Shown here piece by piece: positions 1 to 43,078 of a stretch of 43,078 nt of DNA (positions within the stretch are counted from its first letter, which is position 1; every line of letters starts with the position of its first letter). This DNA comes from an uncultured Actinomycetes bacterium (GTDB taxonomy: Bacteria > Actinomycetota > Actinomycetes > Nanopelagicales > Nanopelagicaceae), in NCBI GenBank assembly GCA_903825015.1, contig CAIJYZ010000067.1, positions 1 to 43,078 of the forward strand, in the 5' to 3' direction. A program made the position numbers and the translations under genes. The notes under the pieces are model-generated. The model was not told the DNA's origin, made no database searches, and saw only the letters and a program-made list of their open reading frames with translations.

Positions 1-746
1 ACATGAGTGATTGTTATTCCTGGAATGCTTTCGATTGCAATATTTGCCGCAATAAGCTCGACATTGGCTCCACGTGCGGCTGCAGCTTTTGCAATTGCAA
101 TGCCTTGCTTGCCTGAGGATCGATTTCCGATGAAGCGAACTGGATCAATAGCTTCACGAGTGCCACCGGCAGTTACCAGTACGTTCTTGCCATCAAGATC
201 ATGGGCTGTTTGCGCTATAGCTAGAAATTCGGCAATGATTTCGTTGGTTTCGGGAAAGCGCCCTTGTCCGCTATCTGATCCAGTTAAACGCCCCACTGCC
301 GGCTCCATAATATAAAAACCACGCTTTCGAAGTGTGGCAACGTTTGCGACTGTAGCGGGGTCGGTCCACATCGAAGTATGCATGGCAGGCACAATCATTT
401 TCGGTGCATTGCTAGCTAAAACACAGTTAGTCAGAAGATCATCAGCCCTTCCAGCAGCTAATCGCGCTATGAGATCTGCTGTGGCCGGTGCAATAAGTAT
501 GTACTGTGCTAATTGGGCCAAAGAAACATGGCGAACTTCATCTACTCGTTCCCACACTTGCGTGGTTACTGGACGATGAGAAAGGGCCTGCCATGTGGCA
601 GCACCTACAAAGTTGAGCGAGGAAGGAGTTGGAACAACCGTAACTAAAAAACCCTGTTCCTGCAGACGACGTAAGAGATCTGCCGACTTATATGCCGCGA
701 TTCCACCACCAATACCGAGAATAACCTCACGGTCAGTGGCGGACAT
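1..746 (-). CDS. coaBC: Bifunctional phosphopantothenoylcysteine decarboxylase/synthetase CoaBC (Dfp), 3' part outside window
   Basis: CoaBC joins cysteine to 4'-phosphopantothenate and decarboxylates the product in CoA synthesis. About 248 codons are visible and the C-terminus lies beyond base 1. The N-terminal flavoprotein (CoaC) half shows GGGIAAYKSADLL near residues 13-25, the conserved His at about 73 (VRHVSLAQ) and PAMHTSMW. The CoaB half begins with VLVTAGGTREAIDPVRFIGN and RSSGKQGIAIAKAAAARG. The ATG at 746 lies 14 bases after the rpoZ stop. It is the last gene visible in the pyr/gmk/rpoZ run; rpoZ-coaBC adjacency is normal in Actinobacteria. The frame is open to the window edge, with no sign of damage. 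Confidence 0.93.
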   Translation of the reverse strand, partial: MSATDREVILGIGGGIAAYKSADLLRRLQEQGFLVTVVPTPSSLNFVGAATWQALSHRPVTTQVWERVDEVRHVSLAQLAQYILIAPATADLIARLAAGRADDLLTNCVLASNAPKMIVPAMHTSMWTDPATVANVATLRKRGFYIMEPAVGRLTGSDSGQGRFPETNEIIAEFLAIAQTAHDLDGKNVLVTAGGTREAIDPVRFIGNRSSGKQGIAIAKAAAARGANVELIAANIAIESIPGITITH

Positions 747-760
747 GTGTAACCAGAGGT

Positions 761-1009
761 TTACGCGGTTGGTTCTAGATTTTCAATAGTAAGAAGGCCT
801 TCGTTAATCTCGCGAAGTGCGATTGAAAGTGGCTTCTCATGAACATGAGTTTCAACAAGTGGTCCGACGTATTCAAGTAGACCTTCACCTAGTTGTGAAT
901 AATATGCATTGATTTGGCGTGCGCGCTTTGCAGCATACAAAACAAGGCTGTACTTAGAGCCAGCTTTATCCAAAAGTTCATCGATAGGTGGATTTGTGAT
1001 GCCATCCAT
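761..1009 (-). CDS. rpoZ: DNA-directed RNA polymerase omega subunit
   Basis: The omega subunit helps assemble RNA polymerase by holding the beta' subunit. The 82-residue length is right for the family. The diagnostic stretch [17 protein letters not shown] is at about residues 18-34, and the C-terminal part has the usual [10 protein letters not shown] segment. The start at 1009 has a G-rich sequence (GCGGGGAC) a few bases upstream. It lies between gmk and coaBC, as in Mycobacterium and Streptomyces, and is probably cotranscribed with them. A short hairpin lies between the gmk stop and this gene. Confidence 0.93.
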
Positions 1010-1041
1010 AATTGTCCCCGCTCAGATTTAGTTCGCCATGA

Positions 1042-1059
1042 GAACCCGTTTGCGGGCTC
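1042..1059 (-). other. Small hairpin overlapping the gmk stop codon, ahead of rpoZ
   Basis: Arms GAACCCG (1042-1048) and CGGGCTC (1053-1059) surround a 4-base loop. They form a 7-bp stem with one G-T pair on the minus-strand transcript. No T-run follows, so it does not look like a strong intrinsic terminator. An RNA processing or attenuation role is only a guess. Confidence 0.3.
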
Positions 1060-1930
1060 AAGAGGCCAATGATACCAGTTGAGCCACAACCCGCTCGACA
1101 GAGTCATTCACGACTACATGGTCAAAAAATGAGGCGGCCGCCAGCTCTTCTTGGGCCAATTGCAACCTATGAGCCCTTCTACCAGGACCATCAGTACCTC
1201 GACCTTCTAATCTTGCTACTAACTCTTCCCATGATGGAGGTTCAAGGAAAACCAGCACCGCTGCAGGAAGGTGGGACTTAACTTGCTTGGCCCCATCAAT
1301 TTCAATCTCCAAAAGCACATTTTCGCCTCGGTTCAGAGCATCTTCAACTTCTGCGCGCGGGGTTCCGTATCTGTTGCCCGCAAACTGCGCCCATTCCAGA
1401 AACTCATCATGCTTAATTCGACGATCAAACTCTTCATCGTCTATAAAATAGTAATCAATTCCATTGAGTTCATTGTTTCGAGATGTGCGCGTAGTCGCAG
1501 AAACGCTGACCCAAAAATCCCCCGATTTTCGTAGTTGCGCAGCCACAGTACTTTTTCCGACTCCCCCAGGACCTGAAAGAACAAGAAGTTTTCCTGGTTT
1601 TATTGCATGTGTTGTTTTCATAAATTCGTTTCGAAGTTCCTTAATTTGGTGACGGCCCAACCCAGCTATTCTACGGGTGGGAGAAATATTCAACTTCTCC
1701 ATCAAAGTTTGAGCTCTGACTTTTCCTACCCCAGAGAGTGCTTCAAGCAGTTCACGGACTCTCATTTTTGCAATCGCTTCATCTTGTTGAGCAAGTTCTA
1801 AAACATTATCAATTGTGAAATTTGCACTCTTTATCTTGCCCTTTATTTCAGCACGACGTTTACGAGATGCCGCTGCTTTAAGCAAAGCGGCACTACGTTG
1901 CTCTGGAGTCAATTTCGGTGGCGCGCCCAT
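1058..1930 (-). CDS. gmk: Fusion protein: actinobacterial integration host factor (mIHF) + guanylate kinase
   Basis: Residues 1-103 match the actinobacterial IHF family (mIHF/sIHF), a nucleoid-associated DNA-binding protein: PKLTPEQRSAALLKAA at 5-20, the helix-hairpin-helix stretch LSGVGKVRAQTLMEKLNI, then RRIAGLGRHQIKEL. Residues 104-290 are a complete guanylate kinase (GMP to GDP). Its P-loop GPGGVGKST is at 120-128, followed by SVSATTRTSR, YGTPRAEVE and the lid RGTDGPGRR. The two families are normally separate neighbours (mihF then gmk). Here the frame runs straight through the ATG at 1621 with no stop or frameshift. No Shine-Dalgarno sits at usual spacing before that ATG, which favours one fused protein. 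A leaderless promoter candidate precedes the start at 1930. Confidence 0.9.
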   Translation of the reverse strand: MGAPPKLTPEQRSAALLKAAASRKRRAEIKGKIKSANFTIDNVLELAQQDEAIAKMRVRELLEALSGVGKVRAQTLMEKLNISPTRRIAGLGRHQIKELRNEFMKTTHAIKPGKLLVLSGPGGVGKSTVAAQLRKSGDFWVSVSATTRTSRNNELNGIDYYFIDDEEFDRRIKHDEFLEWAQFAGNRYGTPRAEVEDALNRGENVLLEIEIDGAKQVKSHLPAAVLVFLEPPSWEELVARLEGRGTDGPGRRAHRLQLAQEELAAASFFDHVVVNDSVERVVAQLVSLAS

Positions 1931-1937
1931 AGTCCTA

Positions 1938-1943
1938 ATCTTA
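1938..1943 (-). promoter_or_regulatory. Candidate -10 element of a leaderless promoter for mihF-gmk
   Basis: On the minus strand TAAGAT is followed by 7 bases and then the ATG at 1930. This fits a TANNNT -10 box with transcription starting at or next to the start codon. It lies in the 25-bp gap after pyrF. There is no clear -35 box and no Shine-Dalgarno. It would let mihF-gmk-rpoZ-coaBC be expressed independently of the pyr operon. Confidence 0.4.
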
Positions 1944-1955
1944 GCGTTGCAAGAG

Positions 1956-2663
1956 TTAGTGGAGAATCTGTTGCGCGATTTCTATCGCCCGTTCGCGCAT
2001 CGCTTGCGCGCCTTGCGCATAAGCTGAGGTAATAGGACGTCCAATAACTACGAAATTTGCTCCGCGGTCAATAGCCTCACGGGGAGTCATCGTTCGTGCT
2101 TGATCGTCGGAGGCTGAAGAATCTGCCGGTCGAACCCCCGGTGTGATAATTGTTACCGAATCTCCAACGACGGCACGTATTGCCAGAATCTCCAAGGGCG
2201 AGCAGACAATTGCTCGCGCTCCCCCGGCTACTGCAACCTTTGCTAGTCCAACTGCGCTATCGAGTGCATGAGATTTAAAACCAATATCCTTTACATCTTG
2301 TTCACTTAAAGATGTCAAAACTGTTACACCTGTTACCTGAACACCTGGTAACGCTTGTGTAGCTGCCTGAACCATTGCGACACCACCAGATGCATGAACG
2401 GTGAGAAACTTAGGCCGAAGAGATGCCACAGCTAGGGCCGCACCGCTAACCGTATGCGGAATATCGTGGAGTTTTAAATCAAGAAAAATATCTGAGCTGC
2501 ATTGATCTGCAATTTGACGCACTCCATCGTTTCCGAAAGTTAAGTAAAACTCTAAACCTAATTTAACAACTGAAATAACTCCATCGGTGGCCTTTACCCA
2601 CTCTTTAGCTATTGATAAGTCAGGGGTATCAATTGCCAGAACAATCGGAGCTAAATTATCCAC
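1956..2663 (-). CDS. pyrF: Orotidine 5'-phosphate decarboxylase, group I
   Basis: PyrF catalyses the last step of UMP synthesis, decarboxylating OMP. The 235 residues carry the group I active site FLDLKLHDIPHTV, with Asp62, Lys64 and Asp67 as the catalytic set, plus the phosphate-binding stretches ITPGVRP and NFVVIGRPIT. From memory, Mycobacterium and Streptomyces carry the longer 'type 2' PyrF with a different motif, so this resembles the Bacillus/E. coli kind. The start codon is GTG at 2663, 3 bases after the pyrD stop, with a purine-rich GAGAGTGAG upstream. It closes the pyr part of the operon. Confidence 0.93.
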   Translation of the reverse strand: MDNLAPIVLAIDTPDLSIAKEWVKATDGVISVVKLGLEFYLTFGNDGVRQIADQCSSDIFLDLKLHDIPHTVSGAALAVASLRPKFLTVHASGGVAMVQAATQALPGVQVTGVTVLTSLSEQDVKDIGFKSHALDSAVGLAKVAVAGGARAIVCSPLEILAIRAVVGDSVTIITPGVRPADSSASDDQARTMTPREAIDRGANFVVIGRPITSAYAQGAQAMRERAIEIAQQILH

Positions 2664-2666
2664 GGC

Positions 2667-3605
2667 TTACTCACTCTCTGGTCGATGGGCATAGCCAATT
2701 ACTTGACGTAAAGACGTAAATCCCTTTTCGGCTAAAAGCTCTTTAAGTTCATTTTGAATAGTCATTATCGCGGTCGGGTTTCCGAAACTAGCAGTACCGA
2801 TAGATACTCCGCTTGCACCTGCAGCGATCATCTCCAACGCGTCTCGACCCGATGAGATTCCTCCCATTCCAAGAATTGGAATCTGCGGCATCGCCGCATG
2901 TACTTGATACACCGCACGGACTGCAATTGGTCGAATCGCCGGGCCTGAAAGACCTCCCGTTTTTCCACCCAGGTGCGGGCGCATTGTGTCGATATTAATG
3001 ACCATTCCAAGAACAGTATTTATAAGAGCTAAAGCATCGGCACCTGCTTCAACCACACCTCGTGCAATTGAAACTAAATCAGTGACATCGGGTGAAAGTT
3101 TGGCAATGATGGGAAGTTCGCCTCCGATAGTACGACGTACTCCATCTATAACACGTCGAGAAGCTTCAGGATCACATGCAAAAACTAGTCCACGATTTTC
3201 AACGTTGGGACATGAAATGTTAACTTCAATGGCACTGATTCCAGATACTGAGCGAAGTTTTCGCGCCAAAGTCGAATACTCTTCAACGGTTTCTCCAGCA
3301 ATTGAAACAATAATGCGAGCCTTTTGTTCAAGAAGGTAAGGGATATCTTTTGCAATGAAAGCATCTATACCCGGACCCTGTAATCCAATTGAATTGAGCA
3401 TGCCACTAGGCGTCTCGGCCATACGAGGAGTTGGACGCCCAGTACGTGCCTTCATCATGACTGATTTTGTAACGACGCCGCCCATATCTCGCAGATTAAA
3501 AAACTGCGCCAGTTCGCGACCAGAACTCGCACAACCACTAGCTGTGAAAGTGGGTGCAGGAAACCAGGCATTTCCTAAGGTTGTTGAAAGATCTACAACG
3601 CTCAT
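2667..3605 (-). CDS. pyrD: Dihydroorotate dehydrogenase class 1B, catalytic subunit
   Basis: PyrD oxidises dihydroorotate to orotate using FMN. Of its 312 residues, NISCPNVE places the catalytic base at Cys132; class 2 enzymes use Ser. FMN-binding segments include ASGCASSG, IAKLSPDV, NTVLGM and GMGGISSGRDALEMIAAGA. With pyrK directly upstream it should form the NAD-dependent PyrD2K2 enzyme. Its ATG overlaps the pyrK stop by 4 bases (ATGA), which suggests translational coupling. Several well-studied Actinobacteria instead use the quinone-linked class 2 enzyme. Confidence 0.93.
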   Translation of the reverse strand: MSVVDLSTTLGNAWFPAPTFTASGCASSGRELAQFFNLRDMGGVVTKSVMMKARTGRPTPRMAETPSGMLNSIGLQGPGIDAFIAKDIPYLLEQKARIIVSIAGETVEEYSTLARKLRSVSGISAIEVNISCPNVENRGLVFACDPEASRRVIDGVRRTIGGELPIIAKLSPDVTDLVSIARGVVEAGADALALINTVLGMVINIDTMRPHLGGKTGGLSGPAIRPIAVRAVYQVHAAMPQIPILGMGGISSGRDALEMIAAGASGVSIGTASFGNPTAIMTIQNELKELLAEKGFTSLRQVIGYAHRPESE

Positions 3606-4438
3606 AGCGCTTTACCCACTTTATCCCACTGAACAAAAGAACCATCCATAACAGGTCCATCAATACATGAACGAAGCATCGATACATTTCCGGATTCATC
3701 TGCAACAGGTAAAACGCAGGTCATACAAATACCGATTCCGCATGCCATTGACTCTTCGACTGCGCATTGGTGAACAACATCTGTACCACGGGTAATCTCA
3801 TCGATTGCTGATAGCATCGCCATGGGTCCGCAAGAATAAATAACAGCGATATTGAGATCTTTAATTAGTTCAGAAATTGGTTCAGTTACGCGGCCTCTTT
3901 GGCCCATTGATCCATCCTCGGTGTAAATGCGTAGCGAGTTAACAGCGCGTTTACCTTCCATAGGAGCATAAATTTTGGAAGCAGTACTCGCGCCAAGCAA
4001 CATATCAACTCTGCAACCGCGCGTGTTCAAAGTTTCGGCTAATCCGAATAAAGGGGCTGAACCATAACCACCGCCGACAAGAAGCACCTGCACGGGTTCG
4101 GTAGGGATCCCAAAAGCTTTACCTAGCGGAACAACTACATCAAGAACAGCACCTTCATTTTGCTGACAGAGCCACTTACTTCCTTGTCCATGTGGGGCAA
4201 CAATCAACTCCATTGTTCCACCGAAAGTTGCGCTAACCGATACTCGCGAAATAGCGAATGCTCGACGCAAAACCATCCGTGAATTCTCTCCACCAACATT
4301 GATTGCAACAAAGTTACCTGGTTTGCATACACCGGCGAGGTCGCCAATATTAATTATTAGCTGGTGGTACTGACCCACGCGCTTATTACTGACAACCGAT
4401 GCTCGAATCTGTGCAGCATTTTTATTAATAGAGGACAT
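3602..4438 (-). CDS. pyrK: Dihydroorotate dehydrogenase class 1B electron-transfer subunit
   Basis: PyrK carries electrons from PyrD to NAD+ through FAD and a [2Fe-2S] cluster. The FAD region contains RRAFAISR. The nucleotide-binding region has LLVGGGYGSAPL and IYSCGPMAML. The C-terminal cluster ligands follow C-x4-C-x2-C-x16-C within ACGIGICMTCVLP and RSC. An in-frame ATG at 4453 would add five residues and overlap carB by 13 bases. I chose the ATG at 4438, 2 bases after the carB stop, because the extra residues look non-native, but neither start has a strong ribosome binding site. Confidence 0.92.
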   Translation of the reverse strand: MSSINKNAAQIRASVVSNKRVGQYHQLIINIGDLAGVCKPGNFVAINVGGENSRMVLRRAFAISRVSVSATFGGTMELIVAPHGQGSKWLCQQNEGAVLDVVVPLGKAFGIPTEPVQVLLVGGGYGSAPLFGLAETLNTRGCRVDMLLGASTASKIYAPMEGKRAVNSLRIYTEDGSMGQRGRVTEPISELIKDLNIAVIYSCGPMAMLSAIDEITRGTDVVHQCAVEESMACGIGICMTCVLPVADESGNVSMLRSCIDGPVMDGSFVQWDKVGKAL

Positions 4439-4440
4439 TA

Positions 4441-7400
4441 TCAAGCCAACCATTTTTGTAAGGATCTAATTGATAGTTCGTTTGCTTGCAAGAAGCGGAT
4501 TCCTTCCACAGCTGCACTGAATCCAGCAGTAGTGGTAATGATTGGAATAGAACGTTGTACTGATGCGGTACGAATCAACCAACCATCCTGACGTGTACCT
4601 CGGCCAACTGGCGTATTGATTACTAAATCAATATCACCTGAATTAATTATGTCCACGATAGTTCGCTCGCCCATCGGGCCAGTGCCTTCCGAGTTTTTGC
4701 GAACGGTAAAGCACGTTACGCCATGATTGCTCAAAAACGATGCCGTACCTTCAGTGGCGAGAATTCTAAATCCACATTCCTGCAGGCCTTGTGCCGGCAT
4801 AATCCCAGACTCTTTATCTTTATCGGCTAGAGAGATAAAAACCGTTCCGGATTTCGGGAGTGGACCAAAAGCTGCAATTTGACTCTTCGCATAACTTTCC
4901 CCAAATGTTGGAGAAATTCCCATCACTTCTCCCGTTGAACGCATCTCTGGTCCAAGGACAGCATCAACACCACGACCATCCGTTCGACGGAAACGATTCC
5001 AAGGTAGTACTGCTTCCTTAACTGAAATTCCTTTAGCCACTCCATCACCTTGCGCAGGTAAAACAGACTCTTCGCGTAACTGCGCAATTGTTGACCCCAC
5101 AGATATTCGTGCAGCAGCTTTTGCCAGCGGTACGCCAGTTGCTTTACTAACAAAGGGAACAGTACGAGATGCGCGGGGATTCGCCTCCAAAACATAAAGT
5201 TTTGAATCAGCGATTGCGAACTGAATATTAATCAGACCTCGCACATCTACTCCTCGTGCGATCTTTTCAGTAGCCGTACGGATCTCTTGTAGTTGTTGTG
5301 GTGTAACCGTCATCGAAGGCAGTACACATGCACTGTCTCCGCTATGAATACCGGCTTCCTCAATATGCTCCATCACTCCGCCTAAGAAAAGCTCATGGCC
5401 ATCAAATAAAGCATCCACATCTATTTCGATTGCACTGTCTAAAAATCTATCCACAAGAACCGGGTGATCCGGAGTGATATCCGTAGCTCGAGTGATAAAT
5501 CCGCCTAATGCCGCATCATCGTAAACAATTTCCATGCCTCGGCCGCCAAGAACAAATGATGGGCGCACTAAAACGGGATATCCAATGCGTTGGGCGATTG
5601 TTATCGCTTCTAACTGCGAAGATGCCATTCCAAACTCTGGTGCCGTTAGTCCTTGCTCAGCCAAAATATTTCCAAATGCTCCGCGCTCTTCAGCTAAGTT
5701 AATGGCATCCGGACTCGTTCCAAGAATGGTGATTCCTGCAGCCTTTAACCCAGCCGCTAAACCAAGTGGTGTCTGCCCGCCTAACTGTGTGATTACTCCA
5801 AGAACTGGACCCGCCATTGTTTCAGCGTGCACAACTTCAATCACATCCTCAAGTGTCAAGGGTTCAAAATAGAGACGGTTACTAGTGTCATAATCGGTAG
5901 AGACAGTCTCAGGGTTGCAGTTAATCATGATCGTTTCAAAACCGGCTTCGCGTAAAACAAAGGATGCATGCACACACGAATAATCAAATTCAATTCCTTG
6001 ACCTATACGATTTGGCCCGCTTCCCAAAATAATAACTGCGGGTGTCGTTCGTGGTCGTACTTCATTCTCTTCTTCATAACTTGAGTAGTGGTACGGAGTA
6101 AACGCTTCAAACTCGGCCGCACATGTATCTACGGTTTTATAGACAGGACGAATACCTAGATGATGTCGTTCTCGTCGTACTTCATCCTCGCTTAAACCTC
6201 TAAGTGCAGCAATTTGCGCATCCGAGAAACCATCAGACTTTGCATCACGCAAAAATTCTGAAGTTAATTCACCAGGCTGTGAAACTGCTAGAGCCTTTTC
6301 GTTAATAATCTGGATCTGACGCAAGTACCAAGGATCAATTTTTGTGGCGGCAAAAACTTCCTCAATTGAAGCTCCGGCCCACATAGATTTTTGAACTTGT
6401 TGCAGACGATATTCAGTAGGAATTGTCATTGAGATTAAGAGATTTTGCTTCTCTTGTTCACTTACTTGCGGCCAGGAAAATATCGCTTCCTTGCGCTCTA
6501 GTGATCGCAAAGCTTTCATTAGTGCTTCTGAAAAAGAGCGACCAATAGCCATCGCTTCGCCCACACTCTTCATTGTTGTAGTTAGGCGTGGGTCAGCATC
6601 AGCGAATTTTTCAAATGCAAAACGGGGAACTTTGACGACAACGTAATCCAAAGTCGGTTCAAATGATGCTGGGGTGACCTTCGTAATATCATTTTGAATT
6701 TCATCCAAGGTGTAACCGATAGCTAATTTCGTGGCGATTTTTGCGATAGGAAAACCAGTCGCTTTAGACGCCAAAGCACTTGAACGAGATACTCGCGGAT
6801 TCATTTCAATAACGATTATGCGACCGTTATCTGGGTTTACAGCAAATTGAATATTGCAGCCACCGGTATCAACACCAACTTCGCGAATAATATCCATGGA
6901 AAGATCGCGAAGTTTTTGATACTCGACATCGGTTAGTGTCATGGCTGGTGCAACTGTGATGGAATCCCCAGTATGTACGCCCATAGGATCTAGATTTTCA
7001 ATAGAACAAACAATCACCACGTTGTCTTTTCGATCACGCATGACTTCAAGTTCATATTCTTTCCATCCGAGAATGGATTCCTCTAGAAGAACTTCAGATG
7101 TTGGACTGTGTCGAAGGCCGGCACCGGCAATCTGACGTAGCTCTTGCTCATTGAAGGCAATACCTGATCCGAGACCACCCATTGTGAAAGAGGGGCGCAC
7201 GACAACTGGATAATTGAGTTGAACAACGGCGGCGAAGATTTCCTCCATGGTGTGACAGATAATGGATTTTGCCGACTCTCCCCCTACCTTTTCTACAATC
7301 GCTCTAAAAAGTTCGCGATTTTCACCTCGTTGGATTGCGTCAACATCAGCACCAATGAGCTTTACTCCATACTTTGCTAACGTGCCACGCTCGAACAGAC

Positions 7401-7701
7401 CGATGGCTGCGTTAAGGGCGGTTTGTCCCCCCAAAGTCGCCAATACTGCATCAGGCTTTTCAAAGGCGATAATTCTTTCAATAATTTCTGGCGTGATCGG
7501 TTCTATATATGTTGCGTCAGCAAACTCGGGATCGGTCATAATTGTTGCTGGATTCGAATTTACCAACACCACGCGTATACCTTCGGCCCGTAATACTCGG
7601 CATGCCTGCGTACCAGAATAATCAAATTCACATGCTTGGCCAATAACTATAGGACCGCTTCCAATTACAAGAACGCTTTTTATTGATGGATCTAGCGGCA
7701 T
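4441..7701 (-). CDS. carB: Carbamoyl-phosphate synthase large subunit
   Basis: CarB makes carbamoyl phosphate from bicarbonate, 2 ATP and ammonia channelled from CarA. It feeds pyrimidine and arginine synthesis. At 1086 residues it is full length. The N-terminal half starts [20 protein letters not shown], and the second half repeats this as [20 protein letters not shown]. Each half has an ATP-grasp domain (for example [14 protein letters not shown] and [16 protein letters not shown]). The C-terminal 130 or so residues form the MGS-like allosteric domain, including [18 protein letters not shown]. Its ATG shares one base with the carA stop (TAATG). Confidence 0.97.
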
Positions 7702-8816
7702 TAGATTCTCGCCTTCTTTGACATTAAATCAATGAAGCGATCAAATAGATAAGACGCATCATGCGGGCCTGCTGCAGCTTCTGGATGGTATTGAACGGAG
7801 AAAGCTGGGCCTTCTAGAAGTTGTAAACCTTCTACGACTCCATCGTTTAAGCAGATATGAGTAACTTCGCCAGGACCATAGACAGTAGTGAACTGAGCAT
7901 CAGTTGGTGCTTTCAACGCAAAACCATGGTTGTGCGCCGTGATTTCAACTTTTCCAGTGTTTTTATCGATAACAGGTTGATTGATTCCACGATGACCGAA
8001 CTGCAACTTGTAAGTCTCAAACCCAAGGGCCCGACCGAGAATTTGGTGGCCAAAACAAATCCCGAAAATAGGAATCTGTTTAATTAAAATTGAACGCACG
8101 AGTTCGATTGTGTCAGTCATCGATGCAGGATCACCAGGACCATTTGATAAAAAGACACCATCAGGATTAATTGCTTGAATATCAGCAAGTGATGAATCAA
8201 AGGGCATTATATGAACTTCTACTCCACGTTCTGCGAGCATTCGAGGAGTAGCAGCCTTTATACCCAAATCAAGAGCTGCGACTACGTATCTCTTTTCACC
8301 AATTGCAGGGACTACATAGGTAGCTGGTGTTGATACATCCTTAACTAAGTAGGCACCTGACATCTGTGGTGATTTACGTACTTCGACAACCATCTCTTCA
8401 CGGGAGAGTTCCATATTAGAAAAAATCCCTACGCGCATTGCACCGCGATCTCGCAAGTGCCTGGTAATTGCACGTGTATCAACATTTTGAATTCCAACAA
8501 TATTCTGGTTAATTAATTCGGTTTCCAAATCATTTTGTGAACGCCAGTTTGAAGTCAATGTCGATGGGTTTCGAACAACAAATCCTGCTACCCAGATTTT
8601 TGCTGACTCGTTATCAGCATCATTAACGCCAGTATTGCCTATATGCGGCGCAGTCATCACTACAACCTGCTTGTGATACGAAGGGTCAGTTAAAGTTTCC
8701 TGGTAACCGGTCATACCCGTCTGAAAAACCGCTTCTCCAAAAGTTTTCCCAGTTGCTCCCCATGATTTTCCTTCAAAGATGCGACCATCATCAAGTACAA
8801 GAAAAGCAACTGCCAT
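7701..8816 (-). CDS. carA: Carbamoyl-phosphate synthase small subunit (glutaminase)
   Basis: CarA hydrolyses glutamine and passes ammonia to CarB. Of its 371 residues, the N-terminal CPSase small domain shows [20 protein letters not shown] at 27-46. The class I glutaminase domain has SNGPGDP at 224-230, the nucleophile Cys254 in [10 protein letters not shown], and His344/Glu346 in YHPEAA. Both junctions are TAATG one-base overlaps (with pyrC upstream and carB downstream), so translation is probably coupled. In Mycobacterium and Streptomyces a small membrane-protein gene lies between pyrC and carA; it is absent here. Confidence 0.97.
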
Positions 8817-10123
8817 TACTTTGCCACCTTGTCTATTACTACCGAATCGATCACAACTGGCTGGCCGCGAAAGAAGGTGTGCGTTACCAAACCAGGTAAT
8901 TCGTAGCCATGGTAGGGAGTATTGCGACTCTTCGAAAGAACCAAATCACGATCAACGATCCAATTTAGCGTTGGATTTATCACAGTGATGTGTGCTGGAG
9001 CACCAACAACGATTTTTTGACCCTGCTCTTGATACCTACCGATTCGTGCCGGCGCGATGGAGAGGCGATCGGCCACTCCAGCCCAATCCAATAAAGCGGT
9101 CTGAACCATTGTCTTATTTACAATTGATAATGCGCTCTCTAGACCGATCATGCCAAAAGCTGCCTCTTGCCATTCACAATCTTTGGTCTCACTTGAATGT
9201 GGTGCATGATCTGTAGCAACGATATCGATCGTGCCATCGGATAATGCTTCTCGAAGAGCCATTACATCTTTTGTTGTTCGAAGAGGTGGATTTACTTTGA
9301 AAACCGGGTCATAAGTACTGGCCAAATCATCAGTGAGTAATAAATGATGTGGTGTGACTTCAGCGCTTACTTGAATTCCGCGAGCCTTGGCCCACCGAAT
9401 TATCTCTACACCACCGGCAGTGGTCACATGGCAAACATGTAATCGCGATTGCACATGATCGGCTAACAAAACATCTCTGGCGATTATCGCTTCTTCTGCA
9501 ATTGCCGGCCACCCTTTGAGTCCCAAAATCGCACTAACGCTTCCTTCATTCATCTGCGCTCCAACAGTTAATCGAGGTTCTTGCGCATGCTGGGCTATAA
9601 CTCCATCAAATTTTTTAATGTATTCCAGTGCTCTTCGCATTACTAACGGATCAGAGACACAGTTTCCATCATCACTAAACACCCTGACGCGAGCCAGTGA
9701 ATCTGCCATTGCGCCAATCTCTGAGAGCTGTTCTCCTTTGAGTCCTTGCGTCACCGCACCGATAGGGAAAACATCTAGGAAACCAGCCTCTTGACCTAGT
9801 CTGAACACTTGCTCGACTACTCCTGCAGTGTCAGCAGTTGGTGATGTGTTGGCCATTGCAGATAGTGCAGTGAAGCCACCTTTAACTCCAGCCCTGCTGG
9901 CAGTTAAAACAGTTTCAGAATCTTCGCGACCTGGCTCGCGAAGGTGAGTGTGTAGATCTACAAGTCCAGGAAGAATCACAGAGCCTGAAACATCAAAAAC
10001 GGTGACGTTATTTTGATCTAACCCAACTCCAATATTTTCGATTCGACCATTACTAATCAGAATATCGGTTTGAGTTGTTCCAAGACGATTTCCACCCTTT
10101 AGAAGGTAACGTTGATTAGTCAT
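8816..10123 (-). CDS. pyrC: Dihydroorotase, class I
   Basis: PyrC cyclises N-carbamoyl-aspartate to dihydroorotate. The 435 residues fit class I dihydroorotases. The metal-binding HxH is in DLHTHLREPGREDSE (His58, His60), further ligands lie in the middle part (CHVTTAGG), and the catalytic region TDHAPHSSE follows near residue 305. It is flanked by pyrB and carA through TAATG overlaps. No inactivating substitution is visible in the metal motifs, so I take it as the active enzyme rather than a structural partner of PyrB. Confidence 0.96.
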   Translation of the reverse strand: MTNQRYLLKGGNRLGTTQTDILISNGRIENIGVGLDQNNVTVFDVSGSVILPGLVDLHTHLREPGREDSETVLTASRAGVKGGFTALSAMANTSPTADTAGVVEQVFRLGQEAGFLDVFPIGAVTQGLKGEQLSEIGAMADSLARVRVFSDDGNCVSDPLVMRRALEYIKKFDGVIAQHAQEPRLTVGAQMNEGSVSAILGLKGWPAIAEEAIIARDVLLADHVQSRLHVCHVTTAGGVEIIRWAKARGIQVSAEVTPHHLLLTDDLASTYDPVFKVNPPLRTTKDVMALREALSDGTIDIVATDHAPHSSETKDCEWQEAAFGMIGLESALSIVNKTMVQTALLDWAGVADRLSIAPARIGRYQEQGQKIVVGAPAHITVINPTLNWIVDRDLVLSKSRNTPYHGYELPGLVTHTFFRGQPVVIDSVVIDKVAK

Positions 10124-11070
10124 TAATTCATACCAACTTCCAGAGGTCCACCAGCAAGTAATACATAGAGAATAGCCATACGTACATTTACGCCATTTGT
10201 TACTTGTTCCACAATCACAGAGCGCGCGCTATCAGCTACATCTGCAGAAATCTCTAAGCCGCGATTCATTGGCCCTGGATGCATCACAATGGCATGTTTA
10301 GACATCAGTTTCATCCGCTCTGAGTTAAGGCCGAAGTATCGCGAATACTCACGGGTATTTGGAAAAAACAAATCGGTCATGCGTTCTGTTTGCACACGCA
10401 ACATCATGATGGCATCTACATTTGGTATCACTGAGTCAAAATCGTAAGAAACCGTTGCTGGCCAATTTTCAATTCCGACCGGTAAAAGAGTTGGTGGTGC
10501 AACTAATACAACCTGAGCCCCTAGCATCGAAAGTAGCAAGACATTAGAACGGGCTACTCGTGAATGCAGTACATCCCCTACGATTGCAACTCTTAATCCA
10601 GCTAAATCTTTACCACCCTTGCCAAGATGCTTGCGTATCGTGAATGCATCCAAAAGCGCTTGACTGGGATGTTCATGTGTCCCATCACCAGCATTGATAA
10701 CACTGCCTGACATCCACTCCAGGTCGGCCAATCTTTGCGCAGCACCTGAGGCACTGTGTCGAATCACTACAGCATCAGCTCCCATAGCTTGCAAAGTCTG
10801 CGCCGTATCTTTTAAAGATTCGCCCTTACTAACACTTGAGCCTTTAGCTGAGAAATTAATTACATCTGCAGATAATCTTTTAGCTGCAGCTTCAAATGAG
10901 ATTCGAGTACGAGTTGAATCTTCAGCAAATAGATTGACAATTGTTCGCCCTCGCAAAGTGGGAAGTTTTCTTACTTGTCCATCACTAATTCTGGCTAATT
11001 CTGTTGCCGTATCAAGAATTCCAACCGCTTCTGTTGCATTGAGATCACTTATTGATAATAAATGGCGCAT
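10123..11070 (-). CDS. pyrB: Aspartate carbamoyltransferase catalytic subunit
   Basis: PyrB transfers the carbamoyl group to aspartate, the committed pyrimidine step. Of 315 residues, the carbamoyl-phosphate site is [10 protein letters not shown] at 51-60, followed by [14 protein letters not shown] and the C-terminal [12 protein letters not shown]. No regulatory pyrI gene accompanies it, as usual when PyrR controls the operon. The ATG shares a base with the pyrR stop (TGATG). Regulation is inferred to be through PyrR acting on the operon's leader RNA. Confidence 0.96.
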
Positions 11071-11603
11071 CAGTTTGCCTCGCCTTCAATGACAACTTCA
11101 TCTATTCCGTCGATCTCAATTAACTGCACTTTGACTGATTGGGTCGGTGATGTGGGCAGATTCTTTCCAACATAGTCCGCGCGGATAGGAAGTTGACGGT
11201 GTCCGCGGTCAACAAGGGCTGCCAGTTGCACACTACGAGGTCTTCCAACCTCACCAAGTGCATCTAAGGCTGCGCGGATTGTTCGGCCTGAAAAAAGCAC
11301 ATCGTCAATCAAGATGACATCTCGGCCTTCGATACCAATAGGTGGAATTGAAGTTAGCATGATTGGGCGAGGCGGGCGCAAACGAAGATCATCGCGGTAC
11401 ATGGTGATATCCAGGGTTCCACAGGCTATTTCGCGCCCCTCGATACCGCTCATTATGTGAGCGATTCTGGAGGCAAGATGAGCCCCACGGGTTGGAATTC
11501 CTAAAATAGTTAACTCGGTTGATCCATGATTTCGTTCAAGAATCTCATGGGAAATACGTGTCAACGCACGTGAAATATCCTGGGCGGACAGGGCAATGCT
11601 CAT
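11070..11603 (-). CDS. pyrR: Pyrimidine operon RNA-binding regulator / uracil phosphoribosyltransferase PyrR
   Basis: PyrR senses UMP/UTP and binds a hairpin in pyr mRNA; many also have weak uracil phosphoribosyltransferase activity. The 177 residues match the family length. The PRPP loop [20 protein letters not shown] is at about 95-114, and [17 protein letters not shown] is near the N-terminus. I place the start at 11603 because AAGGAG lies 6 bases upstream. The open frame continues to 11738, but the extra 45 residues are not PyrR-like. It heads the pyr operon. A PyrR-type hairpin directly precedes its ribosome binding site, so it probably represses its own translation. Confidence 0.95.
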
Positions 11604-11609
11604 GTAAAT

Positions 11610-11615
11610 CTCCTT
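11610..11615 (-). promoter_or_regulatory. Ribosome binding site that fixes the pyrR start
   Basis: AAGGAG lies on the minus strand with ATTTAC between it and the ATG at 11603. It is one of the strongest Shine-Dalgarno sequences in the window. It sits one base after the putative PyrR-binding hairpin, so a protein bound there could block it. Confidence 0.75.
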
Positions 11616-11616
11616 C

Positions 11617-11634
11617 CCCACCTCGCAGAATGGG
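11617..11634 (-). promoter_or_regulatory. Putative PyrR-binding RNA hairpin in the pyrR leader
   Basis: On the minus strand the sequence is CCCATTCTGCGAGGTGGG. It can fold as CCCA / TT bulge / C / loop TGCGAG / G / TGGG. The hexaloop fits the NGNGAG loop of the known PyrR-binding consensus (ARUCCNGNGAGGYU), and the core CNGNGAGGY is fully matched. The hairpin ends one base before the AAGGAG of pyrR. No terminator is seen in the leader, so translational repression, as described for mycobacterial PyrR, is more likely than attenuation. Confidence 0.6.
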
Positions 11635-11655
11635 TCGTTAAAGGATGCGTGGCCG

Positions 11656-11664
11656 ACTATAGCA
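11656..11664 (-). promoter_or_regulatory. Candidate extended -10 promoter of the pyr operon
   Basis: The minus strand reads TGCTATAGT, an extended -10 (TGN then TATAGT). Transcription would begin near 11649, giving a leader of about 45 bases that contains the PyrR-type hairpin and the AAGGAG site. No good -35 box is visible, which an extended -10 can tolerate. Confidence 0.45.
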
Positions 11665-11716
11665 CTGGGCGAGCTTTGCCTGTGGATATCGGCCGAGCCG
11701 TGTTCCACTCCTTGCC

Positions 11717-11722
11717 TACGAT
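11717..11722 (+). promoter_or_regulatory. Candidate -10 element of a leaderless promoter for bldD
   Basis: TACGAT is followed by 7 bases and then the ATG at 11730, with no Shine-Dalgarno. The same hexamer, at 8 bases, precedes pgsA. This fits leaderless transcription and supports choosing 11730 as the start. Confidence 0.4.
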
Positions 11723-11729
11723 CACCCTT

Positions 11730-12209
11730 ATGGATCAAGAGTTACAGCAGATTTGCGCACGTTTGCGCGCCCTTCGCCGTTCTAGAGAGCTAACGTTGGC
11801 CGAGATTGAACTTCAAAGCAAAGGCAGCTTGCATGCAATCTCCTTGGGTTCATATGAGCGCGGTGATCGAGCATTAACAATAAAGAAAGCGATTCAGATC
11901 GCTGCATTCTATGAGGTGCCTCTGGCCTATTTACTGACTGGAAAAAGTGAAATCCTCGCAAAATCGGAGAAAATGATTATTGATTTACGTCGTTTAAAAA
12001 CTCTAAACGTAGAAAAACAAAGTCCACTCACACTTCAGATAATTACATCCTTCATCGTAGGAATTATTAAAGCCCGCCAAGATTTCAACGGTCAGGTTTT
12101 ATCACTTCGAGATAAAGATTGCGAATATTTGACCATCTCAATTGGATGTAACTCTCAGGAACTGCGTGAATACCTAATTGCTCAGGGATTACTGATATTA
12201 GTTAAATAG
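11730..12209 (+). CDS. bldD: BldD-family transcriptional regulator (HTH plus c-di-GMP-type C-terminal domain)
   Basis: BldD is a c-di-GMP-responsive repressor known from Streptomyces development. The 159 residues contain an N-terminal XRE-type helix-turn-helix (about 1-70), with the family-typical GSYERGDRALTIKK and FYEVPLAYLLTG. The C-terminal part has RQD (116-118), eight residues, then RDKD (127-130). This matches the RXD-X8-RXXD signature by which BldD holds c-di-GMP. The synteny (pyrR-bldD-nusB-efp) is the Streptomyces one. I start at 11730: the frame opens at 11649, but the extra 27 residues do not resemble the family. The 3' end overlaps the convergent nusB by 8 bases. Its targets here are unknown. 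Confidence 0.85.
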   Translation: MDQELQQICARLRALRRSRELTLAEIELQSKGSLHAISLGSYERGDRALTIKKAIQIAAFYEVPLAYLLTGKSEILAKSEKMIIDLRRLKTLNVEKQSPLTLQIITSFIVGIIKARQDFNGQVLSLRDKDCEYLTISIGCNSQELREYLIAQGLLILVK

Positions 12210-12624
12210 AGATATTGTCTTTAAGAGATGCGATTCGCCCCAAAACGCCGTGAATATAGCCGGCAGAATCATCAGTGGAGAGTTGTTTAGCTAAATCTAG
12301 AGATTCATCTATTGCAACACTATCTGGAATATCAGCTGCCCAAAGGATTTCATAAATTCCCAAACGCAAAATATTGCGGTCCACATTTGGCAATCGATCC
12401 ATATCCCAACCTTGTGCATAGGTTGTAATTAGCTCATCGATTTTGCGAGCGTTATCGCTGACGCCTGTAACTAAAGTCCTTGTGTATTCGCGGATAGGCC
12501 GTGCATCCGGACCTTCTTCTACAACATCGCGAAGATTGAGAGTCTCAACTGCATTAGTTCCGCGGATATCAGACTCAAAGAGTAAATCCAGAGCCTGTTT
12601 GCGGGCTTTACTTCTAGCTGACAC
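12202..12624 (-). CDS. nusB: Transcription antitermination factor NusB
   Basis: NusB binds boxA RNA with S10 (NusE) to prevent premature termination of rRNA operons. The 140 residues show the usual N-terminal SKARKQALDLLFESD and the C-terminal VDRNILRLGIYEILW followed by VAIDESLDLAKQLSTDDSAG. It follows efp, with its ATG overlapping the efp stop by one base, and is the last gene of the long minus-strand run that starts at 25901. The end overlaps the last codons of bldD on the other strand, and no terminator is visible there. Confidence 0.95.
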   Translation of the reverse strand: MSARSKARKQALDLLFESDIRGTNAVETLNLRDVVEEGPDARPIREYTRTLVTGVSDNARKIDELITTYAQGWDMDRLPNVDRNILRLGIYEILWAADIPDSVAIDESLDLAKQLSTDDSAGYIHGVLGRIASLKDNISI

Positions 12625-13184
12625 TAGTTAGCGCGGCCTTGGTATGACCCATCGCGAGTATCAACCATGACGATCTCATCTTGCTTGATAAATAGTGGGA
12701 CTTGAATTTCGATACCAGTTTCAACTGTTGCTGGCTTTGTTCCACCTGAGGAGCGATCTCCTTGTATTCCAGGTTCGGTGTAAGTGATGCGCAAAGGAAC
12801 AGAAGCGGCCAACTCAATATATAGAGGATTGCCTTCATTTACGGCCACTACTGCATCGGTATTTTCTAGCATGTAGTTAGCCATATCCCCAACAACTGCT
12901 TCCGAAATAGTCATCTGGTCAAATGTTTTGCTGTCCATAAATACAAAATCATCGCCCTCTTTGTACAAGTACTGCATGTCGCGCTTTTCAAGAATTGCGA
13001 TTTCAATCTTTACACCTGAGTTAAATGTACGATCAATAACTTTGCCAGTTAAAACAGATTTCAACTTTGTGCGCACGAATGCTGGACCCTTACCCGGCTT
13101 CACATGCTGAAACTCGATAACCGTCCACAACTGGCTTTCGATGTCGAGAGTAATTCCATTTTTTAGATCAGCTGTTGTTGCCAC
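12624..13184 (-). CDS. efp: Translation elongation factor P
   Basis: EF-P relieves ribosome stalling at proline runs. From the GTG at 13184 the protein has 186 residues and begins (M)ATTADLKNG, as in mycobacterial EF-P (about 187 residues). GGAG lies 8 bases before this GTG, which decides the start; upstream in-frame ATGs at 13202 and 13244 are less likely. The tip loop [14 protein letters not shown] puts a lysine at position 32, where family members may be modified. Central and C-terminal OB domains include [13 protein letters not shown] and [18 protein letters not shown] see no modification-enzyme gene nearby. Confidence 0.95.
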
Positions 13185-13282
13185 GGTAAAAGCTCCACTC
13201 ATATCTGTAGGTAATTGATTGCGGCCGCTGAAAACCAACGGCAAGGGGTTAAGGATACCCGTAATTAATGCGGGCTTTTGCC
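13185..13282 (-). other. aroQ-efp intergenic region with mutually exclusive hairpin blocks
   Basis: This 98-base gap is the longest within the run. Reading the minus strand, AGCCC (13298-13294), GGGCT (13289-13285) and AGCCC (13276-13272) follow one another, so the middle block can pair with either side. CGGG/CCCG (13274-13271 and 13261-13258) offers a further short stem. No T-run follows. TATCCT just downstream is a weak -10 candidate for efp. I see no ORF in the gap. Confidence 0.3.
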
Positions 13283-13714
13283 TTAGCCCAACAGGGCTTT
13301 GAGGGCGTTAATCGCTAAAACATAGGAATTTGGCCCAAATCCTGCGATTGTTCCATTGGCAACTCCAGAAATTACCGAAGTATGTCGAAACTCCTCGCGG
13401 GCCATGGGATTTGATAAATGGACTTCAATCAAAGGTGCGACAAGAAGTTCTGCGGCATCACGGATGGCGTACGAATAATGAGTAAAGGCTGCAGGATTAA
13501 TTATGACCGGTGTCTTAGAGTCGGCGGCTTCATGGAGCCAGGAAATAATCGTGGCCTCATCATTGCTTTGGCGAACATCGGCTTCAAAACCTAAAGCCTT
13601 TGCGCTGTTTTCGATGAGTGATTTTAACTCCCCATAGTTGAGATCTCCATAAATTGAAGAATCACGAATATCTAAACGCGCCAAATTAGGGCCATTAATA
13701 ACCATTAGCTTCAT
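13283..13714 (-). CDS. aroQ: 3-dehydroquinate dehydratase, type II
   Basis: AroQ converts 3-dehydroquinate to 3-dehydroshikimate in the shikimate pathway. The 143 residues fit the small dodecameric type II enzyme. Catalytic Tyr22 is in the IYG motif, [15 protein letters not shown] binds substrate, [15 protein letters not shown] holds the catalytic His, and [14 protein letters not shown] follows. The N-terminal loop reads [11 protein letters not shown], where many homologues have NLNLLGxR, a mild divergence. The ATG overlaps the aroB stop by 4 bases (ATGA). Confidence 0.95.
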
Positions 13715-14766
13715 GAACTAATTCTCTCATAGGCCGCGGTTAGTTCGCTTTCATTTGCATCTTCAATCCTAAGGGTCTTACCGATGTCACTAATTCCTAC
13801 AAATCGCATTTGATGACCACGTGATTTCTTATCCAGGGCTAAGAGCGGCATCAGTTTTTGCCATGCCTCTGGCGAATATGTGATTGGAAGACCAACACCT
13901 TCTAATATTTGGCGGTGGCGTTGAATTAATTCGCGCTTTAAATAGCCTTTAACCCCTGCTAACTCTGCGGCAAAAACTAGACCAATTGAGATCGCCTCAC
14001 CGTGTCGAAGGCTGTACTTACTGTCAATCTCGATTGCATGGCCAAGAGTATGGCCATAATTGAGAATTTCACGATCAAAACTCTCTTTAAAATCTCCACT
14101 AACTACATGAGCCTTTACGGCAACCGAACGGGTGATTAAATCCAAAGTTAATGTGGCGTCTTGTCGAATCGCTTTTACATCTTTTCCATCTATTGAATTC
14201 AAAATATTTTCATCGGCAATAAAACCACATTTGATCACTTCAGCTAAACCTGCGGCAAAATCACGATCAGTAAGAGTTGTTAACCACGATGGATCAATCA
14301 GCACTTTTTGTGGAGAGTGAAATGCTCCAATCAGATTCTTTCCATAATCACTATTGATTCCAGTTTTACCGCCAATTGCGGCATCGACCATCCCAGCAAC
14401 TGTAGTTGGAACTGCTATCCAATTGATTCCTCGTAGCCATGATGCCGCGGCAAATCCAGCCAGATCAGTTGTGGTACCACCGCCTATGCCGATAATTAGA
14501 TCAGAACGGGTAAATCCGGCCGCTCCCAACCAATTCCATAATGATTGCAATGTTTGCGTCGATTTTGCGGATTCGCCTTCAGGGATTTCAAAGAAATGCA
14601 TCTCACAATCAGATGCAGCCATTTGCTTCACTTTATCGCGCATGACACCTGGATAAACAAAAGCTACTCGAGCGTGGGAATTTATAGCTTGCAAAACCTG
14701 CGTTTTCCAATCACATCCGATAACTACATCGTATTCATGTTCAGATTTAACTCGAACTGTATGCAT
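13711..14766 (-). CDS. aroB: 3-dehydroquinate synthase
   Basis: AroB closes DAHP to 3-dehydroquinate using NAD+ and a divalent metal. Of 351 residues, the NAD site is GGGTTTDLAGF at 95-105. The substrate/NAD region is VPTTVAGMVDAAIGGKTGIN (119-138). The metal ligands lie in LAEVIKCG, NYGHTLGHAIE and RHGEAISIG. It overlaps aroQ by 4 bases downstream and shares one base with the aroK stop (TAATG). With aroK, aroC, aroE and aroQ in the same run it covers five of the seven shikimate steps. Confidence 0.96.
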   Translation of the reverse strand: MHTVRVKSEHEYDVVIGCDWKTQVLQAINSHARVAFVYPGVMRDKVKQMAASDCEMHFFEIPEGESAKSTQTLQSLWNWLGAAGFTRSDLIIGIGGGTTTDLAGFAAASWLRGINWIAVPTTVAGMVDAAIGGKTGINSDYGKNLIGAFHSPQKVLIDPSWLTTLTDRDFAAGLAEVIKCGFIADENILNSIDGKDVKAIRQDATLTLDLITRSVAVKAHVVSGDFKESFDREILNYGHTLGHAIEIDSKYSLRHGEAISIGLVFAAELAGVKGYLKRELIQRHRQILEGVGLPITYSPEAWQKLMPLLALDKKSRGHQMRFVGISDIGKTLRIEDANESELTAAYERISS

Positions 14767-15266
14767 TAAATCTTCTCCGCAATCATGGCTACAACTTCAT
14801 CAACACTCATGCCATCCACTTTAATCTTTACTGTTGCTAAAGATTCATAGATTGGACGACGTGTCTCGGCCAAAGCCTGCCACTGGGCACGGGGATTGGA
14901 GAGCAACAACGGCCTATCGCGATTAAAGCCGACTCTAGGTGCGGCAACGGCTAATGAAACATCGAGAAAGATAATTGGAGATATCACAGAACCAAGAAGT
15001 TGCTGGGCTCTCGGTGGGATAGGTGCTCCTCCACCAAGAGAAAGTACACACTCCTCATTTTTTAATGCTTGGCCCAGGGCGGTAAATTCTAAATCGCGAA
15101 AGAAATCTTCACCTTTATCTACGAAAATATCAGATATAGATTGCCCATAACTAAGTTCAACTTCATCATCAGTATCAACGAAAGTAGTGCTTAAAAGGTG
15201 GGCAAGTGCAGCTCCAATAGTTGATTTACCGCACCCAGGAGGCCCTATTAAAATTACACGTGGCAT
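14766..15266 (-). CDS. aroK: Shikimate kinase
   Basis: AroK phosphorylates shikimate with ATP. The 166 residues have the P-loop GPPGCGKST at 8-16, shikimate-binding DTDDEVE at 31-37, Arg57 in GEDFFRDLE, LGGGA at 77-81, and the lid with RDRPLL. The start at 15266 lies 2 bases after the aroC stop. The length is normal and all key residues are present. Confidence 0.95.
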   Translation of the reverse strand: MPRVILIGPPGCGKSTIGAALAHLLSTTFVDTDDEVELSYGQSISDIFVDKGEDFFRDLEFTALGQALKNEECVLSLGGGAPIPPRAQQLLGSVISPIIFLDVSLAVAAPRVGFNRDRPLLLSNPRAQWQALAETRRPIYESLATVKIKVDGMSVDEVVAMIAEKI

Positions 15267-15268
15267 TA

Positions 15269-16450
15269 TTACTTGAAATTTAGATTCTGAATGTAATTAG
15301 TGAAATTGCGACGAGTTTCAGTTATCGAATCTCCACCAAACTTCTCCAAAACTGCCTCGGCAAGAACTAGAGCAACCATCGCTTCTGCTACAACGCCGGC
15401 AGCTGGTACTGCGCACACATCTGATCGCTGATTAATTGCCTTTGCGCTTTCACCAGTTGCAACGTCGATGGTATCTAGCGCTTTAGGAATAGTGGAGATC
15501 GGTTTCATCGCTGCGCGAACACGCAGGATTTCACCATTAGACATTCCGCCTTCAGTGCCGCCTGCTCGATCGGTGCGACGCACAATCTTTCCCTGCGCAT
15601 CTTTCTCAATCTCATCATGTGCTACAGAACCGCGACGTGTTGCCGTTTCAAAACCATCGCCAACCTCAACACCTTTTATCGCTTGAATTCCCATCAAAGC
15701 GCCAGCTAAGCGAGCATCAAGACGTCTATCCCAATGCACATGTGAACCAAGTCCAGGCGGCATATTGAAAGCCAGAACTTCAACCACACCACCCAAAGTA
15801 TCGCCATCAGCATGTGCATTCTCAATTTCGGTAATCATTGCTGCACTTGTCGCCGAGTCTGCGCAGCGAACAGGGTCTTTATCAATTCTCTCTAAGTCTT
15901 GAGGCAAAGGAAGTTGTGTACCTTCTGGCACACGAACTTTTCCAATCGATAAAACATGCGAAAGGATAGTTATTCCCACACTTTGTTCTAAGAAATTTCT
16001 CGCAACTGCGCCTAATGCAACTCTTGCCGCGGTCTCACGTGCACTGGCGCGTTCAAGAATCGGGCGCGCATCATCAAAATTATATTTCTGCATTCCGACC
16101 AAATCTGCATGGCCAGGACGTGGACGCGTCAATGGTGCATTACGCGCTAAATTTTCAATCTCATCCTTGGCAACGGGATCGGCCGACATAGTTTTTTCCC
16201 ACTTAGGCCACTCTGAGTTGCCTACTTGTATTGCAATAGGTCCGCCTTGGGTTAAACCTAAACGGACTCCCCCAAGAATAGTTACCTTGTCGGCTTCAAA
16301 ATTTTGACGAGCCCCTCGACCATAGCCAAGACGACGACGTTCAAGGTGGCGATCAATATCGGCAGTAGTAATCTCAACCGAGGCGGGAATTCCCTCGATA
16401 ATTGCACTCAGTGCCTGACCATGTGATTCACCTGCAGTTAACCAACGCAT
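15269..16450 (-). CDS. aroC: Chorismate synthase
   Basis: AroC makes chorismate from EPSP and needs reduced FMN. I use the ATG at 16450, which gives 393 residues beginning [14 protein letters not shown], exactly as expected for the family. The open frame continues to 16531, but that part lies inside the upstream prepilin peptidase gene and is not AroC-like. Signature stretches are [37 protein letters not shown] and [20 protein letters not shown]. It lies 19 bases after the peptidase gene and 2 bases before aroK. Confidence 0.96.
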
Positions 16451-16469
16451 GTGCGTATTCTTGCAGAAA

Positions 16470-16871
16470 TTAGGCTCCCTTCGTTGCCAAATAAAGGCCA
16501 GTGCCGAGAAATATTGCAGGAGCCATGGCAATTGAAGCCGGAAATACCTTTGAAACGCCCCAACTAATGAGAATCTGAACTGCGCAAGAGAAAAGAATTA
16601 GTGCAAAAAGAATAACCAACGTATATATCTGGTTCAATCGCAGCAAAAGACAGATTATGAAAATCAGCTTGGTATCACCCATCCCCATTCCAAGAATGTG
16701 GAAGAGCATAAGCAAAAATCCCATGAAAATAGTCAGGGCGATACTTTCAAAGCCAGTAAAGAAAGCAACGACACAAATGCAGTAGCAATAGCAGGACAAA
16801 TAAATATTAGGAATCTTTCGTGCGGACAAATCTGCTATCACTATAGGAAGTGCGAAGATTAATGAAATCAC
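16470..16871 (-). CDS. Short A24-family prepilin peptidase-like membrane protein
   Basis: This resembles the minimal type IV prepilin peptidases (PilD C-terminal / TadV-CpaA type), which cleave pilin leader peptides at the membrane. The 133 residues are nearly all hydrophobic, with about four membrane segments. Two candidate catalytic aspartates are visible: Asp14 in [10 protein letters not shown] and Asp66 in GMGMGDTKL (the GxGD motif). The methylase domain of full PilD is missing. The start is GTG at 16871. It sits between aroE and aroC, a position also seen in Streptomyces. No pilin or secretion genes are in this window, so its substrate is unknown. Confidence 0.8.
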
Positions 16872-16877
16872 CGCGCA

Positions 16878-16883
16878 ATATTA
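16878..16883 (-). promoter_or_regulatory. Candidate -10 element of a leaderless promoter for the prepilin peptidase gene
   Basis: On the minus strand TAATAT is followed by six bases and then the GTG at 16871, in the 47-bp gap after aroE. There is no Shine-Dalgarno. The box is close to the TATAAT consensus. It could also drive aroC-aroK-aroB-aroQ. Confidence 0.45.
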
Positions 16884-16918
16884 GATTTGAGACTGCTTGG
16901 CCAAATCGCCAGTGTGGA

Positions 16919-17722
16919 TTACTTAAGGGCTAAAACTCCAACTTTTCTCAACAACTTATACATGGACATTCGATCAAAGGTAGTTCCGGAAAAGATCTCT
17001 ATCTGCGAAATAGCTTGATGTATTAGTAGATCCAGTCCATCAATAACTAACCCTCCGCGCAAAGCCCACTCTTTCGAAGCAAGGGTGGGCCAGGGATTAT
17101 AAAGAGCTTCAAAAAAGGGAGCCGACGTGGTTTGTGGCAAAGTGAGTGAATCTGTCGCTCCTGCCGGAACCGTACTGATAACTAAATCAGCATCAGCGAG
17201 AATTCCTGCGTGATCCCAATCCATAAACTGAAACTGTGATTTAACAATGACTTGGGACATATCCTGTTTTCGATATCCAGAGCGATTCACAATGGTGATG
17301 ACAGATGCTTGACCATCACATGCCGCGGCCGCTGCGCGGGCTGTAGCTCCTGCACCAAGAATTACCACATGACCGCGAATCTGAACCTCATGCATTTTGA
17401 GAGCATTAGTGAAACCATCGACATCAGTTGTTGCAGCTTGCCAACTTCCATCAACTTTGAATAAGGTATTTGCGCTATTTATTCGTTTAGCCAAAGAATC
17501 AACAAGTGATGCATGCAGCACTGCCTCCTCTTTAAGTGGCATCGTTAATGAAAATGCATTCCAAGAAGAATCTAAGCTGGCAATAAATTGTGCTAATCCC
17601 CCAGCTTTAAGATCAATAGCTTCATAACTGCCCTCTACATCAAGTTCGCGATATGCAGTTGTGTGTAGCAGCGGACTGAGCGAGTGTGAGATAGGCGAAC
17701 CTAGAACGGCGGCCTTAATCAA
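16919..17722 (-). CDS. aroE: Shikimate dehydrogenase
   Basis: AroE reduces 3-dehydroshikimate to shikimate with NADPH. Of 267 residues, shikimate binding is at SHSLSPLLH (12-20), INSANTL and TTDVDG. The catalytic pair is Lys64 (LTMPLK) and Asp101. The dinucleotide loop GAGATARAA is at 122-130. The C-terminal helix GLDLLIHQAISQIEIFSG is conserved. The start overlaps the mltG stop by 4 bases. It is followed by the prepilin peptidase and aroC. Confidence 0.94.
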   Translation of the reverse strand: MIKAAVLGSPISHSLSPLLHTTAYRELDVEGSYEAIDLKAGGLAQFIASLDSSWNAFSLTMPLKEEAVLHASLVDSLAKRINSANTLFKVDGSWQAATTDVDGFTNALKMHEVQIRGHVVILGAGATARAAAAACDGQASVITIVNRSGYRKQDMSQVIVKSQFQFMDWDHAGILADADLVISTVPAGATDSLTLPQTTSAPFFEALYNPWPTLASKEWALRGGLVIDGLDLLIHQAISQIEIFSGTTFDRMSMYKLLRKVGVLALK

Positions 17723-18738
17723 TTGAATGCACCCGCCTTTCTATTCTTTTCATAGAGAGCTTTCCAAGTTAGGAACTCATCACTTGAACGAGTAAAGCGC
17801 GTATCGCCTGGGGCAACTGTAATGAAAAATAGCCAATCCCCTAGCTCTGGATTCAACGCCGCATTTATAGCCGCTGACCCAGGATTTCCTATGGGCGATG
17901 GAGGTAATCCATAGTGTTTGTAAGTGTTGTATGCGGAGTTGATAAGAGTTGAATTAGTACTCAGAAAGATCTGTCCGCGAACTTTCTTTATATAATGAAC
18001 CGTTGAATCCAGCTGCAACGGCATTGATATTTCTAATCTATTTCGAATGACCCGCGAAACTTTTGCAAAATCTTTTGTATCACCTTCAGCTTGAACAATA
18101 GATGCAATCACTAAAAGTTGCTGGGCTGAGTATTTCCCCTTGGAAGACAATAGCTGTTGTCCAGATTTTTCAGATCTAAATCGATTAACCATTGCCTGAA
18201 CAGCTTGCAATGCCGTAGTAGCTTTTGGAAAGGTGTACTGAGCTGGAAAGAGAAGTCCTTCGGAGTTAGAAAAACCTTTTGGTAACACCAGATTCTTGAA
18301 TGCCTTATTTACTTCAACTTGAGTAAATCCGTACTTTATAAGTGAAGCAACCACTTCACTATTCCAGCCACCTTCATTAATCTTTATCAAATTTGGGATA
18401 CGAGTTGGATCTAATAGCTGATCCAGCGCCTGCCTGGCAGAGATTTCGAGATTGAGCTGATGGGCACCTGGAGCAACTTTGGATGAACTCGAATTGGCTA
18501 CAGCTACTCTAAAATATGCTAACGATGATTTTACAACTCCAGCTCTAAATAATATCTCACCAACTTGTGATCCTGAAGCACCCGCAGGAACTTCCACAAC
18601 AACCGACGCCGATTTCGCATCTAATGTTGCAGTAGAAAAATCAGGGGCCGATGAAACTTGTGAACGAGCTGAATGAATTGCAAATGTAAGAGCTGCGATA
18701 ATTACAAAGGCAACGGCAACCCGGACAAAAGCTTTCAT
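17719..18738 (-). CDS. mltG: Endolytic murein transglycosylase MltG (YceG-like)
   Basis: MltG cuts nascent peptidoglycan strands and is thought to set glycan length near the divisome and elongasome. The 339 residues start with one membrane anchor (about 5-22), then a LysM-like region (VVVEVPAGASGSQVGEILF) and the YceG catalytic domain. The likely catalytic residue is Glu218 in IASIVQAEG, followed by LQLDSTVHY and YNTYKHYGLPPSPIGNPG. It overlaps ruvX upstream and aroE downstream by 4 bases each. The ruvX-mltG-aroE order is typical for Actinobacteria. Confidence 0.93.
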   Translation of the reverse strand: MKAFVRVAVAFVIIAALTFAIHSARSQVSSAPDFSTATLDAKSASVVVEVPAGASGSQVGEILFRAGVVKSSLAYFRVAVANSSSSKVAPGAHQLNLEISARQALDQLLDPTRIPNLIKINEGGWNSEVVASLIKYGFTQVEVNKAFKNLVLPKGFSNSEGLLFPAQYTFPKATTALQAVQAMVNRFRSEKSGQQLLSSKGKYSAQQLLVIASIVQAEGDTKDFAKVSRVIRNRLEISMPLQLDSTVHYIKKVRGQIFLSTNSTLINSAYNTYKHYGLPPSPIGNPGSAAINAALNPELGDWLFFITVAPGDTRFTRSSDEFLTWKALYEKNRKAGAFN

Positions 18739-19160
18739 CCTTTTTTCTTCTCGATTTCCAGAGCAAAATCAAGGATTGCTACTGCAGCCATTTGATCTAT
18801 CGATTCTCTAGCCTCTCTGGCTTTGACTCCAGACTCTTGCATCTTTCTAGTTGCACTCACAGTGCTTAATCGTTCATCAATTAATTCAACGGGGCAAATA
18901 GTGATTTCCCTTAGTTTCTGGGCAAAATCCGCCGCTTTTGCGGCCGATTCACTTTCTCGGCCATCCATATGTGAAGGCTTGCCAACATAGACATGCACCG
19001 GTTCGTACTCTTTAAAAATCTCAATTATCTGATCTTGCAACTTCGAATCGGTTGCTCTCAAAGTGCAGACAGGAGAGGAGAGGATTGCATCGGGGTCGCA
19101 AACCGCAACACCGATTCGAACATCACCATAATCAAATGCGATACGGCGACCTCTTTGCAT
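18735..19160 (-). CDS. ruvX: RuvX/YqgF family putative Holliday junction resolvase / pre-16S rRNA nuclease
   Basis: YqgF proteins have an RNase H-like fold and act in 16S rRNA 5'-end maturation; a junction resolvase role is also claimed. From the ATG at 19160, 7 bases after the alaS stop, the protein has 141 residues. It shows FDYGDVRIGVAVCDP (Asp10 as a catalytic acid), YVGKPSHMDGRES, and the C-terminal LIDERLSTVSA and IDQMAAVAILDFALE. A TTG at 19175 could add five residues, but it would overlap alaS. Confidence 0.9.
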   Translation of the reverse strand: MQRGRRIAFDYGDVRIGVAVCDPDAILSSPVCTLRATDSKLQDQIIEIFKEYEPVHVYVGKPSHMDGRESESAAKAADFAQKLREITICPVELIDERLSTVSATRKMQESGVKAREARESIDQMAAVAILDFALEIEKKKG

Positions 19161-19167
19161 AGAGTGA

Positions 19168-21840
19168 TTATCCAACGAGAGCGTTTGAAATGGCCGCTAA
19201 TGCATCCAAAGATTTAATGCCGTCAGTTCCGCCACCTTGTGCAAAATCATCTTTGCCGCCACCGCCACCGCCCAGAATCGTCGAGCCAATTTTCACGAGT
19301 GCGCCTGCCTTTACGCCGGCGGCACGAGCGGCGTCACTTGCCGCTACAACCAATACTGGCTTGGCATCATTGACACTTATTAGCGCAACAACAGAGTTAG
19401 AGGCCTTTGAGCGTAACTCAAGTGCAATTTTACGAAGATCATCCCCTGAAATTCCATCACTGAGAAGTGCAGTAATTACAGTTGTTCCATTAATAACCGC
19501 AGCCTTCTTTGCAATCTCATCCACTTGTGCAAGTGCTTGGGCAGACCGAAGAACACCTAACTCCTTCTCAATCTCTTTCATGGAGTTAATTAATCCATTA
19601 ATTCGCTCTGGTAGTTCTTCAACGCGAGCACCCTTGATAATCTCTGTTAGAGAGTTCAGCAAAATATGTTCGCGAGCCAAGAAGCGATAGGCATCGACTC
19701 CAACTAGCGCTTCGACGCGGCGTACACCGGCACCGATAGATGCCTCACTCAGAAGTTTTACAACTCCCAATTGACCAGAACGTGCAACGTGAGTGCCTCC
19801 GCAAAGTTCGCGAGCCCAGTCTCCGACACTTACTACTCGTACCTGGTCTCCATATTTTTCACCAAATAAAGCCATAGCCCCAAGCTTTTTAGCCTCATCT
19901 TGAGTCATTACTTGAGCGGTTACTTCCAAATTATCCAAAAGCAAGGTATTCACTCTTGATTCAACATCATTTAGAACGGAGGCAGGAACCGCTCCGGTTG
20001 CAGGGAAATCGAAACGAAAACGTCCAGGAGAGTTTTCAGATCCAGCCTGCGTTGCAGTCTCACCTAGAAGTTCGCGGAAAGCTTTATGCACCATATGAGT
20101 TGCTGTATGCGCACGTGAAATTGCTTGGCGTCGCTCGATATCAATTGAAGCTAAGGCACTATCACCACTTTCGACCGAACCGCTTAAAACTTTGCCTCGG
20201 TGTACGAATACCCCTGGTACTGGAGTTTGAACATCATCGATTTCAACAATTGCGCCATTTCCTAAAGTGATTAATCCGCCGTCAGCTAATTGTCCGCCGC
20301 CTTCAGCATAGAAAGGTGTCCGGTCTAAAACAATTTCGACATCTGATTGCGCACCAGCAGATCCAACTAATACACCATCAACCAAAATTGCATTTACTTT
20401 TGATTCAGATGAAAGTTGCGAGTATCCAATGAACTCAGATTTTCCATTCTTGTCGACAACTTGGCGATAGACAGAGAGATCTGTATGTCCACTCTTTTTC
20501 GCCTTCGAATCGGCTTTGGCACGATCCTTTTGTTCCTTCATCAAGCGACGAAATCCATCTTCATCTACAGATAGGCCCTCTTCGCGTGCCATCTCAAGTG
20601 TTAAATCATATGGAAAACCATATGTGTCGTGCAATTTAAATGCATCTTCACCTGGCAATATCGTGTTCTTGTTCTTTTTAATTGCAGCACTGGCCACATC
20701 AAATATTTGTGTTCCACTTTTTAGCGTTTGTAGAAAACTTTCTTCTTCAGAAACACTCACAGATAAAATGCGTTCTTCACCCGTTACTAGTTCGGGATAT
20801 TGAGAGCCCATGGCGCCGATAGCTGCAACAGTTAGCTCTGACATGATTGGATCCATCGAGCCAAGTAGGCGCATGTTTCGGATAGTTCGGCGCATCATCC
20901 GGCGCAATACATAACCGCGGCCTTCATTTCCTGGTGTGACCCCATCGCCAATTAACATTGCAGATGTACGTGCATGGTCGGCGATGATTCTGAGCGAAAC
21001 ATCTGACTTTTCTGAGGAACCGTATCTAACTCCGGTTAACTGCGAGGCCTTATTAAGAATCTGCATCGTTGTATCGATTTCATAAATGTTTTCAACACCT
21101 TGAAGCAAAGCAGCCATTCGTTCTAGGCCTAAACCAGTATCGATACTCTTTGCGGGAAGTTCACCCAAAATCGGAAAGTCGTCCTTACCTGAACCGACTC
21201 CGCGTTCATTTTGCATGAAAACCAAGTTCCATACTTCCATGTAGCGGTTTTCATCAGCAATTGGGCCACCTTCTGAGCCATACGCTGGTCCTCGATCGTA
21301 ATAAATCTCTGAACATGGTCCGCAAGGTCCCGGAACGCCCATGGACCAAAAGTTATCTGCCATGTCTCGGCGTTGAATTCGCTCGAGCGGAACACCCATC
21401 TTTTTATGCCAAATATCTGCAGCTTCATCATCATCTAGGTAAACCGTTACCCACAAACGTTCTTCTGGAAAACCATAACCACCATCATTAACGGGACGAG
21501 TTAATAGCTCCCAAGCAAGTGCAATCGCGCCTTCTTTAAAGTAGTCACCAAAAGAAAAGTTTCCACACATCTGGAAAAAAGAAGCATGACGTGTTGTCTT
21601 ACCAACTTCATCGATATCTAAAGTTCGCACGCATTTCTGTACTGACGTTGCTCGTTTATATGGTGGGGTAATTTCGCCAAGGAAAAAGGGTTTAAAAGGA
21701 ACCATTCCGGCATTTACCAACAATAAATTTGGATCATCCGCTATCAAAGATGCTGATGGGACGACGGTATGAGTTAACCCTTGACGGTTATCAGATTCAA
21801 AGAAGCGCAGCCAGCGCGAACGGATCTCGGCGGATTCCAC
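19168..21840 (-). CDS. alaS: Alanyl-tRNA synthetase
   Basis: AlaS charges tRNA(Ala) and edits mischarged products. The 890 residues are full length. The aminoacylation domain has [19 protein letters not shown] and [15 protein letters not shown]. The editing domain has [16 protein letters not shown] and CGGTH as zinc site. The C-Ala region ends with the glycine-rich [17 protein letters not shown]. It lies between DUF948 and ruvX, the standard actinobacterial alaS-ruvX-mltG-aroE order. No T-box or other leader is visible in the 9-base gap upstream. Confidence 0.97.
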
Positions 21841-21849
21841 TTGTGAGGA

Positions 21850-22209
21850 TCACTCAGCCTTCTTCTTGGATCGAGACTTCTTCATCGATGCGGCAGAAAT
21901 AAGTGCGCCAGCAACTTTTACTGCTGAACCATTTTTACTCATAAAAGATGTCGTAGCTTCATTGACTTTTTCTGAAAGATCTTCAGCATTTTTTGCAATT
22001 CGATTAAAGCTTCTAAGTGGCCCGTTGATCAAAGTTACTGTTGTGTTTACTTCATCAATGAGCGGCGCCGTTTCATCAGTTAACGCCTTAAGTGAGGCTT
22101 TGGCCTCATCAATTAAACGACCTACGCGAATAATTACATATGCAACAGCAAGTGCAATGATCATCAATGCACAGCTGGCAATTATCGTTGCAACTCCACC
22201 TGGACCCAT
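21850..22209 (-). CDS. DUF948 family membrane-anchored protein
   Basis: This 119-residue protein has one N-terminal membrane helix (about 8-28) followed by a helical, probably coiled-coil part (30-90) with heptad-like LIDEAKASLKALTDETA and VNTTVTLINGPL. It ends in a very basic tail (SMKKSRSKKKAE). This fits DUF948, whose function is unknown. Members occur beside alaS in other Actinobacteria. It probably sits at the membrane with the tail in the cytoplasm. A leaderless-type -10 box precedes the ATG. Confidence 0.8.
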   Translation of the reverse strand: MGPGGVATIIASCALMIIALAVAYVIIRVGRLIDEAKASLKALTDETAPLIDEVNTTVTLINGPLRSFNRIAKNAEDLSEKVNEATTSFMSKNGSAVKVAGALISAASMKKSRSKKKAE

Positions 22210-22213
22210 GTTA

Positions 22214-23965
22214 TTAGCCTACCTGAGGAGCTTGTTTAGGAGCGCCATCAATACCGCTCTCTTTTCGTTGCGCCGGGGTAATAGGGGTTGGAGCACCAGT
22301 TAACGGATCTCCCCCACTCGCTGTCTTAGGGAAAGCGATTACTTCGCGAATTGAATCCGAACCAGTCAACAACGCGCACACTCGATCTAATCCAAGTGCA
22401 ATTCCACCATGTGGAGGCGGGCCGTAATTGAAGGCCTCAAGAAGGAATCCAAATTTGCTCTGTGCCTCTTCATCACTTAAGCCAATGACGTTAAATACAT
22501 CCTTTTGAATTTGACGGTCGTGAATACGAATAGACCCGCCACCAAGTTCGGTTCCGTTTAGAACGATGTCATATGCATAAGCCAATGCTGATGCCGGATC
22601 CTGCGCAAATGTCTTAGCAAACTCTGGTTTTGGCCCTGTAAATGGATGGTGAACTGCGGTCCAACCACCATTATCAGTAGGTTCAAACATCGGTGCATCA
22701 ACGACCCACAAAAATTCCCACTTGTCGGCAGGAATCAAATTGCAACGCTTGCCAATCTCCAAACGAACAGCACCTAGTAGATTTAAAGAGGCAGTGCGCT
22801 CACCCGCAGCGAAAAATATTGCATCTCCTGGATTTGCTCCGGCCGCCTTTGCAATACCTGCTGATTCTTCTTCCGAAATATTCTTAGCTACCGGACCACC
22901 AAGTGTTCCATCCTCATTAATTAAAATATAGGCCAAACCTTTTGCACCGCGTGCCTTTGCCCAATCCTGCCAAGCATCAAGTTCGCGACGTGGAGATGCC
23001 GCTCCCCCTGGCATAACAACGCTTCCAACATAAGGTGCTTGAAAAACACGAAAAGTAGTTTGTGCAAAATACTCAGTTTGTTCAGTTAATTCATATGCAA
23101 AACGTAAATCAGGTTTATCAGAACCGTAACGAGACATTGCATCGGCATATGTCATGCGCTGCAATGGCAGTGGGATGGTGTAACCAACGGCTTCTTGCCA
23201 AATCTTGGCCACGATTTTTTCGGCAACTGCCAAGATATCCTCTTGGTCGATAAAAGACATTTCAATATCTAGTTGTGTGAACTCCGGCTGGCGATCTGCA
23301 CGAAAATCCTCATCGCGAAAACATCGAGCAATCTGATAATACTTTTCCATTCCAGCAACCATAAGCAACTGCTTGAATAACTGAGGTGATTGAGGCAATG
23401 CATACCAACTGCCAGGTTGAAGACGCACTGGAACAAGGAAATCCCGCGCACCTTCTGGTGTCGAACGTGTCAGATATGGAGTTTCAATCTCTAAGAAAGC
23501 TTCATCTTCCATTACTCGTCTGATGGTTGAGGTCACCTTTGAACGCAAACGAAGATTTGCTGCGGGTTTTTCGCGACGTAAATCTAAATAGCGATACTTC
23601 AGACGCACTTCTTCACTTATATCTGAGTCATTTCCTGAATCAACAGGAAAAGGCAAAGGCGCAGATTCGCTAAGTACAACGACCGTATCCCCCATGATTT
23701 CGATCTCGCCAGTTGGAAGATTCAAATTTTCATTTCCTGCAGGACGAGACAAGACTTCACCGGTAATCTGTAAGCACCACTCTGCTCGCAATGCTCCAGC
23801 CATCTTCTCATCTCGAATTACTACTTGGACCGACCCAGATGCATCGCGCAAATCGATAAAAGCCACGCCACCGTGATCGCGTCGACGCGACACCCACCCT
23901 GCCAATGTGACAGTCGTACCGGCATCGGATTTGCGTAAAGAGCCTGCATCGTGAGTTCTTAACAT
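22214..23965 (-). CDS. aspS: Aspartyl-tRNA synthetase, probably non-discriminating
   Basis: AspS charges tRNA(Asp). The 583 residues are bacterial type: an OB anticodon domain ([19 protein letters not shown] at 23-41), the catalytic core with [20 protein letters not shown], an inserted GAD domain, and motif 3 in [14 protein letters not shown]. His31 in RRRDHGG is the residue reported in non-discriminating enzymes, which also charge tRNA(Asn) and then need GatCAB. That is an inference, since no gat or asnS gene is in the window. It is flanked by hisS and DUF948. Confidence 0.96.
22216..22221 (-). promoter_or_regulatory. Candidate -10 element of a leaderless promoter for DUF948-alaS
   Basis: On the minus strand TAGGCT overlaps the aspS stop region and is followed by six bases and the ATG at 22209. 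There is no Shine-Dalgarno. The same hexamer, also six bases from its start codon, precedes the EF-G-like gene at 40909. Confidence 0.4.
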
Positions 23966-23988
23966 AATTGCGTTCTACATCCCTGTTT

Positions 23989-25239
23989 TTAAAGTGCGGT
24001 TAACAATGAGTCAATCTTAACTGATGAAGTGGCGCCTGTTTTCATCTCTTTTAGCTCTACTGTGCCGCTAGAAATCTCTGAATCTCCAATAACTATGACG
24101 TAGCGCGCACCACTCTTGTCCGCGCCCTTCATGGCACCTTTGAGTGCTCTATCACCAAAAGCAATCTCTACGGTTTTGCCTTGATTTCTAAGTAAAGATG
24201 CGACTTGCAATGCTTTTTCCTTGGCCAAATCCCCTAAAGGAATAATGAATAAATCTGAAACAAATGTTTCGGCGCTAATGACGCCTTCGGCCTCTGCAGC
24301 AAGTAATGCGCGATCGACTCCAAGACCAAAGCCGATTCCAGATAGTGATTGACCTCCAAGTTCTGCCATAAGGCCGTCATAGCGACCTCCCCCGCCAATT
24401 CCTGATTGAGCGCCCAATAGTTCGTGAACAAATTCGAAAGTTGTTCCGGTGTAGTAATCCAAACCGCGGACCATGCGGGGATTCAACGTATATGAAATCT
24501 GGAGAGCATCAAGGTATTTTCTTACTTGAGCAAAATGTGTGCGAGATTCTTCATTGAGGTAATCAATGAGCAGCGGCGCATTTGTCATTGCTTCACGAAC
24601 TTCGGGGCGTTTGTCATCAAAAAGTCGAAGAGGATTCAGCGCGGCGCGAGACTTTGTTGCTTCATCTAAGTCAAGTGTTGCAATAAATGCCACCAGGTCG
24701 ACTCTGTGTGCGGCGCGTGATTCGGAATCGCCCAAAGAAGTAATATCTAAACGATACTTTGTTAGACCAATCTTTTTGAAGCCTGCATCTGCAATTGCAA
24801 TTACTTCAGCATCAATCGCGGGATCATCTAATCCAATAGCTTCAATTCCAACTTGATAGAACTGACGGTAACGGCCAGCTTGAGGACGTTCGGCTCTAAA
24901 AAAAGCCCCTGAGTACCAAAGCTTTGATGGCAACTGTCCGCGATCTAAACCGTGTTCGATTACAGCGCGCATAACTCCAGCCGTTCCTTCAGGACGAAGA
25001 GTTATTGAGCGGCCGCCACGATCTTCAAATGTATACATCTCTTTTGAAACAACATCGGTGGATTCACCAACACCGCGTGTAAAAAGTTCGGTATCTTCAA
25101 AGACAGGTAGTTCGATTAATTGATATCCGGCACTACGGGCAGGTGAAATTAAGGACTCACGAACAAATTCAAAAGCCGAAGAACGCGGTGGTGCGTATTC
25201 ACTGACACCTTTAGGTGCTTGAATTTTTTGTCCTGCCAT
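23989..25239 (-). CDS. hisS: Histidyl-tRNA synthetase
   Basis: HisS charges tRNA(His). The 416 residues contain motif 2 ([15 protein letters not shown], then [15 protein letters not shown]), the histidine-binding [12 protein letters not shown], motif 3 ([13 protein letters not shown]) and [16 protein letters not shown]-terminal anticodon-binding domain follows. Its ATG shares a base with the stop of the upstream hydrolase gene (TAATG), as expected for the conserved MBL-hisS pair in Actinobacteria. Confidence 0.96.
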
Positions 25240-25901
25240 TAGTAGCGACCTTTCAATGCAGTTAAATATGGATTGCTCTTCTTCTCTCGGCCCATCGTTG
25301 TCTCTTCTCCGTGTCCTGGAAGAACGCGCAAGTGATCAGACATCGGCAAAATCTTCTTTCTCAATGTTTGTTCCATCGCAGAAGCTGATCCGCTGGGAAG
25401 GTCGGTACGACCAATCGAACCAGCAAAGAGAACATCGCCGCTGACTAATATTTCATCATCGACTTCGAACATTAGTGAACCAGCTGTATGACCTGGAGCG
25501 TGGATAGCTCTAAATTTCATTCCAATCAACTCCACAACTTCATCATTGCGCAATTCTCGTACATCCTTTGGTTCGACAAAGTCGATGTCACAGTATGTCG
25601 CTATAAATTCTGGACCATGAATGCGCTCAGGGTGAGCCAAAGCCGTTCGATCAATGGAATGAATGTAAGCAGGAATTGAATATCCATCGGCGATTGGCTG
25701 AATTGAAAACGTGTGATCAAGGTGTCCATGGGTAGCAATCACCGCTACAGGTTTGAGCGAATGCTTTTTCAAAAGCTCTTCAAGGGTATGGGAAACATCA
25801 GGCATTCCTGGATCTATGACGACGCATTCGCTGCCAGCTTTTGGGGCGATGACCCAGCAGTTCGTGGCAAAAAGCGGGGCTGCAAATGAGTCGACAAGCA
25901 T
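25239..25901 (-). CDS. Metallo-beta-lactamase fold hydrolase (glyoxalase II-like)
   Basis: The 220-residue protein has the metal motif THGHLDH (His58, His60, Asp62, His63), the later ligand in HAPGHTAGS, and [17 protein letters not shown]. These place it in the hydroxyacylglutathione hydrolase-like group. The true substrate in Actinobacteria, which mostly lack glutathione, is unknown. I start at 25901, where AAAGGGTG stands a few bases upstream. The frame opens earlier, at 26024, but that part is the divergent promoter region. It heads the long minus-strand run through nusB. Confidence 0.88.
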
Positions 25902-25920
25902 CGATTTCACCCTTTCGTCC

Positions 25921-25995
25921 ACGCTCAAAACTAGGAGCGATTGACGCTCACACACCCAGACAGGGTACCTTTTACCTCCGCACGATTCACGCTCA
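25921..25995 (+). repeat. Three copies of the heptamer ACGCTCA in the divergent promoter region
   Basis: Identical ACGCTCA copies start at 25921, 25944 and 25989. The second and third lie in a 16-base direct repeat (25939-25954 and 25984-25999) with 14 matches. Spacings are 23 and 45 bases, about two and four helical turns. The second copy overlaps the TTGACG -35 candidate. This could be an operator, but the regulator is unknown. Confidence 0.4.
25941..25971 (+). promoter_or_regulatory. Candidate sigma70-type promoter of the DUF349 gene
   Basis: TTGACG (25941-25946) and TACCTT (25966-25971) are separated by 19 bases, slightly long. Transcription would start near 25978, leaving a leader of about 98 bases before the ATG at 26076. 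Confidence 0.4.
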
Positions 25996-26030
25996 TACAG
26001 GCTGCGTCCTGGGTGAGCACGCACACTGAT

Positions 26031-26059
26031 AGCGACGTTCTAGATCAGAACAACGCGCT
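26031..26059 (+). other. Leader hairpin directly before the DUF349 ribosome binding site
   Basis: GTTCT (26037-26041) and AGAAC (26047-26051) pair around a 5-base loop. After an internal loop, AGCG (26031-26034) pairs with CGCT (26056-26059). The stem ends one base before AAAGGG (26061-26066), which is 9 bases upstream of the ATG. The structure could affect translation; no known riboswitch class is recognised. Confidence 0.35.
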
Positions 26060-26075
26060 GAAAGGGAACTACACC

Positions 26076-27374
26076 ATGAGCGAATTCAATCCAACACATC
26101 AAGCAAGTGCAGCATCAGCATTAATCGGAGATCCTTCAGCCTTTGGGCGCGTGGGAGAAGATGGCACAGTTTATGTGCGCACTTCATCGGGTGAAAAAGC
26201 TGTCGGTTCATATCCAGGTAAAACTGCCGAAGAAGCATTGGGTTATTTTGTTCGAAAGTTTGAAGTACTGGCTGCCGAGGTGGCATTACTCGCCGCTCGA
26301 ATTAAAAGCGGTGCTCTCGTTCCATCAGATGCATATGCCGCGGTTAAAAAACTTCGCGATCAGGTTAAAGAACTCAATGGCGTTGGCGATCTAGATGCTT
26401 TATCAGCATCTGTTGAACAGATTGAACCGCTCATTGAAGGCCATCGCGAAGCATATGAGGCCAAGAAGGCTGCTGAAACTGCGGCTAAATCTGCCCGCCG
26501 CGAACAAATTCTTGTAGAAAAAGAAAAAATTGTTGCCGAAGCAGAATCACTTGCTTTATCTGAAAGTTGGAAAGTCACCGGTGATCGCCTCAAGGTTTTG
26601 CTTGATGAGTGGAAATCTGCACCGCGTTTAGATAAGAAGGCAGATGCTGATTTATGGAAGCGTTTTTCTTCTTCTCGCAATAAATTTGATAAGCGCCGCC
26701 GCACACATTTTGCAGCTCTTGAATCAACACAGAAAGTTGTGATTGACGCTAAAAAGGCGATCGTTGAAGAAGCAGAAAAGTTGGCGACCTCTACTGAATG
26801 GGTACCTACTGCCAAACATTTCAAGGTTCTCATGGATTCTTGGAAGGCAGCAGGTCGTGGAAAGCCAAGTGATGATGCAAAGATGTGGGCCAGATTTAAA
26901 TCAGCTCAGGATCAATTCTTTGCCGCCAAAAACGCCGACTTAGAAAAGCGCGATGCAACAATGGCAACAAACCTCATTAAGCGCGAAGAACTTGTTGCGC
27001 AAATTGAAGCACTATTGCCTATAAAGGATCTTAATGAAACCAAAAAGGCACTTCGTGATCTTCTTAATACGTGGAGCAAGATTGGAATGACGCATCGTGA
27101 TAAGCGTGCCGCCTTAGATTCACGGGTACACGCAGTTGAAACTGTTGTAAAAGAAGCTGAAGCTGAAATCTGGCGTAAGACAGATCCTGCCGCAAAGGCC
27201 CGTGCCCAAGAAGTAGTTAAGCAACTTACTGACTCAATCGAAAACTATGAGAAGGTTGCTGCCAAATCTACTGCCGCCGGAAATGCCAAGAAGGCATCTG
27301 AAGCCCTTGAATCAGCAGCTGCTCGTAAGGTTTGGCTAGAAGAAGCCCTAAAAGGCTTAGCTGAATTTAACTAA
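26076..27374 (+). CDS. DUF349 domain protein, helical
   Basis: The 432 residues are mainly charged alpha helix. After an N-terminal part with GRVGEDGTVYVRTSSGEKAV (24-43), at least two DUF349 repeats are clear: around 160-215 (SWKVTGDRLKVLLDEWK, then DLWKRFSSSRNKF) and 237-292 (EWVPTAKHFKVLMDSWKAAG, then MWARFKSAQDQFF). A weaker third is at 315-365. Function is not established. It always neighbours rel and hisS in Actinobacteria. The start at 26076 is chosen by AAAGGG nine bases upstream; the frame opens at 25941, within the promoter. It is convergent with rel. Confidence 0.88.
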   Translation: MSEFNPTHQASAASALIGDPSAFGRVGEDGTVYVRTSSGEKAVGSYPGKTAEEALGYFVRKFEVLAAEVALLAARIKSGALVPSDAYAAVKKLRDQVKELNGVGDLDALSASVEQIEPLIEGHREAYEAKKAAETAAKSARREQILVEKEKIVAEAESLALSESWKVTGDRLKVLLDEWKSAPRLDKKADADLWKRFSSSRNKFDKRRRTHFAALESTQKVVIDAKKAIVEEAEKLATSTEWVPTAKHFKVLMDSWKAAGRGKPSDDAKMWARFKSAQDQFFAAKNADLEKRDATMATNLIKREELVAQIEALLPIKDLNETKKALRDLLNTWSKIGMTHRDKRAALDSRVHAVETVVKEAEAEIWRKTDPAAKARAQEVVKQLTDSIENYEKVAAKSTAAGNAKKASEALESAAARKVWLEEALKGLAEFN

Positions 27375-27388
27375 TAGCGAAGCTATTA
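27372..27388. terminator. Compact bidirectional hairpin shared by the DUF349 and rel stop codons
   Basis: TAATAGC and GCTATTA form a perfect 7-bp stem around a GAA loop. The first TAA is the DUF349 stop, and the last TTA is the rel stop on the other strand. It is AT-rich and lacks a long T-run, so it may be a weak terminator or a 3'-end protector. The convergent position is what supports a termination role. Confidence 0.45.
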
Positions 27389-29548
27389 GTTATTGGTCGT
27401 ACGGTAAACATCGTATACACCTTCAATTTGGCGCACTGCAGCCAAGACAGCATCAAGATGTGTCGCATCTGCCATCTCAAAAGTAAATCGCGATATTGCC
27501 GTGCGATCTTTTGATGTACTAACGGCTGCGCTTAAAATATTTACATGTTGATCTGACAGCGTGCGCGTTACGTCGGCTAAAAGTGAGGCTCGATCAAGTG
27601 CTTCTACTTGAATATTAACCAAGAAAACACTTGCTGCTCCCAGGCGCCATGTCACTTTTACTACTCGATCATTTTGATTTTTAACTAGATCTGAAGCATT
27701 GATGCAATCTGTTCGGTGAATTGATACTCCACTGCCCTTGGTAATAAATCCCATAATTGAATCACCGGGAACAGGGGTGCAGCAACGTGCCAACTTAACT
27801 AAGACATCGTCAGTTCCCTCGACATCGATGGCATTGCTTGAGCGTCTGGTAATTGGTGCTCGCGTTGGGAATGTATCCATCGTAGGTTCTGGGTGAGAAT
27901 CCTCAACTCCCAATGCCACAACAAGTTTGTCAATTATGGAGGCAGCTGAAACATGCCCATCTCCTACTGCTGAATACAAAGCGTCAATATCTAAATACCG
28001 CAGTTCATGCGCAAGTTCTAGTAATGAATGTCCAGCAAAGATTTTCTGCAAAGGTAAACCGGCTTTGCGCATCTGTCTTGCGATGGATTCACGCCCTGCA
28101 TCAATTGCTTCTTCACGTCTTTCCTTACTAAACCAAGCCTTAATCTTTGAGCGCGCGCGCGGACTCTTTACAAAATTAAGCCAATCGCGACTTGGGCCTG
28201 CGTGCTCCCCCTTGTTTGTAACGATTTCAACCACATCGCCATTATTTAAACGTGACTCAAGTGGAACCAACCGTCCATTTACTTTTGCTCCTGCACAGCG
28301 AATGCCTACATCGGTATGAACAGAGAAGGCAAAGTCAACAGGCGTTGATCCGCCAGGCAGTGCAACAACGCTGCCTTTAGGTGTGAAAACAAATACTTCC
28401 GGAGTACCAAGATCAAAACGCAAAGCCTCTAGAAACTCTGATGGGTCTTCGGTTTCTTTCTGCCACTCATGTAACTGACGAAGCCACAACATTTCAGGCG
28501 ATGATTCATTATTCTCATGACCTTGTTTGTATTTCCAGTGTGCGGCGATACCAAACTCTGCACGCGAATGCATGTCGTAAGTACGAATTTGAATTTCTAT
28601 TGCTTTACCCGTCGGCCCAATAACCGTTGTGTGTAAAGACTGATACAAATTGAATTTTGGCATTGCGATGTAATCTTTAAAACGCCCAGGCACTGGACTC
28701 CAACGGGCGTGGATTGCTCCTAATACTGCATAACAATCACGAACATCTTCTACAAGTACGCGGATACCTACTAAGTCATAAATATCGTTAAAATCGCGTC
28801 CTCGGACGACCATCTTTTGGTAAACAGAGAAGAAGTGCTTTTGCCTTCCGGTAACCGTTGCCTTGATGCCATCGGCATCCAAATCCTGAGTCACGATCTC
28901 AATAACATCATGAGTTAACTTGTCACGCGATGGAGAGCGATCGGCTACTAACCGAGTTATTTCATCAAACTTTTTAGGTTCTAATACGGCAAAGGAGAGA
29001 TCCTCTAACTCCCACTTAATCGCATTCATTCCTAAACGGTGAGCAAGCGGGGCATAAATATCTAAAGTTTCACGTGCTTTACGTTCGGCACTTTCAGTCG
29101 AGACGTATTTCCAGGTTCGGGCATTGTGTAAACGATCAGCCAATTTGATGACCAGCACTCGAATATCTCGTGACATTGCAACGACCATCTTGCGGACGGT
29201 TTCCGCTTCAGCCGTCGGGCCGTACGTTAATTTATCAAGCTTGGTGACACCATCAACTAGTCCGGCAATCTCATCACCAAAGTCGTGACGTAACTCCTTA
29301 AGAGAGTAGGCGGTATCTTCAACGGTGTCATGCAAAATTGCGGCAATGATTGTTTCCGAGTTCAATCCTAGGTCAGCCAAAATATTGGCAACGGCAACCG
29401 GGTGCGTTATGTAAGCATCTCCTGATTTTCGCAACTGACCTTCATGCGCTTTTTGGGCAATGACAAATGCCCGTTCAACATCGGGATAGTCATTTCCTGC
29501 ATGATGTTCTTTGAGCGCACTGATGACCGGTGCAATCAAAGTATTCAT
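27386..29548 (-). CDS. rel: Bifunctional (p)ppGpp synthetase/hydrolase Rel
   Basis: Rel makes and degrades (p)ppGpp in the stringent response. Of 720 residues, the HD hydrolase domain is intact (ILHDTVEDT, His73/Asp74/Glu77/Asp78, and KLADRLHN). The synthetase domain has TGRQKHFFSVYQKM, GIRVLVEDVRDCYAVLG and FNLYQSLHTTVIGP. A TGS domain (FVFTPKGSVVALPGG) and a C-terminal ACT domain (ALDRASLLADVTRTLSDQHV) follow. It is the last gene of the pgsA-to-rel run. In many Actinobacteria apt lies between secF and rel; here secF ends only 10 bases before rel starts. No clear Shine-Dalgarno precedes it. Confidence 0.96.
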   Translation of the reverse strand: MNTLIAPVISALKEHHAGNDYPDVERAFVIAQKAHEGQLRKSGDAYITHPVAVANILADLGLNSETIIAAILHDTVEDTAYSLKELRHDFGDEIAGLVDGVTKLDKLTYGPTAEAETVRKMVVAMSRDIRVLVIKLADRLHNARTWKYVSTESAERKARETLDIYAPLAHRLGMNAIKWELEDLSFAVLEPKKFDEITRLVADRSPSRDKLTHDVIEIVTQDLDADGIKATVTGRQKHFFSVYQKMVVRGRDFNDIYDLVGIRVLVEDVRDCYAVLGAIHARWSPVPGRFKDYIAMPKFNLYQSLHTTVIGPTGKAIEIQIRTYDMHSRAEFGIAAHWKYKQGHENNESSPEMLWLRQLHEWQKETEDPSEFLEALRFDLGTPEVFVFTPKGSVVALPGGSTPVDFAFSVHTDVGIRCAGAKVNGRLVPLESRLNNGDVVEIVTNKGEHAGPSRDWLNFVKSPRARSKIKAWFSKERREEAIDAGRESIARQMRKAGLPLQKIFAGHSLLELAHELRYLDIDALYSAVGDGHVSAASIIDKLVVALGVEDSHPEPTMDTFPTRAPITRRSSNAIDVEGTDDVLVKLARCCTPVPGDSIMGFITKGSGVSIHRTDCINASDLVKNQNDRVVKVTWRLGAASVFLVNIQVEALDRASLLADVTRTLSDQHVNILSAAVSTSKDRTAISRFTFEMADATHLDAVLAAVRQIEGVYDVYRTTNN

Positions 29549-29558
29549 TTAATGATCG

Positions 29559-30608
29559 CTACTTGCGATGTTTGCGCTTTGGCTGATTGCGAGGTCCGCG
29601 GCGCTCTCCGCCAACTGAAACAACAGGAGCTGAAGTTTCAGCAGTAGCTGTTCGCCCTCCTACGCGCTTTGCAAGTGCTTGCATAGCAGGTTCCTTCTCG
29701 CGTAACTGGGCAAGAACTGGAGGTGCAATGAAAATTGAAGAGTATGTACCCACTGCTAGACCGATAAAGAGTGCCAATGAAAGATCTTTCAAAGTTCCCG
29801 CACCAAGTAATCCTGCGCCAACAAAGAGAATTGACCCAACAGGCAATAGTGCGATTAGCGATGTATTCATCGAACGAACAAGAGTTTGGTTCACGGCCAA
29901 GTTAGTGGCCTGCGAATATGTACTCTTTGAACTGGCAGTAATCGTGCGAGTGTTTTCGCGAATCTTGTCGAAAACAACCACCGTGTCGTAAAGCGAGTAA
30001 CCCAAGATGGTCAGAAAACCAATGACCGTTGCAGGCGTAACATCAAAACCAACAAGAGCGTAGATACCTACGGTGATGAAAACGTCATGAACAACAGCTG
30101 CAATTGCAGCAATTGCCATTTTTGGCTCAAAAGCCATAGCTAAATAGAGCATTACGCAGATCAGGAATCCGAAAAGACCATATAAAGCTTTACGGGTAAT
30201 TTCTTTACCCCATGACGGACCTACGATTTGCGTATCAATAGATTCAACTTTTACAGAAAACTTTGCAGCTAGTGCATCTTGCACTGCATTGTTCTGGGCA
30301 GTGTCTAATGCACCGGTCTGAACGCGAATTTTTTCGCTTCCAATGGTTTGAATGATTGATTCGCCGGGGATTCCTGCAGAAGTTACTGCAGCTCGTGCTT
30401 GATCAACAGTTGCACCAGCCTTTGTAACTGTAAATGAAGACCCACCCTTGAACTCAATACCTAAATGCAGACCTTGAAGACTCAACGCTGCAATCGAAAG
30501 AAGAATAAATATCCCCGAGATTGCATACCAGCGACGACGACGTCCGATGAAATCGATTGATGTTTCGCCACGATAGAGACGTCCACCTAGACCTGAAAAC
30601 TTTGACAT
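29559..30608 (-). CDS. secF: Protein translocase subunit SecF
   Basis: SecF with SecD uses the proton gradient to help complete Sec export. The 349 residues have a first membrane helix (about 30-48), the periplasm-facing P1 domain starting GIEFKGGSSFTVT, and five further helices with TILGYSLYDTVVVFDKIREN and TSLIALLPVGSILF. The tail is strongly basic and disordered (RRGPRNQPKRKHRK). It lies 3 bases after secD. Confidence 0.96.
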   Translation of the reverse strand: MSKFSGLGGRLYRGETSIDFIGRRRRWYAISGIFILLSIAALSLQGLHLGIEFKGGSSFTVTKAGATVDQARAAVTSAGIPGESIIQTIGSEKIRVQTGALDTAQNNAVQDALAAKFSVKVESIDTQIVGPSWGKEITRKALYGLFGFLICVMLYLAMAFEPKMAIAAIAAVVHDVFITVGIYALVGFDVTPATVIGFLTILGYSLYDTVVVFDKIRENTRTITASSKSTYSQATNLAVNQTLVRSMNTSLIALLPVGSILFVGAGLLGAGTLKDLSLALFIGLAVGTYSSIFIAPPVLAQLREKEPAMQALAKRVGGRTATAETSAPVVSVGGERRGPRNQPKRKHRK

Positions 30609-30611
30609 TGC

Positions 30612-32123
30612 TTATGCCTCCTTCGCTACTGGCAGTGTTCCAGTGCTCTTGGCTGATAGTCCTGACAAAGGATGACCGGATGCAAAGAAATTCATCCTTG
30701 CAAGGATTGTCACGATTGGCTTCGTAAAGACAAAGACAACGATTAAGTCGATAAGTGTTGTTAGTCCGAGTGTGAAAGCGAATCCTCGAACGCCGCCAAC
30801 GGCAAAGAAGTAGAGAAGAACTGCAGCGATGATGGATACAAAGTCAGCTACGAGAATAGTGCGACGAGCTCGTCCCCAACCTGTCTCAACTGCCGTTCTT
30901 AGCGTTCTCCCTTCGCGAATTTCATCTCGAATACGCTCAAAATAGATGATGAATGAGTCGGCCGTGACACCAATTGCAACGATTGCACCGGCAATACCTG
31001 CCAATGTCAAAGTGAAGCCGATCCACTTACCTAGAAGTAAGAAAAGAAGATAGACAAGAGATCCGGCAATTGTCAGAGAACCAACAGTGACCATTCCAAG
31101 TCCTCGGTAATAAAGAAGAGAGTAAAGCAGAACAAGTCCAAGGCCGATTCCGCCAGCTAGCAAACCAGCGTTGAGTTGATCTGCACCAAGTGTTGGAGAA
31201 ACTTGTTGAACTTCTCCGCGATCAAATGCCAGTGGCAAAGCTCCATACTTTAAAACATTTGCTAGATCTTGTGCCTCAAGTTGTGTAAAGCTTCCGGTGA
31301 TCTGAGCATTACCAGATGGAATCGCCTCAGTAATTCGTGGAGCTGAAACAACCAATCCATCCAGCACAATCGCAACTTGATTAAGAGGCGTTGCTAAAGT
31401 TGTAACGCGCGTAGTCAAAGCACCAAAGGCTTTAGTTCCTTCGCCATTGAATGTAAGACTTACATACCAGGCACTTCCACCTTGAGTGTCGATAGATGCT
31501 GAGGCTTTGGATACTTGACGACCCAAAACTTCAGCTGGTGCCAAAATATATTTATTCGTTCCTGCGCGATCACAACTAACGATTGTGTCGGTAGGTGCAT
31601 CTGTTCCGGAACCTTGAAGGTTCTCCGCCTTGGTGCAATCAAGGGCTACAAACTTTGCATTCAACGCAGCGCTGACTCCTGTTACAGGAGTTGCTGTTGC
31701 ATCAGTAGTTCCCGTTGAAGTGGCAGTTGCCAACACCTGGCGAAAACGAAGCTCTGCGGTCTGCCCAACTAACTCAACTACACGACGTCCTGTATCTCCT
31801 GGAACAGAGATAACAATCTGACGGTTAGTTCCACTTCCTTGCGCGGTAACTTCTGATTCAGCTACGCCGAGTGAGTTAACGCGTTGACGAATAATGGAGA
31901 CTGCTTGGTCGATTGCCTCATTTGTAACTTTTCCACTTTCTCCTGGCGCGATTCGCGGTTGGAGAGTGACTGAAGTTCCGCCACGAAGATCAAGACCTAA
32001 ACGAACTGCTGTTGCGCTTTGGACAAAGACAAGACCGGTAAGTGCAATAAGCACCAGACCCAGGATTGCCAGTGAACGTCCAGGGCGTGCAGACGTCTTT
32101 GCTGGTTTAGTAGTTGTAGACAT
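30612..32123 (-). CDS. secD: Protein translocase subunit SecD
   Basis: SecD is the partner of SecF. The 503 residues have one N-terminal helix (about 18-38), then GLDLRGGTSVTL, a large extracytoplasmic domain (about 45-320) and five C-terminal helices with TLAGIAGAIVAIGVTADSFI and YFERIRDEIREGR. The domain contains a threonine/alanine-rich insertion near 135-150. The usual yajC gene between ruvB and secD is missing. A -10-like box overlapping the ruvB stop may give it a leaderless promoter. Confidence 0.96.
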   Translation of the reverse strand: MSTTTKPAKTSARPGRSLAILGLVLIALTGLVFVQSATAVRLGLDLRGGTSVTLQPRIAPGESGKVTNEAIDQAVSIIRQRVNSLGVAESEVTAQGSGTNRQIVISVPGDTGRRVVELVGQTAELRFRQVLATATSTGTTDATATPVTGVSAALNAKFVALDCTKAENLQGSGTDAPTDTIVSCDRAGTNKYILAPAEVLGRQVSKASASIDTQGGSAWYVSLTFNGEGTKAFGALTTRVTTLATPLNQVAIVLDGLVVSAPRITEAIPSGNAQITGSFTQLEAQDLANVLKYGALPLAFDRGEVQQVSPTLGADQLNAGLLAGGIGLGLVLLYSLLYYRGLGMVTVGSLTIAGSLVYLLFLLLGKWIGFTLTLAGIAGAIVAIGVTADSFIIYFERIRDEIREGRTLRTAVETGWGRARRTILVADFVSIIAAVLLYFFAVGGVRGFAFTLGLTTLIDLIVVFVFTKPIVTILARMNFFASGHPLSGLSAKSTGTLPVAKEA

Positions 32124-32131
32124 AGAGGCAG

Positions 32132-32137
32132 AGTCTA
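32132..32137 (-). promoter_or_regulatory. Candidate -10 element of a leaderless promoter for secD-secF-rel
   Basis: On the minus strand TAGACT, whose TAG is the ruvB stop codon, is followed by eight bases and the ATG at 32123, with no Shine-Dalgarno. It matches TANNNT. No -35 box is evident. Confidence 0.35.
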
Positions 32138-33181
32138 GGCGTCAGGCGCTGGCGTGTCGAAAAGCGAGGCGCTCTGAGCAGGTGGTGTTCGTCCTATGTG
32201 GGCAAATCCCGCCGCTGTTGCTACTCGCCCACGCGGAGTTCGGGCCATTAATCCATTGCGAACTAGGAAGGGTTCGGCAACTGATTCAACTGTCTCGACT
32301 TCTTCGCCAACGGCTATAGCCAATGTTGAAAGTCCTACCGGTCCCCCATTAAATCTTTCAACTAAGGCCACCAGAACGCCGCGATCCAGTCGATCTAATC
32401 CAATTTCATCGACTTCATATATTTCTAAGGCGGCTCGGGCATCTTGAAGTGAAATTGAGGCGTTGCCATTAACTTGTCCATAATCGCGCACACGCCTTAA
32501 CAATCTATTGGCGATACGTGGTGTTCCGCGAGATCTTCCAGAAACTTCAACAATTGCATCGTGATGAATATCGATATCAAGTAATGCCGCGCTACGAGTG
32601 ATCACTTGCGCTAATTCTGCATCGTCATAGAAATCTAAATGTGCTGTAAAGCCAAAGCGATCACGCAGTGGGCTTGGTAATAATCCCGCTCGAGTTGTAG
32701 CACCAACTAAAGTGAAATGTGGAAGTTGTAAAGGAATCGCCGTTGCACCTGGACCTTTACCAACAATGATGTCAACACGAAAATCTTCCATAGCAAGGTA
32801 CAAAAGTTCTTCAGCCGGTCTTGGTAATCGATGGATTTCATCTAGAAATAAAATCTCACCCTCCACTAGCGAGGAAAGTATCGCCGCCAAATCGCCAGCG
32901 TGAGTTATTGCCGGACCGCTTGTGATTCGAATCGGTGCTTGCATTTCACTGGCAAGAATCATCGCCAGAGTTGTCTTACCTAAACCGGGAGGACCAGAAA
33001 GTAAGATGTGATCTGCGGGAGCGTTTCGATGTCTAGCTGCAGTCAAAAGAACATCTATTTGTTCGCGAACGCGATGTTGGCCAATAAAATCTTTCAGTGT
33101 TTTAGGTCTAAGGGCCTGCTCAAGTGCCGATTCTTCACCTTTAATATTAGAAGTCACTAATCGCTCTTCGTTTTCAGCCAC
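32135..33181 (-). CDS. ruvB: Holliday junction branch migration ATPase RuvB
   Basis: RuvB is the hexameric AAA+ motor that drives branch migration with RuvA. Of 348 residues, Walker [10 protein letters not shown] is at 63-71, Walker B is [10 protein letters not shown], sensor 1 is [10 protein letters not shown], and the arginine finger region is SPLRDRFG. A winged-helix C-terminal domain with [12 protein letters not shown] follows. The start is GTG at 33181, overlapping ruvA by 8 bases, with GGAAAG upstream. Confidence 0.97.
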
Positions 33182-33788
33182 GAGAATTCTTTCCGCTAGC
33201 CAAGGCCAATTTTAGAAGTTCACTCAAATCCATAATTGCTGGATCAGAATCATTGCTATGCAAATCATTTACAACGTAACTAATCGCCATATCAGACTCT
33301 TTTGGAGAAAAACCAAGTGAAACTAGAGCGTTTGTAAGTTTTTCTCGCCATGCAGGTTGATGCCCCTTGTATGTATGAGCCGAGTTTAAATCGGAGATTT
33401 TTCCCTTAAGTTCCAAAATCATTCTTTGTGCCCCCTTTTTGCCAATACCAGGGACGCGTTCAATTGCAGAAGTATCTTCCTGTGAAATTGCGCGCGCTAA
33501 ATCTTCAGGGCTTAATGCACCCATAATTGAAAGAGCAACTTTGGGCCCAACTCCAGAAACAGTTTGGACCAGTTCAAATAGATTTCGAACTTCTTCAGTT
33601 AAAAAGCCAAATAAAGTAAGTGAATCTTCACGCACGACAAGAGAGGTGAAAAGAGTTGCTTGAGATCCTAATGCGATGCCGGTACTTGTTGAAGGGCTTA
33701 TCAAGACAGATAGTCCTACTCCCCCAACTTCAATGATGATTCTTTCATTTGATAACGAGCGCACAGTTCCGGTTAGAGTTGAAATCAT
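33174..33788 (-). CDS. ruvA: Holliday junction branch migration protein RuvA
   Basis: RuvA binds four-way junctions and loads RuvB. The 204 residues have an N-terminal OB domain (1-62, starting [12 protein letters not shown]). Two helix-hairpin-helix motifs follow, at about 73-88 ([15 protein letters not shown]) and 108-122 ([15 protein letters not shown]). The C-terminal RuvB-binding domain has [15 protein letters not shown]. Its ATG directly follows the ruvC stop. Confidence 0.96.
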
Positions 33789-34325
33789 TTAACCACGCAG
33801 TTTTCGTAGACGAGACTTTTCCGCTTCTAGTGCGGTATTTATTCTCGCATTTGCTCCACCGCGCCAAATGTTACAAATCGCAAGAGCTAAAGCATCTGTT
33901 GCATCCACCGGCTTGGGCACTGTTTCCAGATTCAAAATCTTTTGAACCATTGCAGCAACTTGTGCCTTGTTTGCGCGCCCAGATCCTGAAACAGCAGCTT
34001 TAACTTCACTTGGAGTATGCATGATGACTGGAATTCCAGCTTTTGCTGCAATAAGTAATGCGATGCCTGCTGCTTGACCGGTTCCCATCACGGTCCGAAC
34101 ATTGTGTTGGGCAAAGACTCGTTCTACTGCAATCACATCTGGATTCCATAATGCAATCCATTCGTTGAGCCCGCGATCGATTTCGAGCAATCGATTTTCT
34201 AAAGCCATGTCAGCTGGTGTCATGACAACACCAACTGCGACCATAGTTAAAGGCGACCCAGCTGATCCTTCGACGATTCCAATGCCACAGCGTGTTAGAC
34301 CAGGATCAATTCCTAGTACTCGCAT
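33789..34325 (-). CDS. ruvC: Crossover junction endodeoxyribonuclease RuvC
   Basis: RuvC resolves Holliday junctions. From the ATG at 34325 it has 178 residues, starting [16 protein letters not shown]. The four acidic catalytic residues are present: Asp7, Glu68 (AVERVF), Asp141 and Asp144 ([12 protein letters not shown]). AAAGGG stands 8 bases before this ATG. A GTG at 34334 would lie too close to it. The ruvC-ruvA-ruvB order is standard. Confidence 0.96.
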
Positions 34326-34386
34326 TGTGGTCACCCTTTTCTTATATCCAACAGGGTTTCTAGCCTAGGCCTTAACCACTGCCAAC

Positions 34387-35139
34387 TTAATCCAGGCTCG
34401 CCATAACCTCATCTGAAACATCAAAATTGCTGTACACATTTTGCACGTCGTCGAGCTCTTCAATTGCATCGATAAGTTCAAAGACCTTCTTCGCACCATC
34501 TGCATCAAGTGGAATCGACATAGATGGCAAAAATGAAGAATCCGCAGATTCATAATCAATGCCTGCGGCCTGCAATGCTGTGCGAACAGCGACTAGATCA
34601 ACTGGTTCACAAACCACTTCAAAAGAGTCACCCAAATCATTTACTTCTTCGGCGCCGACTTCAAGGACTGCCTCTAACACTTTGTCTTCTGTTAGCCCAT
34701 CAACTTTGTTAAGAATGATTACGCCTTTTCGGTTGAAAAGATATGAGACTGAACCAAGATCGGCCATAGAACCACCGTTGCGCGTTACGGCTACTTTAAT
34801 TTCTGAGGCTGAACGATTTCGGTTATCTGATAAACATTCGATCATGATCGCTACGCCATTTGGTCCATAGCCTTCATACATAATCGTGATCCAGTCTTTT
34901 GCTCCTGCTTCAAGACCTGCGCCGCGTTTAATGGCACGATCAATATTGTCAGCTGGCATTGAAGATTTCTTAGCCTTTGTGACTGCATCAAAAAGAGTTG
35001 GGTTGCCTTCCATATCAGCGCCGCCATTTCGGGCAGCAACTTCAATTGCACGAATCTGTTTTGCGAAAACCTTTGCACGGCGACTGTCGATAATCGCCTT
35101 CTTATGCTTGGTCGTTGCCCACTTGGAATGGCCAGACAT
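34387..35139 (-). CDS. yebC: YebC/TACO1 family protein
   Basis: YebC-family proteins act in translation (relief of stalling at proline runs) or as DNA-binding regulators. The 250 residues start with the signature [16 protein letters not shown] and continue with [38 protein letters not shown], and [24 protein letters not shown] precedes the ATG at 35139. It lies between pdxT and ruvC, as in Streptomyces. EF-P (efp) is in the same window, and both relieve polyproline stalling in studied bacteria. Confidence 0.93.
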
Positions 35140-35179
35140 GGCTTACACCTTCAATCTCACTCTTTTTACGATATTGAAC

Positions 35180-35776
35180 TTACTTTACCTTCTCCAGCGC
35201 CGGCTTTGCTACTTCTTCAAGAAAGTAGCGGTGAATTCGATGATCGTGCGTTAATTCTGGATGAAAAGAGGTTGCCAATATTGAAGCTGAACGGACTGCA
35301 ACGGGATGCTCATCAATTGTTGCTAGAACTTCAATATTTGCCCCGATCTCTTCAACCCAAGGTGCTCGTATGAAAACGGCATGAATCAAATGTGATGAAC
35401 CATCTGCAAAAGAAATATCGCTCTCAAAAGAATCTACCTGACGGCCGAAAGCATTACGGCGGACAGTAATATCCAAACCACCAAAAGTCTTTTGTCCCGC
35501 CTTTGAATCAAGAATATTATTTGCAAGCAAAATCATTCCTGCGCAAGATCCATATACAGGCATTCCTGCAGCGATGCGTTCTCTAATGGGTTGATACAGC
35601 CCAAATATTTCAGAGAGTTGAGCGATCGTGGTCGATTCACCGCCAGGGATAACTAATGCATCTATTTGCGCCAATTCACTTGGGCGTCGCACCTCTACCG
35701 GGTTAATTCCACAGGAAATCAAAGCACTTACGTGCTCGCGAACATCACCCTGGAGTGAGAGAACTCCGACCTTCAT
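35180..35776 (-). CDS. pdxT: Pyridoxal 5'-phosphate synthase glutaminase subunit PdxT
   Basis: PdxT releases ammonia from glutamine for PdxS. The 198 residues show VGVLSLQGDVREH near the start, IPGGESTT at 43-50, the nucleophile Cys78 in YGSCAGMILLA, and the His-Glu pair in SFHPELTHD. It follows pdxS by 12 bases, and the two form the deoxyxylulose phosphate-independent vitamin B6 synthase. Confidence 0.96.
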   Translation of the reverse strand: MKVGVLSLQGDVREHVSALISCGINPVEVRRPSELAQIDALVIPGGESTTIAQLSEIFGLYQPIRERIAAGMPVYGSCAGMILLANNILDSKAGQKTFGGLDITVRRNAFGRQVDSFESDISFADGSSHLIHAVFIRAPWVEEIGANIEVLATIDEHPVAVRSASILATSFHPELTHDHRIHRYFLEEVAKPALEKVK

Positions 35777-35788
35777 GAAGTTAAAAAA

Positions 35789-36676
35789 CTACCAACCGCG
35801 ATCAGCTAAACGGTGCGGTGCTGGTAAGTCGGCAACGTTGATTCCTACCATTGCTTCGCCAAGACCACGAGAAGCATCGGCAACAACCTTTGCATCGTTC
35901 CAAAATGTTGTGGCCTTAACACATGCAGCAGCGCGTTGTGCTGGATTACCGGATTTGAAAATACCTGAGCCAATGAACACTCCATCAGCACCCATGCTCA
36001 TCATTAGCGCTGCATCGGCTGGAGTTGCGATACCCCCTGCAGTAAATAGAACGACGGGAAGTTTTCCGGATTGCGCAACTTCTTTTACTAATTCATATGG
36101 GGCTTGAAGCTCTTTAGCTGCAACATAAAGTTCATCTTCGCGCATGGAAGATAAGCGACGAATCTCTCCACCGATTTTGCGCATGTGCTGCATTGCATTA
36201 GAAACATCGCCAGTACCTGCTTCACCCTTAGAGCGAATCATTGCTGCGCCTTCATTGATGCGACGAAGAGCTTCGCCAAGATTTGTGGCTCCACAAACGA
36301 AAGGAACAGTAAAATCCCACTTATCGATATGGTTTTCATAGTCTGCAGGTGTTAAAACTTCGGACTCATCGATGTAATCGACACCTAAGGACTCAAGAAC
36401 TCTTGCTTCTACAAAGTGACCGATACGCGCTTTTGCCATTACTGGGATTGAAACCGCTGCTTGGATTTTTTCAATCATGTCAGGATCAGACATACGTGCC
36501 ACGCCACCCTGGGCGCGAATATCTGCAGGTACGCGCTCAAGTGCCATCACGGCAACGGCTCCGGCATCTTCGGCGATTTTTGCTTGCTCGGCATTAACAA
36601 CGTCCATGATGACGCCACCTTTAAGCATTTCTGCCATGCCGCGCTTTACTCTGCCCGTGCCTTTTGCTTCTGACAT
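35789..36676 (-). CDS. pdxS: Pyridoxal 5'-phosphate synthase subunit PdxS
   Basis: PdxS builds pyridoxal phosphate from ribose 5-phosphate, glyceraldehyde 3-phosphate and ammonia. Of 295 residues, the catalytic lysines are Lys82 ([12 protein letters not shown]) and Lys150 ([12 protein letters not shown]). [20 protein letters not shown] is near the N-terminus, and [13 protein letters not shown] forms the C-terminal phosphate site. Full length. A short imperfect inverted repeat (GTAGG/CCTAC, 36701-36717) lies upstream. Confidence 0.97.
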
Positions 36677-36713
36677 TGCTGATTACTCGCTTTCGCTGAT
36701 GTAGGTGTACATC

Positions 36714-37730
36714 CTACTTTGTCTTTGACGGGCTCGCGCTCGCAGTTATGAAGGTGAAATCAGGCTTGGTATCGGTCAATGCAACCCAAACTTGGCCTGG
36801 TGCAAATTTAATCTCACCTCCATCGGCAAGAGTCCAAGCAGTTCCTACATCAGCCGAGGGACGAGACCAAAGGGCTTCATAGCTTTTGCCATTACGCAGA
36901 ATAAATCCTGTGCCAGTACCGACTGTTTGCGAAAATGGCGTAACTCCCCCAAATTTATCGTGGTATTCCGATGGCGTAATTGAAACCATTTGGATCACTA
37001 ATGTCGTTGGACCAAGATTTACTCCTGATTCGGCAAGATCACTATTGGAGTTATGAGTTAATAACCAACAGCCTTGACTCTCTGACCACGTTGCTACATA
37101 TCGGGCAGCCGGCCAATGCATGATTACAGACTCAGTTGGTTTTCCGCCATCAGGTGCATCGCCGAAATTCCAGCCGACCGATTTCGCCGAGTCGATTTGG
37201 AAGTTTTTTTCAACTGTCTTAGCCATTAATAAATCAGCTCGTAAGACCATTGCATATGGCGGGGTGCGTAAAGGATCTGTTGTGTAGATTGACGAGGACT
37301 GATTTTGCGCACCGAGGTTTTGCAGATATGCATTTGCAATAACAGGTAGCAGTTTCTTCTGCGCGCCACTGTATGCAAAGGCCACATGTCCATACTGACG
37401 CACAATGTCGATGTCAGAGATCCGAGCGCTTCGAACCGGACCAACTCTTACTGGAATAGTTGATGAATAGACCGCCGCTAATCGCGTCAGACCACCTTCG
37501 ACTTGTTCGATGTAAACAACATCGGCATCTTCCAAGGCAATTTGTGGGCGTGCTGAATTGGTGTCGTCAATTTTTACAACTAGGACTGGACCATTAGAGC
37601 CTTCACGACCGCTCAGTACATTGTGTTCAACTACCTTTGGTGCAACCGTTGAAACAATATTGGACACAGCCGAGCAACTGCTAAGTAGTAAGACTGAAGC
37701 TAAAAGCGGTAATAAGCGCTTAGAGAACAT
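36714..37730 (-). CDS. DUF3048 domain lipoprotein
   Basis: From the ATG at 37730 the 338 residues begin with a lipoprotein signal: basic MFSKR, a hydrophobic stretch, and the lipobox LLSSC. The mature protein should therefore sit on the outer face of the membrane. The body fits DUF3048 (YerB-like): PVLVVKIDDTNSARPQIALE, ADVVYIEQVEGGLTRLAAVYSS, VGPVRSARISDID, and a C-terminal part with ALWSRPSADVGTAW. Its function is unknown. The frame opens at 37796, but the earlier part overlaps the upstream gene. It lies between the LemA-like gene and pdxS. Confidence 0.85.
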   Translation of the reverse strand: MFSKRLLPLLASVLLLSSCSAVSNIVSTVAPKVVEHNVLSGREGSNGPVLVVKIDDTNSARPQIALEDADVVYIEQVEGGLTRLAAVYSSTIPVRVGPVRSARISDIDIVRQYGHVAFAYSGAQKKLLPVIANAYLQNLGAQNQSSSIYTTDPLRTPPYAMVLRADLLMAKTVEKNFQIDSAKSVGWNFGDAPDGGKPTESVIMHWPAARYVATWSESQGCWLLTHNSNSDLAESGVNLGPTTLVIQMVSITPSEYHDKFGGVTPFSQTVGTGTGFILRNGKSYEALWSRPSADVGTAWTLADGGEIKFAPGQVWVALTDTKPDFTFITASASPSKTK

Positions 37731-38223
37731 CGGACTCAAACTCGTATTTAACTGGCAATGGAGCATTACCGGCCAAGCGAAAAGTTCTGACAACAAACTT
37801 CTTACGAACCATCACGGTAGATGAAACTGCATCCGTATGAATAGAGATAGCAATTCTTATCTTTGCCGTCAAAGCTGAAAGCTCTTGTAGCAGCGCCTGT
37901 TCGGATTCAGTCGCGTGCGCCAAACCATCTGAGAGCAAGAGACCCAAGGCTCCTGATAAACCACTTTCGGCCATCGAGCGATTTTTGATTTCTGCATCAC
38001 GTGCTTGATAAGCAGCACCTGTTAGAAGCATCGATGAAGCCGGGTCGGCTAAATCGCTATGTGCTATTTCTAGGGCAATAGCCGCCCGCTTTTGAAGCAA
38101 TACATCTAAATTGGCCCAACTAGTTTCAACTCTATGATGAAGTCGATCCAAACGAGCTGCCGAAAATGATAGGTACCACAGCGCTAATAGTAAGAAAAAG
38201 CCGACCGTTAACCATGTTCTCAT
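37720..38223 (-). CDS. Single-pass membrane protein, LemA-like N-terminus
   Basis: The 167 residues start with a membrane helix (about 4-20) followed by LDRLHHRVETSWANLDVLLQ, which resembles LemA-family proteins, then a mostly helical extracytoplasmic or cytoplasmic domain. The rest (ALGLLLSDGLAHATESEQAL, KYEFESDVL) is not recognised. Similar small proteins stand downstream of pimA in other Actinobacteria. It overlaps pimA by 4 bases (ATGA), so it is probably translated with it. The function is unknown. Confidence 0.7.
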   Translation of the reverse strand: MRTWLTVGFFLLLALWYLSFSAARLDRLHHRVETSWANLDVLLQKRAAIALEIAHSDLADPASSMLLTGAAYQARDAEIKNRSMAESGLSGALGLLLSDGLAHATESEQALLQELSALTAKIRIAISIHTDAVSSTVMVRKKFVVRTFRLAGNAPLPVKYEFESDVL

Positions 38224-39404
38224 TTCTTTTCCTCATCACGTGATAAGAATCGATTCCAGGAACGATTATCAGAACCTAAAGTTACGCCTTCACCACCAAC
38301 GATTGCCATTTCATAGATTGAAAATATCTGCTCTGCAACCACATCCCAATCAAAGAGTTCAGAGCGTGCCTTACCAGCAGCAGCTAAATCCTTACGTTTT
38401 TTATCATCGCGCAGCAAATCTATGACTACTTTCGCAAGATCTGTTGAGTTTTCAGATTCAAATAGTGCGCCGAATTCACCGCCTCCAAGTAATGAATCAA
38501 AAGCAGGAATGTCACTGGCAACAACGCATGCACCACCAGCCAAAGCTTCGGCCAAAATTATTCCGAATGATTCCCCGCCAGTATTAGGGGCGACATAGAG
38601 CGAGATCGAAGACATGAAATCTGCCTTCTCTTCTTCAGAGATGCGGCCTAAGAATTCAAAGCGCTTTCGCAGCTGTGGATCAATCTGTTTTTCAACGTCT
38701 TTAGGATCACCTGGTCCTGCAACCAGAACTCTTACGTCAGGCGCAAAACGTGAAATTATCGGTAGAGCATCAACTAGAACTTGCAAACCCTTGCGTGGCT
38801 CTTCAAATCTTCCGATAAATCCAATTGTGTTTCCTTGCCACTTCTCCTGCGCAACACCCTCGGCATATCTTTTTGCGTAGATTCCATTTGGAATAACTAC
38901 CGCATCGGTTTCCAGATGATCAGTGAGCGTTAAGCGAGCAGCCTCTGATACCGCTATCCGAGCATTGAGTTTTTCTATAGCCGGCTCGAGAATTGGTCCG
39001 ATTGCAAAGATTACTTTCTGGCGTTTAGCAGCAGCATGAAATGTTCCAACCATCGGTCCTTCAGCAGCCCAGCAAGCTAGTAATGAAATCGATGGAATCG
39101 CAGGTTCATGCAAGTGCAACAAATCAAAATTACCGCTACTAATCCATTGACGTACTCGTGCATATGCAATTGGACCAAAAAGTACACGTGCAACTGCCCC
39201 GTTATAAGGAATTGATATTGGTTTACCCGCACTTACAACATAACTTGGCAGTTTGTCCTCATCGATTGCTGGTGCAAGCACCGAGACATCATGACCAGCG
39301 GCTATGAGAAATTCGGCTAAATCGCGGATGTGATTCTGTACTCCACCGGGAGTATCCCAACCATAAGGACAAACGATTCCGATTTTGAGTTTCTTAGTGA
39401 GCAT
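38220..39404 (-). CDS. pimA: Phosphatidylinositol mannosyltransferase PimA (GT4)
   Basis: PimA adds the first mannose from GDP-mannose to phosphatidylinositol on the cytoplasmic membrane face. The 394 residues are a GT-B glycosyltransferase: GGVQNHIRDLAEFLIAAGHD near the N-terminus, FIGRFEEPRKGLQVLVDALP for the nucleotide phosphates, and the E-x7-E-like GGESFGIILAEALAGG. The assignment rests on family motifs plus the pgsA-patA-pimA context. It shares a base with the patA stop (TAATG). Confidence 0.93.
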   Translation of the reverse strand: MLTKKLKIGIVCPYGWDTPGGVQNHIRDLAEFLIAAGHDVSVLAPAIDEDKLPSYVVSAGKPISIPYNGAVARVLFGPIAYARVRQWISSGNFDLLHLHEPAIPSISLLACWAAEGPMVGTFHAAAKRQKVIFAIGPILEPAIEKLNARIAVSEAARLTLTDHLETDAVVIPNGIYAKRYAEGVAQEKWQGNTIGFIGRFEEPRKGLQVLVDALPIISRFAPDVRVLVAGPGDPKDVEKQIDPQLRKRFEFLGRISEEEKADFMSSISLYVAPNTGGESFGIILAEALAGGACVVASDIPAFDSLLGGGEFGALFESENSTDLAKVVIDLLRDDKKRKDLAAAGKARSELFDWDVVAEQIFSIYEMAIVGGEGVTLGSDNRSWNRFLSRDEEKK

Positions 39405-40288
39405 TACTCACGCTCCTTGAAATCGCCATCAATCCAAATGCGTTGCATCATGTGCCAATCCGCCGGGTATTGACTGATCCCTCTGGCAAAATGATCAGCC
39501 GATTGCTGCACGAGTAATTCAACTTTTTCACTTTCACTACCTGTTGTAGGAATTTCGATTTGAGTTAAGTCGATATGAATTCCACTATCGGTGTATGAAA
39601 TATATGCGCTCAAGAAAGGTGCGCCAGTTCGAAGTGCAAGTAGAGCTGGTCCAGCAGGCATTCGCGCAGGCCCACCAAAGAATGTGACATCTATGCCCGA
39701 TCGTGACAAATCACGGTCTGCTGCTAACGCTATTACGCATCCACTGCGCACTCGTTGCATAAGAGTTGGAATTACTCGGCCATCAAGAGGTAACGCTTCC
39801 ATTCCAAAATCTGCGCGATATTGCATGAACTTCTTGAAGAGTTTCTCAGGCTTTAGGTGTTCAGCCACAGTTACAAGCTTTGCCCCTTTGGCACAAAAAT
39901 ATGCGGCAGCATGATCGTAATTGCCGCAGTGCGGCAGGGTGACGATCACACCATTTCCAGCAGCAATTGCGTTAATTAATAGCGATTCATCATTAAAGGT
40001 TACGGTAGAAAGGATTCTCTCCTGAGACCAATCGGGCAACCTGAATGTGTCACACCAATATCGAAGTGCAGAACGCATCGCTCTGTAAATCAGAAGATCT
40101 AAATCTAGAGAAGTAATCCCTGGCTGTGTTCTAGCTAAATTCGAACGCAATCGCTTAACGCTACTTCCATCTTTGCGGACCAAATAGTCCGCAACTTTAT
40201 TTGCAGATCCATAAACAAAATCTTCAGGAAGCCATCGCAACAAACGCCAGGCAGCAAAATATCCCCAGGCAGTAATGTTTTCAATCAT
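39404..40288 (-). CDS. patA: Phosphatidylinositol mannoside acyltransferase
   Basis: This LpxL/HtrB-like enzyme acylates the mannose of PIM1/PIM2 (Rv2611c homologue). The 294 residues have the H-x4-D motif HCGNYD (His120, Asp125), ALAADRDLSRSGIDVTFFGG and APFLSAYIS. I start at 40288, where ATG overlaps the pgsA stop (ATGA). The frame extends to 40360, but those residues lie inside pgsA. It is membrane-associated, with a hydrophobic N-terminal stretch (AWGYFAAWRLLRWLP). Confidence 0.92.
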   Translation of the reverse strand: MIENITAWGYFAAWRLLRWLPEDFVYGSANKVADYLVRKDGSSVKRLRSNLARTQPGITSLDLDLLIYRAMRSALRYWCDTFRLPDWSQERILSTVTFNDESLLINAIAAGNGVIVTLPHCGNYDHAAAYFCAKGAKLVTVAEHLKPEKLFKKFMQYRADFGMEALPLDGRVIPTLMQRVRSGCVIALAADRDLSRSGIDVTFFGGPARMPAGPALLALRTGAPFLSAYISYTDSGIHIDLTQIEIPTTGSESEKVELLVQQSADHFARGISQYPADWHMMQRIWIDGDFKERE

Positions 40289-40884
40289 GCGTGCAATGCC
40301 CTGCGCACTATCAACATTCTTTGTACGACAGTGATTGAACCCAGAACCGCAAGGAGCCACATTCCAATAGCCAAAACAAATGGCACGTGTAAACCCTCTA
40401 GTGCTATTGCCGACATCGCAATAATTAATCTTTCAGTACGTTCGGCGATTCCACCGGTGCACTCGATTGCAAAGCTTTCGGCCTTTGCTCGAATATATGG
40501 AACAAGTAAACCTGTAACAAGTGTTACTAGCACGACCGTACTCAATCGATCATCTTTGTTTATAAGGTAGACAGCCAGTCCTAAAAGAATCGATGAATCA
40601 GTTATGCGGTCAATTGTCGAATCAAGAAAGCTGCCCCATTTACTAGCCCCGGCTTTTGAAATTCTTGCCATGGTGCCATCAAAAAGATCACTTAATGCAA
40701 ATACGGCGATTACTGCAGTTCCTAGAAAGAAGTCACCTCTTGGATAGAAAATCAATGCCGAGGCGATCACTCCAATGGCACCTACCCAGGTGACCCCATT
40801 GGGAGTAATCCCAATACGCAGGGCGGCAGAGGCTACGGGTGTTATTAATCTCGTAACCGCGGGTTTTAAAGAACGACTAATCAT
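40285..40884 (-). CDS. pgsA: Phosphatidylinositol phosphate synthase (CDP-alcohol phosphatidyltransferase)
   Basis: By context and family this is the actinobacterial enzyme joining CDP-diacylglycerol and inositol 1-phosphate. The 199 residues are mostly membrane helices. The CDP-alcohol motif D-x2-DG-x2-AR-x9-G-x3-D-x3-D is complete: Asp66, Asp69, Gly70, Ala73, Arg74, Gly84, Asp88, Asp92. It heads the pgsA-patA-pimA operon. A -10-like TACGAT with 8 bases to the ATG suggests a leaderless start. Another CDP-alcohol substrate cannot be ruled out from sequence alone. Confidence 0.92.
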   Translation of the reverse strand: MISRSLKPAVTRLITPVASAALRIGITPNGVTWVGAIGVIASALIFYPRGDFFLGTAVIAVFALSDLFDGTMARISKAGASKWGSFLDSTIDRITDSSILLGLAVYLINKDDRLSTVVLVTLVTGLLVPYIRAKAESFAIECTGGIAERTERLIIAMSAIALEGLHVPFVLAIGMWLLAVLGSITVVQRMLIVRRALHA

Positions 40885-40892
40885 TAAGGCAC

Positions 40893-40898
40893 ATCGTA
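40893..40898 (-). promoter_or_regulatory. Candidate -10 element of the leaderless pgsA promoter
   Basis: TACGAT on the minus strand is followed by GTGCCTTA and the ATG at 40884, with no Shine-Dalgarno. It overlaps by two bases the -10 candidate of the divergent gene at 40909. Confidence 0.45.
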
Positions 40899-40902
40899 GG
40901 CT
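40897..40902 (+). promoter_or_regulatory. Candidate -10 element of the leaderless promoter of the EF-G-like gene
   Basis: TAGGCT is followed by GACCCA and the GTG start at 40909, with no Shine-Dalgarno. The whole intergenic space to pgsA is 24 bases, so both promoters must share it. Confidence 0.45.
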
Positions 40903-40908
40903 GACCCA

Positions 40909-41493
40909 GTGCCTAATTACACATCTGACCTGAAACTAGCCGTCTTTGGTCACGAAAGCGCACACCTTGAAGAGGTGGCGCAGGCTTTTGGCGCAGCAAT
41001 TGCCCAAGAGGTTTCAGTCGATATTGACTGTGCGATATTTGCGATTAATCCAAATACTGGAATCGATCAACATACTATTGATCTTTGGCAGGGTTTTGAT
41101 GAATACCTAGTGCCACGAATCGTTGTTGTCACGGACCTAGAAAAAGATGCGGGCGATTTTGATGACGCAGTTATGCTCGCCAATCGAGTATTTGATCAGA
41201 TAGCAACTCCATACTTAGTTCTCCACGATGATGACGGACTCCCCCGCGCTTTAATTTGCCTTTCAGATATGACGGTAATCGATTATTCAACTACTCCGCC
41301 GACGCAGGCCACTAGTGAACCCGAGCATGAAACTTTGGTGCAAGAGTTTCGTGATGAATATTTAGAACTTGTTACTTCAATGGGCCAAGATGCATTTTCG
41401 GCAGGCGTGTTGTTTCCGGCGATTCCGTTGTGGATCGAAAAAGGTTTGGGTGTTGATATCGTAATTACATATTTGAATCAGCTACAAAAATAA
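40909..41493 (+). CDS. Degenerate EF-G-derived pseudo-GTPase, stand-alone
   Basis: The 194 residues align by eye to the G and G' domains of elongation factor G or EF-G-like proteins. LAVFGHESAHLEE (10-22) stands where the P-loop GHxxxGKT should be. NTGIDQHTIDLWQGFDEYLV and PRIVVVTDLEKDAGDF (49-84) match the EF-G stretch with GVxxQTxxxW, VPRIxFVNKMDRxGADF. A G'-like part (PRALICLSDMTVIDY; EHETLVQEFRDEYLELV) and a C-terminal AGVLFPAIPLWIEKGLGVDI follow. The GKT and NKxD residues are lost and the switch regions are missing, so GTP binding is unlikely. The start is GTG. Tail-to-tail with the HIT gene without a gap. Its role is unknown. Confidence 0.7.
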   Translation: MPNYTSDLKLAVFGHESAHLEEVAQAFGAAIAQEVSVDIDCAIFAINPNTGIDQHTIDLWQGFDEYLVPRIVVVTDLEKDAGDFDDAVMLANRVFDQIATPYLVLHDDDGLPRALICLSDMTVIDYSTTPPTQATSEPEHETLVQEFRDEYLELVTSMGQDAFSAGVLFPAIPLWIEKGLGVDIVITYLNQLQK

Positions 41494-42015
41494 TTACCAA
41501 GCAGCGCTAATTTCATCTCTAGTTACAGTCAGAAGTTGTGGCAACACTTTGGTCTTGCCAATGATTGGCATGAAATTAGCATCACCACTCCAACGCGGCA
41601 CAATATGTTGGTGGATGTGTTCAGCAACTCCCGCGCCAGAAATTGCGCCTTGGTTCATGCCCAAATTGAAACCCTCTGGGGATGAAACTTTTCGCACGGT
41701 AGTCATTGCGTGTGCAGTGAGCTCAGTGATCTCACTACGTTCGGTTGGAGATAAATCGGTCAAGTCAGGAACATGTCGATAGGCACACACCAAAAGATGA
41801 CTTGGGTTGTATGGATAAAGATTCATAACCACAAAAGCTGTTGTGCCACGGTGAACAATCAGGCCTTCCTCATCACTTAATGTGGGGATTCGGCAAAAAG
41901 GACATGCAACTTCATTGTCAGCCAGCGGCCGATTTTCACCGCGTAAATATTCAAGGCGATGGGGCGTCCATAAACGCTGCCAACCATCTGGCATACCTGC
42001 ACCATCGATTGTCAT
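41494..42015 (-). CDS. HIT family protein, probable Ap4A phosphorylase-like
   Basis: HIT proteins hydrolyse or phosphorolyse nucleotide derivatives. The 173 residues have the histidine triad HIHQHIVPRW near 135-144, preceded by GFNLGMNQGAISGAGVAEH, and an N-terminal CPFCRI that could hold zinc together with a downstream His. The homologue at this position in Mycobacterium (Rv2613c) is described as a diadenosine tetraphosphate phosphorylase. It starts 3 bases after thrS, and the thrS-HIT-pgsA order is conserved except for the inserted plus-strand gene. Confidence 0.88.
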   Translation of the reverse strand: MTIDGAGMPDGWQRLWTPHRLEYLRGENRPLADNEVACPFCRIPTLSDEEGLIVHRGTTAFVVMNLYPYNPSHLLVCAYRHVPDLTDLSPTERSEITELTAHAMTTVRKVSSPEGFNLGMNQGAISGAGVAEHIHQHIVPRWSGDANFMPIIGKTKVLPQLLTVTRDEISAAW

Positions 42016-42018
42016 TGA

Positions 42019-43078
42019 TTAAACCTGAGTGCGTTCTGCAACTACTTTTTGAATCTCTGAAATTGCTTGAGCAATAGGAATCCCATTTTTTTGTTCACCA
42101 TTACGGTAACGGAACGAAACCGCACCTGCGGCCATATCTTCTTCGCCCGCAATAACCATAAACGGAATCTTCTGCATCTGTGCGTTGCGCACCTTCTTTT
42201 GCATGCGGTCATCCGATGAATCAAGTTCGGCACGGATGCCAGCGCTGCGCATCGCCTTAATGACATCAGCCAAATAATCTGCAAATGCTTCTGCTACCGG
42301 AATTCCAACTGCTTGCACTGGTGCAAGCCATGGTGGAAATGCACCTGAATAGTGTTCAGTGAGAACTCCAAAGAATCGCTCGATGGAACCAAATAGCGCA
42401 CGGTGAATCATTACTGGGCGTTGACGAGTTCCATCGGCTGCTGAGTATTCAAGTTCAAAACGCTGTGGAAGTTGGAAATCAACTTGAATCGTAGACATCT
42501 GCCATGTTCTACCGATTGCATCTTTTGCTTGCACAGAAATCTTTGGACCGTAAAAAGCAGCTCCACCTTCATCGAGAACGAGTTCAAGATTTTGAGCAAC
42601 TGCAGCCTTGCGAAGAGTTTCAGTAGCTTCTTCCCAATCTGCATCTTCTCCAACAAACTTTTCAGGATTCTTGGTCGATAGTTCAAGGTAAAAATCATTA
42701 AGGCCATAGTCACGCAGCAAATTAAGAACGAAAGTTAATAAGGAATCAAGTTCATCAGCCATCTGCTCTTTTGTGCAGTAAATATGTGCATCGTCTTGGG
42801 TAAATCCACGGGCACGAGTAATGCCATGGAGAACTCCAGATTTTTCGTATCGATAAACAGTTCCAAATTCGAAAAGACGCAATGGAAGTTCGCGGTATGA
42901 GCGCTGACGCGCCTGAAAAATCAAATTATGGAAAGGGCAGTTCATTGGCTTCATGTAGTACTGCTGTCCAGGCTTTTTAATTGTTCCATCGGCATGGAGC
43001 TCTTCATCCATGATCATTGGCGGATACATTCCCTCTGAGTACCAATCTAGGTGACCAGATTTTTCAAAAAGTGCGGCT
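42019..43078 (-). CDS. thrS: Threonyl-tRNA synthetase, 5' part outside window
   Basis: ThrS charges tRNA(Thr). The frame is open through the right edge of the window; residues before the first internal Met read [14 protein letters not shown], the usual ThrS core lead-in. Visible parts are the catalytic core with [12 protein letters not shown], motif 2 ([15 protein letters not shown]), [15 protein letters not shown], motif 3 ([16 protein letters not shown]) and the C-terminal anticodon-binding domain. The N-terminal TGS and editing domains lie beyond base 43078. About 353 codons are seen. Confidence 0.95.

Follow-up and report, generated by a model that had tools for sequence, protein, structure and literature searches.

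The window, that is, the whole 43,078-nt stretch of DNA analyzed here, carries an open reading frame on its plus strand at 40909-41493, which encodes 194 amino acids from a GTG start codon and, as the initial annotation had read it, contains no internal stop codon. The frame lies antisense to a gene row for threonyl-tRNA synthetase (ThrS), a HIT-family protein, and PgsA. The following features were assigned.

38220-39404, minus strand: GT4 glycosyltransferase, a neighbor
39404-40360, minus strand: acyltransferase (Lip_A_acyltrans), a neighbor
40285-40884, minus strand: PgsA-type CDP-alcohol phosphatidyltransferase, divergent from the EF-G2 remnant and 24 bp apart from it
40892-40902, no strand assigned: 11-bp motif CATCGTAGGCT, with a -10-like TAGGCT for the plus-strand gene overlapping TACGAT for pgsA on the minus strand; putative promoter
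40909-41493, plus strand: frame assigned to a reduced EF-G2 gene (stand-alone pseudo-G domain with G' insert), 194 aa, GTG start, TAA stop; from HMM, alignment, AlphaFold2, and structure comparison
40942-40968, plus strand: former P-loop, VFGHESAHL, lysine lost; from alignment
41131-41142, plus strand: former NKxD motif, reading TDLE; from alignment
41152-41199, plus strand: DFDD helix that follows the former G4 motif; shares top conservation with the G' strands
41200-41292, plus strand: G' subdomain strands with strong conservation (TPYLVLHDD.G.P.ALI.L....DYS)
41317-41382, plus strand: counterpart of helix A in the EF-G G' subdomain, which spans about residues 208-229 in E. coli and faces bL12 in EF-G; its acidic positions are conserved
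41494-42015, minus strand: HIT-family protein, convergent, its stop codon adjoining that of the EF-G2 remnant
42019-43077, minus strand: presumably threonyl-tRNA synthetase (thrS), named by its motifs, partial at the window edge

The protein was compared in an alignment of 54 members of the reduced family, E. coli EF-G, and 20 full-length EF-G2 sequences. Its segments run as strand 1, a gap in place of the switches, strand 3, TDLE, the DFDD helix, the G' strands, helix A, the strand preceding G5, and the last helix. Relative to full-length proteins, the switch region is shorter by about 63 residues, about 22 more have been lost behind helix A, and nothing is left of domains II to V, so that the five-domain architecture of EF-G2 is absent. 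The EF-G-like segments pointed out in the initial annotation (G..Q.T...W, VPRI...., ADF, the G' helix, and the C-terminal G...) are present and conserved, and its reading of a lost P-loop lysine, NKxD changed to TDLE, and deleted switches agrees with the alignment to E. coli EF-G. Switch I and switch II (G2 and G3) have been deleted from essentially every one of the 54 members, G5 is gone, and NKxD, which has become TDLE in the window protein, is not maintained across the family. The protein therefore lacks the motifs G1, G3, and G4 of a GTP-binding EF-G2, and the GTP site is lost in all 54 aligned members. As judged from these sequences, nucleotide binding has very probably been lost, and hydrolysis and switching by the remnant are very unlikely.

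HMM or structure-based comparison, an ortholog search at the same locus in relatives, and a dN/dS analysis had been proposed as checks with the initial annotation, and all of these were carried out. The NCBIfam EF-G2 model NF009377 matched the protein with an E-value of 2.1e-17 and 62.8 bits, which is below the curated cut-off of 890 bits for that model, and PDB entry 9k0z (by its title, M. smegmatis EF-G2 on the 70S ribosome) was matched with an E-value of 5.6e-12. The Pfam GTP_EFTU match was weak (E 0.075, below the Pfam cut-off), as is expected of a G domain without its motifs. An AlphaFold2 model built from the 54-row alignment (pLDDT 90.8, pTM 0.86) matched the G domains of EF-G at Z values of up to 21.6, with 192 of 194 residues superposed and EF-G residues 5-281 covered. 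The product is thus a pseudo-GTPase in the sense of a G-domain fold without nucleotide motifs. The kinship with the G domain of EF-G proposed at the outset is far beyond chance similarity, and it can be refined, because sequence and locus together mark the gene as an ortholog of EF-G2 (FusA2). We conclude that 40909-41493 is almost certainly an EF-G2 (fusA2) gene that was reduced in place and is kept under constraint, and that its parent was the EF-G2 paralogue at this site and not EF-G1. Viral contigs and phage records were also searched for relatives; none was found, and a phage or viral origin was rejected.

Within the genus, most of the closest pairs had an omega of 0.05-0.12, and the median of 75 pairs was 0.103, compared with 0.105 for pgsA, 0.053 for HIT, and 0.058 for thrS, all values being from the NG86 counting method only. 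These values indicate purifying selection. Because the minus strand across 40909-41493 is full of stop codons, the constraint belongs to the plus-strand protein; the same stop codons ruled out a second, antisense gene within the frame. That the DNA is kept as an antisense RNA, a terminator, or a spacer between HIT and pgsA, a role which its position antisense to the thrS-HIT-pgsA row might suggest, is very improbable, since changes are concentrated at synonymous sites and the minus strand has so many stops. Equally, the loss of about 530 residues and of all GTP motifs, together with broken copies in a few assemblies (G008, G024, and G030), could be taken as signs of a decaying pseudogene whose frame has survived by chance. 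This explanation is barely credible against the low omega, the conserved start and promoter-like motif, and a frame that is open in nearly all of approximately 150 genomes in 13 genera, at identities between orthologs down to about 30%; a fresh pseudogene is ruled out by omega. Same-locus orthologs, low omega, and the EF-G fold thus support the view, already put forward in the initial annotation, that the remnant is a conserved pseudo-GTPase.

Orthologs were found at the same locus across the order: a match was present in 147 of 151 genomes, mostly metagenome assemblies, and in all 15 genera, with a form of approximately 200 aa in 13 genera, a form of approximately 325-350 aa in one (g31), and a full-length protein in one (g38). 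The g38 protein (locus L101), which belongs to the window's own family, has five Pfam domains and an intact P-loop (GHSGSGKTT). The record titles of close relatives name Candidatus Planktophila and acI isolates, e.g., IMCC19121. In other relatives of the class, full-length EF-G2 occupied the same locus, strand, and order in 17 of 19 loci checked, some of them partial at contig ends. The row in these relatives has genes for a glycosyltransferase, an acyltransferase, and PgsA on one strand and EF-G2 on the other, followed by HIT and thrS. Full-length EF-G2 at this place in relatives, and full-length and 325-350-aa forms within the family, mean that the reduction took place in situ. The earlier suggestion that it interrupts a HIT-pgsA neighborhood is thus refuted, EF-G2 being the ancestral occupant.

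Some loci deviate in detail. At L101, two extra genes lie between EF-G2 and HIT (6135-7715), which, by their motifs, would encode a homocysteine-methyltransferase-like protein and a TrmH-like RNA methyltransferase. About 700-900 bp extra separate the remnant from HIT in L015 (about 2065-2785) and L082 (about 3871-4755), and HIT was undetected between the remnant and thrS in genus g36 (L099 and L111). The remnant of L028/L195 (BS11) is split into two overlapping frames by a frameshift or a sequencing error. Three metagenome-assembled genomes (L175, L183, and L188) bear titles naming Bifidobacterium breve and Streptomyces griseus; their locus is Planktophila-like, and they are probably mislabelled.

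The g31 form may represent an intermediate of the reduction. Its model shows a beta-alpha-beta-beta-alpha-beta succession after the G domain, the tail having a pLDDT of about 62, and can be superposed on EF-G residues 10-673; the alignment behind the model contained domain V rows. By hhalign against full-length EF-G2, the tail aligned at the position of domain V, weakly (E 0.032). The 325-350-aa form is thus modeled as a G domain probably followed by domain V. The C-terminal extensions of g63 and g85 gave nothing convincing in the same comparison.

Reduced EF-G2 also stands at the same locus in two more families of the class. Those of f39 are about 340-360 aa, and those of f34 range from 198 to 423 aa in several genera, other f34 genera having full-length proteins. 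In a tree of neighboring genes, full-length f34 rows fell among reduced rows, and a single clade of reduced f34 sequences was rejected (AU p 6e-58, the tested grouping having been chosen after a first tree); a single event for the window's family, comprising g31 and the 200-aa forms, was not rejected (AU p 0.38). If reduction is irreversible, f34 would account for about four reductions of EF-G2, f39 for one, and the window's family for one or two. Together these make at least about six independent events, a count that comes from short-search trees and assumes no regain by recombination. A tree from the retained G core alone was poorly resolved and added nothing to the count, and the placement of L144/L145 (g118) is unreliable, HIT and ThrS not having been found on their loci. 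Several small-genome genera of f39 (g112-g115) and of f5 gave no EF-G2-type match, only weak matches to other translational GTPases, which suggests complete loss of EF-G2.

The 24 bp between pgsA and the remnant hold the conserved 11-bp motif. A TAGGCT box of the form TANNNT lies 6 nt before the GTG codon of the remnant, in keeping with the promoter candidate noticed at the outset, and TACGAT lies about 7-8 nt before the ATG codon of pgsA on the minus strand. The motif is kept across nearly all genera and at most loci of the family, and the host genome has a single copy. A search near pgsA in the other families checked did not find it, and the generic pattern TANNNT-N6-RTG was not enriched within the window. 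From this arrangement we infer that the motif may comprise overlapping -10 boxes of a leaderless bidirectional promoter.

Conservation within the remnant is uneven: the DFDD helix scored 0.575, the G' strands 0.562, and helix A 0.475, against a mean of 0.449. The protein has a G' subdomain with an acidic helix A, as is characteristic of bL12-binding factors, and its acidic positions are partly those of E. coli EF-G. Among the 54 members, they are 139 (100%), 146 (96%), 150 (100%), 153 (67%), and 160 (69%), of which positions 153 and 160 align with E. coli E224 and E231, respectively; E228 has no consistent acidic counterpart. F147 (54/54), E150 (52/54), and Y151 (43/54) are characteristic of the reduced family and not of full-length EF-G2, a pattern that suggests a new constraint after reduction.

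In EF-G, glutamates of G' (helix A) contact L7/L12, and they are mostly conserved in M. tuberculosis EF-G2 (PMC8446442); likewise, the C-terminal domain of uL12m binds G' of EF-G1mt (PMC7395135). M. smegmatis EF-G2 showed no ribosome-dependent GTPase activity (PMC3832671); working without GTP would therefore be no break with the ancestor. The conservation of the DFDD helix and G' strands, the acidic helix A, the G'-L12 contacts of EF-G, and the result on M. smegmatis EF-G2 together favor docking at the stalk. Our preferred reading is that an EF-G2 reduced in place and held under constraint would serve as a GTP-independent docking module on the bL12 stalk, and we give this proposal as a whole a probability of roughly 0.4. 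By analogy with EF-G, the retained G' insert with helix A might bind bL12, a step we put forward tentatively. At the stalk, the remnant would modulate how translation factors are recruited or compete with that recruitment, or it would act as a tether to the ribosome.

The g31 intermediate, which keeps the G domain and probably domain V, counts for stalk docking. Three observations count against it. Only about two thirds of the members have an acidic residue at the equivalents of E224 and E231, and E228 lacks a steady counterpart; conservation peaks in the DFDD helix and G' strands and not in helix A; and relatives that were reduced independently retain parts of domain II and not domain V, which means that the stalk-facing parts are not always those retained. 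The two segments at the top may be conserved for core packing or for contact with another partner. If that partner lies off the ribosome, for example among the products of the pgsA, acyltransferase, and glycosyltransferase genes, the remnant would act as a scaffold through these two segments, in keeping with their conservation over helix A, with F147, E150, and Y151 being fixed or nearly so though absent from full-length EF-G2, and with the back-to-back position to pgsA with a compact promoter-like element in common. The locus was, however, the home of EF-G2 before reduction, so its nearness to pgsA was inherited and does not have to reflect a common function; we regard such a scaffold as somewhat unlikely. 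A direct regulator of EF-G or ribosomes, for example a GTP-independent modulator of hibernation or recycling placed, like EF-G2, at the stalk base, with G plus V as the minimal form, would fit the probable domain V of g31 and the structure of M. smegmatis EF-G2 on the 70S ribosome (9k0z, by its title), a protein without ribosome-dependent GTPase activity (PMC3832671). The contacts of the switches and with the sarcin-ricin loop need parts that are missing here, however, and 13 genera manage without domain V; we regard this regulator as unlikely.

The remnant is carried by, among others, Planktophila and its relatives, which rank with the commonest freshwater bacteria and have streamlined genomes, from which useless genes are expected to be lost. 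To our knowledge, actinobacterial EF-G2 has no agreed function. Lineages that keep only G and G' under selection point to the part of EF-G2 that bears the conserved role, which can be tested with a 194-residue protein. The broadest version of the preferred stalk reading, in which small-genome actinobacteria have repeatedly and independently cut EF-G2 down to a stalk-binding module that needs no GTP and regulates factor recruitment, is doubtful; if true, it would define a class of translational pseudo-GTPases and show that EF-G2 can fulfill its conserved role without GTPase activity.

Among known systems, the remnant resembles actinobacterial EF-G2/FusA2 (NF009377; 9k0z) in position, strand, sequence orthology, and a G-domain fold with the G' insert. 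It differs in having 194 aa instead of about 700-750 and in lacking the P-loop lysine, the switches, NKxD, G5, and domains II-V. With EF-G1 (fusA), the bacterial translocase, it shares the G-domain fold and G' subdomain (Z 21.6), whereas EF-G1 is an essential five-domain protein that binds GTP, and the host genomes still have a separate gene for it. The G domain of RF3 has a related translational GTPase fold but ranked structurally more distant than EF-G, and RF3, unlike the remnant, is a functional GTPase with further domains. The reduced EF-G2 forms of f34 and f39 share the locus, the loss of the switches, and the retention of the core and G', whereas they appear to be independent reductions, and some f34 forms, at about 350-420 aa, still have a P-loop or a portion of domain II.
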